Shown here: positions 1 through 64,000 of the stretch, piece after piece
How positions within the stretch are numbered: the first letter of the stretch is position 1
How the letters are laid out: each line of letters begins with the position of its first letter
Assembly (NCBI GenBank): GCA_024743215.1
Contig: JANSWZ010000003.1
Location: forward strand, 186,001 to 250,000
Direction of reading: 5' to 3'
Origin: Alphaproteobacteria bacterium
GTDB taxonomy: Bacteria; Pseudomonadota; Alphaproteobacteria; Rhizobiales; GCA-2746425
Length of the DNA stretch: 64,000 bases
Position numbers and translations under genes: made by a program
The notes under the pieces: generated by a model
The model's database searches: none
What the model saw: only the letters and a program-made list of their open reading frames with translations
Told to the model about the DNA's origin: nothing

Positions 1-230
1 AGCGTCGACTGCCAATGTTCCGGTTCGACCGCGAAGGCGATGCCTTTGCACGTGCCGCCACGATCGAGCCCCAAAACAAGCCCTGGTTTTTCGGGAGTGC
101 CGCGATGAACGTGGGAATACACGCACAAGCTGCGATGGGCGCCATACAACAACGCAGTTTCGCGCCGTACGTATGAAAAACCGGGCCGCCACATCAATGA
201 ACCGTAGCCAAACACCCAAAAATGACGCAT
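1..230 (-). CDS. gamma-glutamylcyclotransferase, ChaC-like (partial, cut by window edge)
   Basis: The first 76 codons of a gene that runs off the left edge. The start is the ATG at 230-228, with GGAG five bases upstream. The peptide contains [10 protein letters not shown] near its N-terminus, the glutamyl-binding loop typical of ChaC enzymes, then [17 protein letters not shown] and CKGIAFAV, two further conserved ChaC blocks. Known members cleave the gamma-glutamyl bond of glutathione, releasing 5-oxoproline and Cys-Gly in the cytoplasm. The catalytic glutamate would lie beyond the edge, so activity cannot be judged. It is divergent from the DUF2125 gene. A second, longer ChaC gene lies at 39915-40673. 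Confidence 0.85.
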
Positions 231-372
231 ATGCACTCCGCGTTTCCTGATACCCGATGGAACAGCTTGATGATGCAATATGGACATTGCGGCTGACACT
301 GGCGAACATCTTTTGGGGCAGACGGTACAGGATGGACGCAACCGGATGCAAGTGTTCCAAATGGAAGGTTCT

Positions 373-1386
373 ATGGCTCGTAAAGTTAAGTGGCTGATGA
401 GTGTAATCGTCGGTCTGGTGCTTCTGTGGTCGGCGCTTTGGTATGGCGCGAGTGTGGCCACAGGAAAGGTAATCGACCGGGTCGAGCAACAAAGCGTTCG
501 GATGGGACGCGATGTCAGTTGCACTGAGCGAACTGTGTCCGGCTATCCGTTTCATCTTGCAGTGTCCTGTGGGCAAGCCGGACTGGATGCTCAGGATCGC
601 GGTATAGAAGCTGACATCAATTCCGTGCGCAGCGTTGCGTTGCTCTACAAGCCCGGCCATGTGATTGCAGAGGCAGATGGTCCGCTGACCGTAACATTGT
701 CGCCCGCTGCCGGATTGAGTGGTGAATTGGTCGGGCACTGGAAGAGCGCGCGCTCCAGCGTCTCTGCAGGCCTATCCGGTCTCAAACGGGCATCTTTGGT
801 GGCTGAGGAAATTGACGTCATTGCCAATGCATTGTCCGGCCTTGGCGGCCTTGAGCAGATGACCATGCAAGGGGCACAATTACATGTTCGGCCCAATCCC
901 GATTCGCAAACGGATTTCGACGTTGCCCTGACATTGAGTGACATTCTGACAATTCGTTCTGGCAAGGCATTGCCGGAAATGGATTTGGGTCTTTTGGCGA
1001 CTGCCAAAAATGTCGGAGAAGCTCTGGGCTTTGATCCAGACCTCTTGCTTGCCAACTGGCTCAGCAGTGGGGGTGCACTTGATTTGGAAAAGCTGAGTTT
1101 CAACAGTTTGGGTTTTGTTGCAAATGCGTCTGGCCCTGTGAGCATTTCACAAGACGGGCTGGTATCCGGTCAGGTGAAACTGGAAATCATCGGTATGGAC
1201 AAGCTTCCTGATCTTGTTGAAATCATTGCGCCCCGGTTTCGTCAGAACGCGGAACAGATTGCGGCTACCTTCTCCGGGCTTGCCGGAAACAATTCGGATG
1301 GAAAGGTCACCATTCCTCTGACGTTGCGGAATGGTATCGTCAGCGCAGGCATACTGCCCATTGGCAGGATACCAAATCTATTTTGA
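373..1386 (+). CDS. DUF2125 domain-containing envelope protein
   Basis: A 337-residue protein. An N-terminal membrane anchor (about residues 5-28) is followed by a soluble domain with the Cys-bearing SGYPF region typical of DUF2125, an alphaproteobacterial family of unknown function presumably facing the periplasm. The ATG at 373 is preferred because GGAAGG lies four bases upstream and the hydrophobic segment then sits at the N-terminus; an in-frame ATG at 280 would add 31 residues with no family resemblance. Its 3' end overlaps the convergent tyrC gene by 9 bp. The assignment rests on overall pattern and neighbourhood; no molecular role can be stated. Confidence 0.75.
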
Positions 1387-2382
1387 TGAATTGCCGTCGT
1401 CGCTTTGCTGCAAACCCGCCTGGCGTCCGAAATCCGGTAGGTCGACTTCCTGACCTGCATCGATAATGGCCCGCCGAATGCCGCGCGTGTGGGTGAACAG
1501 GTCAAACAATTCGTCACCCTTGCTCCAGCGAATGGAGCGTTGCAGGGCAGATAAATCCTCTGAAAACCGCGCAAGCATCTCAAGAAGGGCGTCCTTGTTG
1601 TGCAGGCAGACGTCGCGCCACATGGTGGGATCAGATGCGGCAAGTCGTGTAAAGTCACGGAAACCACCAGCAGAGTACTTCATCACTTCCGATTGGGTCA
1701 CAATTTCCATGTCATTCGCTGTGCCCACAATATTGTAGGCGATCAGATGCGGCAGATGGCTGGTAATGGCCAGAACCAGATCGTGGTGATCTGCATCCAT
1801 CTGTTCCATATTGGCGCCACAAGCTGCCCAGAAGCGATTAAGTCTATCAAGCGCGTCTTGGTCTGTGTCTGGCAGCGGTGTCAGGATGCACCAGCGATTG
1901 TCAAACAGGGTTTCAAATCCGGAAGCAGGGCCTGATTTTTCCGTACCAGCGACGGGATGGGCAGGGATAAAATGCACATTTGACGGCAGATGCGGTTGCA
2001 TCTGGTCAATGACGGAGCGCTTGACCGACCCCACATCGGAGACAATTGCACCAGGCTTCAGGTGCGGGGCGATGGCTTTCGCTGTTTGCTCACTTGCGCC
2101 CACGGGCACGCATACAATAACGCAGTCTGCATCCTTGACCGCTTCCCCGGCGTCCTGCGTGTAGCTATCGCCAAGTTGCAGGTCCTCGGCTTGTGTCAGC
2201 GTTTCAACGCGTCTTGAGGAAACCGCGATATGACGCGCAATGTTTCTGGCGCGGGCCGCTCGTGCAATCGATGATCCGATCAAGCCAATGCCGATCAGGG
2301 TCAGCTTGTCAAAAATTGGCTCATCCAAAACAAGATTGGCGGAAACAGGGTGGGCGGGGGATTGCGTCATCTCAACACTCAC
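1378..2382 (-). CDS. tyrC: prephenate/arogenate dehydrogenase
   Basis: NAD-dependent oxidative decarboxylation of prephenate or arogenate, the committed step to tyrosine. The 334-residue protein has the Rossmann motif GIGLIGSS at residues 31-38, the DVGSVK block near 117-121 and HPVAGTEKSG from H142, all hallmarks of the TyrA dehydrogenase family; length fits the cyclohexadienyl type without a fused chorismate mutase. Translation may begin at the GTG at 2382, which abuts the hisC stop codon, or at the ATG at 2370. It follows hisC directly, and the aminotransferase encoded there can serve aromatic as well as histidine biosynthesis. Substrate preference cannot be read from the sequence. Confidence 0.92.
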   Translation of the reverse strand: MSVEMTQSPAHPVSANLVLDEPIFDKLTLIGIGLIGSSIARAARARNIARHIAVSSRRVETLTQAEDLQLGDSYTQDAGEAVKDADCVIVCVPVGASEQTAKAIAPHLKPGAIVSDVGSVKRSVIDQMQPHLPSNVHFIPAHPVAGTEKSGPASGFETLFDNRWCILTPLPDTDQDALDRLNRFWAACGANMEQMDADHHDLVLAITSHLPHLIAYNIVGTANDMEIVTQSEVMKYSAGGFRDFTRLAASDPTMWRDVCLHNKDALLEMLARFSEDLSALQRSIRWSKGDELFDLFTHTRGIRRAIIDAGQEVDLPDFGRQAGLQQSDDGNSSK

Positions 2383-3498
2383 TTACTTGCCCAAAAACGC
2401 TTTCAATGCGGACAGAACCGCCAGATTGGCTTCTTCGGTCCCAATGGTGATGCGCAATGCATCCGGCAGTCCATAGGCCGCGACGCGCCGCACCACAACA
2501 CCACGGTCCTGCAAAAAAGCATCCGCTCGTTCTGCTGAATAAGCACCATCACCTGAAAAATGTACCAGCAGGAAGTTCCCCACGCTGGGCGTTACATCCA
2601 GACCCAACGCCCGACAGCCTTCGCTCATCTGCTTAAGCCAGGTCTGGTTGTGATCGACTGAACGGTCAATGTGGTTGCTATCTGCAAGAGCGGCTTCTCC
2701 GGCTGCCAGAGCTGCGCCATTGACGTTGAAGGGGCCACGAATGCGGTTGATGGCGTCAATCACACCCTCAGGGCCAAAACACCAGCCCAGACGCAAATTG
2801 GCGAGACCATAAATCTTGGAGAATGTGCGGGTCATGACAACATTGGCGGAATTGGCCACCAGTTCGATGCCCGACTCATAATCATTGCGACGCACATACT
2901 CCGCATAGGCGCCATCCAGAACCAGCAGGATGTCTGGCCGTAAACCTGAATGCAGCCGCTTCACCTCATCAAAGGGAACATACGTTCCCGTCGGGTTGTT
3001 GGGGTTGGCCAGAAAGATCATCTTTGTGCGTTCTGTAACGGCTGCCAGAATACTGTCCACATGAGCTGTGTGATCCTCTTCGGGCACAATAATGGGCTGG
3101 GCGCCAGCGGCCAGAATTGCAATTTTGTAAACCAGGAAGCCATGTTCGGTGTAAATAGCCTCATCCCCGTCCTCCAAATAGGCATAAGAGAGCAGCGACA
3201 GGATTTCATCTGAACCGGAACCGCAGACAATTCGATCAGGGTTCAGGCCATGAGCATCGGCAATTGCATGGCGCAGGCGCGAGGAGCTGCCATCGGGGTA
3301 GTCTTCCAGATGGGTCGATGACTGAAGGGCGGCAATGGCCTGAGGGCTGGCGCCAAGCGGATTTTCATTGGATGACAGCTTGAAAACCTTCCCGCTTTTC
3401 GGATCAACACCGCTGGCCTGACTTTTGCCTGGAATGTAAGGTGCAATCTTTAGCACTGAGGCGCGCGGAACCGGGCCTTTGTGAGATGTATCGGTCAT
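2383..3498 (-). CDS. hisC: histidinol-phosphate aminotransferase
   Basis: A PLP-dependent fold-type I aminotransferase of 371 residues that transfers an amino group from glutamate to imidazole-acetol phosphate in histidine synthesis; homologues beside tyrC often also act on aromatic keto acids. Visible features are LSSNENPLG (41-49), NPNNPTG (165-171), D195 and Y198 in LDGAYAEY, and the PLP-binding K228 in [15 protein letters not shown]. It is first in a two-gene unit with tyrC, with no gap between stop and start. The gene is divergent from metX, with 171 bp between them. Confidence 0.92.
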
Positions 3499-3669
3499 AG
3501 TCGTTTCCTGTTGGGCACGGGCAGCTGTTGTTGTTGGCTTTATCTGGGTTTAAACGTCGCGTCTTCATATGCGTCGTAAGGCGGAAAATCAAAGAAAACA
3601 TTGACAGTCAACAGGCCCTGACCGTAGCTATCCGCCGATTTCAGAAAAATGTGAGCACCAGCTAACACC

Positions 3670-4857
3670 ATGTCGCAATCTACAATTTCCAATGACCCAT
3701 TTACGGCTTCCCTGAAAGAAGCACGTCAACCCAGCGGTCTGGTTGTGCGGTTTGGTCCAGAAGATGGATTGGATATGGCCGCCGGAGCCAAACTGGCGCC
3801 CTTACAGATTGGCTATCAGACCTACGGCACGCTGAATTCTGACAAATCAAACGCCGTTCTGGTGTGTCATGCACTGACCGGTGACCAACATGTGGCGACG
3901 AATAATCCGATAACGGGAAAGCCCGGTTGGTGGGAATCCATGGTCGGACCGGGCAAGCCTGTCGACACAAATCGGTTTTTCGTTATCTGCAGCAATGTGG
4001 TTGGCGGATGCATGGGGACGAGCGGCCCTGCCAATGAAACATCTGATGGCGTTCCATATGGGCTGGGATTTCCGGTTGTTACCATCAAGGATATGGTCAA
4101 TGCGCAGGCCAGACTTGTTGATCATCTTGGCATCGATCGATTGTTCGCGGTCATCGGCGGGTCCATGGGCGGTATGCAGGTTTTGCAGTGGGCTGTCAGC
4201 TACCCTGAGCGGGTTTATGCTGCTGTGCCTATCGCGACAGCCGCGCGCCATACATCACAAAATATCGCCTTTCATGAGGTTGGCCGTCAGGCGGTGATGG
4301 CCGATCCTGACTGGCATGGCGGTGACTACTACAGTTTCGGCATACGACCGACCAAGGGCCTGGCTGTCGCACGTATGGCTGCACACATCACCTATCTGTC
4401 AGAAGGGGCCCTGCACCGGAAATTTGGCCGTAATCTGCAGGAGCGGGATGATATAACCTTCGGGTTTGAAGCCGATTTTCAAATCGAGTCCTATCTGCGT
4501 CATCAGGGTATGAGCTTTGTGGATCGGTTTGATGCAAACAGCTACCTCTACATGACGCGAGCGATGGATTATTTTGATCTGGCACGCGAATTTGGTGGAA
4601 AGCTTGCCCATGCGTTTGATCAGACCAGCACACGTTTCTGCTGCGTTTCATTTTCCAGCGATTGGTTGTTCCCGACCTCGGAAAACAGGGCTATTGTTCA
4701 TGCTCTGAACGCGGCTGGCGCCAATGTGTCATTTTTGGAAGTGGACACGGATAAAGGCCATGATGCCTTCCTGCTGGAGATTCCGGAACTCTTCGACACG
4801 GTCGGTGGGTTTGTCCGCGCAGCAGCTGATGAATTGGGACTGGCGGAGACAGCATGA
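3670..4857 (+). CDS. metX: homoserine O-acetyltransferase
   Basis: An alpha/beta-hydrolase acyltransferase (395 residues) that acylates homoserine at the start of methionine synthesis. The catalytic triad is visible: nucleophile S165 in GGSMGGMQ, D331 in SSDWLFP and H364 in [17 protein letters not shown] is also conserved. Whether the acyl donor is acetyl- or succinyl-CoA cannot be settled by eye. The stop overlaps the metW start by 4 bp (ATGA), so the two are translationally coupled, as in most proteobacteria with this pair. I looked for a SAM-II riboswitch upstream and found no convincing match. Confidence 0.93.
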
Positions 4858-5513
4858 GCGATTTCACCAGCAGCCCAACGATTGATCTGACGATGACGGC
4901 GGACCCGAATCGGGCCGATTATCGCGTTATTTCTGAAATGATTCCCAATGGGGCAAAAGTTCTGGATGTCGGCAGCGGTGACGGGGCGCTGATTGCGCTT
5001 TTAAAGCAGGAAAAGAACATTGATGCCCGAGGTATAGAGATCAGCCAGAAAGGTGTCAGCCTGGCGGTTTCGAAAGGTATTTCCGTGGTGCAAGGTGACG
5101 CGGATAAAGACCTTTTCCACTATCCGGATAATGGCTTTGACTACGTAGTCCTGTCACAGACCATTCAGGCGACTCACAGCCCAGAGACCGTTTTGCGGGA
5201 ATTGTTGCGTATTGGTCGACATGCCATTGTGTCTTTCCCGAATTTTGGTTTCTGGCGCATGCGCGCCCATTTGCTGCTCAAGGGCGAAATGCCAGTAACC
5301 GAAGATCTGCCCTATACGTGGTATGACAGCCCCAACATCCACTTTTGCACAATCCGCGATTTTTTTGATCTATGCGAAAAAGCAGACGCCAGGATCGAAA
5401 AATTCATTGCCCTCAGCGGCGGACGCCGCCCGCTGCCTGACAGCTGGCCGCTGGCGGTGAAGAACATTGCAGGCGAGCAGGCGGTGTTTTTGCTGACGCG
5501 GAAGGAAAAGTGA
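4854..5513 (+). CDS. metW: methionine biosynthesis protein MetW
   Basis: A 219-residue methyltransferase-fold protein that accompanies MetX in proteobacteria and is thought to be needed for its activity. The SAM-binding motif [12 protein letters not shown] lies at about residues 36-47. Further conserved MetW stretches are [23 protein letters not shown] and [16 protein letters not shown]. It begins inside the metX stop codon. Only 9 bp separate its end from the convergent gene at 5523, leaving no room for a dedicated terminator. Confidence 0.92.
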
Positions 5514-5522
5514 AAAGGTGCC

Positions 5523-6362
5523 TCAATAATAACAAGCCGTTGCCGTAAACACGCAGGACACCGGGAACTGCCCTTGTAGCCGTTTCACGCATTTGGCGTC
5601 TGATTTGATCAGCTTCTTTGGATCTGCATAGCCTACGCCGTGACGTTTGGTGATTTGGGTCAGCCACGCGCGGCGGGCTTTTTGGCGGGCTTCTTCTATG
5701 TTGGTGCCGTGTTCGCGGAGGGAGAAGGGGGCTTTGCAGGCGGTGGTGTTGCGTCCGCTTGGGTCACGTCGATAGAGACGGGTTGGGAAACGGTCAAAGC
5801 GCGCCATGTCAGGGGATGCTTTGCAGATGATGTTGAGTGATGAGGTTGGCCAGAATTGTGTGCCGCGACAGGCGCCGGTGCCGCCCCGTTTTCGGAACGA
5901 GATTCGAAACCCTTCAATGATCCGTTTGTCGAAGGTAACGTCAGCGCGGTTGCGTGTGTAATTGGTTCCGAGCCGCGGGTTTGAACAGACGGCCTGTTTG
6001 AGGGAGCTGAGCCCATTGGTCAGACTAAAGCCGGTCAGACCCTTTCCGCGCTTCTCGCTGTTGTTCAGCAATCGCGGATTATTCTCACAGCCATTTGGAA
6101 TTTGCCCGGCATCGCGGGACAAGGCCCAGCTCAGACACTTCGCTGACAGGGTGTTGATTGCCTTTGCCGACACGGTACCTGATTGCGTACGCGCCCAGCC
6201 AACAAAACTGGAGCCGGGGATGGAAGTGGCAGGCACATTTACCCCAGAGAATACTGCATCAATTGCACATTTTCGGTATTCCCATGTCGCTGCGTCAATC
6301 GGCGTGCAAAGCAGCATGAAGCCTGTTGCAAAGACCAGTTTCGAGAGGTTCATTCTGGGCAC
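5523..6362 (-). CDS. secreted cysteine-rich protein of unknown function
   Basis: 279 residues beginning with a signal peptide that probably ends after PIDA near residue 24. The mature part contains about nine cysteines and is basic, consistent with a disulfide-bonded periplasmic or secreted protein. No domain is recognised. The start codon is 2 bp from the stop of the upstream gene (6365-6820), so the two are almost certainly co-transcribed. Their shared upstream region carries a 22-bp perfect palindrome at 6888-6909. I considered extensin-like and lysozyme-inhibitor families and saw no signature of either. Confidence 0.7.
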   Translation of the reverse strand: MPRMNLSKLVFATGFMLLCTPIDAATWEYRKCAIDAVFSGVNVPATSIPGSSFVGWARTQSGTVSAKAINTLSAKCLSWALSRDAGQIPNGCENNPRLLNNSEKRGKGLTGFSLTNGLSSLKQAVCSNPRLGTNYTRNRADVTFDKRIIEGFRISFRKRGGTGACRGTQFWPTSSLNIICKASPDMARFDRFPTRLYRRDPSGRNTTACKAPFSLREHGTNIEEARQKARRAWLTQITKRHGVGYADPKKLIKSDAKCVKRLQGQFPVSCVFTATACYY

Positions 6363-6364
6363 TC

Positions 6365-6820
6365 CTAGCGATGCACAACGGGTTCCAGAAGGCCCAGTTG
6401 AGCGTCAAGCTCCATCAGCCGTCGCGCGGTTGCCTGTTGGGCAGATTTGCGGCCTGTGATGTCATCATCGATAATCAGCTGAGACGCCAGTTTCTGTGCG
6501 GCCGTATTGTTGGTTGATTTGGCGTATTTGAGAATGGTGTTTGCCTGCCTGCCTATCTCATCAGCAAGACCATTGAGTTTCTGTTCATTGGGGCCGGACT
6601 TGCCTTTAGAGACCAGCGTATTGAATGCGGCAATGTTTGCGCTGATGGCTGCGCGCGCCTTTATGAATTGGGCCAGTTCAGCGTTGTTGCCTGGCTTGGC
6701 GCTGATCTTGCCGGAATTGGTGGGTGACGTTGTTGGTTGTGGGGAGGCATCTGCGGCCCATACATTTTCACAGCTGGCGGCAACCAAAATCAATGCTGCA
6801 ACAAATATGTGACGTTTCAT
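6365..6820 (-). CDS. small exported protein of unknown function
   Basis: 151 residues with a clear signal peptide (hydrophobic segment 6-17, likely cleavage after VWA near 22). After a low-complexity Pro/Ser/Thr linker the remainder is Ala-rich and predicted helical (AQFIKARAAISANIAAF; QTANTIL-type heptads), suggesting a helical bundle or coiled coil in the periplasm. No family is recognised. It is the first gene of a two-gene unit with 5523-6362. The 5' flank holds the palindrome at 6888-6909, 68 bp before the start. Confidence 0.7.
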   Translation of the reverse strand: MKRHIFVAALILVAASCENVWAADASPQPTTSPTNSGKISAKPGNNAELAQFIKARAAISANIAAFNTLVSKGKSGPNEQKLNGLADEIGRQANTILKYAKSTNNTAAQKLASQLIIDDDITGRKSAQQATARRLMELDAQLGLLEPVVHR

Positions 6821-6887
6821 GTAGTTTCCGGTCCCTGAAGAGTTGCGCGTAGGTTCAGAGAAACTCTATTGGGGCCGAGATGCTGTC

Positions 6888-6909
6888 GCATGACGCAATT
6901 GCGTCATGC
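6888..6909. promoter_or_regulatory. 22-bp perfect palindrome, candidate LuxR-type operator
   Basis: Two half-sites GCATGACGCAA meet head to head with no spacer (the core reads TGACGCAATTGCGTCA). It lies 68 bp before the secreted gene pair and 20 bp past the stop of the LuxR-type regulator gene. No T-run follows on either strand, which argues against a terminator. That the neighbouring regulator binds here is inference from position and symmetry. Confidence 0.55.
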
Positions 6910-6928
6910 CCCTTCGGAATGCGGCCTG

Positions 6929-8089
6929 TTAGTCAGTTATGCCGTGCGGTAATGCATCGGAAAATGGTGACGACAGTGAGATAATCAGTCTGACAAAATC
7001 AACCTGATTTCTACACCCGGATTTGTGCAAAAGCGCGCGCATCTGATTGCGGACAGTATGTCGGCTCAGCTGACACGCATCTGCATAATCGACAAGGTTC
7101 TGCCCTTTAACCAGCGCGTCTGCCAGCTTTTGTTCAGCTGCTGTCGCGCCGAATGAGGCCGCGATTTTCGAAAAATTGTCAGGTGCATGGCTGGTGTGGC
7201 CACCCACAATGACCAGAGCAGCGACAACAGGCTCGTACCATTGGGCGGTCGGGAAGGCATGCTGGATCATATCCGGGAACATATGGGCGTGCATGACAAA
7301 CCTGTGCTGGTCTGCCTCATTCAAGAAAAGTGGTTCTGGCAAAGCACCGGGATCATTGGTCCTTATCGCTGACGACAGCCTGGCGATAAAGCCGGAGACA
7401 TTGCCCCGCGTTGACAGGATGGCATTTGAACTGGAGACAGACACAATCGAAAAGCGTGACAACAAGTTCTCGGCTGTCTGATTGAGCAGGCTCACCTTGC
7501 CCTGTCTGTTCAACAGTATGAATGCATGCTTGCTGGCCTGAAAGAACTGAAAGGACGGATCTTGCGCTGGCTTCAGCAGTGTTGAGAAGTTGATGGCACG
7601 TTTCAAATGCGGCGCAAGTGCGCGCAGTAATTCATGCGCTTTGGGCAGCGTGGCCTCGACATTGCGTTGTTGGCACGCTGCTGCAAGGCCAACAAATGTA
7701 TCTTTTGTTCTGTGGCACATCATGAAGGGGCCAGCGACAATATCTTCCTGCCTGCGCAGCCAGTCATTGTAGAATTCGGTTTTGAACAAATCGCGTCGTT
7801 CCAGGGCCTGATCTGAAATGCCTACCGTTCCGGTCGGCATGACTGCGTTCATCTGCATCCAGGGATTTTTGTCAGCAAAATGCGCGTGATAGGTTTCAAG
7901 TTCTACCGGATCGAGACCGCCTCCCAGCAAGCCCACACTCTTGTTGGAGGTTAGATTGTGCCCAAACATCATTATGGGCACGCTGGAGACGAAGTTCAGT
8001 TCGTCGCAGAACGCCTGCCACATGGACGGGTCAGTCTGTGTGGCGTAGACCAAAGATAACAGTTTTTCAGGGATGTCCGTTTGCTGCAT
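6929..8089 (-). CDS. LuxR-family transcriptional regulator
   Basis: 386 residues. The C-terminus (about 310-370) carries a LuxR/GerE-type helix-turn-helix: EQKLADALVKG, then DACQLSRHTVRNQMRALLHK and VRLIISL. Residues around 185-210 (AFILLNRQGKVSLLNQTAENLL) resemble a PAS-type sensor. The N-terminal third shows no autoinducer-binding signature and no response-regulator receiver, so the ligand is unknown. It is transcribed in the same direction as the sugar operon, 154 bp beyond its last gene, and precedes the palindrome and secreted pair. Which of these it controls is not shown by the sequence. Confidence 0.82.
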   Translation of the reverse strand: MQQTDIPEKLLSLVYATQTDPSMWQAFCDELNFVSSVPIMMFGHNLTSNKSVGLLGGGLDPVELETYHAHFADKNPWMQMNAVMPTGTVGISDQALERRDLFKTEFYNDWLRRQEDIVAGPFMMCHRTKDTFVGLAAACQQRNVEATLPKAHELLRALAPHLKRAINFSTLLKPAQDPSFQFFQASKHAFILLNRQGKVSLLNQTAENLLSRFSIVSVSSSNAILSTRGNVSGFIARLSSAIRTNDPGALPEPLFLNEADQHRFVMHAHMFPDMIQHAFPTAQWYEPVVAALVIVGGHTSHAPDNFSKIAASFGATAAEQKLADALVKGQNLVDYADACQLSRHTVRNQMRALLHKSGCRNQVDFVRLIISLSSPFSDALPHGITD

Positions 8090-8243
8090 TGTCCCACACT
8101 GCCAACCTACCTGTCATGAAGCTAGCAGCAGGGGTTTCAACAGTAAATGCTGAGAAACGTGGGTTGGATAACGCAATCTTGCGGCCATACACTTGGCCAA
8201 CCAGCGTGACAGCCTGATCCACGCCTTTTGTTCCGCCACGCGT

Positions 8244-9116
8244 TTACGGCTTTCGGGACACGTGAAGGGCGGCGGCAAAATTGCTTTGAGTCACAGCTGT
8301 CTTCATATCCGTTCCCCGGGCCAATGCGGCAAACAACGTGCCAACAAATACGTCACCTGCACCATGGGTGCTCACCAATTCGACGGTTTCTGCCTCAATG
8401 GAAAACACTTCGTGAGAATTGGAAGCATAGGCAACACCGTCACCGCCTGCAGTGACGATGGCGTGTGGCACGCGATTTGCCAGAGCGCTGGCGGCTGACA
8501 GAGCGCTGGCAAGATCGGTTACTGCCACACCACACAAATCCTGCGCTTCAATTGCATTGACAACCAGCACATCCACCAAATTCAAAAATTCGTCTGACAG
8601 GGTGCGGGATGGGGCCGCATTCAGGCCGATCAGCATGCCGTGGTTCTTTGCGGCTCGGGCCGCATGCAGGTTGGCACTTTCGGGAATTTCATTCTGCAGG
8701 ATCAAAGTTCTGGCCCCTGACCATATGCCTTCATCGCTTATGTGATCCGACCCGAGAATGGCATTCGCTCCCGTTACAATAACCGCGCCGTAATCGCCCT
8801 CGCTATCCATGATCGCGACACTCATTCCAGATCCGCAGTCATTGGTCTGTGTGATCCATCGGGTGTCCAGACTCTGAGCCTTCAAAGCTTCCAGCATGAA
8901 ATCAGCAAAATTATCAGTTCCAAGCGCGCCGACGAAACGTGTATCCGCGCCGGCATGATGCGCGGCCACCGCCTGATTGCCGCCTTTTCCGCCAAATTTC
9001 GGATACCATCTGGTTCCGGTGACCGTTTCGCCTTTGCGTGGCCTGTCGGGTGCATCGATCATCAGGTCGTAGTGCAGGCTGCCCACAACCACGACGCCGG
9101 CTTTCGGTTCGGTCAT
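8244..9116 (-). CDS. PfkB-family sugar kinase, ribokinase-like
   Basis: A cytoplasmic ATP-dependent kinase of 290 residues. Visible PfkB signatures are the substrate-side GGKGGNQAVAAHHAG motif near residues 42-57 and the C-terminal STHGAGDVFVGTL block with the catalytic aspartate in GAGD. The GGKGGNQA form is that of ribokinases rather than fructokinases. It is the last gene of a six-gene sugar operon, 8 bp after the RpiR gene. It would phosphorylate the imported sugar or its isomerised product; the actual substrate is not determinable. Confidence 0.9.
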   Translation of the reverse strand: MTEPKAGVVVVGSLHYDLMIDAPDRPRKGETVTGTRWYPKFGGKGGNQAVAAHHAGADTRFVGALGTDNFADFMLEALKAQSLDTRWITQTNDCGSGMSVAIMDSEGDYGAVIVTGANAILGSDHISDEGIWSGARTLILQNEIPESANLHAARAAKNHGMLIGLNAAPSRTLSDEFLNLVDVLVVNAIEAQDLCGVAVTDLASALSAASALANRVPHAIVTAGGDGVAYASNSHEVFSIEAETVELVSTHGAGDVFVGTLFAALARGTDMKTAVTQSNFAAALHVSRKP

Positions 9117-9124
9117 TTTAAATC

Positions 9125-9985
9125 CTATTTTTCGCGATTGGCAGAGACGGCTTTCATGGTTTTGTTCAAATTGCGTTCTGCCGCTGCAAAATCGCGCTGC
9201 GCAATGGCCACGAACAGCGCATCCAGAATGTTGAGCTGCGCAATCCTGGCCGCTGCATTTTCACCTAGCAATGGAGAGCCCTGGGCGGTTGAACACAGCA
9301 CAACATCAGCGGCTTTTGCGATGGGGGAATCGCTGTAATTTGTAACAGCGATCGTTCGTGCGCCGGACTTTCGGGCCAGCTTGGTGGCTTCCAGGACGGC
9401 GGTCGTGGTGCCTGAATGGCTGAAGACCACGACTGCGTCATCAGGTTTTAGAATTGAGGCCGACATGAGCATCATGTGCGAATCGTCATAAATGGCAGCC
9501 CGCAGCCCGATACGCAGGAATTTGTGCGCTACATCTCTTGCGATTTGTGCAGATCCGCCAATGCCATAAAAATCCCGATGGGTGGCGCGATGCAGAATGT
9601 CTGCAGCGCGGTCGAAGGCTTCAACATCCAATATTGCAATTGTTTCCTCCAAGGCCTGCATGGATGTGTGAAACACTTTCTGGATGACGCTTGCCGATGA
9701 ATCATCGGGCGAAATCTCGCGGTACAGATTGGCGGCATCCGATTGATTGTATTCGACCAGTCCAATTCGCATTTCCCGAAACCCGGTAAAACCGAGTTTC
9801 TTGGCTATTTTGACAATCATTGCTTCAGAAACCGACGATTGCTGCGCGATTTCCTTGAGTGGTGTGGCTTCTGTCAGGTCCTTGCGCGCTGTAATTGCAT
9901 CCACGACCCGAAGCTCCAGCGGTGTCAGTTGCGGCAGTCGCATGCGGATTTGCGCGCCAATCGCCCGAGGATCTTCAATGTTCAT
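9125..9985 (-). CDS. MurR/RpiR-family transcriptional regulator
   Basis: 286 residues with an N-terminal RpiR helix-turn-helix (LKEIAQQSSVSEAMIVKIAKKLGFTGF, given here only as positions about 42-68) and a C-terminal SIS sugar-phosphate-binding domain (IGGSAQIARDVAHK near 142-155; VFSHSGTTTAVLEA near 184-197). Such proteins sense a sugar phosphate and control the operon in which they lie. The gene sits between the permease (5 bp gap) and the kinase (8 bp gap), so it is expressed with the pathway and probably autoregulated. Confidence 0.9.
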   Translation of the reverse strand: MNIEDPRAIGAQIRMRLPQLTPLELRVVDAITARKDLTEATPLKEIAQQSSVSEAMIVKIAKKLGFTGFREMRIGLVEYNQSDAANLYREISPDDSSASVIQKVFHTSMQALEETIAILDVEAFDRAADILHRATHRDFYGIGGSAQIARDVAHKFLRIGLRAAIYDDSHMMLMSASILKPDDAVVVFSHSGTTTAVLEATKLARKSGARTIAVTNYSDSPIAKAADVVLCSTAQGSPLLGENAAARIAQLNILDALFVAIAQRDFAAAERNLNKTMKAVSANREK

Positions 9986-9990
9986 TTCGG

Positions 9991-10968
9991 CTATTTGCCT
10001 CTTGTTGCTCTATCAATAAGCATGGCAGCAATGATGATGATTCCGGTTGCCAGCAATTGGTAGAAGGCCTGTACATTCATCAGTGTCAAGCCATTGCGCA
10101 ATGCGCCGAGTATGATTGCGCCAATCAAAGTGCCGACAATACTGCCTTTTCCGCCCATCAGCGATGCGCCGCCAATGGCAGCTGCTGCAATTGCATCCAG
10201 TTCCCACAGATTGCCAATGGTTGGCTCTGCCGCGCCAAGGCGTCCGACCAGTATCATGGCTGCAATTGATGCCAGTGATCCGGAAATGACGAATGTTGCA
10301 ACTTTGGTTTTGGCCACGGGCACGCCCGCAATACGCGCAGCTTCCTCATTGCCGCCAACGGCCAGAATATATTCGCCCAATGGCGTTTTATTGAGGAGAA
10401 TCCAAAGCAGCAGGGCAATGATTGCAACGATGATGACAGGGTTGGGAATACCCAGCAACGTGCCATTGGTGAGCGCCCGAAACTCTGGCGGAATGCCAAA
10501 CACCGGGTTACCCCCGGTGTAGATCAACGCAAGCGCCCGATAAAGCGACAGGCCACCCAGGGTTACAATGAAGGGCTGCAAACCCGCATAGGCAACCAGC
10601 ACGCCATTGAACAGGCCGCACAGAATTCCCACGCCAAGAGCTGCCAGAATTGCCACATAGATGGGAACACCGGCGACCATCAATGTTGCGCCAATGACAG
10701 CTGATAGTGCGGCAGTGGGTCCTACGGACAAGTCAATTCCGCCGCTGATGATCACCAGCGTCATGCCAAGGGCAATGACAGCGTTGAGTGATGATTGCTG
10801 GAGAATGTTGATGAGATTGGGCGCCGTCAGAAACACAGGTGTCAGCAGAGAAAAGACCACGACAATTATCAGGAGACCCAAAATGGTACCTGCATCGCGC
10901 AGGCTCACATTGAACCGGAAAAAATTGAGGCCTTGAGAGGGCGCATCAGCACCAGGTGTTTGTGTCAT
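9991..10968 (-). CDS. sugar ABC transporter permease, RbsC-like
   Basis: 325 residues, about eight to ten membrane segments, of the ribose/xylose/autoinducer-2 permease family. Typical motifs are GGIDLSVG (about 75-82), FIVTLGG (about 134-140) and the C-terminal GGASLMGGKGSIVGTLIGA block. It forms the inner-membrane channel with the ATPase encoded 31 bp upstream. The family takes up pentoses, hexoses and sugar alcohols; the substrate cannot be called from the permease. Confidence 0.92.
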   Translation of the reverse strand: MTQTPGADAPSQGLNFFRFNVSLRDAGTILGLLIIVVVFSLLTPVFLTAPNLINILQQSSLNAVIALGMTLVIISGGIDLSVGPTAALSAVIGATLMVAGVPIYVAILAALGVGILCGLFNGVLVAYAGLQPFIVTLGGLSLYRALALIYTGGNPVFGIPPEFRALTNGTLLGIPNPVIIVAIIALLLWILLNKTPLGEYILAVGGNEEAARIAGVPVAKTKVATFVISGSLASIAAMILVGRLGAAEPTIGNLWELDAIAAAAIGGASLMGGKGSIVGTLIGAIILGALRNGLTLMNVQAFYQLLATGIIIIAAMLIDRATRGK

Positions 10969-10999
10969 TTCAATTTCTCTGGATAGTATTGATCTTGTG

Positions 11000-12511
11000 T
11001 CATGCGACAGCCTGATCTTTTCGGGGAATCGCGTAATGGGCGATCCTGTCTTCCGTGATGTCGTTCTTTTGCAGATTGGCGACGAGCCTGCCTTCCTGCA
11101 TGACCAGGACGCGGTCGGAGAGGCGGATGATTTCCGGCATTTCGGACGATACGACGATGATGGCTTTACCGGCTTTGGCGAGTTCTTCGATCAGATTGTA
11201 AATCTCGGATTTTGCGCCGACATCGATGCCCCGTGTGGGCTCATCGAACAGGAAAATCTCGGTGGAAGCGGCCAGCCAGCGGCCAATAATTGCCTTTTGC
11301 TGGTTTCCGCCACTGAATGTTCCGATGGCCTGTCGCACATTGGGCGGGCGCAGCCTCAAATCAGACATTACTTCCTCGGCCTTCTTATGCATCAAACCAT
11401 GCCGCAACAGACCTGATCTGGTGAACTGACCCATCGATGGCAATGCCATGTTGGACGCGACAGAGCGGGCATGAACAATGCCTTCGCGTTTGCGCTCTTC
11501 TGGCACCAGCCCGATACCAGCCCGGATTGCGGCGCGTGGGTCATGCGCCCTGACCGGCTTCTCCATCACACGGATCTGGCCGGTTGAAGGTTGGTCAAGA
11601 CCCGCGATCAGACGCATCAGTTCAGTTCGGCCGGAGCCAACCAGACCGGAAATGCCCAAAACCTCGCCGCGATGCAGTGTGAAATTTGCATCAATCACTG
11701 CCTTGCCACGGCCAAGCCCGTCTACTGCCAGAATTTCTTCAGTTGTTGCATAGCTTGTGTGGGCAGCATGGAGGACTTCACGCCCAACCATTTTTGAAAC
11801 GATGCTGCTTTCGGTCTCATCTGCAATATCGACGACAGCCACATGTTTGCCATCGCGCAAAATGGTGGCCCTCTGACAGACCTGAAACACCTCATCCATC
11901 TTGTGGGATACATAAATGATTGAGACACCCTTTTCGGACAGGGTTTTGATCAGTTCAGCAAGACGCTCAAACTCGCTTGGTGTCAGGCTTGAGGTCGGCT
12001 CGTCCATTGCAATGATGCTGGCCTGTTCCAACAAGGCGCGGCCTATTTCGACAATCTGTTGTTGTGCAACCTTCAGGGTTTTGATCGGGGCAGCAGGGTC
12101 TATGGTGGGGTCAAGGTCAGCCAGAACATCTCTGGCGCGCTTTTCCTGCGCACGAGTGCGTACAAACAGGCGACCGCTCCTTGTCAGAGGCCGTCCCAGA
12201 AACATGTTTTGTGCAACGGACAGTTCCGGCACATGTTGCAGTTCCTGGTGAATCATGGCTATGCCAGCTTCACGGGCGGCAATCGGATTGTTGATTTCAA
12301 CCGACTTGCCGTCGATTTCAATCTGACCCTGATCGCCGGGGCGCACTCCGGACAGGATGTTCAGCATGGTTGATTTGCCAGCGCCGTTTTCGCCAAGCAG
12401 GCCGTGCACCTCTCCAGCCTTCACATTGAAGGTTATGTCATCAAGCGCAACAATGCCCGGATAGGTCTTTGTTACGTTTTTGAGACTGAGGCGGTACTCG
12501 GGCGATGACAC
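11000..12511 (-). CDS. sugar ABC transporter ATP-binding protein, RbsA-like
   Basis: 503 residues with two ABC domains in tandem, as is usual for the ribose-type family. The first has Walker A GENGAGKST near 40-48 and Walker B IIAMDEPTSSLT. The second has a degenerate Walker A region (SGLVGSGRTELMR), an intact signature FSGGNQQKAIIGRWL and Walker B IFLFDEPTRGID. It powers the permease encoded downstream. An 86-bp gap containing a stem-loop separates it from the binding-protein gene, the usual arrangement where the binding protein is made in excess. Confidence 0.93.
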   Translation of the reverse strand: MSSPEYRLSLKNVTKTYPGIVALDDITFNVKAGEVHGLLGENGAGKSTMLNILSGVRPGDQGQIEIDGKSVEINNPIAAREAGIAMIHQELQHVPELSVAQNMFLGRPLTRSGRLFVRTRAQEKRARDVLADLDPTIDPAAPIKTLKVAQQQIVEIGRALLEQASIIAMDEPTSSLTPSEFERLAELIKTLSEKGVSIIYVSHKMDEVFQVCQRATILRDGKHVAVVDIADETESSIVSKMVGREVLHAAHTSYATTEEILAVDGLGRGKAVIDANFTLHRGEVLGISGLVGSGRTELMRLIAGLDQPSTGQIRVMEKPVRAHDPRAAIRAGIGLVPEERKREGIVHARSVASNMALPSMGQFTRSGLLRHGLMHKKAEEVMSDLRLRPPNVRQAIGTFSGGNQQKAIIGRWLAASTEIFLFDEPTRGIDVGAKSEIYNLIEELAKAGKAIIVVSSEMPEIIRLSDRVLVMQEGRLVANLQKNDITEDRIAHYAIPRKDQAVA

Positions 12512-12549
12512 GGAAATTCCTCATCCGAAATGGGTCTTTATGCAGTCTA

Positions 12550-12581
12550 TCTGGCCCGTAGCCCATAGGCCACGAGCCAGA
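12550..12581 (-). promoter_or_regulatory. intercistronic stem-loop between binding-protein and ATPase genes
   Basis: TCTGGC and GCCAGA form the outer arms, and the inner bases CGTGGCC/GGCTACG pair with one G-U wobble. There is no T-run. Such hairpins in transport operons commonly protect upstream mRNA from 3' exonucleases and so raise binding-protein levels; that role here is inferred. Confidence 0.45.
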
Positions 12582-12597
12582 CCTGGGGGGAGAACCC

Positions 12598-13644
12598 TTA
12601 TTCAGCCATCAGAATTTTGCGCAATGCGGCCATATCTGTTGTCGCATAGTCTTCCACATTGTCCTTGGTGATGAGGGCCTGTGGTGTTGCCACAACACGC
12701 GGCAAGTCCTGGCCATCCAGAAGACGGAGCACAACTTCCATGGCAATTTCGCCGGTCAGAGCCGGGAAACTGTCAACAGTGCCGGTCAGATCGCCTGACC
12801 GGATTGAAGCATAGGCATCGGAGACGCCGTCAGTGCCGAACACGGCGACCTGCTCTTGCAGACCTGCTGCTTTGACAGCTTCCACCACACCAAGGGCCAT
12901 GCCATCATTATTGGCATAGAAACCGATCAGGTCCGGGTGCTGCTGCAGAATGTTTGCAGCTGCGTTGAATGCAAGCTCCCGGCTCCAGTTTGCCGGTACG
13001 CTGGCAACCACATCCAGGCCATCTGCAGCTTCAATGGTTTCGGTAAAACCGGCTGTTCGCTGGCCGGCAGCAAATACGCCCGGCTGGCCTTCAATAACAG
13101 CAACCTTGCCGCCACTGGAGTTTTCAACAAACCACTTTGCAACGCGGACGCCATTGTCCTTTTGCACATTGCCGACATAGTGGGCAACTGTTGGAATGAC
13201 GGCGTCATTGACGTTGAGAACTGGAATGTTTGCAGCAATTGCAGCTTCATAGGCCGGCATCAGATTGGCATCTGTTTGCGGCGAGAACAGAAGTGCATCG
13301 AAGCCTTGTGTGATCAGTGTTTCGGCAATGGACAGCTGGCCCAACTGGTCACCTTCATTGGCGGCCGCCTGATAGACAAATTCAATGTCGTTGGCTTTGG
13401 CAATGTTTGCATAGCCTTCACCAAGTGTGCGCCAATATTCATTTGTCAGTGTTTTGGAAACGCCACCGACCCGGGTACCAGCTGGAACGGCTGGAAAGGC
13501 ACCCAATTTGGCATCCAGTTCAGACCAGTCCATACGGTCTGGCTCGCTGTCTGAGTTAAGCGGCGTCATCTCCTGTGCGGATGCGGTACTGACATTCAGT
13601 GCAAGCGCGCCTGCTGCCAGTGTGAGTAAGAATTTGTTGTTCAT
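12598..13644 (-). CDS. sugar ABC transporter substrate-binding protein
   Basis: A periplasmic binding protein (348 residues) of the ribose/LacI-fold class (Peripla_BP_4). It has a signal peptide with likely cleavage after ASAQ near residue 24. The mature sequence shows VSKTLTNEYWRTLGEGY, ITQGFDALLFSPQTD and FGTDGVSDAYASIRSG, the sugar-contacting and hinge segments of the family. It is encoded between the isomerase and the ATPase genes and delivers the sugar to the RbsAC-like pair. The sugar is unknown. Confidence 0.92.
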   Translation of the reverse strand: MNNKFLLTLAAGALALNVSTASAQEMTPLNSDSEPDRMDWSELDAKLGAFPAVPAGTRVGGVSKTLTNEYWRTLGEGYANIAKANDIEFVYQAAANEGDQLGQLSIAETLITQGFDALLFSPQTDANLMPAYEAAIAANIPVLNVNDAVIPTVAHYVGNVQKDNGVRVAKWFVENSSGGKVAVIEGQPGVFAAGQRTAGFTETIEAADGLDVVASVPANWSRELAFNAAANILQQHPDLIGFYANNDGMALGVVEAVKAAGLQEQVAVFGTDGVSDAYASIRSGDLTGTVDSFPALTGEIAMEVVLRLLDGQDLPRVVATPQALITKDNVEDYATTDMAALRKILMAE

Positions 13645-13701
13645 GGTATCCTCCCGTTGAACATGTTAGGTTGCTTGGATAGTTGGTAATCTTTGGCTGT
13701 G

Positions 13702-14697
13702 TCAGGTTCCCAGCATGGCTTGATTGACAATCATCTGGGATGAGACAGCGTCTTGTTTTGCGATGGCATCGCTCAAGCGATTGTCGGCTTCCAGACGGCC
13801 GATGGTTGCCATCAAACCATTGACTGTCGCGATATTGGCTTCGCATTCTTTCACCGGGTCCAGTCCGCTTGCATCCGGGAATGTGTCAAAATAGATGGCG
13901 CCTTCGTAGCCGTCCTTCTTGATCTGCCACAGCAACTCAAGGGTTGCTTTGGTGTTCACTGAACCGACCATCAAGCCGTCATCGCGTTTGCCGTAGCCGT
14001 CGTTCAAGTGAACGCCGAGCAGCTTTGAATGGCGGGCAATCATGGCCGCTGCAAAGGCAGGAACTTCATCAGCGTAGAGGACATGGGCGAAATCCAGGGT
14101 CACGCCCAGATTTTCAGAGCCAGCTTCCTTAATGGCCAAAAGTGTTGTTGCCATATCTGGCAGCAGGGCAAAGGCGCGTGGCTCGTTGGGTTTGTATTCT
14201 ATGCTGACAGCGCAGTCCTTGTCGTGGTCTGCCACTTCGCGTATGGCATCCACTTCGTCCTGCCACATCTTCGCGTAGTCAGCCTGAAAGCTATAGTCAA
14301 AGCCGTCTTGCCCTGGCCAGATGGTCATCAGGTCCGAGCCGGTCGCCCGGGCCGCATCAATGCCTCTTTTGGTGAGGTCAATGGCTTCACGGCGAATGGC
14401 TGCGTCGGGGTTTGTAAATGCGCCCAGCTTGAAGCCGGGATTGGTGTAATAGCGCATCGCCAGCCCGTTGACCTGAAGGCCCATATCATTCAGCCGCCGG
14501 GTCTGCGCCAGCACATCTTTTTCCACGTGATCGGGGAAATTCATGTCGACATCAGTCAGACCTTCAGCAGTGGAGGCGCGCTCAGCCATTTGCATGGGGG
14601 AGGGCTTGCCGGTCAGATCAGGCCAGTACTCATGCGCCTTGGAGGCAAACGAGTTCAACCTTGTTGCAAATCTCTGATGTGGCACTGCTTCCTCCAA
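13702..14697 (-). CDS. sugar phosphate isomerase/epimerase (xylose-isomerase-like TIM barrel)
   Basis: 331 residues of the AP-endonuclease-2/xylose isomerase-like family. Candidate metal ligands are in SIEYKPNEPR (E near 157), TLDFAHV, VHLNDGYGKRDDG (H and D) and IYFDTFP. It is the first gene of the operon, starts after an AT-rich upstream region, and is followed 57 bp later by the binding protein. It probably isomerises the imported sugar before the kinase acts on it, but the order of steps and the substrate are inferred from context alone. Confidence 0.82.
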   Translation of the reverse strand: MEEAVPHQRFATRLNSFASKAHEYWPDLTGKPSPMQMAERASTAEGLTDVDMNFPDHVEKDVLAQTRRLNDMGLQVNGLAMRYYTNPGFKLGAFTNPDAAIRREAIDLTKRGIDAARATGSDLMTIWPGQDGFDYSFQADYAKMWQDEVDAIREVADHDKDCAVSIEYKPNEPRAFALLPDMATTLLAIKEAGSENLGVTLDFAHVLYADEVPAFAAAMIARHSKLLGVHLNDGYGKRDDGLMVGSVNTKATLELLWQIKKDGYEGAIYFDTFPDASGLDPVKECEANIATVNGLMATIGRLEADNRLSDAIAKQDAVSSQMIVNQAMLGT

Positions 14698-14703
14698 TAA
14701 TTC

Positions 14704-14730
14704 TTACTTCACAAATAAAAGTAATTTTGT
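14704..14730. promoter_or_regulatory. nested inverted repeats before the sugar operon
   Basis: TTACTT (14704-14709) pairs with AAGTAA (14719-14724), and ACAAA (14711-14715) pairs with TTTGT (14726-14730). The AT-rich segment lies just upstream of the first operon gene, where an RpiR operator would be expected. Binding is inferred only. Confidence 0.3.
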
Positions 14731-14762
14731 AAACTTGTCAATTATGAATTTATGAAAGAGTT

Positions 14763-15065
14763 TTAACCTGTTGTAATATTGAATGAAAATAAGCCAATTA
14801 GGGTGATTGTTTGGAAGCAAAAATCCACAAATTTGATTGTGGCGGCTGCAAGATTCCCGATATGAAGCGACAGCTGCCAGAAAATGGGACCGTCAACAAT
14901 CATCACGAATTGATGGATAATGATTGAGGCCTGCGCGGGGGATAGTGAATCCGATGGCGGGGTTTTGATCAGCCGCATTTCAAGGATATTGCGGTAAAAG
15001 TCGTCATTCGATGAGGGGCGCTGAAAGACCGCTTTTGCGTGTAGAGAGAGGTCGGCCCGATCTTT
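14763..15065 (-). pseudogene. possible remnant of a TetR-like regulator (C-terminal part)
   Basis: On the minus strand an open frame reads WEDKDRADLSLHAKA, then a helical stretch ending in IIHQFVMIVDGPIFWQL. This resembles the end of a TetR DNA-binding domain (the YRRWxxKxxL region) followed by the family's ligand domain, but a stop codon lies directly before it and no helix-turn-helix can be found upstream in any frame. An in-frame ATG at 14978 would give only 71 residues. The 564-bp gap 14698-15261 holds nothing else I can support. A chance reading frame is the main alternative. Confidence 0.3.
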
Positions 15066-15261
15066 ATCTTCCCAAAGTCAGTCCCGCGAATGGCCTTGAT
15101 AAACCAAAAGCACCACTATCCGCCTCAAAGTCGTGAAGGCTTCATGGTCGGCAGCCGCGAACCCGGAATTCACGGGTGTCCAAAATTGCTTCGCGCAGAA
15201 ATGTATTTCAGAACTGCCTCAATCGTGAGAGGGGTAGCTGACTTTAGAAAACAGGATAGCC

Positions 15262-16335
15262 ATGCGCCGATTTCTCTGCCCAAATTGCAACAATCAGATT
15301 CATTTTGATAACAATCAATGTGTCAGTTGCGGTTCCGTTCTTGGCTATAGGCCCTTGCAGGATCAATTTGTCCTTCTGAATGGTGAGTTTGGTGAGGCGG
15401 GCAGCGCTTCCCGCACTTGTGTGAACCGTGATCTCATCAATTGTAACTGGTTGTGCGAGCATGGTTCTCAGAGCAAGCTTTGTTTGAGTTGTCTGCACAC
15501 GCGGAAAATTCCAGACACGTCTGACAATGAAAAGCGGCGACGATGGGGGCGATTAGAGCGTGCCAAAAGACGGCTGTTTTATGCGTTGATCAAATTCGAT
15601 CTGCCGTTGGCGGTAGAACGCGACAATTCCGAAGGTTCCCTGCATTTCGAATTGCTGGGTAATGAATCCCATCCGAACGGTAATGAAAAGCGTGTGATGA
15701 CGGGCCACTATAATGGCCGGATAACAATCAATATTGATGAGGCTGATGACGCTATTCGCGAAAAAAACAGGACTGCTCTGGGCGAGCCTTATCGAGCCCT
15801 GATTGGCCATTTCCGGCACGAAGTGGCCCATTATTACTGGGACAGACTGATCGCCGGAAAAGATGTCATCAGCGCATGTCGTGCCTGTTTCGGGGATGAA
15901 CGTCAGGACTACTCCCAAGCGCTGAAGGCGTACTACGCCAATGGCCCTGGTCCTGACTGGCAGCAATCTTACGTCAGTGCATATGCAAGCGCCCATCCCT
16001 GGGAGGATTTTGCTGAAACATGGGCGCATTACTTTCACATTGTGGGTGGGTTGGAGACGGCACGCGCCTATGGTCTGAACCCGCAACCTTTGCACCCCGG
16101 AGCCCCCGTTCTGGAGCAGCTGGAGGACCCTTACCATGTGTCTGATCACCTGCAACTGATCCAACATTGGATTCCGCTGACCGTTGCAATGAATGCCATG
16201 AACAGATCTATGGGGATCAGCGACTATTACCCATTTGTCCTGTCACCACAGATATCAGAAAAGCTCAAATTTGTTCATGATCTGATTGTGGTGCAACAAC
16301 AATCCGTCAAGGTCGCGCCTTTCTCCGCGAAATAA
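15262..16335 (+). CDS. zinc-ribbon putative zinc-binding metallopeptidase
   Basis: 357 residues. An N-terminal zinc ribbon is formed by C6, C9, C20 and C23 (CPNC...CVSC), followed by further paired cysteines around 53-77. A gluzincin-like HEVAH motif at residues 186-190 (FRHEVAHYYWDRL) and a later WEDFAETWAHYFH segment supply likely metal ligands and the catalytic glutamate. This matches a family annotated in proteobacteria as putative zinc-binding metallopeptidase with a zinc-ribbon domain. No signal peptide is seen, so it is presumably cytoplasmic. Its substrate is unknown, and it stands alone. Confidence 0.8.
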   Translation: MRRFLCPNCNNQIHFDNNQCVSCGSVLGYRPLQDQFVLLNGEFGEAGSASRTCVNRDLINCNWLCEHGSQSKLCLSCLHTRKIPDTSDNEKRRRWGRLERAKRRLFYALIKFDLPLAVERDNSEGSLHFELLGNESHPNGNEKRVMTGHYNGRITINIDEADDAIREKNRTALGEPYRALIGHFRHEVAHYYWDRLIAGKDVISACRACFGDERQDYSQALKAYYANGPGPDWQQSYVSAYASAHPWEDFAETWAHYFHIVGGLETARAYGLNPQPLHPGAPVLEQLEDPYHVSDHLQLIQHWIPLTVAMNAMNRSMGISDYYPFVLSPQISEKLKFVHDLIVVQQQSVKVAPFSAK

Positions 16336-16424
16336 AGGTAGTCGGAAAATTGGGTCGTGGCGCTTTGCTTAGCGGCTTTCAGGTGCCTGCAAGCGCCAAT
16401 GCCGTGTGGCCGAATTGAGTTTGT

Positions 16425-17354
16425 CTATGCACCAAATACATTCCATCCAGTTTTTGCCACAAGCATTTCCAGCGCCATTGTCCCAAGTTTTGAGTTGCCA
16501 TTTGGATCCAATCCGGGTGACCAGACTGCAATGGCTGCCTTGTCAGGCACAATCACGAGAATCCCTCCACCAACGCCGCTTTTTCCTGGCAAGCCGACAC
16601 TGAAAGCAAATTCACCGGATCCGTCGTAGTGGCCGCAAGTCATCATGATGGCGTTGATGCGCCGCACCCGGTGTCGGGGAACCACGGTCGATGCAGTCAA
16701 GGGATTCACGCCGCCATTTGCCAGATAAAGACCGGAACGTGCAAGCTGGACGCAGGTCATGGCTATGGAGCATTGGTGAAAATACACGTCCAGTGTCTCG
16801 TCAACGGAATGATGCAGATTGCCGAAAGCCCGCATGTAGTTGGCCAGCGCTGCATTGCGGAAACCGGTATCCGTTTCTGATTGAGCGACATCCTGATCGA
16901 TCTTAATTGAATCATCGTCTGAAAGGCATCTGACGAAACGCAATATGTCGCCGATTGTCTCTTTTGGCTGGTGGCCGCCAAGCACAATGTCGGAGACGAC
17001 AATGGCACCGGCATTTATGAATGGATTTCTCGGAACGCCTTTTTCGTGCTCCAACTGCACAATGGAATTGAACGCCGTCCCTGATGGCTCTCTGCCAACT
17101 CTTTCCCATAATTTGTCGCCAATCTTGCCGAGCGCCATTGTCAGGGTAAATACCTTGGATATGCTTTGGATCGAGAACGCCTCAAATGCATCACCGGTCG
17201 AAAACAGCTGCCCGTCGATTGTTGCTATGGCCATACCGAAATGCTGATTGTCCTGCTTGGCAAGTTCCGGAATGTAATCGGCCACCCTGCCGCGATCGAC
17301 TTCGCTTGAAAGTGTCTGGCTGATGTCATTCAGCAGCGATTGCAAATCGAGCAT
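16425..17354 (-). CDS. glsA: glutaminase
   Basis: Hydrolyses glutamine to glutamate and ammonia. The 309-residue protein belongs to the serine-dependent beta-lactamase-like glutaminases: S64-x-x-K67 lies in QSISKVFTL, and [10 protein letters not shown] and [19 protein letters not shown] are family blocks. Length is typical of the bacterial GlsA/YneH type. It is monocistronic and convergent with the metallopeptidase gene. Possible roles are nitrogen release and acid resistance. Confidence 0.95.
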
Positions 17355-17863
17355 GTGGCAGCTTCTCCAATATGGTTTGACAGGCGCTGGAGTTCCACAC
17401 CTTAGCAGAACCTATCTCCATCACGAGATCTCTTGGAACAGTTTTCGAGCAGCATCATGTACCGGCGCGGCTTCTGTTGCCCTGTTTGGTGTTGTGGAGC
17501 GGGGTATAAATTGTTTCACGTACCTGCTGGGTAAAGTCCTTTGTTCTGTGGATCTGACGCTCAAAAAAACATGATGAATTGGGATTTCATCGGAAATAAA
17601 CAGCAAATATATACTAGGCTATTTCGCAAGATATGGCGCGCCTGAAATGAGAATTCTGTTTGATCCCCCTTAAATCAAGCCTTGCTATTACCTCAATTGG
17701 GGTATAGCGCACATGTATCGATATGTATCGGACTTCTTGTTTTCTATGCCTGTCTTTTATGACTGCGCACTTCTCAGGCGATTCTACATAAATCGAGATA
17801 AGGGAATGGACACAGATTTCTGTGCCCCATCCATTGTGCATTCATTATTGAAAGGAAATTCTC
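17355..17863. other. 509-bp gap between glsA and the cold-shock gene
   Basis: No gene is supported here. The proximal half has only short open frames without family resemblance. The distal half must contain the cold-shock promoter and a long 5' leader, as is common for csp genes. It includes a tandem repeat ATGTATCG at 17713-17720 and 17723-17730 (10-bp period) and a near-palindrome CCTCAATTGGGG at 17691-17702. Confidence 0.4.
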
Positions 17864-18073
17864 ATGAAAACGGGAACCGTAAAATTTTATAACAGCCAAA
17901 AGGGTTTTGGATTTATTGAGCCGGAAGATGGTGCAAAAGACGTGTTTGTTCATGCAACAGCACTCGAAAGCGCCGGAATCAGCGGACTCTCCGAAGGCCA
18001 GAAGGTTTCATTCGATACTCAGGATGACGCCCGCAGTGGTAAAGTATCAGTTGGTAAAATTGAACTTCTCTGA
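17864..18073 (+). CDS. cold-shock protein, CspA family
   Basis: A 69-residue single OB-fold RNA chaperone. RNP1 (KGFGFIEP, residues 17-24) and RNP2 (VFVHATAL, residues 31-38) are intact. The start follows AAGGAA. A long untranslated stretch precedes it, consistent with post-transcriptional temperature control, and a hairpin terminator follows at 18121-18153. It is monocistronic. Confidence 0.95.
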   Translation: MKTGTVKFYNSQKGFGFIEPEDGAKDVFVHATALESAGISGLSEGQKVSFDTQDDARSGKVSVGKIELL

Positions 18074-18120
18074 TTAGAGTTTGGTTCAATTCGAGCCGTA
18101 AAATCGCAAAGCAAATTGTT

Positions 18121-18153
18121 AAAAAACGGCAGGGCATCGCTCAGCCGTTTTTT
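18121..18153 (+). terminator. rho-independent terminator of the cold-shock gene
   Basis: Stem AAAAAACGGC (18121-18130) pairs with GCCGTTTTTT (18144-18153) around a 13-base loop, and the T-run continues to 18155. It lies 48 bp after the csp stop codon. Confidence 0.8.
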
Positions 18154-18358
18154 TTGGAAACCATCTTGCAAATTTGGTTCTAAAGATTGTCAGAATATAC
18201 TCTCGATCACGCTGGGGTGCCTGCCTGCGCACAGCCCAACAATTTTTGGACTCCCCTCAAAATGCCTGCGAAAATCGTTGCATAGCGCAATTCTTTTTGT
18301 CGCATCGCATTGGCTGACATTTGTTGTTGATCAGGAGTGTTGGGCCAATTTTCGACGC

Positions 18359-19933
18359 CTATTCGGCCGTTTGCATTCCGAAGCGGCGCAAAACCCTGCG
18401 TTCGGCTATGACCACAAGCTGATAAAGAATAATCGAGACCAGGACCGAAACTGCGGCGACGCTCCAGATCATACCAAAGTCCAGATAGCCGCGTGACTGG
18501 TTCAGCAGGTTTCCAAGACCCTTTCCTGTTGCCAGCCATTCGGCAATCATGACCCCTAACAGGGCGCGCGGAACCGTGAGCCGCGTGGCAGCAAAAAGAT
18601 AGGGGAGGGATGCGGGGATTGTGACCATCCGCATTTCCGTCCACGGGCCAGCGCCATAGGCACGTGGCAGTTCTTGCGTTCCGCGTGGGACGAGGGAAAT
18701 GCCCTGTGCCAGCGTTACGAATGCAGGAAAGAACGTCACGGAAATTGTAACCCATAGGGTCAAGCTTGTGCCCCGTCCCAACATGAGAACCAGCAACGGT
18801 GTCAGGGCCACCAGTGGCATGGTTTGAGTGACGAGCGCGACGGGCATGAACGCTTTTATGGCTTGTGGAAACAAGCGTGAGCAAATGGCCAAAAGAAATG
18901 CGAAGAGAAGACCCAAGGCCATGCCGACAAAGGTGATTGGCAGCGTTTCAGCCAGAGCCTGTAACAGTTTTGCCTGAGCTACGGCCGCAGTTTTACCGAG
19001 GAACAGATAGTCAATCACACCCCACGGAGTTTTGGAGATCAGATCGGGCACGCCGGATAGTTTGATATAGGCCCACCAAAGGGTCAGTGGCAGCGCAATG
19101 GTTCCAAGTGTCAGCAAAAAATTATGCCCAACCGATTTGGTCGGGGTGGCGTCGTCTGGTGTGGCGGCGTTCAGGGTAACGGCGCGGGTTGCGCCCAAAA
19201 AACGGTTGGACAGAAGCGCAAAGCCCAGATAGCTGAGGCCTGCAATGGCAGTTGCGGTGAGGCCAATGCCCCACAGTCGGTCCGGTTCGCCGCGGCCCAA
19301 TGAGCCAAGCAGATAAGTGCCAAGGCCCCAGCGTCCACCGCCACCAAATTCCGCCAGAATGGCACCCAGCACAGCGTTTGGAGCTGCAATGCGAAAGGCG
19401 GACAGGATGGTTGGCAATGCGCCGCGCAATTGCACAAGTCGCAGAGTGGTCCAGCTTGTTCCACCATAGGCCTGAATGAGGTCACTTGTGCGTTTGTCAG
19501 TTTGTGACAGGCCAATCACAGTTGCTGTCATGGTTACGAAATAGACGCCCAAGGTTGCCAGAACCACGCGTGGTGCCATGCCGGACAGGGTCAGGACCAG
19601 AATGGGGGCGATTGCTATGGGCGGCAGCGCGAAGATGGCGATGTTGACCCCACGAAACAGGCGCAATGTTGTGGGGGACAGGGCAAAGATGATGCCGGCC
19701 AGAATGCCAATGGCATTGCCAATGATGAAGCCCAGACCGGAGGCATAGAGTGTTGCGATGACATGTTGTGGATAGTCAGCGCGGTCGACCCAGAGCCGCA
19801 GCAGAATTTCGCTGAGCGATGGCAGGGCGCCGCCAGCAATGAGGTCGAGGCGACCAACTATCTCCCAAATCAGGATCAGAATGATTGCATTGCGCCAGCC
19901 TGTGTTCCGGCTTTGGGCCGCGTCAGCCGCCAT
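18359..19933 (-). CDS. fused dual permease of a NitT/TauT-type ABC transporter
   Basis: 524 residues, about twice the length of a normal SsuC/TauC permease. Two binding-protein-dependent permease domains are joined: the first has its EAA-type loop around AYGGTSWTTLRLVQLRGALP, the second around AYGAGPWTEMRMVTIPASLP. The start chosen is the ATG at 19933, which overlaps the ATPase stop by 11 bp; 19957 is also open. With the ATPase and binding-protein genes upstream it forms a complete importer in which one polypeptide replaces a permease dimer. Related ABC importers carry nitrate, sulfonates, thiamine precursors and riboflavin; the substrate here is not known. Confidence 0.88.
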   Translation of the reverse strand: MAADAAQSRNTGWRNAIILILIWEIVGRLDLIAGGALPSLSEILLRLWVDRADYPQHVIATLYASGLGFIIGNAIGILAGIIFALSPTTLRLFRGVNIAIFALPPIAIAPILVLTLSGMAPRVVLATLGVYFVTMTATVIGLSQTDKRTSDLIQAYGGTSWTTLRLVQLRGALPTILSAFRIAAPNAVLGAILAEFGGGGRWGLGTYLLGSLGRGEPDRLWGIGLTATAIAGLSYLGFALLSNRFLGATRAVTLNAATPDDATPTKSVGHNFLLTLGTIALPLTLWWAYIKLSGVPDLISKTPWGVIDYLFLGKTAAVAQAKLLQALAETLPITFVGMALGLLFAFLLAICSRLFPQAIKAFMPVALVTQTMPLVALTPLLVLMLGRGTSLTLWVTISVTFFPAFVTLAQGISLVPRGTQELPRAYGAGPWTEMRMVTIPASLPYLFAATRLTVPRALLGVMIAEWLATGKGLGNLLNQSRGYLDFGMIWSVAAVSVLVSIILYQLVVIAERRVLRRFGMQTAE

Positions 19934-20705
19934 GCAGAACCTCGGCGATATGATCACTCAGCTTGTGAAAGGCACTGTCAGAAAACAAGGTGGGCAAACG
20001 TGGACGGTCAAATGGGACGTCAATCACATCGACAATGCGCCCCGGGTTGGCATGCATTACCACAACACGGTCTGCCAGAAAGACCGCTTCATCAATGCCG
20101 TGTGTGACCAACAAGGCGGTGGCCCCGGTTTCCTGCCAGATGCGCTGAAGTTCAACATTCATCTGACGGCGCAGGATTTGGTCAAGTGCACCAAAGGGTT
20201 CGTCCATGAACAGCACATTGGGATTTGTAACCAGTGACCTGGCAATCGCGACGCGCTGGCGCATGCCGCCGGACAACTCACCAGGCAGCGAGTTTTCAAA
20301 CCCGTTGAGGCCGACCAGATCAATCATGTCCTGTATGCGCTGCTGTTCGGTGGATCTTTTACGACCGATCACTTCCAGCGGTACTTCAATGTTTCGGCGT
20401 ACACTGCGCCAGGGTAAAAGCGCCGCGTCCTGAAACGCGACGCCGGTATGGCCTGCCTTGGCAGACGCATAGGGCGTGCCACCATTGATCAAAACAGTGC
20501 CACTGTCGGCTGTCTCCAACCCGAGCGCGATGCGCATGATGGTGGATTTGCCGCAGCCGGACGGCCCGATGATAGCAGTGAAAGACCCCGCAGGGCAGTC
20601 GAGGGAGACATCACGAAGCGCCTCCACTGTCCTGCCACGCCCCTGAAAGGTTCGGCTCACTCCATTGAGCGAAATCCCGTCAGAGATGCTGTCTGATGGC
20701 TGCAT
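19923..20705 (-). CDS. NitT/TauT-type ABC transporter ATP-binding protein
   Basis: 260 residues with one ABC domain: Walker A GPSGCGKST near 46-54, Q-loop near the DAALLPWRSV segment, signature LSGGMRQRVAIARSL and Walker B VLFMDEPFGALD. The DEPFGALD and LLPW features are characteristic of the nitrate/taurine/thiamine-precursor subfamily. It overlaps the binding-protein stop by 1 bp and the permease start by 11 bp, so the three are translated as a unit. Confidence 0.92.
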   Translation of the reverse strand: MQPSDSISDGISLNGVSRTFQGRGRTVEALRDVSLDCPAGSFTAIIGPSGCGKSTIMRIALGLETADSGTVLINGGTPYASAKAGHTGVAFQDAALLPWRSVRRNIEVPLEVIGRKRSTEQQRIQDMIDLVGLNGFENSLPGELSGGMRQRVAIARSLVTNPNVLFMDEPFGALDQILRRQMNVELQRIWQETGATALLVTHGIDEAVFLADRVVVMHANPGRIVDVIDVPFDRPRLPTLFSDSAFHKLSDHIAEVLHGG

Positions 20706-21676
20706 TAGATCTCTTCAAGCAGTGTGGTGTCGAACATGTCGCGGCTGCCGACAATGCCCACTTCGCCCAATGCACTTAAATTGGCCTCAATGTCGTCTTC
20801 GCTCATCGAAAAGATGCCGGAGGGTGTTTCCATCAATGGCTGCTGTGCGCCGTTGAAGAATATCTCATTGTCGATGGTTCTTCCGGTGCCTTTGAAATGC
20901 GTGTCCGCCCATTTGGGAGGCCATACCGCAGGATCGATGAAGTTTTCATTCCAGCCTTTTCTGCTGGCCCGCAGCCAGGCCACGAGTTCTGCCCGTTTGT
21001 TTTTCAAAACGTCTTCGGTCACGACCACGGTATCATTGTAGGTGGTGTAGCCAAAATCGTAGAGCAGGAAGGAGGTTGCTTCCGCTCCCTGTTGGCTGAT
21101 TGTGTAGGGAACATTGGTTGTAAAATCGAGGCTGGCATCAATCTCGCCCTTGATCAGTGGTGTTGGATCGTAGGCATAAGGCACAATGTTAACCGCTCCG
21201 GCTTCAATGCCGTTCAGCTTCAGCATCGCTTCGACCGAGATCACATTCACAGGTGGAACAGCCAATGTCTTGCGCACGAGATCAGCAGGGGAGTTGATGC
21301 CGCTATCGACCAGAGAAACGATCCCTATCGGGTTTTTCTGGTATTGGGCGCCGATGATCTTGAATGGCGCGCCCTGATCAGCAATTGCCTTGATTGTTGT
21401 GTCGGGAGTTGTGAGTGCCAGATCTGCACGACCTGCAATGATGGTGCTTTCGGGAATGACATCCGGGCCGCCGGACAGATAAGTCAGATCAAGGCCTTCG
21501 CTCGTGTAGTAGCCTTCATCCATTGCTAGAAAATAGCCCGCGAATTCAGCATCATTGATCCATGCGGCCTGCATGGTCAGCGGCGTTGCTGCGAATGCGC
21601 CTTTGGGCACCATCGAAGCTGCCGCGGCAGCGGCTGCCGTCGATAGGAAATGACGACGATTGAGGGAAAGAGTCAT
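20705..21676 (-). CDS. ABC transporter substrate-binding protein, NMT1/THI5-like
   Basis: 323 residues with a Tat-type signal peptide: RRHFLSTAAAAAAA near residues 8-21. The mature protein follows the NMT1/SsuA-like pattern, with YYTSEGLDLTYLSGG near the N-terminus and ADLALTTPDTTIKA. Members bind taurine, nitrate, aliphatic sulfonates, pyrimidine precursors of thiamine or riboflavin. It is first of the three transporter genes and follows the cyclo-ligase-like gene by 48 bp. Confidence 0.88.
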   Translation of the reverse strand: MTLSLNRRHFLSTAAAAAAASMVPKGAFAATPLTMQAAWINDAEFAGYFLAMDEGYYTSEGLDLTYLSGGPDVIPESTIIAGRADLALTTPDTTIKAIADQGAPFKIIGAQYQKNPIGIVSLVDSGINSPADLVRKTLAVPPVNVISVEAMLKLNGIEAGAVNIVPYAYDPTPLIKGEIDASLDFTTNVPYTISQQGAEATSFLLYDFGYTTYNDTVVVTEDVLKNKRAELVAWLRASRKGWNENFIDPAVWPPKWADTHFKGTGRTIDNEIFFNGAQQPLMETPSGIFSMSEDDIEANLSALGEVGIVGSRDMFDTTLLEEI

Positions 21677-21724
21677 GGTAAATCTCCAGTCTTGGGGTTG
21701 TGTGCTGTTGGGTGGTATTCGGAT

Positions 21725-22462
21725 TTAGGCGATGCCCTGAATGCGCTGCAATTCCTGCAAGGGGGGCGTTTGATCAATCTGCTTTGGTTCCAGTAAAGGC
21801 CACTTCACGCCGCTGGGGCGCTTTGCGCGGCGCTCAACCGTATGCATCTGTCCGGGGGTGGCGATCTTGTCGACCAAAATGTCCGTTTCAGACGGTTGCA
21901 ACTGATCTGTAACCAGTTGGACATCGTGTACCACAGCCATAACGGGCGTGGTTTCGTCCACAAGGCCCAGATCGGTAAACATGCCCCATTCCAAATCGAA
22001 AAATCCGTGGCCTTTGCCAAATCGGACACCGTTAACCGATACCGCTGATGCGCCTGTAACCATGAGGTCAAAGCGGCCGCGCTTTGCTATTTCCTCTAGT
22101 GAAATGGGACGGCCAAAATGCTCCATGCCGTCAAGCCATGAGGCATAAAGCGCGGCACCTTCTGGAACCATATCTGGTTCCAGCAACAGGAAGCCACGGT
22201 GAATGCCGTAAGTGGACATGACGAAGCTTTTGCCATCTTCAATCATCCGACGGCGTAAATCGGCCAGACAATTGTCCGGTGTGATGAAGGCGAATTCCGA
22301 TTGCTGGTAATCGGGTTCAGCAACCAGACGGTCCGTTGCCTGTTCTGAGCCCTCAAAATCAGGGATTACTTCGGCAAAATTCATGTGGAAGCGCGTGTCG
22401 GGTTTGGCGACATCGTGGAGCTTTGTCCAAATTCGTTCACGTATTATTTTTGAGGTCGACAT
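21725..22462 (-). CDS. 5-formyltetrahydrofolate cyclo-ligase family protein
   Basis: 245 residues of the MTHFS fold, which in canonical members converts 5-formyl-THF to methenyl-THF with ATP. The usual glycine-rich nucleotide motif GRGGGYYD appears here as GKGHGFFDLEWG, and TGASAVSVNGVRFGKG precedes it. The two altered positions suggest a divergent paralogue rather than the housekeeping enzyme. It is the first gene before a NitT/TauT-type importer and is divergent from an RpiR regulator, so it may process the imported compound. That link is inference. Confidence 0.8.
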   Translation of the reverse strand: MSTSKIIRERIWTKLHDVAKPDTRFHMNFAEVIPDFEGSEQATDRLVAEPDYQQSEFAFITPDNCLADLRRRMIEDGKSFVMSTYGIHRGFLLLEPDMVPEGAALYASWLDGMEHFGRPISLEEIAKRGRFDLMVTGASAVSVNGVRFGKGHGFFDLEWGMFTDLGLVDETTPVMAVVHDVQLVTDQLQPSETDILVDKIATPGQMHTVERRAKRPSGVKWPLLEPKQIDQTPPLQELQRIQGIA

Positions 22463-22478
22463 AACTGCACCTGGGCGA

Positions 22479-22514
22479 GTTTCAGTGTTTCACATTATTG
22501 AAACTAATGTTTCA
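22479..22514. promoter_or_regulatory. GTTTCA repeat array between divergent genes, candidate RpiR operator
   Basis: GTTTCA occurs at 22479-22484, 22487-22492 and 22509-22514, with its inverse TGAAAC at 22499-22504. This yields GTTTCA-N6-TGAAAC and TGAAAC-N4-GTTTCA inverted repeats in the 96-bp region shared by the cyclo-ligase operon and the RpiR-type gene. Confidence 0.55.
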
Positions 22515-22558
22515 TAGGTCAAGTTGAATCTTGGAAGAAAAGAGGGTATTCGGTCCTT

Positions 22559-23407
22559 ATGGCTTCCAGATTGATCCTCAGAATTCACGAAAAACAGGCG
22601 CGCCTTACGGGCAGTGAGCGCAAGATTGCGGAAGTTCTTCTGCAAAATCAGGGGATTATTGAAACCCACAGTGCAACTGAATTAGCCGTGCTGGCCGGGG
22701 TTTCCAAGGCGACTGTTGCGCGTTTTTTTCGCAGTCTGGGCTATGCGGATTTTGAGGAAGTACGGTTGCAAGCCCGTGAGGAACGCAACAGAACCCAACC
22801 TTATCGACAATCTGAAACCTTTACCCAACAAACAGTTCTGGGCCGCTCCATTGGTGATCATATGGATCTGGAATTGCGAAACCTGACGCGAACTTTTGAA
22901 GAATTGCGGTCCGATCGCCTGGCTGGTATTGCCAAAATCCTGTCGGCTGCACCGCGTGTATGGTTTCTTGGCTTTGGAGCTGAGGATGGCGTGGCACGCG
23001 TTGGGCGTGCGCTGTTTTCAAAACTACGTCATGAAGTACATTATCTGAACGGAACAGGACAGGACTGGTCAAGTGATCTGGCCATGACCGGACCCAGAGA
23101 CGCACTGATTTTGCTCACGCTGGAACCGCGGCCGAAGCTGATGCGCTCCATTCTGGCTTACGCGCGCACGTCGCGTATGCGGATTATCACGTTAACGGAC
23201 CATGGTTTTCAGGCGCAAGCGGAGCGGTTTTCTGAAAGTGTATTGTCCTGTCATGTCGCCAGTTACAGCGCCTTGCCAACTCATGCCACACTTGTTTCCA
23301 TGCTGCGTTTGCTGGCGATCACTTACATCGGTCAGAACGCAGATGCCGTGAAGCAGCGCGGTGAGACGCTGGATTCGATTGTTGAAGAGTTGGATTTGCT
23401 CGAATGA
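22559..23407 (+). CDS. MurR/RpiR-family transcriptional regulator
   Basis: 282 residues. An N-terminal RpiR helix-turn-helix (GSERKIAEVLL, then ATELAVLAGVSKATVARFF, about residues 18-60) is followed by a SIS-like domain (FLGFGAEDGVARVGRALF, LITLTDHGFQAQAER). It is divergent from the cyclo-ligase/ABC importer operon and probably regulates it and itself through the GTTTCA repeats between them. The effector would be a phosphorylated or otherwise sugar-like ligand by family precedent, but the neighbours here are not sugar enzymes. Confidence 0.88.
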   Translation: MASRLILRIHEKQARLTGSERKIAEVLLQNQGIIETHSATELAVLAGVSKATVARFFRSLGYADFEEVRLQAREERNRTQPYRQSETFTQQTVLGRSIGDHMDLELRNLTRTFEELRSDRLAGIAKILSAAPRVWFLGFGAEDGVARVGRALFSKLRHEVHYLNGTGQDWSSDLAMTGPRDALILLTLEPRPKLMRSILAYARTSRMRIITLTDHGFQAQAERFSESVLSCHVASYSALPTHATLVSMLRLLAITYIGQNADAVKQRGETLDSIVEELDLLE

Positions 23408-23463
23408 GTTGTTGGTTGCCCGCAGGATTGCGGACCTCGTAGCTGAATGCGGAGATTATCAAT

Positions 23464-24447
23464 TTGTCGGGATCACGCAGAAACTGGCTGGCGAAACAAG
23501 CTTACAGCATTGAAAAATTCATCGACCGATTTCGCCCTGCCAGATCGCGAGACAATCTCGCAATTGACCCTTATGTTGGTTACGGAACGCCAAATGGTGT
23601 GATTGTCCGCGGACGTGTCCTCACCCGGCGGCAGGCCGGGGAGGCTTCAGGAAGCCCCGGACTTTTTGCCAATTTTCGGGCCATGGTGTCGCACTTTCTG
23701 ACTTACGAGGTTGGTGATGTGGAGGTTGATGTTGCGGGCATCAAATCCCGTAGTGATGAAGAAGGCTATTTCACCGCATGTGTTCCTGTTGCCGATCCGG
23801 AGACGTTTCATGTAACGCTCAAACTTCCTGGGCATGACTATGAGTGCCAGGCACCTGTTGTATTAACCAACCCAAGCGCAGACCTTTGCATCATATCTGA
23901 TATCGATGACACGATCATGCAGACTGGAGCTTACAGTCTGGCGCGCAACCTTTGGACAACACTGACTGGTTCTGTGGAAAGCCGGAGAATTTTCTCTGAT
24001 ACGGTTGCTCTCATACGGAAGCGTCAGGCCGGCAAGAACCCGATCTTTTATGTCAGTTCATCTCCCTGGAACCTGCATGGTTTTCTGGATGCTGTTTTCC
24101 AGCGGAATGATGTGCCATTTGGCCCGAAATTTCTGCGTGATTTCGGAATCAGTGAAACGAAATTCATCAAAAGTACCCATGGCTCACATAAGGGCGATGC
24201 AATTGACACGATCATTGCAGCAAATCCCGGCCTCAAATTTGTTCTGATCGGAGATACCGGGCAACATGATGGGCAGGTTTATCTGGAGGCAATCGAGCGC
24301 CACAATACGGTTATTGCCGAAGTGTGCCTGCGCCATGCAGGTCCGGTGGATGATCTTGATGCAGATATTGCGGACAAAATCCGCAGCACGGGTGTTGCCT
24401 TGTACACAGGACCCAGCTTTGCCCCGCTCGTCGAAACATCGCAATGA
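23464..24447 (+). CDS. App1-like phosphatidate phosphatase domain protein (DUF2183)
   Basis: 327 residues starting with TTG. The C-terminal half is the DUF2183/App1 catalytic domain of the HAD superfamily: D146-I-D148-D-T150 (the DxDxT nucleophile motif), YVSSSPWNLHGFL, and LIGDTGQHDGQVYLEA with the metal-binding aspartates. In yeast App1 the domain dephosphorylates phosphatidic acid; bacterial members are poorly studied. The N-terminal 130 residues look like a beta-rich domain, as in other bacterial members. It follows the RpiR gene by 56 bp in the same direction but is unlikely to be functionally linked. Confidence 0.85.
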   Translation: MSGSRRNWLAKQAYSIEKFIDRFRPARSRDNLAIDPYVGYGTPNGVIVRGRVLTRRQAGEASGSPGLFANFRAMVSHFLTYEVGDVEVDVAGIKSRSDEEGYFTACVPVADPETFHVTLKLPGHDYECQAPVVLTNPSADLCIISDIDDTIMQTGAYSLARNLWTTLTGSVESRRIFSDTVALIRKRQAGKNPIFYVSSSPWNLHGFLDAVFQRNDVPFGPKFLRDFGISETKFIKSTHGSHKGDAIDTIIAANPGLKFVLIGDTGQHDGQVYLEAIERHNTVIAEVCLRHAGPVDDLDADIADKIRSTGVALYTGPSFAPLVETSQ

Positions 24448-24584
24448 TCCTTTCAGTTGTTGGTAGGGATGTCTTTCATGCAATTTTTGGCATGCAATCA
24501 CTGGCGCGGTCAGCCTCCAGCCACCATCAGCAGCAAAGGTTTTCCGCTTCATTTATTGTCACTGCAGAAGGTGTGGCGAGCTAT

Positions 24585-25331
24585 TTAACGGGACTGCCGA
24601 GTGGAGGCGGGGATAAGGGTTGGGCGTAACTGCCTTGATGCCTTGGCTTTGGTCGCAACAGGAAGCCCCTGATACAGGCGCTTTGTGGCCTCTGCCACAA
24701 TGACACCTGAAAATGCGGGCCAGAATTTCTGTCCGGTCTTTTCGATGGCATTGGCTGATCGCAGCATCATTCGTGATTTGGAGGGCGGCAGATACAGCGC
24801 ACCATCCCATTTTTCTGGTGAGAACAATGCATTTCGCAAAAGCTTCTGCAACTGGCCACGGCTGAAAGGCCTGCCAAAGCCAAAGGGTGATGCATCCAGC
24901 CGCGACCACAAACCACCACGTGATGGAACAACAATGATTATGCGCCCACCAGGTGCCATGACACGCCAGGCTTCCTGAAGCGTCGCCAGCGGGTCGTTAA
25001 CCATTTCCAGTGTGTGAACCATCAGCAGCCGGTCAATTGAGGAATCAGGCAGCGGGAGTGTGGTTTCATCCACCAGAACTGCCGAGCGGTTTCCCTCTTT
25101 TGGCCAGGCAAAAATGCCTTGTCCTGCGGGCATGAAAGCAAAAACCCGCTCGCTGCCTTCAACAAACTGGCCAAGATAGGGGGTTGGAAAACCCAGCCCC
25201 ATGACGCGATCCTGTTTGGTATCAGGCCAGAACTGTGTGAGTTTTCGTGACAAGATTCCTGCTGCCACCCGGCCCAGCGGGGTGCGATAAAATTCCAGTA
25301 GATCGACAACATCCAATTGCATTGGATACAT
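24585..25331 (-). CDS. class I SAM-dependent methyltransferase
   Basis: 248 residues. The SAM-binding strand-loop is atypical (GLGFPTPYLG), but DETTLPLPDSSIDRLLMVHTLE and PGGRIIIVVPSRGGLWSR match methyltransferase motifs IV-VI. Its neighbourhood, divergent from gloB, is common in Hyphomicrobiales. The start is the ATG at 25331 or 25322; an upstream in-frame ATG would run deep into gloB. The target is unknown. Confidence 0.8.
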   Translation of the reverse strand: MYPMQLDVVDLLEFYRTPLGRVAAGILSRKLTQFWPDTKQDRVMGLGFPTPYLGQFVEGSERVFAFMPAGQGIFAWPKEGNRSAVLVDETTLPLPDSSIDRLLMVHTLEMVNDPLATLQEAWRVMAPGGRIIIVVPSRGGLWSRLDASPFGFGRPFSRGQLQKLLRNALFSPEKWDGALYLPPSKSRMMLRSANAIEKTGQKFWPAFSGVIVAEATKRLYQGLPVATKAKASRQLRPTLIPASTRQSR

Positions 25332-25374
25332 ATATCCCACACTGTGCCGCTTGGGAAAAAGAATGAGGAAAATT

Positions 25375-26145
25375 ATGTCCGAACTGGTCATTGAACAATT
25401 CATGTGCCGAAGCGACAATTTTGGTGTTTTGGTGCATGATCCAGATACCGGTCTGACAGCGGCCATTGATGCGCCGGACGGACAACCCATTCTGGACGCG
25501 CTGGACCGTAAGGGCTGGAAGCTCAGTCATGTGTTCCTGACACATCATCATGCTGATCATACGGCAGGCCTGCCGGCCCTGCATGATCGGTTTCAACCGC
25601 GCCTGATTGGTCCCAAGCTTTCCATGGAGAAGGTGAGCGGTATTGATCTGCCGGTTTCCCAGGGCAATGTGATCGAGTGGTCCGGGCGGGACATCAATGT
25701 GCTTGAAACGCCAGGACACACGCTTGATCATGTGAGTTATTGGTTCAGCGATGATAAAATTGTCTTCGCGGGAGATACATTGTTCGCTCTGGGCTGTGGC
25801 CGAGTGTTTGAAGGCGATTACGCAATGATGTGGGAGTCGCTTGAAAAACTGGGCGCCTTGCCAGACGCAACGCGGCTCTATTGTGGCCATGAATACACAT
25901 TGTCAAACGCGCGCTTTGCGTTGTCTGTTGATCCAGATAATGAAAAACTCAAGGCGCGGGCTGAAGAAGTTGCACGCTTGCGCAGAGACGATCTGCCAAC
26001 CTTACCCAGCACCATAGGGCTGGAGCGCCAGACGAATCCGTTTCTGCGCGCTGATGAAGCAGATTTGAAACAGGCCGTTGGAATGCCCGAGGCCAGTGCA
26101 GAGAGTATTTTTGCCCATCTGCGCGAGGCCAAAGACAAGGCCTGA
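25375..26145 (+). CDS. gloB: hydroxyacylglutathione hydrolase (glyoxalase II)
   Basis: 256 residues of the metallo-beta-lactamase fold, hydrolysing S-lactoylglutathione to lactate and glutathione in methylglyoxal detoxification. The binuclear metal motif THHHADH (T56 to H62) is intact, followed by ETPGHTLDHVSYW, FAGDTLFALGCGR and YCGHEYT. The start at 25375 (MSELVIEQF) matches the family; an in-frame ATG at 25351 adds eight atypical residues. A bidirectional terminator follows. Confidence 0.95.
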   Translation: MSELVIEQFMCRSDNFGVLVHDPDTGLTAAIDAPDGQPILDALDRKGWKLSHVFLTHHHADHTAGLPALHDRFQPRLIGPKLSMEKVSGIDLPVSQGNVIEWSGRDINVLETPGHTLDHVSYWFSDDKIVFAGDTLFALGCGRVFEGDYAMMWESLEKLGALPDATRLYCGHEYTLSNARFALSVDPDNEKLKARAEEVARLRRDDLPTLPSTIGLERQTNPFLRADEADLKQAVGMPEASAESIFAHLREAKDKA

Positions 26146-26217
26146 TTTTAAAGTGACCGTGTGTGCGGAACGGCGGATATATACCTAAAGTTGAAAACGA
26201 ATCACTTCACAAAAAAA

Positions 26218-26241
26218 CGCCGGGTGGTGACACCCGGCGTT
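26218..26241. terminator. bidirectional rho-independent terminator between gloB and a DUF465 gene
   Basis: A perfect 10-bp stem ACGCCGGGTG/CACCCGGCGT around a GTGA loop, with an A-run before it and TTTT after it, so it can stop transcription from either side. It sits between convergent gene ends at 26145 and 26256. Confidence 0.92.
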
Positions 26242-26255
26242 TTGTTGGTCATTCG

Positions 26256-26441
26256 CTAATTGAGCAGCGGCTCCGTTCGGAGGCGCTCAATCTCTTCTTT
26301 CAGGAGAAGTTTTCGTCTTTTCATCTCTGAAAGCTCAAGAGAATCAATGGATGGATGCTGGTTTGCCTTGGAAATCTGTTGTTCGAGGGTTGCATGACGT
26401 TCTTGCAATTTGGACAAATGTACATCCATGCTCATAGTCAA
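26256..26441 (-). CDS. DUF465 (YdcH-family) small protein
   Basis: 61 residues forming a helical hairpin. The pattern LSKLQERHATLEQQI then LKMRRKLLLKEEI-type (here ELSEMKRRKLLLKEEIERL) is diagnostic of the family. Function is unknown. A second member, 26631-26858, is divergent from it. The start may be any of three in-frame ATGs within the first five codons. Confidence 0.85.
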   Translation of the reverse strand: MTMSMDVHLSKLQERHATLEQQISKANQHPSIDSLELSEMKRRKLLLKEEIERLRTEPLLN

Positions 26442-26630
26442 TCTCCTTGGTTTTCTATCAACGCGTGTATTCTCTCACATACGAACACGCCTGTCGAATA
26501 CGAGATTGTGTGCACTGCAATATAGAAATGCCCGATTTTTCCGTTCGATTTCAACTTATTTGACCTCGCCACAACAGCCTTCAATCAGGTAAGATAAGGC
26601 TTGTTTACCTGACAACAGGTTTATTGGGCG

Positions 26631-26858
26631 ATGAGTGACGAACAGCATGATCTTGAAGAAATCCCGCAGCTGGAGCTGCGCGGCAGGCTGGCCATCCTCA
26701 GACAGGAACACAGGGATCTGGACGCAGCTATTGCCGCCTTGTTGCAAAGTGGCCTGTCAGATGCACTTCAACTCCAGCGTCTGAAGAAAAAGAAACTGCT
26801 TCTCAGAGACAAGATTGCAGAACTGGAAGACTCATTACTACCTGATATAATTGCCTGA
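26631..26858 (+). CDS. DUF465 (YdcH-family) small protein
   Basis: 75 residues with the same helical-hairpin layout as its neighbour: LRQEHRDLDAAIAALL then LQLQRLKKKKLLLRDKIAELE. It precedes purE by 118 bp in the same direction, an arrangement frequent in Hyphomicrobiales. Function is unknown. Confidence 0.85.
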   Translation: MSDEQHDLEEIPQLELRGRLAILRQEHRDLDAAIAALLQSGLSDALQLQRLKKKKLLLRDKIAELEDSLLPDIIA

Positions 26859-26976
26859 AGAGTGCCAAACCTGACAGTTTCGTAGATGTGAACCTTGCAT
26901 TTTCGACGTTTGCCGCGTAGGCAGCTTGCTTTCCGGGGCACGACCCTGACCACTGCAAATCGATGGAAGATGTGTA

Positions 26977-27519
26977 ATGGCTGTCTCTTTTCAAGAGCCA
27001 CAATATAATGATGTGGATGAGCGCGGGCCGGACGAATGTCCGGTTGCGGTCATTATGGGCAGTCAATCGGACTGGCCAACCATGAAGGGGGCTGCCGATA
27101 TCCTGTCAAAACTGGGTATTGGCTACAAGGCCCAGATTGTTTCTGCCCATCGGACACCGGATCGCCTGGTCAGTTTTTCGAAATCGGCCCGTGAAAACGG
27201 ATTTAAGGTGATTATCGCTGGCGCAGGCGGGGCTGCCCATCTGCCGGGCATGTGTGCTTCGATGACACCGCTACCGGTCTTGGGCGTTCCAGTGAAATCC
27301 AGCACCATGTCAGGGCAAGACAGCCTTTTGTCCATTGTACAGATGCCCGCAGGTGTTCCTGTGGGAACCCTTGCCATTGGCGAGGCAGGTGCAAAAAATG
27401 CGGCGCTTCTGGCAGCTGCAATTCTGGCGCTGTCGGATGAAGGCCTTGCTGCGCGTCTTGACGAATGGCGCACGGCGCAAACGGCAAGTGTGCAGCACGA
27501 ACCTACCGATTCTGTCTGA
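26977..27519 (+). CDS. purE: N5-carboxyaminoimidazole ribonucleotide mutase
   Basis: Rearranges N5-CAIR to CAIR in purine biosynthesis. The 180-residue protein has the class I motifs [10 protein letters not shown] near 26-35, SAHRTPDRL with the catalytic histidine near 59, and [11 protein letters not shown]. It is followed 21 bp later by purK, the enzyme that makes its substrate. Confidence 0.95.
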
Positions 27520-27540
27520 TTTCAAGGATCTGAGACTGAT

Positions 27541-28626
27541 ATGAAGGCCCCTCTATCACCTGGCAGTCGAATTGGCATTTTGGGCGGAGGGCAACTTGGC
27601 GCAATGCTGGCTGGCGCTGCCAGTGAAATGGGCTTTCAGCCACATATTTACGCGCCGGAGAACAACAGCCCGGCGTTTCAGCGCACCGGGCTTAGCACGT
27701 GCAAGCCATATGAGGATCTTGAGGCACTCGCCCGCTTTGCAGAATCTGTTGATGTGCTGAGCTATGAATTTGAAAACGTCCCGATTGAGCCGTTGCAGCA
27801 CATTGAAAAGCTGGTGCCAATTCGGCCCGGGATTTCTGCGCTGAAAACGGCGCAGGATCGCCTGATCGAAAAACGTTTTCTGCAAAATGTGGGCGTGCCT
27901 TTAGCGCAATTCCGCGCCGTGGAGTCTTCAGAAGACCTTGCCGCAGCTGTTCAAGAGCTTGGCTTGCCATGCGTGTTGAAAACCAGACGCTTTGGCTATG
28001 ATGGCAAGGGGCAGGTCATCCTTCGGAGCGCGTCGGACATTCCCACCGCGTTTGAGGCCCTGGGCGGCAAGCCCTGTGTGCTGGAAGCCTTTGTGCCGTT
28101 TTTTGCAGAAACTTCCGTGATTGCAGCCAGAGGCCTGGACGGTCAGGTCGCTTCTTATGAAATGGCCCTGAATCATCATCAGAACCACATTTTGAAAACA
28201 ACCACATTGCCATCCGGTCTGCCGCCCCAAATTCTGGTGGAAGCCACTTCCGCCGCAGAAGCGATTCTCAATCAGCTTGATTATGTGGGCGTGATGGGGA
28301 TTGAGTTTTTCGTATCGGGGACCTCAGACCAGCCGACGCTTCTGGTCAATGAGATTGCACCGAGGGTGCATAATTCAGGGCATTGGACGCAGGATGGTGC
28401 TGTTATCGACCAGTTCGAGCAACATGTCAGAGCCATTGCTGGCTGGCCGCTGGGGGATGGCACTCATCATAGCAATGTGGTGATGACCAATCTCATTGGC
28501 GAAGAAATGAACGCCTGGCACGGTTTTGCGGCTGATCCTGCCAGCCGGGTCCATCTCTACGGTAAAGGCGAGACCCGGCCGGGTCGGAAAATGGGACATG
28601 TAAACACGGTTTCTGCCAAGACATAA
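27541..28626 (+). CDS. purK: N5-carboxyaminoimidazole ribonucleotide synthase
   Basis: An ATP-grasp enzyme of 361 residues that carboxylates AIR with ATP and bicarbonate. GILGGGQLGAMLAGAA lies near the N-terminus, and CVLKTRRFGYDGKGQ and VNEIAPRVHNSGHWT are conserved purine-synthesis ATP-grasp blocks. It forms a two-gene unit with purE. A 9-bp stem-loop follows the stop. Confidence 0.95.
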   Translation: MKAPLSPGSRIGILGGGQLGAMLAGAASEMGFQPHIYAPENNSPAFQRTGLSTCKPYEDLEALARFAESVDVLSYEFENVPIEPLQHIEKLVPIRPGISALKTAQDRLIEKRFLQNVGVPLAQFRAVESSEDLAAAVQELGLPCVLKTRRFGYDGKGQVILRSASDIPTAFEALGGKPCVLEAFVPFFAETSVIAARGLDGQVASYEMALNHHQNHILKTTTLPSGLPPQILVEATSAAEAILNQLDYVGVMGIEFFVSGTSDQPTLLVNEIAPRVHNSGHWTQDGAVIDQFEQHVRAIAGWPLGDGTHHSNVVMTNLIGEEMNAWHGFAADPASRVHLYGKGETRPGRKMGHVNTVSAKT

Positions 28627-28633
28627 GACGCTT

Positions 28634-28663
28634 GCCGAAACTTGCGGTCCCGGCAGTTTCGGC
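28634..28663. terminator. stem-loop downstream of purK
   Basis: Perfect 9-bp arms GCCGAAACT/AGTTTCGGC around a 12-base loop, 8 bp after the purK stop. No T-run follows, so it may be a weak or factor-assisted terminator or an mRNA-stabilising hairpin. Confidence 0.4.
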
Positions 28664-28877
28664 CGCGAAAACCTGTGGTGGTACTGTGGACAATATGGGG
28701 TTGGTCTGCTATGGACCCGGTTCATTCTGAACAGTCTCGGAATTTGCCATTGGGTGCTCGGCCAAAAGACAGGTCGCAGCTTGGACCAAATGCGGGTTTA
28801 CGATGGACGTTCACCAGACTATAAGCGGCTCAAATTGATCCAGGGCCACACTGTAACAAGAAAGAGAGACGAGCTAC

Positions 28878-29102
28878 GTGCTAGTATCCGTTCGTGACAA
28901 TAATGTTGATCAGGCGCTCAAAGCGCTGAAGAAAAAGCTGCAGCGCGAAGGCGTGTTTCGTGAAATGAAGCTGCGCAGCCACTTTGAAAAACCTTCAGAG
29001 AAGCGTGCTCGCGAAAAAGCTGAGGCTGTTCGCCGGTCCCGCAAATTGGCTCGCAAGCGTGCACAACGCGAAGGCATCCTTCCCAAGAAGGCGCGCCGCT
29101 AA
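28878..29102 (+). CDS. rpsU: 30S ribosomal protein S21
   Basis: 74 residues, highly basic. [21 protein letters not shown] and the [20 protein letters not shown] tail (quoted as short segments) match alphaproteobacterial S21. The start is the GTG at 28878, which gives the expected MxVxVRDNN N-terminus. S21 sits at the decoding side of the 30S subunit and aids initiation. A terminator follows. Confidence 0.95.
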
Positions 29103-29153
29103 GTGCTATTCGCTTCCGTTTCATCGGATGGCGTTTTGAATTAAGAGTTTAAG

Positions 29154-29187
29154 AAGCGGTCGGCTGCTGTCCGATCCGCTTTTTTTG
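29154..29187 (+). terminator. rho-independent terminator after rpsU
   Basis: AGCGGTCGG pairs with CCGATCCGCT (one bulged A) around a short loop and is followed by seven Ts. It lies about 50 bp after the rpsU stop. Confidence 0.82.
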
Positions 29188-29270
29188 CGTTTTACCAAGC
29201 TTCCAAAGTGCTTTTTGATGCCCCATTTATTGAATATGAAGGGGAGGGACTTTGGGTATAAGAGGGTTGA

Positions 29271-30140
29271 GTGGCACCAATGACGTTTTCGCATTCTGTC
29301 TACAACATCTCTTCAGGCATTCGAATTTTTCGATTTACTGGTATTGTCTTGTTTGCCGGGCTTTTGGCTGCGTGCCAGGGCACAAACCTGCAAAATGCAT
29401 CCTTGAACGGCCAGAATACGCAGGCCGGTTCTGCCGCAAATCTTGACAGTTTAACGGCTGTTGTGGATCGCAGCCCGAATGATCCCAATGCCTACAATAT
29501 TCGTGGTGCAGCACTCGGTAAGGCTGGCCGATATGACGATGCCATTGCAGATTTCAACCGTGCCCTTCAGATCAATCCGCGTTTTGCCCAAGCCTATGCA
29601 AACCGGGGGCTTGTGTATCGCCTGAAAGGCGAAGATGCCAATGCGGTGGAGGACTACAACAGGGCTTTGCGGGTCAATCCACAATATGCCAATGCCTATG
29701 TTCGGCGCGGAAACGTCTATCGCCGCCAAAACCAGCTGGCTCTGGCGCTTGAAGACTATAATCGGGCGATCCAGATAGATAGGACCGACCCGGAAGCATT
29801 CCACAATCGCGGGCTCGTCTATCAGGCCCAAAAGCTGCATAATTTTGCGCTGGAAGACTTTACGACTGCCATTGGTCTGTCACCTCAAGCGGCACCGCCC
29901 TACAATGCACGCGGTGAAAGCTATCTTGTGACCGGGGATGCGCAATCGGCATTGGAAGACTTCAACGCTGCCGTCAGCCGTAACCGAGGCAGCGCGCAAG
30001 CCTGGTATAATCAGGGCGTGGCACTGCAAAGGCTGAACCGTAACAAGGAAGCTGCAGCGGCGTTTCAAAAGGCTTTGACGCTTAACCCTTCTCTGCCGAA
30101 TGCCCGTGAGGCTCTTAATCAGGCACGTCAGACCAGCTGA
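29271..30140 (+). CDS. TPR-repeat lipoprotein
   Basis: 289 residues. A signal sequence ends in the lipobox LLAAC (cysteine at residue 35), so the protein is probably lipid-anchored. About six tetratricopeptide repeats of 34 residues follow, with the usual AYxxRGxxYxxxGxxxxAxxDYNRAL pattern. NlpI-like envelope lipoproteins are the closest recognisable type; such repeats mediate protein contacts. A GTG at 29271 is preceded by AGAGGG; an ATG at 29280 is the alternative start. Confidence 0.85.
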   Translation: MAPMTFSHSVYNISSGIRIFRFTGIVLFAGLLAACQGTNLQNASLNGQNTQAGSAANLDSLTAVVDRSPNDPNAYNIRGAALGKAGRYDDAIADFNRALQINPRFAQAYANRGLVYRLKGEDANAVEDYNRALRVNPQYANAYVRRGNVYRRQNQLALALEDYNRAIQIDRTDPEAFHNRGLVYQAQKLHNFALEDFTTAIGLSPQAAPPYNARGESYLVTGDAQSALEDFNAAVSRNRGSAQAWYNQGVALQRLNRNKEAAAAFQKALTLNPSLPNAREALNQARQTS

Positions 30141-30152
30141 TTCTGCTGGCCG

Positions 30153-30638
30153 TCAGGAATTTGTCCTGTCCGCATTTTGGTCCCAGCGGGACAGAGCGTC
30201 TTCGTCGCTTTCCTTGGCGTCGACCCAGCTACCTTCACCACCTTCAGCCAGATACTCCTTTTTCCAGAAAGGGGCCCGGGACTTCAGAAAGTCCATGATG
30301 AAATTCGCACCGTCAAAAGCCGCATGACGATGTGCGCTGGTGACGGCCACCAGAACGATTGTCTCACCCACAGCAATTTTGCCGACCCGGTGAATCACAA
30401 GCGCCCCTTGTATGGGCCATTTGGCCAGAGCTTCATCCACAATTTTCTGAATCTGTGATTCGGCCATGCCGGGATAATGTTCAAGCTCCAGGGCGCTTAA
30501 CGTGTCATCGGCTCGGCAAATGCCAGAAAATGACACCAAAGCTCCAGCATTTGGGGACTTCTTTACCAGAAACTCTGTCTCAGCCTGGATATCAAACTGC
30601 TCCTGCTGAATGCTAATTTTTACAGGGTGGTCTGACAT
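30153..30638 (-). CDS. moaE: molybdopterin synthase catalytic subunit
   Basis: 161 residues. With the MoaD thiocarboxylate it inserts the dithiolene sulfurs into precursor Z. VSFSGICRADD, LELEHYPGMAESQI, HRVGKIAVGE, HRHAAFDGANFIMD and the catalytic lysine segment APFWKKE are all present. The gene lies 3 bp after moaD in the same direction. Confidence 0.94.
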   Translation of the reverse strand: MSDHPVKISIQQEQFDIQAETEFLVKKSPNAGALVSFSGICRADDTLSALELEHYPGMAESQIQKIVDEALAKWPIQGALVIHRVGKIAVGETIVLVAVTSAHRHAAFDGANFIMDFLKSRAPFWKKEYLAEGGEGSWVDAKESDEDALSRWDQNADRTNS

Positions 30639-30641
30639 GGT

Positions 30642-30896
30642 CTAACCGCCGGTCATGGGCGGGAAAATCGCAATTTCACGCGCTCCATTCAAAGGGGCAT
30701 CTGCGGTGACGTGAGTCTGATCAAGGGCAACGCGCAGAGACGCCGCATCTGTCAGGGCGTTTTCATATTGATCGCCCTGTTGTGACAGCCAGTTCAAAAA
30801 CTGTTCCACTGAAGTAATCTCGGCCGGAATGTCGCGTTCTTCGCTGGCCAGGCCAATACGTTCGCGAACCCATGAAAAATAGAGCAGCTTCGTCAT
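30642..30896 (-). CDS. moaD: molybdopterin synthase sulfur carrier subunit
   Basis: 84 residues of ubiquitin-like fold. The C-terminus ends PPMTGG, with the Gly-Gly that is adenylated and thiocarboxylated. LYFSWVRERIG at the N-terminus is typical. It lies between pgsA (15 bp) and moaE (3 bp). Confidence 0.93.
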   Translation of the reverse strand: MTKLLYFSWVRERIGLASEERDIPAEITSVEQFLNWLSQQGDQYENALTDAASLRVALDQTHVTADAPLNGAREIAIFPPMTGG

Positions 30897-30911
30897 AGCA
30901 AATCCGTGACT

Positions 30912-31520
30912 TTAGCGATCACTGTCGATCAGGTGGCGGAGACCCGCACGAAAATAATCGTAGCCAGTATAGAGGGTCAACAGTGCAGCGACCCATAACA
31001 GGCCTATTCCAATTTCGGTGTTAAATGGCAGGACCTTGTCGCCTGCAGGAGCAGCCAACAGAAAGCCAAGCGCCACCATTTGAAAAGTGGTTTTCCATTT
31101 CGCCAATTTAGTTACAGGAACGCTGACCTGCAATTCGGCCAGAAATTCGCGTAGCCCAGAAACTGAAATTTCCCGCATTAGAATAATAGCCGCAGCCCAG
31201 AGCGAAAAGCCCGATACGACCTGATTGGCGCACAGGATAATGAGACAGGCCGATATCAGCAATTTGTCTGCAATTGGATCCAGCATCCGACCCAGCGCGG
31301 ATTGCTGATGCCACGCGCGTGCCAGATAACCGTCGAAAAAGTCCGTAATGCTGGCAACAATGAATATGCCGAGGCAGAGCCAGCGACCGAAATCGCCTTC
31401 TACAAAGGCAGTACCGACAACGGCAGGTACGGCAAGAATACGCCCATATGTCAGAATATTGGGCAGGCTGAAAACGGTACTGCGTCCGTCTCTTTTAGGT
31501 GTGGCTGGTTCACTTGTCAT
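30912..31520 (-). CDS. pgsA: CDP-diacylglycerol-glycerol-3-phosphate 3-phosphatidyltransferase
   Basis: 202 residues, several membrane segments. It makes phosphatidylglycerol phosphate, the first committed step to phosphatidylglycerol. The CDP-alcohol phosphotransferase motif DG-x2-AR-x8-G-x3-D-x3-D is fully present (DGYLARAW...GRMLDPIAD). The start at 31520 is preferred over an in-frame ATG eight codons upstream. It is first in an operon with moaD and moaE. Confidence 0.93.
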   Translation of the reverse strand: MTSEPATPKRDGRSTVFSLPNILTYGRILAVPAVVGTAFVEGDFGRWLCLGIFIVASITDFFDGYLARAWHQQSALGRMLDPIADKLLISACLIILCANQVVSGFSLWAAAIILMREISVSGLREFLAELQVSVPVTKLAKWKTTFQMVALGFLLAAPAGDKVLPFNTEIGIGLLWVAALLTLYTGYDYFRAGLRHLIDSDR

Positions 31521-31727
31521 TTTTGCAATGCAACACGGGGCCATGTGTGCGTCAATGCCAAACCGATGAATTGTCGCGCTAAAGTGATGGGTGGTTAAGC
31601 GAGCGGATGATCGCTCTGCAAGTGTTCTCCATCAGCGGAGTTGATCTGGTCTTCACAAAAGATCATTTGAGTGTTTTGCTCGGGCGATATAGGGGTGCAA
31701 TCCCGATCTTAACAAGAATGACAATTC

Positions 31728-33107
31728 GTGACCCTGCCGTTTAAATCCTGGCGCATGCACTTTACGCAGACACTCAGTCTGTCTGTGCCTTTGGTCGGCA
31801 TTCAACTGGCGCAGGCGGCGATTGGGATTACCGACACATTGATGGTCGGGCGGCTTGGCGCGGCCGAGCTGGCGGCTCTGGCCTTGGCAACAGCCTTTTT
31901 CTTCACGTTCTTCATTGTCGGTCTGGGACTAACCCAGGCTGTATTGCCATTGGCCGCTGAGGCGCAGGGGGCTGAAGACCCGATCATGCTGCGCAGAACC
32001 ATTCGCATGGGGTTCTGGGTGGCTGGCGGGTACACGGTTTTGGCAATTGCGATTCTGTTCAATACGGAAGCTATTTTGCTGTTTGCGGGGCAAACGCCTG
32101 AAACGGTCCGTTTTGCCAGCGATTACATTGCCATTGCGAAATGGGCATTGTTGCCAATGCTCCTGTTCATGAATTTACGGGCGTTTTACACTGTGCTTGA
32201 TTGCGCAAACCTAATGTTTGCTATCAACATTCTGGGTGTTCTGGCCAACATCATGCTGAATTACATGTTCATATTCGGCAATTGGGGCGCTCCGGAATTA
32301 GGTGTCGACGGGGCCGCCGTTGCAACACTGGGTACTGCTATTTTGACACTGGCAGGCATGGTCGTGTTGTCGCTGTACGACAAACGAATGAAGGATTTTG
32401 ATATCTATGGGCGGTTCTGGCGCGTTGATACGGAAATCCTGCGCCGGATTATTCGTCTTGGTTTCCCGATTGGCATGACTTTGTTGGCTGAAGTTGGCTT
32501 GTTTACCGCCGCCACCATTTTGGTCGGGCGCATCGGGACGCTGGAGCTTGCAGCACATGGCATTGTCATGCAATTGGCGAGCCTGTCCTTCATGGTACCG
32601 CTTGGGTTGTCCAATGTCGCGACGACACGCGTGGCGCTGGCTTATGGGCGTCGCAACGTAGAAGATTTGCGGCGGGCCGCCTATGCAACAATCATTCTTG
32701 CGGTGGGATTTAGTGGTGCTGCAGCATTTGTATTTCTGGCTATCCCGACACCGCTGATTTCCATATTTCTAAACGCGGCCAGAGAAGATACGGCGGCCGT
32801 GGTTGCGCTTGCCATTCCTTATTTGTTTCTGGCCGCCTTGTTTCAGCTCGTTGATGGTACCCAGGCGGTGGCCGCTGGTGCCTTGCGCGGCATGCAGGAT
32901 ACACGCGTGCCTATGGTGATTGCCATCATCAGTTATTGGATTGTCGGGCTTGGCAGTGGATATGTGCTGGCATTTCCGCTTGGTCTTGGTGGGGAAGGCG
33001 TCTGGATGGGATTGGCGTTGGGGCTGGCTGTGGCCGCAATACTGCTGACGGCGCGCTTTGTAATGCGGGACCGGTTGCGCCTGGGGCTGGCTAGCTCCAA
33101 ACCCTAA
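31728..33107 (+). CDS. MATE-family efflux transporter
   Basis: 459 residues with about twelve membrane segments in two related halves ([23 protein letters not shown] in the first; [16 protein letters not shown] in the second). It belongs to the DinF/NorM-like MATE exporters, which extrude cationic drugs or metabolites using Na+ or H+ gradients. The start is the GTG at 31728. Its end overlaps the convergent uvrC by 4 bp. It lies between uvrC and pgsA, which in many Hyphomicrobiales are adjacent. Confidence 0.9.
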
Positions 33108-35074
33108 TCCTTGTCGTTTTTTCCCGTATCATGGAAAAAGTCGAAGATGATTTGCGCCATTTGGGCGGAAACGCCCGGCACTTTTTCCAGATCTGTTAGA
33201 CCTGCCTTGCTGGCGGCCTTGGCTGTTCCGAAATGGTGCAGGATGGCGCGTTTGCGCGTGGGGCCGATGCCGGGTATTTCGTCTAATGGGTTTTTGGAAA
33301 TGTCCCGCTTGCGCCGCGCGCGGTGAGAGCCGATGGCAAACCGGTGAGCTTCATCGCGCATGCGCTGGATGAAATAGAGCACGGGGTCACGCTCGGGCAG
33401 CATGAAGGGCGCGCGGCCGGGAACAATGAATTTTTCCCGGCCTGCATCCCGGTCCGGGCCTTTTGCGACCCCGGCAATCGGCATGTCAGTGACACCCAAC
33501 TCTTTCAGAACGCCCTTTACCGCGTTGATCTGGCCAATGCCGCCATCGATCAGCAATAGATCAGGCCATGTGCCGGCATCAATTGTGTCATCTTCAACTG
33601 CGTGCTTTGGGCCATCTGTCTCTTTCATGAGCCGAGAAAAGCGTCGGGTGAGCACTTCACGCATCATGCCGTAATCGTCGCCCGGCGTGATGTCTTTGGA
33701 TTTGATATTGAACTTGCGATACTGGTTTTTCAAAAAGCCATCGACGCCAGCTACAATCATGCCGCCTACGGCGTTGGTGCCCATGATGTGGCTGTTATCA
33801 TAGACCTCAATGCGCCGTGGCATATCCTTCAGACCGAATACCTCCTGCACACCACGCAACAGTGTTTGCTGCGAGCTGGTTTCGGCCTGTTTGCGTCCAA
33901 GCGCTTCGCGCGCATTTGTCATGGCATGAGCGATAAGATCCCGTTTTTCGCCGCGCAGTGGTTTGGACAGGTGCACCTTATGCCCCATACGTTCTGTGAG
34001 GGCTTCCGACAGCAATTCATGCTCTTCCCCAAGGTGGGAGACGAAAATGTGAGAGGGTGTTGGCTTGTCATCGTAAAACTGGGTCAGGAACGCTTCCAGT
34101 ACAAAGCCCGGATCAAGGGTTTCATCAGCTTTTGGGAAGTAGGCCCGGTTACCCCAATTCTGGCCCGTGCGAAAGAAGAAGACCTGAATGCAGGTCTGGC
34201 CATCCTGTTGATACAGCGCGAACACATCAGCTTCTTTAACCGTTTGTGGATTGATGCCCTGTTGCGATTGAATGTGTGAAAGCGCCGCCAACCGGTCGCG
34301 GTAAATGGCAGCGGTTTCAAAATCAAGATCACCGGAAGCGGCTTCCATTCTTCCTGCCAGTTCCTGCTGGACCTTCTGGCTTTTGCCCGAAAGGAACCCC
34401 TTGGCCTCGCTCACCAGTTCGGCATAGTCCGCCTTGGAAATTTCACCGGTACAGGGGCCCGAACAGCGTTTGATCTGAAATTGCAGGCAGGGCCGGGTGC
34501 GGTTTTCATAATAGGAATCGCTGCAATTGCGCAGCAAGAAAGCTTTTTGCAGCGCTGTGATGGTGCGGTTGACGGAGCCTGCGGAGGCGAAAGGGCCAAA
34601 GTAGCTGCCCTTACCTTTGCGTGCACCCCGATGCTTCAGAAGCTGAGGGGCATCATGATCTTCGGCAATGTGGATATAGGGGAAACTCTTATCATCGCGC
34701 AACAGAACATTGTATTTGGGCCGAAACCGCTTGATGAGATTGGCTTCCAGCAGGAGCGCTTCGGTTTCAGTGCGCGTGCTGACAAACTCCATGCTTGCGG
34801 TTTGGCTGATCATGCGGGCGATGCGGTTGGTCTGGCCCATCATGCGGGTATAATTGGTGACCCGCTTTTTGAGACTGCGCGCCTTGCCCACATAAAGCAC
34901 GTCGCCCTTGGCGCTATACATGCGATAGACGCCAGGGTTGTTCGGCAGTTTTTTGGCGAAGGCCAGAATGATCTGCGGGCCGGTTTTTACCTCTGGCTCG
35001 GTTTCACGCGCGTGCACGTCATCGGCCTTGCTCGGTACCTCTGTTACTGGGGGTTCAGTGGATTGCTCGCTCAT
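33104..35074 (-). CDS. uvrC: excinuclease ABC subunit C
   Basis: 656 residues. UvrC makes both incisions in nucleotide excision repair. An N-terminal GIY-YIG nuclease domain ([20 protein letters not shown], about 46-65), a Cys-containing region, a UVR segment, the RNase H-like second nuclease with [19 protein letters not shown], and a C-terminal helix-hairpin-helix pair ([28 protein letters not shown]) are all visible. The start overlaps the upstream SDR stop by 4 bp. Confidence 0.95.
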
Positions 35075-35826
35075 TCAAAGCAGCCTACCACATCCGGTGT
35101 TTCCCATGCCAGATGCTGACCGCTATCCAGAGCAATCATCTGTCCTGTCATGGAGGGCGCGTTGCGAATGAAATCAATCGCGGCTGTGATTTCGGACAAT
35201 TGCGGTTGGACCTGCAAGATTGTTGCGTTGATCTGCGCCTGAAAATCCGCATCTGTCTGACGCGCGTTGGACAGCGTTGGGCCGGGCCCTATGCCATTGA
35301 CGCGGATATTGGGTGCAAGTGCCTGAGCCAGTGTTTGTGTTGCACTCCAAAGGGCTGCTTTTGACAATGTGTAGGACATGTAACGCGGGGTCAAAGCCCA
35401 AACACGTTGATCAATCATGTTGATGATCAAGCCTTTTCCCGCCTTTGGCATGCGGTCAGCCATTGCCTGAGCCAGAAAGACGGGGGCCTGAAGGTTGGGT
35501 TGCAAATGATGGTCCCAGCTTTCGGGTGTGATTGAACCAACTTCATCAGACACAAAGGTGGAGGCGTTGTTGACCAGCAACGTAACAGGGCCGAATTCTG
35601 CTGCAGCCTGAGCTTCCAGTTCGATGACCGAGCCTATGTCTGCCAGATCCGCCTGTATGGCCACCGCCTTGCCGCCGCGAGACTGAATGTCAGTGACAAC
35701 CTGCTGCGCATCCGCCTTGGAGGCGTTGTAATGCACGCTGACACAATAGCCCTGATCTGCCAGATGCAGGGCCAGCGCTTTGCCGATGCGCTTTGCAGCG
35801 CCGGTTACCAATGCATGTTCGCTCAT
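35071..35826 (-). CDS. short-chain dehydrogenase, pteridine-reductase-like
   Basis: 251 residues with the SDR cofactor motif in the [12 protein letters not shown] form, NNAS near 85-88, and the catalytic Y-x3-K in YTLSKAALW. The arginine/lysine-bearing TGxxKRIG variant is seen in FolM/PTR1-like dihydromonapterin or pteridine reductases, so a pterin substrate is possible but unproven. It is translationally coupled to uvrC by a 4-bp overlap, an order common in the group. Confidence 0.87.
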
Positions 35827-35857
35827 ATCAACTCGCTATATTGCCGGTCCAAAAATA

Positions 35858-36814
35858 TCAGAAGCCATGGGGGTGCAATGCCGAGATCACATAGGCGACA
35901 TAGAGCAGAACCATGATTACCCCTACAGGACGGGTAATGGATTTGGACAGGAATATAAAGGGCAGCAGACACATGGATGTCAGTACCATGATCCACATAT
36001 CCGGTACAAAGACATCGCCTGGAACCTGAAGTGGAAACACTGCGGCTGTTGTGCCCATGATCGCGAGCAGATTGAATATGTTCGAGCCGATGACGTTGCC
36101 AATGGCAACTGCGCTTTGCCGATGGAAGGCGGCCATCATGGCGGCCACGAGTTCCGGCAGTGAGGTGCCGATAGCGACGACTGTCAGGCCAATAGCGGTT
36201 TCCGATACGCCCCAGCTTCGTGCAATTTCCGTAGCGCCAAAAATTGTCAAACTAGCGCCTATGGGCAGGCCGATAAGGCCAATCAGCAGAAACCCGGTCA
36301 GCATCCAGGCTGGTTTGGTGCCAATGTCACCAAATTCATCTTGCAGGGCATCCTGCGCTTGTTTGCGGTGCCGTCTTGCGCTTCGGTAGTTGTCATACAG
36401 AAAGACGCCCAGCAGCGACAGCATCACCAATGCGTCCAGCCGGCTCAACATTCCATCGCTTGCCAGCGCAACAAAGCCAAGCGTGATAGTCACCATGAAC
36501 AGCGCATTGCGCCGTGTACCTGGACCGCTGCACGCGGTGGCAAAAATCAATGACGGAGCGCCCAGAACCAACAGAATGTTGGCAATGTTGGAACCAACCA
36601 CATTGCCGATGGCAAGACCTGGTGCGCCAGATGCTGCGGCCTTCATGGAGATCACCAACTCTGGCGCTGAAGTGCCAAAGGCGACAATTGTTAGGCCGAT
36701 GATGAGTGCCGGAATGCCCAGACGCTCGGCCATGCCGACAGCGCCACGGACCAGCAAATCGCCAGCAAAAACCAAGATAATGAGACCGGCGAGAAGTGCC
36801 AGATAGGTAATCAT
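35858..36814 (-). CDS. calcium/sodium antiporter, CaCA family
   Basis: 318 residues, about ten membrane segments in two inverted halves. Each half has the alpha-repeat motif: AFGTSAPELVISM with GNVVGSNIANI, and AIGTSLPELVAAMM with GNVIGSNIFNLL. This is the YrbG-like bacterial branch, exchanging Ca2+ for Na+ or H+ across the inner membrane. The ATG at 36814 starts at the first transmembrane helix; the open frame continues to 37027 but the extra sequence is not membrane-like. No clear ribosome-binding site is seen. Confidence 0.9.
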   Translation of the reverse strand: MITYLALLAGLIILVFAGDLLVRGAVGMAERLGIPALIIGLTIVAFGTSAPELVISMKAAASGAPGLAIGNVVGSNIANILLVLGAPSLIFATACSGPGTRRNALFMVTITLGFVALASDGMLSRLDALVMLSLLGVFLYDNYRSARRHRKQAQDALQDEFGDIGTKPAWMLTGFLLIGLIGLPIGASLTIFGATEIARSWGVSETAIGLTVVAIGTSLPELVAAMMAAFHRQSAVAIGNVIGSNIFNLLAIMGTTAAVFPLQVPGDVFVPDMWIMVLTSMCLLPFIFLSKSITRPVGVIMVLLYVAYVISALHPHGF

Positions 36815-36908
36815 TGCGAGGGAAGGTCCTTGGTTTGCAGCAGACACATGAAGGTGACACACGCTTTGGGCGCAGGGGTGCCGTCCGCGAACACCCCCCA
36901 CAGGCATT

Positions 36909-36924
36909 GTCCCTATATAGGGAC
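36909..36924. promoter_or_regulatory. 16-bp perfect palindrome in the 360-bp divergent gap
   Basis: GTCCCTATATAGGGAC, about 95 bp before the antiporter start and 250 bp before the outer-membrane gene. Symmetry and location suggest an operator for one or both. Nothing else is supported in 36815-37174. Confidence 0.4.
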
Positions 36925-37174
36925 CGGATTCTGGAATTGAAGCGCTGATTATGAATTCAGGCATGGTCTGTAAACTGCTGTGCAAAAACGGCAAGACGGC
37001 CCGATTTCCGTCCTGAAATGAGCACAATTCATCACAGAATCAACCGAATTTGCCCAATGCGAAGCCTCATTTAGCAAGGATTATACCTTCAACCGCAATG
37101 ACAGCTTCCCAAAAGAGATAGTTTGAGCATTGCGGCACGCTTGAACCTGTAACGAGTAATCTGAGGATGAAAAA

Positions 37175-37849
37175 ATGTCCGTGAATTCTTGTCTGCCGAA
37201 CCAAAGGTCTGTTCTGAAGACAACAGGCGCCGCCGCTGTTGCGGTATTGGCCCTGACGATGGTGGCAAAGGCTGCAGACCTTCCAGTTGAGCCCGAAATC
37301 GAAGTGTATGAACCCCTCCCGGTTCAACCCACTTCTTATGATTGGTCAGGTGTCTATCTTGGTGCCATGCTTGGCTATACCTGGGCGGAATACAGCGTTG
37401 AAGGCCTGAATGACATTGACGATAATGGCTATGTGGCTGGTGCCTATACCGGCTTCAATTTCCAATCAGGAAGCCTGGTCTTTGGTGTAGAGGGCGATTT
37501 TGCCTCTGTCGGACTTGATGAGACATCCGGCGGAACAACTGTTGAAACCGATATGATTGGCAGCGTGCGTGGCCGTGTGGGTTACGCCTTCGACCGCGTA
37601 CTTGCCTACGGTACAGGCGGTGTCGCCTTTGCTAACGTCACAGCGGATGATGGTACTGTCAGCGATGATAATTGGCACAGCGGTTATACATTGGGTGCAG
37701 GCGTTGAAGCGGCCATGACTGACCATATTCTGGCTCGTGTTGAATATCTTTACAGTGATTTTGGTGACGAATCCTATGATCTGACAACAGATACTGATGT
37801 TGATCTGACATCTCATACGATACGGGCCGGACTTGGATACAAGTTCTAA
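37175..37849 (+). CDS. outer-membrane beta-barrel protein, Omp31-like
   Basis: 224 residues with a signal peptide cleaved about VAKA-ADL. The mature part has the WSGVYLGAMLGY opening, GSLVFGVEGDF, VRGRVGYAFDRVLAYGTGG and a C-terminal ending IRAGLGYKF, whose terminal Phe is the barrel-assembly signal. This is the small eight-stranded porin-like family of Hyphomicrobiales (Omp25/Omp31, RopB). TGAGGA lies seven bases before the ATG. It is followed by a terminator and then a paralogue at 38078. Confidence 0.9.
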   Translation: MSVNSCLPNQRSVLKTTGAAAVAVLALTMVAKAADLPVEPEIEVYEPLPVQPTSYDWSGVYLGAMLGYTWAEYSVEGLNDIDDNGYVAGAYTGFNFQSGSLVFGVEGDFASVGLDETSGGTTVETDMIGSVRGRVGYAFDRVLAYGTGGVAFANVTADDGTVSDDNWHSGYTLGAGVEAAMTDHILARVEYLYSDFGDESYDLTTDTDVDLTSHTIRAGLGYKF

Positions 37850-37869
37850 CCTCCCTCCCTACTGGTCTT

Positions 37870-37906
37870 CAAGTTATGCATTACTGACCTCCAAGTCATG
37901 CATTAC
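37870..37906 (+). repeat. 15-bp direct repeat after the first outer-membrane gene
   Basis: CAAGTTATGCATTAC (37870-37884) and CAAGTCATGCATTAC (37892-37906) differ at one base and are 22 bp apart start to start. They lie between the stop codon and the terminator, so within the 3' untranslated region. Confidence 0.6.
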
Positions 37907-37910
37907 GGCA

Positions 37911-37943
37911 AACCGGGGCAATTTCATATTGCCCCGGTTTTTT
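37911..37943 (+). terminator. rho-independent terminator of the first outer-membrane gene
   Basis: A perfect 12-bp stem AACCGGGGCAAT/ATTGCCCCGGTT around a five-base loop, followed by a T-run to 37943. Confidence 0.93.
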
Positions 37944-38077
37944 GCGCTTAAAGTAAAGAAAAGTGATTGATTTCAATTTATTAACCATCTCTCTTAAACG
38001 TTGATTGTGGTTTCCAAGAGATAAACGGAACAGACCGGATTTTACCGGAATGTGTTTATTTATCAGGAGTGGAGATT

Positions 38078-38716
38078 ATGGTTTTGCGTGCCCCTCTTAT
38101 CGCGACGGCTTCTGCCGGTGCGCTTATTTTGTCGCTGAACGCTGGTGTTGCGGCTGATTTTTACGACAATGGTGGCGGCTACCAGCAGCCAACTTACAAT
38201 GGCAACCCTCCCGCAGATTGGACTGGCCTTTATATGGGCCCGATGCTCGGTTACATCTGGGGCGATATTGATCCCGACACCGGCGCGGAAGTGGATGTGG
38301 ATGGTGTTCTGCTTGGTGGTTTTGCTGGATATAATTTCCAGGCAGGTTCATTGGTCTTTGGTGGTGAAGCCGATTTGGCGATTACCAGCATGGATGGCAG
38401 TGAAGGTGGCACCGATGGTGACGCTGACTGGGTAGGAAGCATTCGTGGCCGTCTTGGCTACACATGGGACCGCCACATGATTTATGGCACGGCGGGCCTT
38501 GGTTTCCTCAGCGCTGATGTGGACCTTGGTGGTGCCAGTGATGAGAACACCCATGTGGGCCTTGTGGCGGGCGCGGGCTTTGAAAGCATGGTCAATCGCT
38601 CATTCAGCGCCAGGGCTGAGTATCTGTATTCCGGCTATGGCGAAAAAGACTATGGTGCATTTGACGCTGACGCCAAATCCCACGCCATCCGTGCCGGGTT
38701 GGGGTATCATTTCTAA
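38078..38716 (+). CDS. outer-membrane beta-barrel protein, Omp31-like
   Basis: 212 residues, paralogous to the gene at 37175. It shares the DWTGLYMGPMLGY opening, GSLVFGGEADL, SIRGRLGYTWDRHMIYGTAG and the C-terminal IRAGLGYHF. A signal peptide precedes ADFYDNGG. The ATG at 38078 is chosen because AGGAG lies eight bases upstream; a GTG at 38069 would overlap that site. It has its own upstream region (no gene in 37944-38077) and its own terminator, so the pair is not co-transcribed. Confidence 0.9.
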   Translation: MVLRAPLIATASAGALILSLNAGVAADFYDNGGGYQQPTYNGNPPADWTGLYMGPMLGYIWGDIDPDTGAEVDVDGVLLGGFAGYNFQAGSLVFGGEADLAITSMDGSEGGTDGDADWVGSIRGRLGYTWDRHMIYGTAGLGFLSADVDLGGASDENTHVGLVAGAGFESMVNRSFSARAEYLYSGYGEKDYGAFDADAKSHAIRAGLGYHF

Positions 38717-38743
38717 GCTTTTGCTGGATTAAATTTGTGATGA

Positions 38744-38773
38744 AAGGCCCTGCACTCAGTGTGGGGCCTTTTT
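38744..38773 (+). terminator. rho-independent terminator of the second outer-membrane gene
   Basis: AAGGCCC pairs with GGGCCTT, with an inner CAC/GTG pairing around TCA, followed by Ts. It lies 28 bp past the stop codon. Confidence 0.85.
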
Positions 38774-38853
38774 CGTAGTTGCTCTGGCTGGGTTGCTCTG
38801 GCTGGATATCTGTTTTTGCAAAGCTTAATGCCAATCGCCACATGGTGGTTTAT

Positions 38854-39918
38854 TCAAGTCAAACTGCGGGCAAGGCAGGTAAGCCAGTTGTCCCGCGCCA
38901 ACTTTTTTATCAGTGTTTCGCCATAGCCATGTTTTTCCAGTGCCTCTAACAGGCGCGGTACGCCGGTGACATCGCCGATGAGTTGGGGGACTATGCAGCC
39001 ATCAAAATCCGACCCAAGCCCGACATGGTCTTCGCCCAGATGTGACATCAGATAATCCATGTGCCGCAACAACGGGTCCCAGTCCATATTGGCTGCCGCC
39101 GTGCCATCTTCGCGCAGGTAGAATGTTGCGTAGTTGAAGCCAACCATTCCGCCGGTTTCGCGAATCTGCGCCAATTGCCGATCTGTCAAATTGCGCGGCG
39201 ATTCACACAAGGCAAATGCATTGGAGTGGGTTGCCACCAAGGGGGCGTTGCTGATTGAAGCAACATCGTTAAAGCCCGCTTCGTTCATGTGTGACAAATC
39301 AATCAGGATGCCGAGTTCATTGCAAAGGCGGATCAGGTCTTTTCCCTTTTCAGTCAGACCCGGCCCAATATCTGGCGTGCCGGGAAACTTCATCGGTACA
39401 CCATGGCCGAATATGGTTGGGCGGCTCCAGACCGGGCCGAGAGAACGCAATCCCATGTCGTGAAACAGATAAAGCGCATCAAGGTCCGGGCCAATGGCTT
39501 CCGCGCCTTCCATATGCATGACGCCGGCAATGATATCATTTGAAATTGCAGTCTGAATTTCAGATGCAGACCGGCACACTTTGAAATCTCGCGGTGCAGT
39601 GCGCTCCATCCAGTGCAGCAGGCCTGCCATGGTCATGGCCATCGGCTGTGCCTGCGTATGCGTCATCTCAGGTGGCGTTGGCAAATCATAGGGTGGGTTG
39701 GCCATCAGGGCGGCAAAATCGGGCGGTGGGCCACCGGAAATTGGCGGCACGAATATGGCAAACAGACCACCGGCAAACCCGGCTTGTTTCATGCGCTGCA
39801 GATCAAGGTGACCTTTGCCCGTATTACCGAGCCAGGTTTCCTCTCGTGCCTCCGGTGTGAACATCAATCGCAGGAGAAAGTCGTTGTGCCCGTCGAAAAA
39901 GGAAATGTGTTCTGTCAT
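38854..39918 (-). CDS. membrane dipeptidase (peptidase family M19)
   Basis: 354 residues of the renal-dipeptidase TIM barrel. H11 and D13 in DGHNDFL, a glutamate in HMEGAEAIG, and histidines in LIDLSHMNE and LVATHSNAF supply the binuclear zinc site; GLGSDFDGC is also conserved. Family members cleave dipeptides, including Cys-Gly from glutathione. No signal peptide is seen, so it is probably cytoplasmic. The start overlaps the ChaC stop by 4 bp, giving a two-gene unit that could degrade glutathione completely. Confidence 0.92.
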   Translation of the reverse strand: MTEHISFFDGHNDFLLRLMFTPEAREETWLGNTGKGHLDLQRMKQAGFAGGLFAIFVPPISGGPPPDFAALMANPPYDLPTPPEMTHTQAQPMAMTMAGLLHWMERTAPRDFKVCRSASEIQTAISNDIIAGVMHMEGAEAIGPDLDALYLFHDMGLRSLGPVWSRPTIFGHGVPMKFPGTPDIGPGLTEKGKDLIRLCNELGILIDLSHMNEAGFNDVASISNAPLVATHSNAFALCESPRNLTDRQLAQIRETGGMVGFNYATFYLREDGTAAANMDWDPLLRHMDYLMSHLGEDHVGLGSDFDGCIVPQLIGDVTGVPRLLEALEKHGYGETLIKKLARDNWLTCLARSLT

Positions 39919-40673
39919 TCGTTGGCTCCTGCCAGATCCGATTGATGTGATTTGGCATGCGCCTGCACGTCTTGGAGTAAGGTCGAACAGTCCTTATCGA
40001 CAATGCCAAGTGCCGCGAACTGGTTGACGATGTTTTCCAAATATTCCAGGCTTGTGCCCAGGACTCCTGAACCATGGGTGATGAACTCAACTTGTTTGCT
40101 GTGTGGCAGATCAGGATGGATGCCTTCAGCTTCGTAATCGGCAACGAAGGTCAGTGCGGGAACAATGTTGTCGCCAACCATCGTGTGCACGACACTCGGC
40201 ACATATCCAGGTCCGATCATTTCGCGCCGCCACAGATTTCTGGTTTCCGCCTCTATTTTCTCACAGGAAAGCCTGTAGATCAGACCTTCGCAGCCATGGC
40301 CCTTGTCCAAAGCCGCCATCAGGCCGGGCATCTCAATCGTTCCGCGTCCACCCCAAATATCTTTCAGAATAAATCGACGCGCGTGGTCTGACACTCTGGC
40401 GCGCCGAACTTCGGCAAATTCAAAAGCGGGGTCCCACATCAATGATCCGTAGGCAAATATCCAAAGGTCACCATCGTCATGTTTCGCTAGTGTTTCCCGC
40501 CGCGATTTTTCCCGAAAGGATTCCGAGTGCAGCTCTTCTATGACCCAATGGAGTTCCGGCCACTTTTTCAGAAGACTAACGGGGTCGAAATCCCGGAAGA
40601 ATGATTGCAGCGGGTCTTTGATCTTGTCGCGCAATTCGGGGTGATGGATGAAGGGATCGTTGCCAGAATTCAT
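39915..40673 (-). CDS. glutathione-specific gamma-glutamylcyclotransferase, ChaC-like
   Basis: 252 residues. After a 68-residue N-terminal extension of unknown role comes the ChaC domain: WIFAYGSLMWDPAF (71-84), GRGTIEMPGLMAALD, CEGLIYRL and WRREMIGPGY, in which E151 aligns with the family's catalytic glutamate. ChaC enzymes convert glutathione to 5-oxoproline and Cys-Gly. It is the first gene of a unit with the M19 dipeptidase. The 452-bp region upstream has a strong inverted repeat but no gene. Confidence 0.9.
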   Translation of the reverse strand: MNSGNDPFIHHPELRDKIKDPLQSFFRDFDPVSLLKKWPELHWVIEELHSESFREKSRRETLAKHDDGDLWIFAYGSLMWDPAFEFAEVRRARVSDHARRFILKDIWGGRGTIEMPGLMAALDKGHGCEGLIYRLSCEKIEAETRNLWRREMIGPGYVPSVVHTMVGDNIVPALTFVADYEAEGIHPDLPHSKQVEFITHGSGVLGTSLEYLENIVNQFAALGIVDKDCSTLLQDVQAHAKSHQSDLAGANE

Positions 40674-40946
40674 TGTCTACAATTGCTTTCGTTCAAAGTT
40701 ACTGCCTGGCCCTCGAATTTCCCCACCGATTGCCGAGCTAAATTTAGTTCAGACCCTAGTCTTGCTGTGTTTTGTTGCTACTTGCAACAGCGTTCCAGAT
40801 TGCAATTTGATTTGATAAACAGCCAGTTTCAGCCAGATAATTGCCGCTGTAATGGCCTGGATAATGCAATTGGGTATTGGACGTTTGTGGTCCCTTTTGA
40901 ACAGGGTCCGACCCATTTGATTTGGATTTCATTGTTGAAGGTCCCC

Positions 40947-40982
40947 ACTGCGTCCAACTGCAAACATTGCGTTGGACGCAGT
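40947..40982. repeat. long hairpin in an intergenic region
   Basis: Arms ACTGCGTCCAAC (40947-40958) and GTTGGACGCAGT (40971-40982) are perfectly complementary over 12 bp. The loop continues to pair as GCAA/TTGC around ACA with one bulged T, so 16 bp in all. No T-run follows. It may be an operator, part of a small RNA, or a hairpin in a leader. Confidence 0.5.
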
Positions 40983-41024
40983 TTAGATCCTCTCACACAG
41001 AAACCGCGCTAAATTGTTATAAAT

Positions 41025-41041
41025 TGTGCGAGTTGCGCACA
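41025..41041. promoter_or_regulatory. inverted repeat upstream of the CIA30 gene
   Basis: TGTGCG and CGCACA separated by AGTTG, just after an AT-rich AAATTGTTATAAATTG stretch that could hold a promoter. The target gene and binding protein are unknown. Confidence 0.3.
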
Positions 41042-41224
41042 TGCCATCAAGGGAACTCGCGCAGGGTCTGTGCTTTTTCGAGCTGACCCACGCCGATCCA
41101 GCAAATCACACCGAGCAGCAGATCAATGAATGTCTACGAACGTTCTCCATCGTATGATCAAAAGGAAAGTGCTTTTTTGGGCCGCATCTCTATGATCGGG
41201 CAGCAACAGGGAGACACCGCAAAG

Positions 41225-41698
41225 ATGGAACTCGATCCACAATGGGAATATGTAGCTGATACTGTCATGGGTGGTGTGTCTGAAGGCGGCGTGCAGCAAG
41301 AGATGTATCGCGGTCGTATGGCCACCGTCTTGCGCGGCGCGGTCTCGCTGGAAAACAATGGTGGCTTTATCCAGATCGCGTTTGATATTCGCCCGGATGG
41401 AACGGGCGTCGATGCACGTGATTGGGATGGCATTGCGTTGGTCAATTGCGGCAATGGCGAGCGCTATGACATCCGCCTGCGGACAGACCAACTGAGCCGT
41501 CCATGGCAATCCTTTCGCACAGAGTTCACTGCCGAAGCCGAATGGCGGACACAGCGGATCCCGTTTGCAACGTTCGTTTCACACAGAACCGATGCCCTCT
41601 TTGATGCCTCACAGCTCAGGCGGATCGGCGTTCTGGCCATAGGCCGAGAGTTTCAGGCGGAACTGGCAGTTGCAGGCATTTGCTTCTATCGCGATTAG
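41225..41698 (+). CDS. CIA30-family protein (complex I intermediate-associated)
   Basis: 157 residues from the ATG at 41225. The N-terminus WEYVADTVMGGVSEG and DWDGIALVNCGNGERYDIRLR are typical of the CIA30/galactose-binding-like family, which in mitochondria assists complex I assembly; bacterial roles are unknown. In-frame ATGs at 41126 and 41192 would add up to 33 residues, but the family usually begins close to the WxxVxDTVMGGVS motif. The gene is followed 40 bp later by a DUF2805 gene. Confidence 0.82.
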   Translation: MELDPQWEYVADTVMGGVSEGGVQQEMYRGRMATVLRGAVSLENNGGFIQIAFDIRPDGTGVDARDWDGIALVNCGNGERYDIRLRTDQLSRPWQSFRTEFTAEAEWRTQRIPFATFVSHRTDALFDASQLRRIGVLAIGREFQAELAVAGICFYRD

Positions 41699-41738
41699 TT
41701 TTCTTGCCTTGAGGACTTGTTCCGCTATTTCCAAAGCC

Positions 41739-41954
41739 ATGAGCAAAGCAAAAAACCTCCCTTCAGAACATCTCAGCGAGATTGTACAAATGGCGTTGTC
41801 GGATCATGTCAGTTTCGCTGATATTGAACGTGAATACGGGATTCGCGAGAAGGACGTAAAGGCCGTGATGCGCTACACACTCAAGACCGGTAGCTACAAA
41901 GCCTGGCGGAAGCGTGTGCGCGACTTCGGAAGTCGGCGGGCGCATTACAAATAA
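41739..41954 (+). CDS. DUF2805 / TIGR03643-family protein
   Basis: 71 residues. LSEIVQMALSDHVSFADIE, REKDVKAVMR and SYKAWRKRVRDFGSRRAHY match a small conserved family of unknown function that looks like a helix-turn-helix-type domain. The ATG at 41739 gives the expected length. It often accompanies CIA30-like genes, as it does here. Confidence 0.8.
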   Translation: MSKAKNLPSEHLSEIVQMALSDHVSFADIEREYGIREKDVKAVMRYTLKTGSYKAWRKRVRDFGSRRAHYK

Positions 41955-42171
41955 TCTGTTGTCGCAACTGTGTGCTTGGAAAACGGCTCTTTGCTGTCGT
42001 TCATCCCAAATGAGTTTGGAATGTTAGATTTCTTCAAGCCAGACATCCATGTCTTTAGCAAACAAAACGGCATGTCAGGCCGGCGCTGCATATAGGCAGT
42101 ATGAAAACTCGAAATTTGGCGGAGTTGTGATTGAATGTGAAATGATCACTATTGGTTAATTGGACGAGCAA

Positions 42172-42621
42172 TCAGGATGTCGTTTCAATCCCGACAGTTT
42201 TCTGGAGCAGTGCGACTACGTCTTTACGCTCTTTCAATGTTAGGCGCTTCAAATGCAGTTCGTTGGTCTCAGCAATGATTTTCGGTAGCTGCGCAGCCTT
42301 TTTGCGCCCTTTTTCCGTTAAGTAGATGAGAAATGACCGGCGACTGTTGGGATCAGGTCGCCGTTCGGCAAACCCAGCCTTAACGAGAGCGTCGACGTTA
42401 CGGCTTGTGTAGTATTCAGGAAAATCCAGCTTCTTACCAAGTTGCCTTTGATTGACGCCATCAGCTTCATAGAGAAGCATCAGGTTTGCGAAAATTTTGA
42501 CGTCAATATCAACTTCTTTAAGCCGTTCGCGCATCGTAACGTCGAGCCGACGCCCAAGAGTTTGGATCAAAAAGCCAAAACTACTCTCGCGATTTTTTTG
42601 TCCCCTTGAGATTTGGGCCAT
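42172..42621 (-). CDS. MarR-family transcriptional regulator
   Basis: 149 residues with the MarR winged-helix core: VNQRQLGKKLDFPEYYTSRNVDALVKAGF (about 56-84) and the wing RRPDPNSRRSFLIYLTEKGR. The ATG at 42621 or 42642 may be used. It is divergent from the EF-hand/flavocytochrome operon, the usual position of a MarR repressor relative to its target. The shared region holds TTGCAA repeats and a TACAA-TGC-TTGTA inverted repeat. Ligand unknown; MarR proteins often respond to phenolics or oxidants. Confidence 0.9.
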   Translation of the reverse strand: MAQISRGQKNRESSFGFLIQTLGRRLDVTMRERLKEVDIDVKIFANLMLLYEADGVNQRQLGKKLDFPEYYTSRNVDALVKAGFAERRPDPNSRRSFLIYLTEKGRKKAAQLPKIIAETNELHLKRLTLKERKDVVALLQKTVGIETTS

Positions 42622-42659
42622 CGAATAACAACTCCACATCACTCAGATAGCTCCATCGC

Positions 42660-42713
42660 TTGCAATTTGCAACTGTTGCATAATTATTGCATTTACAATG
42701 CTTGTATTTGCAA
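42660..42713. promoter_or_regulatory. MarR-associated operator region
   Basis: TTGCAA occurs at 42660-42665, 42667-42672 and 42708-42713, with TTGCAT/TTGCA at 42676 and 42687. TACAA (42694-42698) and TTGTA (42702-42706) form an inverted repeat around TGC. All lie in the AT-rich space between the divergent MarR gene and the EF-hand gene. MarR binding is inferred. Confidence 0.5.
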
Positions 42714-42768
42714 CTAATGCTGATACAAGTCAAGTCTGACGAATGACCCAACCCGAAAGGTGAGCCCC

Positions 42769-43251
42769 ATGAAAACGAAACTTTCCGCTATCGCACTCGC
42801 ATTGTCGCTTGGTGTAGCAACAACATTGTCTGCCTCAGCTCAAGAAGGCCGCACGCTCGCTGAATTGAGCTTTGATTCCGTGGATGAGCATGAAAAAGGC
42901 TACTTGCATCTTGGGGATATGGAGAGGGTGAGATCGGACATTTTTACATCCATGGATGCAGACGAAAGTAACGGCTTGGAACTCTCTGAATTCATTAATT
43001 GGGGATATGGATTTGAAAACATCGCCGAAGATGAGAATAAATTACTCGCCTACCGCACAGCGTTAAAGGTGGTTTATACATTCTGGGACCGCAACGGCGA
43101 TGGCAAGATTACACCTTCGGAACATCGCCGCGCAGTAAACAATGACTTTTTCCGCGCTGATCTAAACAACAATGCAATTCTCGAAAAAGAAGAATTCCTT
43201 GGTGGATTTTCTATTCTTGTCGCGGTCCGCGCCGCCCTGAAACCTGAATAA
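42769..43251 (+). CDS. exported EF-hand protein
   Basis: 160 residues. A signal peptide ends near SASA-QEG (residue 24-25), so the mature protein is periplasmic. Three EF-hand loops have correctly placed acidic ligands: D63-D65-S67...E74, D107-N109-D111...E118 and D131-N133-N135...E142; a fourth, degenerate site may lie at 36-47. It should bind Ca2+. The ATG at 42769 is preceded by GAAAGGTGAG; a GTG at 42760 lies within that site. It is the first gene of the operon, 25 bp before the flavocytochrome. Confidence 0.88.
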   Translation: MKTKLSAIALALSLGVATTLSASAQEGRTLAELSFDSVDEHEKGYLHLGDMERVRSDIFTSMDADESNGLELSEFINWGYGFENIAEDENKLLAYRTALKVVYTFWDRNGDGKITPSEHRRAVNNDFFRADLNNNAILEKEEFLGGFSILVAVRAALKPE

Positions 43252-43276
43252 ATAGACCCAATTTTTGAGGAACTCC

Positions 43277-44539
43277 ATGATGCTAAAACGTCAAGGAATA
43301 ATGCTAATTCTCGCTTTGTTGGCGACTTTCATCGGCCTGCATTTTGCTTTTGCGCCCAAGGCACACGATCCGCGAACTACCGGTACGACCATGCTTGGTG
43401 GGGTCGCATTTTTACTGATAACTTCGTCAGTTGTTCTCTCTACCCGTCTTGCTGTCTTTGAAGAATGGTTCGGCGGACTTGATCGTATGTATCAAGTCCA
43501 CAAGGTCGCAGGTGTCGTAGCGCTCATATTTGTGCTGGTTCATTTTTTTGGTGTGCCAAAAGAACTGCCAGCCGGAACCGATCCTGCGCTTAACCCACTG
43601 GTGCCATCTGCTCCACTTGGTATGATCGCATTGGCCTTATTGGTGATCGGCCTGGCGCTGACACTAAACCGGCGCATCTCCTATAACCGATGGCGGCCTA
43701 CGCACCGAGTGATGGGACTGGTCTATGTTTTGATTGTTGGTCATTTCATGACCGCGCCAGCAATCTTCTTTGAGCGATTCAGCGCTTCGGGGGTTCTATT
43801 GATCGTCGCAGCTGTCATTGGCGTTATTGCCTATCTGTACTCGATATTTGGTATGAATCGAGCGACAGGGAAACGATATCAGATTGAGACCGTGAATGCC
43901 TTGGAGCGGGCAACCGAGATTGTGCTTAAACCGATAGGTGATGCAATCACGCATAAGCCCGGGCAGTTTGCATTTATTGAATTGCAAGGAAAGGGTTGGC
44001 GCGAACCGCATCCATTTACGATCTCCAGTGAGCCGGGTGCTGAACGTCTAAAGTTTACAATCAAGGTTCTTGGCGACTGGACACGAAAGGTTCGTGAGGA
44101 GCTTTCTGCCGGGGGCGAAGTAATCGTACGTGGGCCATATGGCCGGTTTGATATGTCAAAGGGTGGGGACAAGCAAATTTGGCTTGCAGGCGGCATTGGC
44201 CTAACCCCGTTCCTGTCGTCGGTTCGCGCAATGGAGAAGGGCGATAGCCGCCAAATTCATCTAGTTTACGCCGCACGCGAAGAAAAAGACGCCGTCTTCC
44301 TGGAAGAGCTAAAGCACCGCGCAAATCAACTTGGAAATGTGACGTTAGTTCCACTGTTCTCTCAGGATGGGAATTTTGCGCGCGTGGATATTATGAAAAC
44401 CAAGTTGCCCGACCCGCTTTCGACATATGATTATTTCCTCTGCGGTCCGAAGCCAATGGTGGAAGGCCTGGTCCATGACCTGCGAAATCAAGGCGTAAAC
44501 CGCTCACAAATTCATACTGAAGCGTTTGAGTTCAGATAA
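43277..44539 (+). CDS. NOX/ferric-reductase-like transmembrane flavocytochrome
   Basis: 420 residues. About six membrane helices carry two histidine pairs, H75/H89 and H143/H156, with the 12-13-residue spacing of a bis-heme ferric reductase domain. A dehydrogenase domain follows: FAD motif HPFTIS (245-250), GPYGRF, the NAD(P) site AGGIGLTPFLS (304-314), CGPKPM (389-394) and a C-terminus rich in aromatic residues. Electrons would pass from cytoplasmic NAD(P)H across the membrane to a periplasmic acceptor such as oxygen, Fe3+ or a quinone. The ATG at 43277 follows GAGGAA. It is second in the operon, after the EF-hand gene. Confidence 0.9.
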   Translation: MMLKRQGIMLILALLATFIGLHFAFAPKAHDPRTTGTTMLGGVAFLLITSSVVLSTRLAVFEEWFGGLDRMYQVHKVAGVVALIFVLVHFFGVPKELPAGTDPALNPLVPSAPLGMIALALLVIGLALTLNRRISYNRWRPTHRVMGLVYVLIVGHFMTAPAIFFERFSASGVLLIVAAVIGVIAYLYSIFGMNRATGKRYQIETVNALERATEIVLKPIGDAITHKPGQFAFIELQGKGWREPHPFTISSEPGAERLKFTIKVLGDWTRKVREELSAGGEVIVRGPYGRFDMSKGGDKQIWLAGGIGLTPFLSSVRAMEKGDSRQIHLVYAAREEKDAVFLEELKHRANQLGNVTLVPLFSQDGNFARVDIMKTKLPDPLSTYDYFLCGPKPMVEGLVHDLRNQGVNRSQIHTEAFEFR

Positions 44540-44542
44540 GCC

Positions 44543-45010
44543 ATGCGTCACCTACATAAACCTCTGGAGTTGGTTGCGCTGCTATTTGGCGCAATCACAT
44601 TTGGGACAGCCTACTATCTTCTGTTTCTTTCCCATCCAGCGTGGATGGCAGTTCCATTTGAACACTTCATTCCCGTATTCCGTGAGATGATATTAAGCAT
44701 TGGCGCTAGCCAGATCATCGTATCCAACATCGCGCTCGCCGCGTGTGTCATACTTTTCTTTTGGTCAAAAGATTGGTTTTGGCTGCTCGCAGTCGTGTGC
44801 TTGTTGTTATCGCTGCCGGTAACGATGTGGCAGCTTATGCCGATCAATTTTCACTTCCTTGAGGCAGCAGAACCAGCGCTTAGCCAAGGTGCTGCAGACA
44901 AGCTCTCGGAATGGGGAAACTACCAAATTATTCGATTCATCGGCGATGGTTTCGCCTTTGCATCAATGTGCAAACCTGTGCTTTGGCGCAAAAAATCCAA
45001 GGATCAATAG
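44543..45010 (+). CDS. integral membrane protein, possibly DUF1772-like
   Basis: 155 residues with four predicted helices. The segment WQLMPINFHFLE followed by W...IRFIGDGFAF loosely resembles the lPxN...W...R pattern of DUF1772 (anthrone-oxygenase-like) proteins, though the match is weak. It starts 3 bp after the flavocytochrome stop, so the two are coupled. Function is unknown. Confidence 0.72.
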   Translation: MRHLHKPLELVALLFGAITFGTAYYLLFLSHPAWMAVPFEHFIPVFREMILSIGASQIIVSNIALAACVILFFWSKDWFWLLAVVCLLLSLPVTMWQLMPINFHFLEAAEPALSQGAADKLSEWGNYQIIRFIGDGFAFASMCKPVLWRKKSKDQ

Positions 45011-45011
45011 A

Positions 45012-45431
45012 ATGAAAAATGCACCATTTTCGATCACACCAATACTCTTCGGCGTGTTGATCGTCGCTGCAATCACAGGAGCACTTGTATCAACCTTGGT
45101 TGGGGGATTTGGTATCGGCGGCTGGCTTGGATTTTTTCTTGCTGGCTTTGTTCCTATTCCCGTCGGCGGTTTGGTGCGATCAATGTTGGCCGCATCACTT
45201 GGTTCAGCCCAAGATATTCATGACGATGTACCAACGGCTGGCCCGCTGCTAACACGACTGATCATTGCTGCAGTTATCGCCGCCATTTTCGGATTGCTTT
45301 TCTCACTTCTGGGGGACGCATTTCCATTTGGCGCGCTTGCAGGCGCAGTAGCGGGACTTGTCACATCCATGACCGCCGCCGTCATATTTTCGATCATGCT
45401 TTCAACACGGGTCCAAGGAGACAAGATATGA
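45012..45431 (+). CDS. small integral membrane protein, glycine-rich
   Basis: 139 residues, four predicted helices with a Gly/Ala-rich character (GGFGIGGWLGFFLAG; GALAGAVAGLV). The ATG at 45012 lies 1 bp after the previous stop; the open frame upstream of it overlaps the preceding gene and is not used. No family recognised with confidence; DUF2798-like small membrane proteins are a possibility. Confidence 0.7.
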   Translation: MKNAPFSITPILFGVLIVAAITGALVSTLVGGFGIGGWLGFFLAGFVPIPVGGLVRSMLAASLGSAQDIHDDVPTAGPLLTRLIIAAVIAAIFGLLFSLLGDAFPFGALAGAVAGLVTSMTAAVIFSIMLSTRVQGDKI

Positions 45432-45619
45432 AAACTCCCTACGTATTCGCTGCTGTTCAAGGCATAACGGCAAGTGTTATTGGTTGGGCAGGCATCGTTG
45501 CTGCTCTCGTGATGGGACACGGAACCTGGCAAATCATTCTTGCCTGTGTAGCGGTTAGCTTCATCGTCGCTTTTCCAATTGCGTCAGTCATTACGAAACG
45601 CATGACCGGGAATTCATAG
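45428..45619 (+). CDS. small two-helix membrane protein
   Basis: 63 residues, two hydrophobic helices ending in ASVITKRMTGN, a pattern reminiscent of DUF2798 proteins. It overlaps the previous stop by 4 bp (ATGA), so it is translationally coupled. Function unknown. Confidence 0.68.
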   Translation: MKTPYVFAAVQGITASVIGWAGIVAALVMGHGTWQIILACVAVSFIVAFPIASVITKRMTGNS

Positions 45620-45622
45620 GCG

Positions 45623-46105
45623 ATGATGAAACGGGCAATCGAATTTCTGCATGACATCGCCAACATATTTTATGTCGGCGGCATCCTTTCGCACATCGTA
45701 ATCGGAATTCTGTTTGCGCATTCATCACCAGAAGTTTTGGTAACCGTTTACACGTACAAACTTCAGAGTGCTTACATTTTGATCCTCTCGGGGCTAACGC
45801 TCAAAATCGTAACCGACCTGATACTGTTTTTCCTTTACGCCGAGCGCGCGTGGTGGATGCGGGTCAAACTCGCTGCGACGACATTCCTGTCAATCAACGC
45901 ATTTGTATTCCTTGTGCCGATGATGCCTGAATTGCTGGCATTGGCTAAAGCCTCTGTAGGCCAAGCTAAAGTCAGTCAAGCTTTCATGGATCTTGAGGCA
46001 ACCGAACAACTCGTTGGTATGTCGAACGTGATCCCTCTCATAACTGAATTGGTGATGGGTGGCTTTAAACCGAGGCTTTCGAAAACCGAACGCGATGTAA
46101 AATGA
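45623..46105 (+). CDS. integral membrane protein of unknown function
   Basis: 160 residues with four predicted helices. LHDIANIFYVGGILSHIVIG at the N-terminus and KLAATTFLSINAFVFLVPMM in the third helix are the most distinctive segments; DUF2269-like membrane proteins are loosely similar. It begins 3 bp after the preceding stop. There are no obvious catalytic or metal-binding motifs. Confidence 0.7.
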   Translation: MMKRAIEFLHDIANIFYVGGILSHIVIGILFAHSSPEVLVTVYTYKLQSAYILILSGLTLKIVTDLILFFLYAERAWWMRVKLAATTFLSINAFVFLVPMMPELLALAKASVGQAKVSQAFMDLEATEQLVGMSNVIPLITELVMGGFKPRLSKTERDVK

Positions 46106-46326
46106 GGATCATCTGGAACAAGTTCACCCAGTTTAATCCCATCCTTATTTTGCTAGCCGGTCTTCTGTTTCAATCCTGCGGCATGGTCGCATTTGGCATC
46201 ATTTGTTACGTCGTCTTTGCAATTCACATTTACCGCATCTTGTTTAACTGGGTTCGTTTGAACGCTATTTTAGCAATGGAGGCCAAAGCATGGTCGTGTT
46301 CTTGGGATTCAGATGATGAACGTTAG
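46102..46326 (+). CDS. very small membrane protein
   Basis: 74 residues, with one or two helices (FNPILILLAGLLFQSCG, FGIICYVVFAIHIYRIL). It overlaps the preceding stop by 4 bp and the following gene by 14 bp. The tight packing supports it as a real gene despite its size. No homologue is recognised. Confidence 0.6.
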   Translation: MRIIWNKFTQFNPILILLAGLLFQSCGMVAFGIICYVVFAIHIYRILFNWVRLNAILAMEAKAWSCSWDSDDER

Positions 46327-46825
46327 AACCGTGGCGACAATTTCGGCAATAGTTTTGTCTGGTGGTCTGTTTGGCTTCTTCTTCACCATGCAGTTCTCGA
46401 TCATGCCGGGCTTGGATTTAACAGAGCCATATTCCGCATTGTTGGCAAACATGATGATTGGCCGTGCAACCCAAAGCTCATATCTTATTGTTTTGTTGTT
46501 GGGCACGCCAGTCACGCTAGGCGTAGCAATGGCGCTTTCCATGCGAACATTGGAAAGAGATGGGATCAGCTATCTGGGTTCAGCACTGCTTTCGTGGATG
46601 GCAATGCTCGCCGTCACACTTTTCTTTAATGTGCCACTAAATCAAGTTCTTGATGGGCTCATACTTACACCTGATATGGCTGACGCGACCGAACGATGGG
46701 CGGCCTATTCGCAAGAGTGGCAGCAGTGGAACTTGGCAAGGGTGCTCTTCAGCGTTCTCTCTTCGGTGTTCGCTGTGCTGGCGCTGATACGGCAGCGAAA
46801 AAACTTGCAGATTGTGTTGCGTTGA
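46313..46825 (+). CDS. DUF1772-family integral membrane protein
   Basis: 170 residues with four helices. NVPLNQVLDGL and WAAYSQEWQQWNLARVLFS give the N-x-P-x-N ... W-x-x-Y-x-x-x-W-x-x-W-N-x-x-R signature of DUF1772, a family that includes anthrone-oxygenase-like proteins acting on aromatic polyketides. It is the last gene of the operon and begins inside the preceding gene. A possible terminator follows at 46910. Confidence 0.82.
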   Translation: MMNVRTVATISAIVLSGGLFGFFFTMQFSIMPGLDLTEPYSALLANMMIGRATQSSYLIVLLLGTPVTLGVAMALSMRTLERDGISYLGSALLSWMAMLAVTLFFNVPLNQVLDGLILTPDMADATERWAAYSQEWQQWNLARVLFSVLSSVFAVLALIRQRKNLQIVLR

Positions 46826-46909
46826 TAGATTGAATCCACCGGACAAACCGGACATTGGAACGGTTCGCAGCAGACATCATCTCCCGCCCCAAACGACACT
46901 CCAAAACCC

Positions 46910-46926
46910 AACCCATTTTCTGGGTT
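46910..46926 (+). terminator. possible terminator at the end of the EF-hand/flavocytochrome operon
   Basis: AACCCA/TGGGTT stem around TTTTC, followed by TCGCGTTTTA. The stem is short and the T-run is interrupted, so this is a weak call. It could also serve the convergent GST gene. Confidence 0.4.
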
Positions 46927-46954
46927 TCGCGTTTTATCCCGTAGCTTTAGTCAT

Positions 46955-47545
46955 TTAAAAAGCGGGAACCAGAGCTTGAAAGCTGCCGAGCCATGCCACC
47001 AGGCCTGGATGCGTCTGGCGCCACTTGCCTTCAAACCGCAGATCCAGATAGCTCAGCGCGCAGGCCAATGCGACGTGACCGAGTTGGATGTCATCAGCTG
47101 TATTCAAAATTGGCGGTGCCGCTTCCAGGGTTTTCAAGCCGCGTGCAATCTTGTCTGCCTGATACGCCATGCGCTCTGCAGATTGTTGCTCTGCTGGCCT
47201 GAAGCGTGTTTCGTAGACGTTCATTACCGCTGCATCGGTGATGCCGCCGGCAAGCGCATGAAGGGTGAGGGCGGGAAATCTTGCTTCCCCCTTTGGGACC
47301 AGCTTTGCCCCACCTGCGATAAAGTCCAGATATTCCAGAATGACGCGGCTGTCATAAATGGCCATGCCGTCTTCATTTATCAGGACAGGGATTTTTCCCA
47401 GTGGGTTCTGTTGGCGCACAGTGTCTTGAGGATCGTTCAGATCGACATCTTCAACGTGTATGCGATCAGACAGTTGCAGAATACCGGCTGCCACCTGAAT
47501 CTGGCGGCCAAAGGGCGATGACGGGGAGGTGCGCAGAATCATCAT
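46955..47545 (-). CDS. glutathione S-transferase family protein
   Basis: 196 residues. The N-terminal thioredoxin-like domain has SPFGRQIQVAAG with the candidate active-site serine, NPLGKIPVLI with the cis-proline, and YDSRVILEYLD for the gamma-glutamyl contact. An all-helical C-terminal domain follows. It conjugates or otherwise uses glutathione in the cytoplasm; the second substrate is unknown. It is convergent with the DUF1772 operon. Confidence 0.92.
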   Translation of the reverse strand: MMILRTSPSSPFGRQIQVAAGILQLSDRIHVEDVDLNDPQDTVRQQNPLGKIPVLINEDGMAIYDSRVILEYLDFIAGGAKLVPKGEARFPALTLHALAGGITDAAVMNVYETRFRPAEQQSAERMAYQADKIARGLKTLEAAPPILNTADDIQLGHVALACALSYLDLRFEGKWRQTHPGLVAWLGSFQALVPAF

Positions 47546-47740
47546 GACTTAGTCTCCTTGGTTTGAAGGCACGTTTGGCAGGTCCTCCGGTTTGTTTCCA
47601 ATTCAAAGTTTCGATGAATGGCACTGCGTCGTTCATGAAGCTCTGCTCACAGTTTTGTCATCCTGATTGCCGCGATTATGTCCTAAAGTCGCGCAATTGA
47701 GTCCAGATCCTGGACTTTTCGCTACAGGACGTTTCCGCGC

Positions 47741-48349
47741 ATGATGAGCCAGACACATGTTTTGTTGAGTGCTGCTGCGTTCACCAAACCCGGCGCGCCG
47801 CTTCGCAATTGCGCTGCCCTTCTGGGTGCTGTTCTTCCAGATGCTTCGATCTATGTGATGCTTGGCATCATGCGGTTTCAAGGGGTTGAGCAGCGCCGGA
47901 TCTGGGGCGAGATTTATTGGCAGGAACCGTGGCAGTTTTTCAGCGCTGCTTCCAATTCGGTTCCGCTTTTTCTGAGTGTTTTCGTGATCGGCCTTATGTT
48001 GCAACGATTTGCCAAAACCCCGGCTTTGGAATTTACCAGCGTGTTTCTGGCGGGGCTTGGCCTGTCTGCCCTGCTGCATCTGGCATTTGATTTTCCGGTT
48101 CATGCAGATGATGCACACCGTCATTTCTGGCCGATCACGGATTGGCGGTTCTTTTCACCGCTGTCTTACTGGGACAGCCGCCATTTTGGCGATTACGTTC
48201 GCCTGTTTGAAGGGCTGATCGGTATTGCCGTGTCGATTATCCTGCTGCGTCGGTTCAAGCAGCTTTGGGTCCGTATTGCGGTGGGGCTTGCTTTGGCATC
48301 CTATCTTCTGGTGCCAGCATTTTTCATCTGGTCGATGTCGACTGGATAG
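47741..48349 (+). CDS. integral membrane protein, YdjM/DUF457-like
   Basis: 202 residues with about four helices. Conserved polar residues inside the membrane part, QTH at the N-terminus, GAVLPDAS, and the HLAFDFPVHADDAHRHFWP block, match the YdjM-like family annotated as membrane-bound metal-dependent hydrolases. Metal binding by these His and Asp residues is likely; the substrate is unknown. The next ATG, at 47744, is an alternative start. Confidence 0.68.
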   Translation: MMSQTHVLLSAAAFTKPGAPLRNCAALLGAVLPDASIYVMLGIMRFQGVEQRRIWGEIYWQEPWQFFSAASNSVPLFLSVFVIGLMLQRFAKTPALEFTSVFLAGLGLSALLHLAFDFPVHADDAHRHFWPITDWRFFSPLSYWDSRHFGDYVRLFEGLIGIAVSIILLRRFKQLWVRIAVGLALASYLLVPAFFIWSMSTG

Positions 48350-48351
48350 GA

Positions 48352-49125
48352 TCAGATGGTTTCCGCTGTTGCAGTGGTTTCTGTGATGGCAAACCCTGCC
48401 AGCCACTGCTGGTCTATATCCTGCAAGTGAGCAGGGTTAAGATGGGTCTTGTGGTTCCAATAATCACCCGAAAGCACAAATTGCTTGAAGTCTGCTTCCA
48501 GGGTTTTGGCGTTGGAAATGGCCAGGGCATCCGAGTTTTGGCGTATGTCTGACAGGGTGTCACTGTGCGTTTGAGCTTGCGCCAAGGCAAGATCATCGGC
48601 GCTCATGCGGGGGAAGGTGAGGCGGCTTTTTTCCAGCGTAGACATATTGACGCAGAGACAATTTTGCTCCGCCGCCAAAAGCATCAGCCGGTTTGATTTT
48701 GCTTCCAGTGATTGCAGGGTGGGGTCCTGCCGCAGAGGGTCTGCGGTGCCTGCACCGTAAAAATGTGACTGGCCGTTCTTCTGATCATAAATCATGTCGC
48801 AACCGCAAAAAGCCATTACGTCCGGCTGCAATGCGTGGAGCGCCCAATAGGCTGTCGAGAAGGCCATGGTGCCGCCGGCATAGACAACGCCGCCAAAGGT
48901 ATTGTTGGCAGGAACATAGGTTTCATGAGACAGGCAGACCTGATTTGGACCGGGTGTGGGTCTGCGTTCGTCGGGAAAATCACCGGGATAGACCAGATGC
49001 GTCCAGTCATCGCGAATGCGCCAGGCATTGTTGATGGCGACAATTGCGTGGAAGGACGTGACATCGAAAGCGCGTGCACGCACCGCATCCACGGCACTGC
49101 CTAAAATGAGAACGGTTTTTAACAT
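48352..49125 (-). CDS. conserved protein of unknown function
   Basis: 257 residues from the ATG at 49125, without signal peptide or membrane segment. The start VLILGSAVDAVRAR, then FHAIVAINNAWRI and THLVYPGDFPDER, resembles small Rossmann-type proteins that read out a sugar-related or DUF115-like substrate, but I cannot name the family. It is convergent with the YdjM-like gene, 2 bp apart. Confidence 0.65.
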   Translation of the reverse strand: MLKTVLILGSAVDAVRARAFDVTSFHAIVAINNAWRIRDDWTHLVYPGDFPDERRPTPGPNQVCLSHETYVPANNTFGGVVYAGGTMAFSTAYWALHALQPDVMAFCGCDMIYDQKNGQSHFYGAGTADPLRQDPTLQSLEAKSNRLMLLAAEQNCLCVNMSTLEKSRLTFPRMSADDLALAQAQTHSDTLSDIRQNSDALAISNAKTLEADFKQFVLSGDYWNHKTHLNPAHLQDIDQQWLAGFAITETTATAETI

Positions 49126-49201
49126 ATTGCAGATCTGCTTGTGTCGGCGGCATCGGACTATCGAGAGCAAGCAAGTATGTCGAAATTACCTTACGTCAAG
49201 T

Positions 49202-49876
49202 CTAGCGTATTGGTGGCATCACCAATCGGCCACGTTTACAGCCTTTCAAATCGACGCTGGGGCAGTCACGAAATTCCAGTGATGGGGTGAGGCAAAGACG
49301 CATTTCCAGAAACCGGTTGTCTTCACAGGAAACGCCCATTTCCTCCGGGTCGAGACCCGGATTAAACTTGGAAAATGCCGCTTCCAGCGCCAGCGGATTT
49401 ACTGCCACCTTGCGATCCAGTTTGCGCAAAACCGGAGGAATGACGATTTTGTCCCGCGCCTGTCTTGCCAGTTCAAAGTAAGCTTGCTGGTTCAGGCCCG
49501 AGCAAACGCCATGTTTGCGCCATTGATGGCCGATGAGGCCGAAGCCCGGCATGATATCCAGTGCGTCGCGTGCAAGAGCATCGGGAACACGTTGCGGTTC
49601 GTTGCTGCGGCAAAAGGCAGGCCAATCGCCCCCTTTGAACTGGGGCCACAGGCCATGGACGATGAAGCCGAATGATTTGCCGGTGCCGCATTGCTGGCGA
49701 TTGTCAGAAGCGGTTTTTTCATCTGCACAAAAGCTGGGAGACCACGACAGCGACAGCACATAGAAGTCAAACTCGCCGGGTCGGCCACCGCGAATTTCCC
49801 GGGCAAATGAAGCGGAAACAAAGGAACAGACGAGTAGGCTGATGCAGGCGGCTGAAAGCCATTTGGAAAAGGACAT
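49202..49876 (-). CDS. ribonuclease T2 family protein
   Basis: 224 residues with a signal peptide (cleavage near SASFA, 25). Both catalytic segments are intact: CAS1 HGLWPQ with H74, and CAS2 HQWRKHGVC with H117 and H122, plus flanking cysteines. Such enzymes cleave RNA through a 2',3'-cyclic intermediate in the periplasm or outside the cell, often for phosphate or nucleoside scavenging. It follows a secreted hypothetical gene by 12 bp. Confidence 0.93.
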   Translation of the reverse strand: MSFSKWLSAACISLLVCSFVSASFAREIRGGRPGEFDFYVLSLSWSPSFCADEKTASDNRQQCGTGKSFGFIVHGLWPQFKGGDWPAFCRSNEPQRVPDALARDALDIMPGFGLIGHQWRKHGVCSGLNQQAYFELARQARDKIVIPPVLRKLDRKVAVNPLALEAAFSKFNPGLDPEEMGVSCEDNRFLEMRLCLTPSLEFRDCPSVDLKGCKRGRLVMPPIR

Positions 49877-49888
49877 GGGACCCTGCTT

Positions 49889-50392
49889 CTAACGCAAGGA
49901 GCGGCAATTGGCCCCATAGACGCGCCAACGATCATAGCCTGCCACACAGAACTGTACCTTCCAGGACAGACTGGCCAAGCCCATGCGCTCCTGAATCATA
50001 TAATAGAGTTTTGGCTGTTTGCCATTGGACAATGTGGCCGTGCCATTGCAGTGCCGGTGGGAGATCATGGATTTGGTCTGATCCAACCGATAGCGCTGCT
50101 TGATATGGCGAATATCCTGAATGCCAATCGTGTGGTTGCGATGCTCGATCTTTGACCAGGTGTTGCGATCTGCCCATGAAAATTTGGATGTGATCTGACG
50201 CAGAACGCGTGGATCGTCGCAATGGGGAATGGCCCCGCGGCCAAATATCTTGTCACGGGGGTCGCTGCCCATCCTCAGATGGGTGTCGTGAGCATAGGCT
50301 CCACCTGTCTGAAGCGGCCCAAACCCGGAGATGAACGGCAACAACAGCAGAAGCGTGTAAACCATGCGAATGCAAGAACGGCCATTGGTCAT
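49889..50392 (-). CDS. secreted protein of unknown function, conserved in Hyphomicrobiales
   Basis: 167 residues with an N-terminal hydrophobic signal (about 10-33). Four cysteines remain in the mature part (HCDDPRVL, HRHCNG, QFCVAGYD, NCRSLR), likely forming two disulfides. The CDDPRVLxxI and CVxGxDRWRVYGxNCR patterns recur in an uncharacterised Hyphomicrobiales family. It lies just upstream of the RNase T2 gene in the same direction and may be co-transcribed. The alternative start at 50365 gives a more compact signal peptide. Confidence 0.7.
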   Translation of the reverse strand: MTNGRSCIRMVYTLLLLLPFISGFGPLQTGGAYAHDTHLRMGSDPRDKIFGRGAIPHCDDPRVLRQITSKFSWADRNTWSKIEHRNHTIGIQDIRHIKQRYRLDQTKSMISHRHCNGTATLSNGKQPKLYYMIQERMGLASLSWKVQFCVAGYDRWRVYGANCRSLR

Positions 50393-50492
50393 GGAATGCG
50401 AATCCTTAATCTCAACGAAGCAGGGACAGTTTGGGGTAGCAATTGGTCATAGGCAAGTGTTTTGACCGGTGGCCAGGTTCCAGTCCCCGGCT

Positions 50493-51377
50493 TTACAGGG
50501 TCTCAACGCAGGTTTTGAGAAAACGATCTGATTGCGGCGCTTGCTGCAAATGTCTTTGCAGCACCGGCAGAGCATCCTCCAGCATTTTCTGGAGTGTGTA
50601 GGGTGGATTTATGATGAACAGGCCGGTCCCGTTCAACTGGTCTTCATTGTCCGGAGCCCTGACATAGAGTTCTGCACGCAGGATGGTTTCTACACCGAGT
50701 TCCGGCTTGCGCTTTGCCAGGGATTTGGCCCAGATTTCTGCTTGATACCGGGCCTTTATGGGATACCACAGCATGTAAATGCCCATAGGGAAACGCCGCA
50801 CGCCCATGCTGATTGCATCCATGGCGCGTTCCATTTCATGGGGCTTTTCAAAAGGTGGGTCCATCAGGATCAAGGCGCGTTTCAAATCAGGTGGCAGAAA
50901 GCCTTTCAGATTTTTCCAGCTATCGACGTTGCGTGTTAAGACCTGCGGGTCTCCGGCAAACAGTTTCTGTAGTTTTGCAAATTCGAAATCGCGCAATTCG
51001 CATGCTGTCAGCCGGTCATTGGCGCGCAGCAAATGGCGCACCAGCAAAGGCGATCCGGGATAGATTTCCAGCTCGGGGCCGGGGTTCAGTCGGCTGATCA
51101 CATCCATATAGGGCTTTGCGAATTGCTCGACATCCGGACCCAGAGGGATCAACTGCTTTGGGTCCCCGTTTTCAAGCAATCGTGCAATGCCAGAGGCTGC
51201 TTCGCCAGTGGCGCGCGCCTCCTTGCCCTTGAGCGTGTAACGTCCGGAGCCTGCATGCATGTCTATGACACGGATGGGGGCTTCCTTGCGCTGCAGATAG
51301 CCAATAATGGCCACCATGGTGAGGTGTTTCACAACGTCGGCAAAGTTTCCGGCATGATAGGCATGGAGATAATTCAT
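50493..51377 (-). CDS. rlmJ: 23S rRNA (adenine(2030)-N6)-methyltransferase
   Basis: 294 residues. RlmJ methylates A2030 of 23S rRNA. NYLHAYHAGNFADVVKH at the N-terminus, the SAM site DMHAGSGRYTL, and ILMDPPFEKPHE with the catalytic DPPF motif are diagnostic. It is divergent from the ThDP-enzyme gene. Confidence 0.94.
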   Translation of the reverse strand: MNYLHAYHAGNFADVVKHLTMVAIIGYLQRKEAPIRVIDMHAGSGRYTLKGKEARATGEAASGIARLLENGDPKQLIPLGPDVEQFAKPYMDVISRLNPGPELEIYPGSPLLVRHLLRANDRLTACELRDFEFAKLQKLFAGDPQVLTRNVDSWKNLKGFLPPDLKRALILMDPPFEKPHEMERAMDAISMGVRRFPMGIYMLWYPIKARYQAEIWAKSLAKRKPELGVETILRAELYVRAPDNEDQLNGTGLFIINPPYTLQKMLEDALPVLQRHLQQAPQSDRFLKTCVETL

Positions 51378-51489
51378 GACTGGTCTCTACTTGGTGAGAT
51401 GCTGATGCGCAAGGCGGGCGAAGCGATGCGCACCTTGACAGGGGAGCAAAATCTGATGTCCATGCGCGCTGGACCGATTTGAGGAAATT

Positions 51490-53034
51490 ATGAACGGCGC
51501 AGAAACACTGGTTAAGACCCTGCTGAAAAGTGATGTGGATGTCTGTTTTGCAAACCCCGGTACATCCGAAATGCACTTTGTTGCAGCGTTGGACCAGCAC
51601 CCTGAAATGCGGTGCATTCTGTGCCTGTTTGAAGGCGGTGCGACGGGGGCGGCAGACGGTTATTTCCGGATGAAGCAGGAGGTTGCTGCCACCCTGCTGC
51701 ATTTGGGACCGGGGCTGGGGAATGGTATCGCCAATCTGCACAATGCTGGCAAGGCGCGTAGCGGCGTGGTGAACATCGTTGGCGATCATGCCGATTATCA
51801 TCTGAAATATGATAGCCCCTTGAGAGGCGATCTGGATGGCATAAGTGGGGCCATCTCGCATTGGACCTGTCGGGCGGAGAACGCTGCGTCTGTGGCTGGG
51901 GATGGGGCGGCAGCCGTGCAGGCCGCGCGGTCTGGCGGTGGGCAGATTGCCACGCTTGTGCTGCCAGCCAATACGGCTTGGGATGAGGCAAATGATCCTG
52001 CTGAACCGATTGCCTGCACGCAATTGGAGCGGCCTTCCAACGCGCAGATTGTCAGCGCAGCGCGGGCGTTGTGCGAGCCTGGCACGGTGTTGTTTGTCGG
52101 GCAGAGGGCGCTTCATGGAAGCCTATCGCAACTGGCAGGCCAAATTGCAGCCAAATCCGGCTGTGAATTGATGGCCGATTTTCTGGTGCCCAGGATTGAA
52201 CGCGGTTCCGGTGGGGTTGATCTTACCCGGCTGAAGTATCCCATTGGTGAAAACGTCGCTTTGATGCGGCATGTGCAGCATATGGTGCTGTGTGGCGCCA
52301 ACAGACCGGTGGCTTTCTTTGCCTATCCGAACAAACCCGGCACTCCCGAACCGGATGATTGTCGGATTACAGAATTATGCCCTCCTGATATGGATTATGG
52401 CTGGACGCTGCAGGCCATTGCCGATGAGCTGGGTGTTGGCCCCGCAGACAGACCGGCTCTTGTGTCGCTTGACCTTCCCGGGGTTCCCACTGGCAATTTA
52501 ACTCTTGAAAAAACAGGCGCTGCCTTGGCGGCGCTTTTGCCAGAAAACGCAATTGTCGTCGATGAATCGGTTACCAGCAGTGAGCCGTTGCTGGCTGCAA
52601 CGGATACGGCCCGGCGGCAAAACTGGTTGCATGTTACGGGTGGCGCCATCGGGTTTGGATTGCCTTGCGCAACCGGCGCTGCGCTGGCTTGCCCGGATCA
52701 GAAAGTCGTTTGCCTTACCGGTGACGGCTCGGCCATGTATACGCTTCAATCCCTCTGGACGATGGCACGCGAAAATCTGGATGTTGTGACCATCGTCTTT
52801 GCCAATCGTGGCTATCAGATTTTACATGATGAGCTGGCTAATGTCGGGGTCAAGCAAGCGGGGCGGAATGCAGCGCGCATGTTCGATGTGGAAGACCCGA
52901 CGCTGGACTGGGTGTCCCTTGCCAAAGGGCATGGTGTTGCCGCCACGCGTGTGACTGATATGGATGAGTTTGTTACGGCCTTGCGCAAGGGATTGGCCAC
53001 CACTGACCCATATCTCATCGAAGTAATCTGTTAA
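51490..53034 (+). CDS. acetolactate-synthase-like ThDP-dependent enzyme
   Basis: 514 residues with the three-domain ThDP layout. The catalytic glutamate E48 lies in LFEGGATGAADG, and the ThDP-Mg motif begins GDGSAMYTLQSLW and ends in N of IVFANRGYQI. It groups with the IlvB-like/benzoylformate-decarboxylase-like enzymes that lack a regulatory subunit. No ilvH-type small subunit is nearby, so a role in branched-chain amino-acid synthesis is unlikely. The substrate is a 2-oxo acid of unknown identity. Confidence 0.88.
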   Translation: MNGAETLVKTLLKSDVDVCFANPGTSEMHFVAALDQHPEMRCILCLFEGGATGAADGYFRMKQEVAATLLHLGPGLGNGIANLHNAGKARSGVVNIVGDHADYHLKYDSPLRGDLDGISGAISHWTCRAENAASVAGDGAAAVQAARSGGGQIATLVLPANTAWDEANDPAEPIACTQLERPSNAQIVSAARALCEPGTVLFVGQRALHGSLSQLAGQIAAKSGCELMADFLVPRIERGSGGVDLTRLKYPIGENVALMRHVQHMVLCGANRPVAFFAYPNKPGTPEPDDCRITELCPPDMDYGWTLQAIADELGVGPADRPALVSLDLPGVPTGNLTLEKTGAALAALLPENAIVVDESVTSSEPLLAATDTARRQNWLHVTGGAIGFGLPCATGAALACPDQKVVCLTGDGSAMYTLQSLWTMARENLDVVTIVFANRGYQILHDELANVGVKQAGRNAARMFDVEDPTLDWVSLAKGHGVAATRVTDMDEFVTALRKGLATTDPYLIEVIC

Positions 53035-53071
53035 AATCATAATCTGCTTCTGAAGTTATCGAGATGTTTTC

Positions 53072-53115
53072 CAAATGGTTGACACCATTTGATTTTTATA
53101 TAACTATATTGTTAT
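53072..53115 (+). promoter_or_regulatory. promoter with two inverted repeats before the ArsR gene
   Basis: CAAATGGT (53072-53079) and ACCATTTG (53084-53091) form an 8-bp inverted repeat with a 4-bp spacer over a perfect -35 TTGACA (53079-53084). ATAAC (53100-53104) and GTTAT (53111-53115) flank TATATT just before the ATG. This fits an autorepressed ArsR promoter. Confidence 0.6.
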
Positions 53116-53485
53116 GGAACAAATTGGTTATACGAAATCGCCACCAAATCTCGATGCCATTTTTGCCGCGCTGTCAGACCCGACACGGCGCGCCATTCTG
53201 TCCCGGCTGGCAGATGGTCAGGCGTCGGTAAATGAGATTGCCGAACCTTTCAATATCAGCCAACCGGCGGTTTCGCGGCATCTGAAAGTGCTGGAGCGCG
53301 CGGGATTGATTGAGCGCGATGTTGAAGAGCAAAGACGACCGGCCAGGCTTAAAGCTGAAACCATGACAGCTGCGGTTGATTGGCTGGCGGAATTCAAAGC
53401 CTTTTGGGGCAAGAGCTTCAATCAGCTCGATGATCTACTACTAGAGATGAAACAATCCGAAGGAGGGAAAACTGATTATGAGTGA
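53114..53485 (+). CDS. ArsR/SmtB-family transcriptional regulator
   Basis: 123 residues. The winged helix has FAALSDPTRRAILSRLADG, VNEIAEPFNISQPAVSRHLKVL and GLIERDVEEQRRPARLKAE. No cysteine-rich metal site is present, and it belongs to the branch that pairs with SRPBCC proteins. It overlaps the following SRPBCC gene by 8 bp and probably represses both through the inverted repeat upstream. Confidence 0.92.
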   Translation: MEQIGYTKSPPNLDAIFAALSDPTRRAILSRLADGQASVNEIAEPFNISQPAVSRHLKVLERAGLIERDVEEQRRPARLKAETMTAAVDWLAEFKAFWGKSFNQLDDLLLEMKQSEGGKTDYE

Positions 53486-53975
53486 GATCGCGGAATATCG
53501 ATTGGAACGGGTCTTTGACGCGCCACGCGCCATGGTCTGGCGCAGCTGGACCGATCCGGAGTTGCTTGCCCGGTGGTATGGTCCTGGCGTTGAAACCATC
53601 ATCCATGAGTTTGACCTTAAACCTGGGGGTCAATGGCGGAATGAGATGAAATGGGGTGAAAATTCCAATCTCAGCAAGATGGTGTTTCAGGATGTTGTGC
53701 CCCAGGAAAAATTGATTTGGCACCATTCTTCCACTGATTCAGATTGGAATATTGCCTCCAATCCGATGATGCCTGACTGGCCGAGAACTTTACTGACGAC
53801 GGTGGTTTTTGAAGACCTTGGAGCGAAGACAAAAGTCACTTTGACACAGACACCCTTTGAATCGACAGAGGAAGAGATTGCCTGTTTCGCTCAGGCCATG
53901 TCCGGAATGGACAATGGTTGGGGCAAAGGTTACGCGGTTCTGGACGATGTTCTGGCAGAACTTACAAGCGGCTGA
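53478..53975 (+). CDS. SRPBCC (AHSA1-like) domain protein
   Basis: 165 residues of the START/Bet v 1 superfamily. LERVFDAPRAMVWRSWTDPELLARWYGP at the N-terminus (about 7-34) and TLTQTPFESTEEEI near the C-terminus are typical of AHSA1-like members, which form a hydrophobic ligand pocket. It is translationally coupled to the ArsR gene. Function unknown; ligand sensing or chaperone-like roles are suggested for similar pairs. Confidence 0.9.
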   Translation: MSEIAEYRLERVFDAPRAMVWRSWTDPELLARWYGPGVETIIHEFDLKPGGQWRNEMKWGENSNLSKMVFQDVVPQEKLIWHHSSTDSDWNIASNPMMPDWPRTLLTTVVFEDLGAKTKVTLTQTPFESTEEEIACFAQAMSGMDNGWGKGYAVLDDVLAELTSG

Positions 53976-53995
53976 TTGCCGCCGATAGACAACGA

Positions 53996-55897
53996 TTATT
54001 GGGCGGCCTCAGTCTGATCGACGCCGCCCAGAAAGCCTCCAGACTGGCGTTGCCACAGGCTGGCATAAAGCCCGTCATTGGCAATCAGTGCCTCATGGGT
54101 GCCGGTCTCAGCAATGTGTCCGCCATTCATCACGACCAGACGATCCATTGTGGCAATGGTCGACAGGCGGTGAGCAATGGCAATCACGGTCTTGCCCTTC
54201 ATCAGATTGAACAATTGCTCCTGAATGGCGGCCTCAACTTCTGAATCCAACGCTGATGTTGCCTCATCCAGAATGAGGATCGGCGCGTCTTTCAGCAGAA
54301 CCCGTGCAATCGCTATACGCTGGCGCTGACCGCCGGACAGTTTGACGCCGCGCTCACCCACATGGGCATCAAAGCCAGTGCGGCCTTTGGGGTCCACCAG
54401 ATCAGCAATGAATTCCATGGCTTCTGCTTGAGTTGCCGCCTGGATCATATCGGCTTCACTGGCATCGGGCCGACCATAGAGAATATTGTCCCGTACCGAG
54501 CGATGCAGCAGGGAGGTATCCTGCGTCACCATAGAAATCTGACCGCGCAGGGAGTTCTGGGTGACGTCCGCGATGTTGTGACCATCAATGGTGATGCGCC
54601 CGCTTTCCACATCATAGAGCCGCAGCAACAGGTTCACCAAGGTGGATTTACCCGCACCGGAGCGCCCGACCAGACCGATTTTCTCGCCCGGTGCAATATC
54701 CAGCGTAATGTCATGCAGCACACCCTTGGCTGGTTCGTCGCTCTGTTTATCCAGTTTGCCGTAGTGAAAGCCAACATGGTCAAAGGCGACGGCGCCATCA
54801 ACCTTGGGCAGGGCGGGTGCAGATGGCGCGTCCAGCAGAGCCGGGACCTGGGACACCGTTTCCATGGAATCCTGAATGGTTCCCAAATCCCGAAACAGGC
54901 CCGAAATCTGGAACATCATCCAGCCTGACATTGTGTTGAGCCGAAGCACCAGACCCAGGGCAATTGCGATGCCGCCAGCCGTAATGCCGTCAGCCTGCCA
55001 CATGATAAGGCAAATGTAACCGGTGGCGGCCATGAAGAAGCCGTTCAGCAAGGCAAGGCTGAAACGCACGCGGGTGATGGCGCGGGTGAGGGTGCGGACG
55101 CTGGTCAGCATCCAAAGCAGACCCTCTTCAGCAAAGGCGTCTTCCTGGCCGCGCGTGTCGAACAGTTTAATTGTATGGATATTGGAATAAGCATCGACGA
55201 TACGTCCATTGAAAACGGAGCGCATATCTGTTGCTTTTTTGGCTGCATGGCGGATTGACGGCACCAAAAAGGCTGCCAGTCCAAAATAGCAGGCAAACCA
55301 GACAACAACGACACTGGCCAGCCGCCAGTCTAATCCGGAAAAGACACCGATGGTGGAGACACCAATGATGATGAAAAACCAGATGCCCTGCATGATGTTG
55401 ATGAGGAAATCACCAACGGCCTGACCCGATTGCAGCACTTTGGTGGCGATGCGGCCTGCAAAATCATTCTGGAAATAGGTCAAGGACTGGCGAATGACCG
55501 AGCGGTGGGCCTGCCAGCGCACCAGATTGAAAAAACTGGGCACAATGACCTGCTGCTCAAGCACAGCTGCCAGCATGAGAATGGCAAAGCGGCCGACCAC
55601 CACTACCGCCGCCATCATCAGAAACGTTCCCAGATAATCGGTGAGCAGAGTTTCGCGGCTGGCCTGCACAGCAGGATCGTTCAGCAGATCAATGATGTGG
55701 CCAATATACTGGAACAGCAACACCTCGACGCCTGCAACCAGAATTCCCGACAGCAAAAACAGAATGAAAGGCCATTTGGCCTGTCGTGCAAAGTACCATA
55801 TGAAGCCGGTGACACTATCGTTTGGCAGGTTCTTGGTTGGAGAGGGGGCCAGCGGGTCTATGATGCGTTCAAACGGGCGCAGAATTCGCTTTAACAT
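53996..55897 (-). CDS. ABC exporter, fused permease and ATPase
   Basis: 633 residues. A six-helix type IV exporter domain precedes the nucleotide-binding domain: Walker A GRSGAGKST, signature LSGGQRQRIAIARVL and Walker B ILILDEATSALD. It resembles multidrug- and lipid-exporting half-transporters (MsbA/LmrA-like), which dimerise. The start is the ATG at 55897; the open frame runs to 56026 but would overlap the divergent trmL gene. Substrate unknown. Confidence 0.9.
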   Translation of the reverse strand: MLKRILRPFERIIDPLAPSPTKNLPNDSVTGFIWYFARQAKWPFILFLLSGILVAGVEVLLFQYIGHIIDLLNDPAVQASRETLLTDYLGTFLMMAAVVVVGRFAILMLAAVLEQQVIVPSFFNLVRWQAHRSVIRQSLTYFQNDFAGRIATKVLQSGQAVGDFLINIMQGIWFFIIIGVSTIGVFSGLDWRLASVVVVWFACYFGLAAFLVPSIRHAAKKATDMRSVFNGRIVDAYSNIHTIKLFDTRGQEDAFAEEGLLWMLTSVRTLTRAITRVRFSLALLNGFFMAATGYICLIMWQADGITAGGIAIALGLVLRLNTMSGWMMFQISGLFRDLGTIQDSMETVSQVPALLDAPSAPALPKVDGAVAFDHVGFHYGKLDKQSDEPAKGVLHDITLDIAPGEKIGLVGRSGAGKSTLVNLLLRLYDVESGRITIDGHNIADVTQNSLRGQISMVTQDTSLLHRSVRDNILYGRPDASEADMIQAATQAEAMEFIADLVDPKGRTGFDAHVGERGVKLSGGQRQRIAIARVLLKDAPILILDEATSALDSEVEAAIQEQLFNLMKGKTVIAIAHRLSTIATMDRLVVMNGGHIAETGTHEALIANDGLYASLWQRQSGGFLGGVDQTEAAQ

Positions 55898-55974
55898 GAG
55901 GCAGGTCTTTCTGACGCCGAAACATTTGGAAATTGGAATCGAAATTGAATCTGAATTTGGAGCATGGCATTTAA

Positions 55975-56430
55975 ATGGCGCTCTCACTTGCACTTTACCA
56001 GCCTGACATACCACAAAACACAGCAACGCTGCTGCGCACGGGAGCCTGCCTGAATGTGCCGGTGCATATTATTCTGCCCGCAGGCTTTGTGCTGAGTGAC
56101 CGGAATTTCCGCCGGGCCGGGATGGATTATCTGGAAAAGGCAGCCCTGGTGCAGCATGCCGACTGGGCCGCATTTCAGGCCTGTTGCCGCGACGAAAAGC
56201 GCCGCATTGTTCTGCTCTCTACAAAAGCGGCAGAGGTCTATACAGATTTTCGGTTTCACGAAAATGATGTGCTGATGCTGGGCCGGGAATCCGCCGGTGT
56301 ACCGGATCAGGTGCATGAGGCTGCGGATGCGCGCATTCTTATTCCCATGCATGGCGATGCCCGTTCGCTGAATGTGGCGATTTCCGGGGCCATGGTCCTG
56401 GGAGAAGCGTTGAGGCAAGTGGCTCTTTAG
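55975..56430 (+). CDS. trmL: tRNA (cytidine(34)-2'-O)-methyltransferase
   Basis: 151 residues of the SPOUT class. LYQPDIPQNTATLLRTGACL, MLGRESAGVPD and IPMHGDARSLNVAISGAMVLGEALRQ (as segments) are the three SpoU motifs forming the SAM knot. TrmL methylates the wobble nucleotide of certain tRNA-Leu species. It is followed by hemF 84 bp later. Confidence 0.94.
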   Translation: MALSLALYQPDIPQNTATLLRTGACLNVPVHIILPAGFVLSDRNFRRAGMDYLEKAALVQHADWAAFQACCRDEKRRIVLLSTKAAEVYTDFRFHENDVLMLGRESAGVPDQVHEAADARILIPMHGDARSLNVAISGAMVLGEALRQVAL

Positions 56431-56514
56431 GGAGTGGACCCATAAAGAGTCCGCACCTCAGGGTCTGGATTTGAAGCGTAAAGTCTGAAAGACAAGTGGC
56501 AGACAAAACAGCAT

Positions 56515-57456
56515 ATGATGGATAAGCCCGTGACCGATCAGAAAGATGCGCTGTCAAAGCCAATTCCCGGCCCCGTGCCGGAGGGGATTGAAGACAAGAA
56601 ACAGATTGCGTCCAATTGGTTCCGTCAATTACGCGATGAGATTTGTGCTTCCTTCGAAATACTTGAAGATGCATTGGTTGGGCCTTTGTCTGACCAGGCT
56701 CCGGGGCGGTTTGAACGGACAGAATGGCAGCGCACGGACCACAGTGGTGCCAAGGGTGGCGGTGGTGAAATGTCGCTCATGCGTGGACGGGTGTTTGAAA
56801 AAGTGGGTGTTCACATCTCTGCGGTTCATGGCGAGTTTGCGCCGGAATTTCGCGGGCAGATACCAGGCGCGAATGAGGACCCGTCCTTTTGGGCCAGCGG
56901 AATTTCGCTGATTGCCCATCCGCAAAACCCGAATGTGCCTGCCGTTCATATGAACACTCGAATGGTTGTGACAACACGCCAGTGGTTTGGCGGTGGAGCG
57001 GATCTGACACCTGTTCTGAATGCGCGGCGCACACAGGATGATGCGGATACACAGGCCTTTCATGCGGCCATGCGTGCGCCCTGTGAAGCCCATGAAGTGG
57101 CTGACTATCCGCGTTACAAGGATTGGTGTGACACGTATTTCTATTTACCGCACCGCAAGGAAACGCGCGGCGTTGGCGGTATTTTCTACGATTATCTGAA
57201 TTCTGGTAACTGGGATGCAGATTTTGCCTTCACACAGGATGTAGGCCGCGCCTTTCGGGATATTTATCCACAATTGGTGCGCGCCAATATGGAGCAGGAC
57301 TGGGGTGCTGCCGCTCGTGAGGAACAGCTGATCCGCCGTGGGCGCTATGTGGAATTCAATCTGCTTTATGACCGAGGTACGATCTTTGGCCTGAAGACTG
57401 GAGGCAATGTTGCCTCAATCCTGTCCTCCATGCCGCCCGAGGTAAAATGGCCCTAA
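56515..57456 (+). CDS. hemF: oxygen-dependent coproporphyrinogen III oxidase
   Basis: 313 residues. [19 protein letters not shown], the [20 protein letters not shown] block and the C-terminal [17 protein letters not shown] are strongly conserved HemF features. It decarboxylates coproporphyrinogen III to protoporphyrinogen IX using O2 in haem synthesis, consistent with an aerobic organism. It follows trmL and is convergent with tctB. Confidence 0.96.
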
Positions 57457-57478
57457 GGTGCACAATTCGTCTTGGGCG

Positions 57479-57919
57479 TTAAAAGACGGTCTTCAGATCC
57501 AGACTTATGAATTGTGTAAAGATGTATTGGATCACAAAGCAGAATAACAATGCAGCCACACCAGCCTGCAGAAGGCTTTTGACATCGCGGTGATGCGTCA
57601 TCAGCAGGAATGCGCAAAAACAAAAGGCGGCAGCGGACAGGAAAAACGGCATGATCGCCAAGAGTTGCACGCCAACAAATGCGATCATGGCAAGGCACAT
57701 AAGCCAAAACCGAAGGCTGAGTGGTGAGTCCCGGTTTTCGCCTGATCGTCCGGAAAAGACCGAAGACAGGACGAGCAAGACCAACAGCGATATGGCAACA
57801 GAGAGAGGCCAAAGCGACGGGCCCATCACGTCGTAGTTTTCCGGTGGTGTCTGGATGGCCTGATAGGTAAAGGCCGCTCCGATAAACAGCAGCAAAACAT
57901 CAAAAATGCGCAGACTCAT
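57479..57919 (-). CDS. tctB: tripartite tricarboxylate transporter, TctB subunit
   Basis: 146 residues with four predicted helices, including LLLFIGAAFTYQAI and GPSLWPLSVAISLLVL. It is the small membrane subunit of a TTT importer. It lies 10 bp after tctA in the same direction, completing a C-A-B gene order. Confidence 0.85.
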   Translation of the reverse strand: MSLRIFDVLLLFIGAAFTYQAIQTPPENYDVMGPSLWPLSVAISLLVLLVLSSVFSGRSGENRDSPLSLRFWLMCLAMIAFVGVQLLAIMPFFLSAAAFCFCAFLLMTHHRDVKSLLQAGVAALLFCFVIQYIFTQFISLDLKTVF

Positions 57920-57929
57920 GGTATGTCCT

Positions 57930-59369
57930 TCAGGAAAAGCGTCTGTTCAGCAAAAACATGATTGTACTGATGATAATAACTGCAATGGGCACCGGAGTGA
58001 GTAGAAGAGGCATGATGGCCCCATCTGTGAACATGGTTGCCGAACGCAAGTTCTCCTCAGCGATTGGCGCCAGAATGAAGCCGATGACAAAGGGGGCCAG
58101 CGCATAGCCGCTGCGCTCCAGTCCAAAGCCCACAAAAGAAAACAACAGCATGACTAAGACAGTCGACCATGCGTTTGAAATGGCAAAGGTTCCAACGACA
58201 CACATGATGACCAGGGGCGGCAGCAGGTATTCTTTGGGGATCATGGCAATTTTGGCAATGTGCCGGGTCAAGACCAACATGGCCAACAGCATGATCACAT
58301 TGCCGATAAAGGCCGCATTGAAGATGGCATAGACCATGCCGGGATCGTTGCGGAACAGGAATGGTCCAGGCTGGACGCCGTGAATGACAAGGCCGCCGAG
58401 CAGAATGGCATCGACCACACTGCCGGGAATTCCAAGCGCCACCAGCGGAACCAAAGCGCCGCCAACCGTGGCGTTGTTGGCGGATTCCGAAGCAACCAAC
58501 CCTTCTTCGCTGCCTTTGCCGAAATCATCTGGCTTTCGCGAAAAGCTGCGCGCAACGGAATAGGCGAAAGCCGAGCCCACATTGGCACCAACGCCCGGCA
58601 ATACGCCAATCCAGGTGCCCAGAACCGAGGAGCGCAGGATGTTGATCCAGTGTCGTATCAGCGCGCGCGGGTTCAGAGACATTCTTGCATTCGTGTTTGG
58701 GCGGTCTTTAGCCCGCCTGGACAGGCCCTGCACCTCTTGAAGGATTTGATTCCCCGCGAACAGACCAATCAGTACAGCCAGCAATGGGAAACCATTTTCC
58801 AGCCACTGAATTCCAAACGTAAATCGGAAGGAGCCACTGATCGGATCTGAGCCGGGCGTTGCCGCCAGAATACCCAATGCCCCGGAAATCAGGCCACGCA
58901 ACATGTTGCCCTTGCTGAGAAATACGATCAGCAAAAGTGCCATGGCGACCAGCGCGAAATAGTCGAATTTTGAGAAGCGGACGGCCATACGGCTGAGCGG
59001 CTCGGACAGCAGAACCAGAAAAACCCAGGATATGAGACCGCCAAAGAAACTGGCCCAAATGGCAAGGGCCAGAGCTTTGCCAGCTTCACCTCTTTGCGCC
59101 ATTGGATAGCCGTCCAGCGTGGTGATGACCGAAGCCGGGGTTCCGGGCATGCGCAGGATGATGGCCGTAATCAGTGAGCCGGACACACCACCCACATACA
59201 TGCCAACCAGCATGGAGATGGCTGGAATTGGGTCCATTGAAAAGGTGAATGGCAACGACAATGCGATGAGCATGGTTGCTGTCAGTCCCGGAATTGCACC
59301 GACGACAATACCCAGCAAAACGCCCAGCCCGATAAACAAGGTTGTGCCAAGGCTCAGCACTTCAAACAT
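57930..59369 (-). CDS. tctA: tripartite tricarboxylate transporter, TctA permease
   Basis: 479 residues, about eleven to twelve helices. GIVVGAIPGLTATMLIALSLPF near the N-terminus and LGIPGSVVDAILLGGLVIHG in the middle are TctA signatures, as is the FGxQWLENGFPLL region. It is the main channel of the importer, driven by an ion gradient. Confidence 0.93.
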   Translation of the reverse strand: MFEVLSLGTTLFIGLGVLLGIVVGAIPGLTATMLIALSLPFTFSMDPIPAISMLVGMYVGGVSGSLITAIILRMPGTPASVITTLDGYPMAQRGEAGKALALAIWASFFGGLISWVFLVLLSEPLSRMAVRFSKFDYFALVAMALLLIVFLSKGNMLRGLISGALGILAATPGSDPISGSFRFTFGIQWLENGFPLLAVLIGLFAGNQILQEVQGLSRRAKDRPNTNARMSLNPRALIRHWINILRSSVLGTWIGVLPGVGANVGSAFAYSVARSFSRKPDDFGKGSEEGLVASESANNATVGGALVPLVALGIPGSVVDAILLGGLVIHGVQPGPFLFRNDPGMVYAIFNAAFIGNVIMLLAMLVLTRHIAKIAMIPKEYLLPPLVIMCVVGTFAISNAWSTVLVMLLFSFVGFGLERSGYALAPFVIGFILAPIAEENLRSATMFTDGAIMPLLLTPVPIAVIIISTIMFLLNRRFS

Positions 59370-59448
59370 TGTGGTCTTTCCCGGTCACGGTAAGGACTGG
59401 AGGCCAGACCCAGTTAAGGTCTGGCCTTCCAGAAAGTGGTTGGCGATC

Positions 59449-60411
59449 CTAGTTTTCGATCAGGTCTGCTGCGCTTTTCAACTGTGCCAGTGTGGCTGCT
59501 ACACGGGCAGGAGCTGCTTCAGGTCCAAAATAGGTTGGTGTAATGCCGCGCTCATCAAGGATGGCCTGCAATTCCGCATCGCCAATAGCTTTTTCCAGTG
59601 CCGTAGAGAATGCAGCGATGGCGTCAGCCGGTGTGTCTTTTGGGAAGTACCAGCTGTGCTCGATGGAAAAGTCAACATCAGCACCCTGTTCTGCAGCCGT
59701 TGCTACATCTGCCAGATAGGGAATGCGGTCGCCAGACAGGGCTGCAATGACTTTGACTTCGCCAGCTTCCAGCAAGGGTTTGGCTTCTGCACCACTTAAC
59801 ACCCCAATCGCGATTTGCTCACCCAGCAAGGCGGCAATGGTCTTGGCACCACCACCCGTTTGTACATAGCGGAATTTGCCTGCGCCAAGTTCTGCTTCCA
59901 GCATCAGCATGGCAAAGTGATTGACTGCACCAATATTAACGCCCGCAATGACCGGATCTGCGCCTGACAAAAGGGCTTTCAACTCGTCCAGCGAATTGGC
60001 AGCAGATGAGGCCGGAACCGCAACGACAAGCGGAATGGATGTGGTGGAAGCTGCGAGCTCATAGGATGAGACATCAAAGTCTGCCTTGCCTACAGCCATG
60101 TTGGTCAACAACGTGGCGTGATTGACCAGAACTGAATAGCCATCCGGGTCTTTGCTGATGACACCGCGACTTCCTGTTACAGACCCGGCGCCGGGCACAT
60201 TCAGGACCACAAGATCGGCCCCAAGCTGCTTTTCCACAAAGGGTTGGATGGTGCGCACAAATGTGTCGGTGCCACCGCCAGCGCCAAAGGGCACAGTGAT
60301 CTGCACGGCTTTTTCCGGATAGGCTTGCGCGTGTCCTGCCATGGGCAAGGCCAAGGCAGCCGTCAGGCCAAGAGCGGCCATTGTAAGGGTCCTGCGTGTA
60401 AAGTTTTTCAT
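59449..60411 (-). CDS. tctC: tripartite tricarboxylate transporter, TctC binding protein
   Basis: 320 residues with a signal peptide ending near GHA-QAYPEK (27). PFGAGGGTDTFVR, VLNVPGAGSVTGSRGV and LAAVTPGYSV-like DPDGYSVLVNHATLL are hallmarks of the Bug/TctC fold, whose ligands are usually small carboxylates. The start at 60411 is preferred over 60540, which lies inside the sulfatase gene. It follows the sulfatase by 38 bp. Confidence 0.93.
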   Translation of the reverse strand: MKNFTRRTLTMAALGLTAALALPMAGHAQAYPEKAVQITVPFGAGGGTDTFVRTIQPFVEKQLGADLVVLNVPGAGSVTGSRGVISKDPDGYSVLVNHATLLTNMAVGKADFDVSSYELAASTTSIPLVVAVPASSAANSLDELKALLSGADPVIAGVNIGAVNHFAMLMLEAELGAGKFRYVQTGGGAKTIAALLGEQIAIGVLSGAEAKPLLEAGEVKVIAALSGDRIPYLADVATAAEQGADVDFSIEHSWYFPKDTPADAIAAFSTALEKAIGDAELQAILDERGITPTYFGPEAAPARVAATLAQLKSAADLIEN

Positions 60412-60449
60412 TCTTTCCTCCTTCGTTTCGTTTGAAAAATTGATCGTTC

Positions 60450-61931
60450 TCAGCCGTCTGACTGACGGCCGCTCAGTTTGTTGATGTCGGGCGAGAAATT
60501 CCAGATATGGGTGCTGGTTGGGTTGGTCTGTTGGGCCCAATTCAGCACGATGTCCTTTTCAACACGGCGCTCCAGCATGCGTTCTGCAATAGCAGTCGGG
60601 TCCCAATCCTGCGTGAGGCGTGCCATCAGGCGGTGCTGGATTTGGCGATACTCCGGATTATCTGCCAGATTGTGCTGTTCAGATGGATCGGCGTTGAGAT
60701 CGAAAAGCTGTGGCGCTTCGTCATTGTAGATTATCAGTTTCCATTGATCGGAACGGATCATGCGCTGCTGCACTGCCCGTCCTCCTGTCCATGCCGGAAC
60801 GGTGTCCGTGCAGTATTCGGAAAAGGTTTCGTTGCTCCAGCTTGCTGTGGCATCCTGTGCTAGGGTCCAGAAACTGCGCCCGTCGGCATGGGGTAATTGG
60901 TCTGTTCCCATCGCCTCAAGCATGGTTTGGCTGAGGTCGACAAGGTTGACCACCTGATCGCGGACCTCTCCTGCTGGCAGCACACCGGGCAGGCGCATGA
61001 TGAGGGGCACCTTGACTGATTCCTCATAGAATGTGTGTTTCCACCATAACCCGCGCTCGCCCAGATGGTCGCCATGATCTGAGGCGTAGATAATCAGCGT
61101 GTTCTCCATCAGTCCGGCAGTTTCAAGCGCCTCAAGAACTCGGCCGATCATCTCATCCATGCGATGAACCAGACCCCAATAGGCTGTTCTTGCCCGGTCC
61201 GCCCCTTCCGCTGTCAGATCTGCGACACCGCGATTGTCACGCCACCAGCGGTGGAAGGCATGATCGGCTGCCTCCGGCCCCAATTCCGGCGGTGGAACCT
61301 TGCCTGCGTAAAGATCATAGGCTTCGTCATCGACCACATAGGGTGGATGCGGCAGCATCAGCCCGACGGTCAGGCAGAAGGGTTTTCCGTCCGCATTCAA
61401 GGCGGGGGCCTGATGGGTCAGCCAGTTAACGGCCGCGTCGGTAATATCAGCGTCCTTTTGCTGATAGGCGCTGTATCCGGGACCGGTTTTTTGCAGCGAT
61501 GCTGCTGTTGGATCATTGGTTTCCCTTAACACGCCCATGGATTGGCGCGGCGCGCCCTGCCAGTTGGGGCTGTGATCCCCGCCCTGTCGTTCCGCATAGC
61601 CATGCATCTGATCTGGCCCGATGGCATGGAGCCGCCCGATCAGAACCGGCGCATAACCCGCAGCGCCTGCCGCATGCAGCCAGCTTGGCAAATCTGATCG
61701 CAATATATCGTCATTCGTCCAGCATTCCTGCCGATGCGGCCAGCGCGCTGTGAGGCTGGCCATCCGGCTGGGAACGCAAATGGGTGAGGGGCAGTAGGCA
61801 TTGTCAAACCGCACGCCATCCTGCGCCAATTTGTCGATATTGGGGGTTTGCACCACGCTGTCGCCATAGCAACCGGCGACTTTCTGATTGTGCTGGTCAG
61901 AAAACAGAAACAGGACATTGCGGATTGTCAT
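60450..61931 (-). CDS. sulfatase, type I formylglycine family
   Basis: 493 residues. C52-V-P-S-R56 is the formylglycine-generating motif, and FSDQHNQ near the N-terminus and ASDHGDHLGERG, WKHTFYEESVKVP further on supply the metal and sulfate ligands. It resembles choline-sulfatase and phosphonate-monoester-hydrolase-like enzymes. No signal peptide is seen, so hydrolysis would be cytoplasmic, after uptake. It overlaps the GntR gene by 4 bp and is followed by tctC, pointing to an imported sulfate or phosphonate ester. The maturation enzyme is not in this window. Confidence 0.9.
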   Translation of the reverse strand: MTIRNVLFLFSDQHNQKVAGCYGDSVVQTPNIDKLAQDGVRFDNAYCPSPICVPSRMASLTARWPHRQECWTNDDILRSDLPSWLHAAGAAGYAPVLIGRLHAIGPDQMHGYAERQGGDHSPNWQGAPRQSMGVLRETNDPTAASLQKTGPGYSAYQQKDADITDAAVNWLTHQAPALNADGKPFCLTVGLMLPHPPYVVDDEAYDLYAGKVPPPELGPEAADHAFHRWWRDNRGVADLTAEGADRARTAYWGLVHRMDEMIGRVLEALETAGLMENTLIIYASDHGDHLGERGLWWKHTFYEESVKVPLIMRLPGVLPAGEVRDQVVNLVDLSQTMLEAMGTDQLPHADGRSFWTLAQDATASWSNETFSEYCTDTVPAWTGGRAVQQRMIRSDQWKLIIYNDEAPQLFDLNADPSEQHNLADNPEYRQIQHRLMARLTQDWDPTAIAERMLERRVEKDIVLNWAQQTNPTSTHIWNFSPDINKLSGRQSDG

Positions 61932-62584
61932 TGCGGCTCACCCGGGAGCCCGAGCGACCGACGCCAGGACGTTGTCAGATGGGCGTTCAGACTGGCCATG
62001 GCAGCCTGCTCATCACCTGCCAGAAGCGCATCGATAATTTCAAGATGCTCATGCATGGCAGCGCGCAGGCGGTCTACGGTATATGTCCCGTTTAGTCGGA
62101 TCAGCCGCACCTTGTCTTCCAGTTGCTGGTAGGATTGGCGGATCAGACTGTTGGTGAACACCGATACCAGAAATTCATGAAGCTCCAGATCAATTTGTAA
62201 TCCGGCGTGCATCAGATCGTCTGATGGGGCATTTCTCGTCTGGTCGATGATTTGCTGCGTTCTGGACCGCAGATCGGTGAGCCGCTCAACATTTGGCGCC
62301 TCAGCACTGCGCCGCACGGCTTCTGTTTCAATCATGATCCTGAATTCAAAGGCATCATTGATAAAGGCGACATTCACATCGGCAATCTGCACGCCACGTT
62401 GTGCGATCAGACTGATAAGCCCATCCGCCTCCAGCCGTTTAAGCGCTTCCCGGATGGCCCCCATAGGTACATCCAGCAATTCACTCAGTTCGCGTTGCGA
62501 CACAAATTGGCCAGGCTTCAGCCGCCGGTCAAAAAGGCTCTCCCGGAAGCGTGCATAGGCCATGGTTCTTAAAGGTTCAGTCAT
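61928..62584 (-). CDS. GntR-family transcriptional regulator, FadR/FCD type
   Basis: 218 residues. The N-terminal winged helix has SQRELSELLDVPMGAIREAL and LEADGLISLIAQRG (about 28-65), and an all-helical FCD effector domain follows with metal-ligand-like histidines near ELHEFLVS and MHEHLEII. It is first in the sulfatase/TTT run and overlaps the sulfatase start by 4 bp, so it likely controls the cluster and itself. Confidence 0.9.
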   Translation of the reverse strand: MTEPLRTMAYARFRESLFDRRLKPGQFVSQRELSELLDVPMGAIREALKRLEADGLISLIAQRGVQIADVNVAFINDAFEFRIMIETEAVRRSAEAPNVERLTDLRSRTQQIIDQTRNAPSDDLMHAGLQIDLELHEFLVSVFTNSLIRQSYQQLEDKVRLIRLNGTYTVDRLRAAMHEHLEIIDALLAGDEQAAMASLNAHLTTSWRRSLGLPGEPQ

Positions 62585-62608
62585 GTTGCTCTCTCATTGA
62601 GGTGCAAT

Positions 62609-62626
62609 TAAGTACATACTAAGTAC
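62609..62626. promoter_or_regulatory. TAAGTAC direct repeats, candidate GntR operator
   Basis: TAAGTAC at 62609-62615 and 62620-62626 are 11 bp apart start to start, about one helical turn, 25 bp before the GntR start. The 323-bp gap 62585-62907 holds this and the ChaC-like fragment only. Confidence 0.45.
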
Positions 62627-62789
62627 TCAGTCAAGGGCAGGCTTGAAAAATGAATGTCAACTGGGGAGCAACTCACTTCGATGATCAAGAAATATGGTGC
62701 ACTTGTGAAAAGCTAATTCGAGTATGGGCCTGAAAAATCACTTCCCACCAAACGTGTCGCTCAAAAACTTTAAATCGCGTGCACTTCCC

Positions 62790-62888
62790 ATGCACTTTTG
62801 GGTGTTCGGCTGTGGTTCAAATGTCGAGAGCCGTGATCGTAGAAGTGGGGTCATACAGCCCGCCTATTTTGGCTTGCTTTGCGCGTAG
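62790..62888 (+). pseudogene. ChaC-like N-terminal fragment
   Basis: A 32-codon frame whose first residues, MHFWVFGCGSN, match the opening [12 protein letters not shown] of the ChaC gene at the left edge, including the HFWVFG run and the GS of the glutamyl-binding loop. After that the sequence loses all resemblance and stops. It may be a decayed or truncated copy, or a coincidental short match. It is too short to be functional as ChaC. Confidence 0.35.
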
Positions 62889-62907
62889 ACCCGTCCGATA
62901 GGATGAT

Positions 62908-64000
62908 ATGTTCAAAAACCGCGCCATTGTCTTCATTCTCATAACGCTGATGATCGATGCCATCGGCATCGGTATCGTATTCCCCATCATGCCGGACCTG
63001 ATGGATCGTGTGGGTGCTGATGACACCGGACAGGGCGCGCTCTGGGGTGGGCTGCTGATGGCGGCCTATTCGGGCGCATTGTTTCTGTGTGGACCAATTG
63101 TCGGGAGTATTTCGGACGCGGTCGGCCGCAGGCCGATCTTGATTGCAGCGCTTGTCATGTTGGCATTGGACTATGTGATCATGGCGTTGGCGGATAGTTT
63201 TTGGCTCCTCCTCCTCGGGCGTACCCTCGCAGGCCTTGCGGGCGCAACTTACATCACCGCCACGGCCTATATTGCTGACATTTCCGAGCCGGAGAAGAAG
63301 GCTGCAAATTTTGGACTGATCGGCGCGGCATTCGGGATTGGATTTGTTCTTGGTCCTGCTGTTGGCGGGCTTGCTGCTGAAATCAGTATTGCGGCGCCTT
63401 TCTGGATCGCAGCGGCCTTGTCGGCCGGCAACGCATTATTCGGGTATTGGGTATTGCCCGAGAGCTTGACCCCTGACAAACGGCGTGCGTTCGGCAAGCG
63501 GGATATCAACCCGTTCAAATCCATATTCGATGCATTCCGAATGCCGGGGCTTGCTGTTCCGCTTCTATGCATTTTCATCTTCGAGTTCGCCAATATGGTC
63601 TACCCGACGCTTTGGGCTTTCTGGACCCGCGAAGTGTTCGACTGGCCGACGCTTTATATCGGGCTTTCGCTTGCCGCCTACGGCGTGCTGCTGGCGCTGG
63701 TTCAAGGGGGACTGATGCCGGTTTTCATCAGATGGATCGGGGATTTCCGCACCCTGCTGCTGGGCATGATTTCGGCATTGATCGGGATGGTCGGTTTTGG
63801 GTTTACCGGAACGGTAACGGCTCTGGTCGTCTTTCTTCTGCTTGCCGCTTTGTCTGACCTCGTGCCAGCGCTTATGACGGCCATGGCGTCGAACCAGGCG
63901 GATGAAGATCGTCAGGGCGTCGTGCAGGGTGTTATTGCCTCGCTGTCATCCGTCGCTGCGATCCTTTCGCCCCTGGCAATGACTGCACTGTTTCAAGCTT
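62908..64000 (+). CDS. MFS transporter, TetA-like (partial, cut by window edge)
   Basis: At least 364 codons, running off the right edge. About ten membrane helices are visible. DAIGIGIVFPIMPDL in helix 1, GSISDAVGRRPIL in the helix 2-3 loop (the GxxSDxxGRRP motif), and RTLAGLAGATYITATAYIAD are typical of TetA/Bcr-type drug:H+ antiporters. Homologues in environmental alphaproteobacteria usually are not true tetracycline pumps, so drug specificity should not be assumed. The ATG at 62908 is chosen; it lies 19 bp after the ChaC-like fragment. Confidence 0.9.
   Translation, partial: MFKNRAIVFILITLMIDAIGIGIVFPIMPDLMDRVGADDTGQGALWGGLLMAAYSGALFLCGPIVGSISDAVGRRPILIAALVMLALDYVIMALADSFWLLLLGRTLAGLAGATYITATAYIADISEPEKKAANFGLIGAAFGIGFVLGPAVGGLAAEISIAAPFWIAAALSAGNALFGYWVLPESLTPDKRRAFGKRDINPFKSIFDAFRMPGLAVPLLCIFIFEFANMVYPTLWAFWTREVFDWPTLYIGLSLAAYGVLLALVQGGLMPVFIRWIGDFRTLLLGMISALIGMVGFGFTGTVTALVVFLLLAALSDLVPALMTAMASNQADEDRQGVVQGVIASLSSVAAILSPLAMTALFQA

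Follow-up and report, generated by a model that had tools for sequence, protein, structure and literature searches.

Introduction

SpNOX and other bacterial NOX-like proteins combine diheme, FAD and NAD domains in one chain (PMC5676040, PMC11031084). SpNOX is constitutively active, and no partner is described for it in the sections of these papers available to us; its role in the cell is still given as open (PMC11031084). In NOX5, DUOX and the cyanobacterial NOX5-like protein AM1_3152, the NOX core and its EF-hands share one polypeptide (PMC3591440). Membrane cytochromes with exported partners are also described, as with the lipocalin BcnA, encoded in a conserved pair beside the cytochrome b561 LcoA (PMC9113575), and MsrPQ, a diheme membrane protein with a periplasmic partner (PMC5676040, PMC11031084). 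Bacterial EF-hand proteins with export signals include EfhP and the MNIO bufferin-EF-hand proteins, and some MNIO clusters contain Anthrone_oxy and ferric-reductase-type genes (PMC12452194).

How bacteria might switch a SpNOX-like electron leak is a question on which the cassette described here may bear. It lies in a window of 64,000 nucleotides (the whole stretch of DNA that was analysed) and places the gene for an exported EF-hand protein directly upstream of that for a NOX-like flavocytochrome. A literature search that left subscription papers mostly outside its scope returned no report of an EF-hand protein paired with a diheme cytochrome.

Results and discussion

The cassette consists of a divergent MarR gene opposite eight tightly packed genes, which encode an EF-hand protein, a NOX-like flavocytochrome and six small membrane proteins (Table 1). 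The initial annotation had described this layout, with gaps of 25 bp or less and repeated ATGA overlaps, and the ORF coordinates bear it out: the intergenic distances across the operon are, in order, 25, 3, 1, -4, 3, -4 and -14 bp, giving two ATGA overlaps and one of 14 bp. ATG 42621, and not an upstream GTG, could be the start of the MarR gene. Among the nine genes, Pfam recognised MarR, EF-hand_1, Ferric_reduct with FAD_binding_8 and NAD_binding_1, and Anthrone_oxy twice, leaving four without a family; neither a metal-uptake gene nor an MNIO family match was found in these searches.

Table 1 Features of the cassette (positions in the window)
Feature	Position	Strand	Evidence
Segment without counterpart in sister genome G003, holding MarR and the eight genes	41994..46866	.	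Matching flanks
MarR-family regulator, divergent from the operon	42172..42621	-	Pfam MarR 4.4e-9
MarR/EF-hand intergenic region with putative operators	42622..42768	.	Conserved columns, palindromic boxes
Exported EF-hand protein, 160 aa	42769..43251	+	Pfam EF-hand_1 1.4e-7
NOX-like flavocytochrome, 420 aa, diheme ferric-reductase-type membrane domain and FAD/NAD(P)H dehydrogenase domain	43277..44539	+	phmmer, Pfam, bis-His spacing
DUF1772/Anthrone_oxy-like membrane protein 1	44543..45010	+	Pfam Anthrone_oxy 27.3 bits, exactly the cut-off; 25% match in L037
Membrane protein without Pfam family or match at other loci	45012..45431	+	Pfam, hydropathy, locus comparison
63-aa membrane protein, ATGA overlap with gene before, unmatched at other loci	45428..45619	+	Pfam, hydropathy, locus comparison
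160-aa membrane protein, no Pfam family	45623..46105	+	70% identity to gene behind L157 flavocytochrome
74-aa protein, single hydrophobic segment, ATGA overlap, unmatched at other loci	46102..46326	+	Hydropathy, locus comparison
DUF1772/Anthrone_oxy membrane protein 2, predicted four-helix bundle	46313..46825	+	Pfam Anthrone_oxy 9.9e-12, 45.4 bits

The region had also been called AT-richer than its surroundings and possibly acquired. The G+C content of the operon (48.7%) is indeed below the genome background of 52.9 +/- 1.8%, taken from 372 overlapping 4-kb samples on two contigs of the same genome, but with a z of -2.3 and 3.2% of samples as low it is low, not extreme. Acquisition is supported insofar as one sister genome, G003, holds other genes at the site: the flanks at 41118-41993 and 46867-48347 match G003 at 86%, and between them G003 carries 4.16 kb with two ABC-transporter genes. 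Genome G002 matches at the right flank only and is uninformative on the insertion site. The cassette may thus have been transferred or swapped as a unit.

The closest solved structure to the flavocytochrome is that of SpNOX (8qt6; phmmer E 1.5e-45 over residues 34-419), in agreement with the SpNOX-like layout first proposed, and the motifs read in its 420 residues are all present. More specifically, the pairs H75-X13-H89 and H143-X12-H156 conform to the two His-X12/14-His pairs of a published NOX filter, and HPFTI at residue 245 to its FAD motif H[PSA]F[TS][LIMV] (PMC5676040). All four heme histidines occur in 7/7 members of the clade discussed below. The sequence GIGLTP, which reads GIGLTP or GVGLTP at L037-L039, has one Leu outside the published bacterial NOX set, and we therefore name the protein NOX-like and do not file it as a NOX; the flavocytochromes of L006 and L118 pass the filter that the window's GIGLTP fails (PMC5676040). 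A simple hydropathy count (not TMHMM) gave six hydrophobic segments, within the three to seven helices expected of a NOX. FAD_binding_8 and NAD_binding_1 set the protein apart from YedZ/MsrQ, defined by the ferric-reductase domain alone, and the separate encoding of the EF-hands (42769-43251) sets it apart from NOX5-type proteins, which carry them on the same chain.

The EF-hand protein begins with a signal-peptide-like stretch, as read by eye, and is therefore probably periplasmic. Its mature part holds no Cys, Pfam recognised no domain besides the EF-hand, and no redox centre was seen in its sequence. Three good EF-hand loops had been claimed, and they hold up: the loops DADESNGLELSE, DRNGDGKITPSE and DLNNNAILEKEE (2-4, beginning at residues 63, 107 and 131) are ligand-complete and keep their ligands at positions 1, 3, 5 and 12 in 20/20, 19/20 and 19/20 family members, respectively, while the degenerate N-terminal loop 1, at residue 39, is ligand-complete in 3/20. 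The member from G1231, whose gene has an in-frame stop and was scored as two pieces, is absent from these 20 and was kept in the neighbourhood counts below. Membership of the EF-hand superfamily is supported both by the canonical ligands of loops 2-4 and by an EF-hand_1 score of 31 bits against a cut-off of 25.4. With the family profile, the best matches among solved structures are to calcium-binding proteins and to sensors of the calmodulin type. The protein may sense Ca2+. The lanmodulin model of NCBIfam also matches weakly (3.3e-6), as does a solved lanmodulin with the family profile (2.1e-7), but identity with lanmodulin was rejected on score (27.2 bits against an equivalog cut-off of 135). 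The structure model was too poor for a fold comparison (pLDDT 61), with a best Foldseek E of 0.1; the 50 matches listed are all EF-hand proteins.

The proposed association of the EF-hand gene with the flavocytochrome extends beyond the window. An EF-hand gene lies immediately upstream of the flavocytochrome in six of the seven full-length members of one clade, the exception being L039, where the clade cytochrome and a DUF1772 gene are present and the EF-hand gene is absent. A quick tree of 57 rows (the seven clade members and 50 others picked from 133 aligned) united the EF-linked flavocytochromes in one group with an SH-aLRT of 97. Among the 34 flavocytochrome places found, those checked were 20 outside the clade and two in G1047. 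No EF-hand gene stood beside any of the 20 (flanks of ~1.5 kb at L180-L198 and of 5 kb at L203, the longer flanks being used at four of the places as well), while G1047 carries one full-length clade flavocytochrome with an EF-hand gene and one truncated member (L199) without. Since the EF-linked proteins cluster and the 20 outside places have no EF-hand gene, we rejected a generic housekeeping ferric reductase as the sole reading; the grouping with generic reductases, never near EF-hand genes, that would have spoken against the initial annotation was not seen. A scan of 116 loci for the loop pattern (36 of these loci with flanks of ~1.5 kb or less) picked out eight. Five are the pairs, L081 is an overlapping antisense ORF, and L108 and L109, which were excluded from the pairs, have a two-loop ORF 2.4-3 kb away from a 28% relative. 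The identities of L037 to the window are not parallel, at 44% for the EF-hand protein and 71% for the cytochrome.

Apart from the window copy, searches with the EF-hand protein alone returned 14 strong loci, and 13 of them adjoin a transmembrane diheme cytochrome: 12 a cytochrome b561 and one a flavocytochrome. This set is small, drawn from samples, and its loci are not all independent, since three belong to the window's genus. Eleven of the 12 b561 neighbours were confirmed by Pfam, the remaining one (L163) being a fragment cut by an insertion, and a divergent MarR gene, Pfam-confirmed throughout, accompanies 11 of the 14. At G1190 (L162) the EF-hand gene has no cytochrome, and L038 has no MarR. 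The Pfam recheck of MarR and b561 was made because our local profiles for MarR, b561 and DUF1772 drew partly on the same loci; it left aside the L163 fragment, the non-window flavocytochromes and the DUF1772 genes of L038, L039, L141, L159 and L160, and one DUF1772 assignment in L161 fell under the Pfam cut-off (16 bits).

Kept apart from the strong set were five intermediate matches (G519, G810, G1119, G1164 and G1272), with b561 and MarR at G519 alone, a complex I gene row around three others and neither at G810; ten weak ones (L167-L176), away from b561 and MarR; L130, a second weak match in G318; and a Paracoccus aerodenitrificans plasmid, p1, annotated as MarR, hypothetical protein and cytochrome b, with an extra gene that has a low-scoring dioxygenase match. 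Overall, the EF-hand/cytochrome association occurs in at least five families (f1, f16, f51, f74 and f172) and two or more orders. The b561 pairing, commoner than the NOX-like one, is absent from the initial annotation. Because it is the commoner, the family is better described as going with transmembrane diheme cytochromes than as a split NOX5, and a strict split NOX5 was rejected.

Flavocytochrome and b561 partners are not cleanly separated in the EF-hand tree, where three changes each were counted and firm branches force only one; L144 and L146 sit on very long branches. Residue 119 could mark the type of cytochrome partner: 6/6 EF-hand proteins paired with a flavocytochrome have His there, and the 11/11 compared that pair with b561 have Met or Tyr. 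Shared descent may also produce this pattern, and the His may be ancestral, as it also occurs in two of three complex-I-linked relatives.

The MarR gene has the same place and orientation at L037, L006/L117, L118 and L157, with Pfam MarR there too. Its intergenic region in the window holds the palindrome TTGCAATTTGCAA at 42660-42672 and additional TTGCA/TGCAA boxes, and an alignment with those of L037 and L157 gave 62 invariant columns and palindromic boxes common to all three. The operator pattern TTGCANNNTGCAA matches once in the window, which alone is unremarkable (27/100 shuffles), and among 203 loci it is confined to copies of these three intergenic regions; since these same three regions supplied the pattern, not finding it elsewhere counts as support and not as a test.

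The eight-gene block as a whole is not conserved elsewhere; MarR, EF-hand protein and cytochrome form its conserved part, and the two DUF1772 genes recur. Both DUF1772 proteins reach the gathering score of PF08592 (27.3 bits), and such proteins occur with either cytochrome type; they are likely accessory membrane subunits. That at 46313-46825 has relatives at L037 (51%) and L038 (47%) and scores 46.7 bits with NCBIfam ChrI, far under the cut-off of 275; the best matches to its model (pLDDT 84), with Z up to 16, are soluble and designed helical bundles and carry no information on function. The protein at 45623-46105 was matched at L157 only, and those at 45012-45431, 45428-45619 and 46102-46326 at none of the other loci compared. 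The description of all six as membrane proteins agrees with a simple hydropathy count of one to four segments each, although 46102-46326 has merely one hydrophobic segment.

Overall, we propose that the cassette is a MarR-controlled envelope redox module, answering to some inducer, in which a periplasmic Ca2+-binding subunit would work at the outer face of the electron-carrying diheme cytochrome, of whichever family; we put the probability of this reading at about one half. Speaking against it are the unequal L037 identities, the incomplete sets at L039, L199, L162 and L038, the rarity of b561 with MarR among the intermediate matches and the poor EF-hand model. Judging from family membership, electrons would pass from cytoplasmic NAD(P)H to the FAD of the flavocytochrome and through two membrane hemes to the periplasmic face, where O2, a quinone or a periplasmic oxidant may accept them. 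The EF-hand protein, as a dedicated partner binding Ca2+ through loops 2-4, would dock on the heme-bearing membrane domain and switch or shape electron delivery. In the relatives the same partner would serve a b561 that takes its electrons from quinol; at three loci a separate NAD-binding membrane protein, encoded in the same row of genes, may be the donor instead. NOX-like proteins and b561 have little in common beyond a diheme bundle that spans the membrane and has an outer heme, and this bundle is therefore the likely contact site. The pairing with two different cytochromes suggests a hitherto undescribed calcium link to transmembrane electron export. We consider only tentatively the more specific proposal of calcium-controlled prokaryotic electron export, with a separate, outward-facing sensor acting as adaptor for two unrelated diheme cytochromes; the EF-hands of NOX5 are cytosolic.

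The cassette could instead encode an envelope detoxification reductase of the BcnA-LcoA kind, an explanation we regard as possible though rather unlikely. MarR would sense a quinone, phenol or oxidant, the cytochrome would reduce the same compound at the membrane surface, and the EF-hand protein would be a structural or substrate-presenting partner using Ca2+ for folding and not for signalling. The gene logic of an exported partner beside b561 is that of BcnA-LcoA, as far as the available part of that account goes (PMC9113575), and the prevalence of MarR, the recurrence of Anthrone_oxy relatives and the possible dioxygenase of the Paracoccus locus all suit such a role. It sits less easily with a partner that has no Cys and no second recognised domain, and the retention of three complete loops by almost every member suggests a Ca2+ role beyond folding.

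The ferric-reductase type of the membrane domain and the weak resemblance to lanmodulin would also suit a metal reductase, with a cation such as Fe3+ or Cu2+ being reduced by the cytochrome and captured by the EF-hand protein. We think this improbable, as the loops look like normal calcium sites, calcium-binding proteins and calmodulin-type sensors are the closest solved relatives by profile and the nine genes include no recognised metal-uptake gene. That the operon merely gathers unrelated stress genes under one regulator, with the EF-hand protein a general periplasmic Ca2+ buffer independent of the cytochrome, could account for the ten weaker loci away from b561 and MarR; an association that outlasts the exchange of cytochrome family across at least five families, and that is missing at all 20 flavocytochromes checked outside the clade, makes it very improbable.

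Comparison with known systems

If the envelope redox module is real, a dedicated, exported Ca2+-binding partner that also serves b561 would offer a testable control mechanism and help in identifying natural acceptors. It could also suggest a function for an exported EF-hand family of which one member is annotated merely as hypothetical. The following comparisons hold for the parts of the cited papers available to us. The window flavocytochrome is a near full-length relative of SpNOX, sharing its domains and bis-His spacing, and unlike SpNOX it is accompanied by an exported EF-hand protein, MarR and DUF1772 genes (PMC5676040, PMC11031084). MsrPQ likewise joins a diheme membrane protein to a periplasmic partner, but MsrP is a molybdopterin electron acceptor, whereas the EF-hand protein has no redox centre in its sequence, and MsrQ is short and lacks the dehydrogenase domain found here (PMC5676040, PMC11031084). 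As with BcnA and LcoA, an exported protein is encoded beside a membrane b561; that partner is a lipocalin, whereas ours matches EF-hand models only, and the available account neither mentions MarR nor describes exchange for a NOX-like protein (PMC9113575). EfhP and the MNIO bufferin-EF-hand proteins carry export signals, as the EF-hand protein here probably does, whereas, unlike the MNIO systems, the cassette has no MNIO family match and its EF-hand protein no Cys (PMC12452194). NOX5, DUOX and AM1_3152 combine EF-hands with a NOX core, as the cassette does, but on the NOX polypeptide itself and not on a separate, probably periplasmic protein (PMC3591440); the cassette would thus be a bacterial parallel to calcium-regulated NOX5 and DUOX, reached by a different route.

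Organisation of the cassette

In the genome of the window (G000, 5.09 Mb), a MarR gene was found divergent from eight genes that are separated by gaps of no more than 25 bp and include three overlaps. These gaps, the Pfam matches and a match to SpNOX, the best solved relative, confirmed the tight operon of an EF-hand protein and a NOX-like flavocytochrome, with its divergent MarR gene, described in the initial annotation. The SpNOX match spans residues 34-419 of the flavocytochrome, in which Pfam recognised Ferric_reduct, FAD_binding_8 and NAD_binding_1 domains; because one residue class of the published NOX filter is missed (Leu in GIGLTP), the protein is here named NOX-like. The EF-hand protein starts with a signal-peptide-like stretch, as judged by eye, and its mature part is free of Cys; the Ca2+ ligands are complete in three of its loops, and a fourth loop is degenerate. 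Among the six small membrane proteins, Pfam identified two as DUF1772/Anthrone_oxy relatives. A second SpNOX-like flavocytochrome (33%) in the same genome sits downstream of an apparent two-component system, and sister genome G003 has a match similar to it.

Distribution of the EF-hand/cytochrome pair

The flavocytochrome scan of named genome contigs, from which the best 80 of 97 relatives were taken, gave close relatives in an uncultured Roseobacter (L037, 71%), a Rhodobacteraceae MAG (L038, 66%) and a MAG called Dadabacteria (L039, 66%). Among sampled genomes of the same order, 34 of 297 matched at 1e-30, including G204 (55%) and G090 (43%); besides the window's own, no flavocytochrome of at least 43% identity was found in 289 class genomes. 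A tree of 57 flavocytochromes placed the window protein in one group of seven full-length members, the others being those of L037, L038, L039, G204, G090 and G1047, the last from another order. The expectation that EF-hand genes would neighbour the flavocytochrome elsewhere was borne out: six of the seven full-length members have such a gene directly before them, versus none in the flanks of the 20 flavocytochromes checked outside the clade. The clade EF-hand proteins are 42-55% identical to that of the window (alignment without L157, another clade locus), and at L039 a DUF1772 gene takes the place of the EF-hand gene. A divergent MarR gene is present at five of the six EF-flavocytochrome loci and absent at L038. 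In G1047, a second, truncated flavocytochrome of the group retains only the dehydrogenase half in open frame, with no EF-hand gene at its locus. Two loci from Bradyrhizobium-type genomes (L108, L109) have a two-loop EF-hand ORF 2.4-3 kb upstream of a 28% flavocytochrome relative; these were the sole EF-type ORFs at such distant loci in the loop-pattern scan.

EF-hand alignments used as queries matched 9/385 class and 11/398 phylum genomes (1e-8), 14/295 genomes of family f74, Rhodobacteraceae-like by inference (1e-15), and three of the five genomes, all of one genus, that make up the window family sample. Besides the window copy, 14 strong loci (1e-45 or better) were obtained: a second copy in G000, G002, G003, G546, G817, G837, G950, G1001, G1047, G1110, G1177, G1190, G1211 and G1231, which are not all independent, as the first three share one genus. 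A diheme cytochrome adjoins the EF gene at 13 of the 14, namely b561 at 12 and a flavocytochrome at G1047; eleven of the b561 neighbours match PF01292 and that of G1211 is a fragment cut by an insertion, while neither cytochrome adjoins the gene at G1190. Divergent MarR genes, every one with a Pfam MarR match, occur at 11 of the 14; an adjacent MarR gene is absent at G1190 and G1211, and at G1001 it lies one gene further away. One EF-b561 locus (L163) has an integrase-core gene (Pfam rve) on the expected MarR side and a b561 gene cut short.

Five matches were intermediate (1e-19 to 1e-28): G519 with MarR and b561, G810 with neither, and three in complex I gene rows, so that EF-hand proteins are connected with membrane electron transfer in a further setting. 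These three genes lie between nuoF-like and nuoG-like genes, with Pfam recognising nuoF of L164 and nuoG of L165. The ten weak matches (L167-L176) had no b561 or MarR gene within 4 kb; one, L175, has a weak flavocytochrome-type match. Plasmid p1 of Paracoccus aerodenitrificans shows the order MarR/EF/cytochrome b, and a further protein of its module scores just over the threshold for the intradiol-type dioxygenase family (PF00775, 29.3 bits; cut-off 27.3).

DUF1772-type genes flank the cytochrome at the window, L037, L038, L039, L140, L141, L159, L160 and L161 (local profile); on checking with Pfam, those of the window, L037 and L140 scored above the cut-off and one L161 gene below. At L140, L160 and L161 a membrane protein ends the EF-b561-DUF1772 row. 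An NAD-binding reductase domain (PF00175, 6e-17) in the L140 protein suggests that NAD(P)H may feed some of the b561 versions. One small cassette gene has a 70% identical counterpart behind the L157 flavocytochrome, and three others had no match at the loci compared.

Coordinates of cassette features and related loci
Feature	Locus	Position	Remark
Nine-gene cassette	window	42172-46825	
Segment not matching G003	window	41994-46866	
Small gene shared with L157	window	45623-46105	
Second SpNOX-like flavocytochrome	L119	6500-7864	G000:C3:128520-129755
Truncated flavocytochrome	L199	5077-5799	G1047:C1:499076-499768
Row-closing protein	L140	4762-5907	381-382 aa, hydrophobic N-terminal half
Row-closing protein	L160	2204-3352	as L140
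Row-closing protein	L161	2223-3371	as L140
EF-b561 locus with integrase-core gene	L163	3982-5622 onward	
EF protein in complex I row	L164	4863-5465	f74 genome; 1e-26 to 1e-28 for the three
EF protein in complex I row	L165	4992-5609	f74 genome
EF protein in complex I row	L166	4944-5438	f74 genome
Dioxygenase match, Paracoccus plasmid	L146	5001-5870	

Possible exchange of the cassette, and its putative regulatory regions

The flanks of the cassette match those of G003 at 86%, and the non-matching segment begins 178 bp before and ends 41 bp after the nine genes. At the same site, a 4.16-kb stretch of G003 contains a pair of ABC-transporter genes (Pfam ABC_membrane, ABC_tran). Within the genus, the clade flavocytochrome occurs in one of five genomes and the EF-b561 version in three. 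The cassette may have been lost in G003. Exchange or gain as one unit is nevertheless the simplest account from the sequences, because the G+C is lowish, close relatives exist in another order and the G003 site holds other genes; the AT-rich, possibly acquired region of the initial annotation is upheld to that extent.

The MarR/EF intergenic regions of the window, L037 and L157 have TTGCANNNTGCAA in common, together with further TTGCA/TGCAA boxes at matching positions; among 203 loci, this exact palindrome was confined to these three regions and their copies. Another palindromic set is common to those of L140, L141 and L159. The shared boxes are likely to be MarR operators.

Proposed role of the EF-hand protein

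The occurrence of the EF-hand protein with two cytochrome families that have a transmembrane heme pair in common, the retention of the loop 2-4 Ca2+ ligands by at least 19 of the 20 members per loop and the lack of an evident redox centre in it point to a putative partner that would bind Ca2+ in the periplasm and serve the outer face of the cytochrome. Its residues 119, 123 and 148 differ by partner (17 members, 6 with a flavocytochrome and 11 with b561, after exclusion of two long-branch rows) and are candidate contact features; of the three relatives linked to complex I, however, two also have His119. On the cytochrome, the window and its close relatives have VPKELPxG as the loop after the outer-heme His; this loop is altered in L038 and L007, and differs from the other flavocytochromes shown in the alignment; by NOX topology it is presumably periplasmic. 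Ancestry alone could lie behind both the partner residues and the loop difference.

In the accessible portion of the literature searched, no report of an EF-hand/cytochrome pairing of this kind was found; the individual parts of the module are already known. The electron acceptor might be O2, as for SpNOX, a metal, or one of the acceptors (quinone, peroxyl radical) that have been proposed for LcoA, the b561 paired with lipocalin BcnA (PMC9113575).
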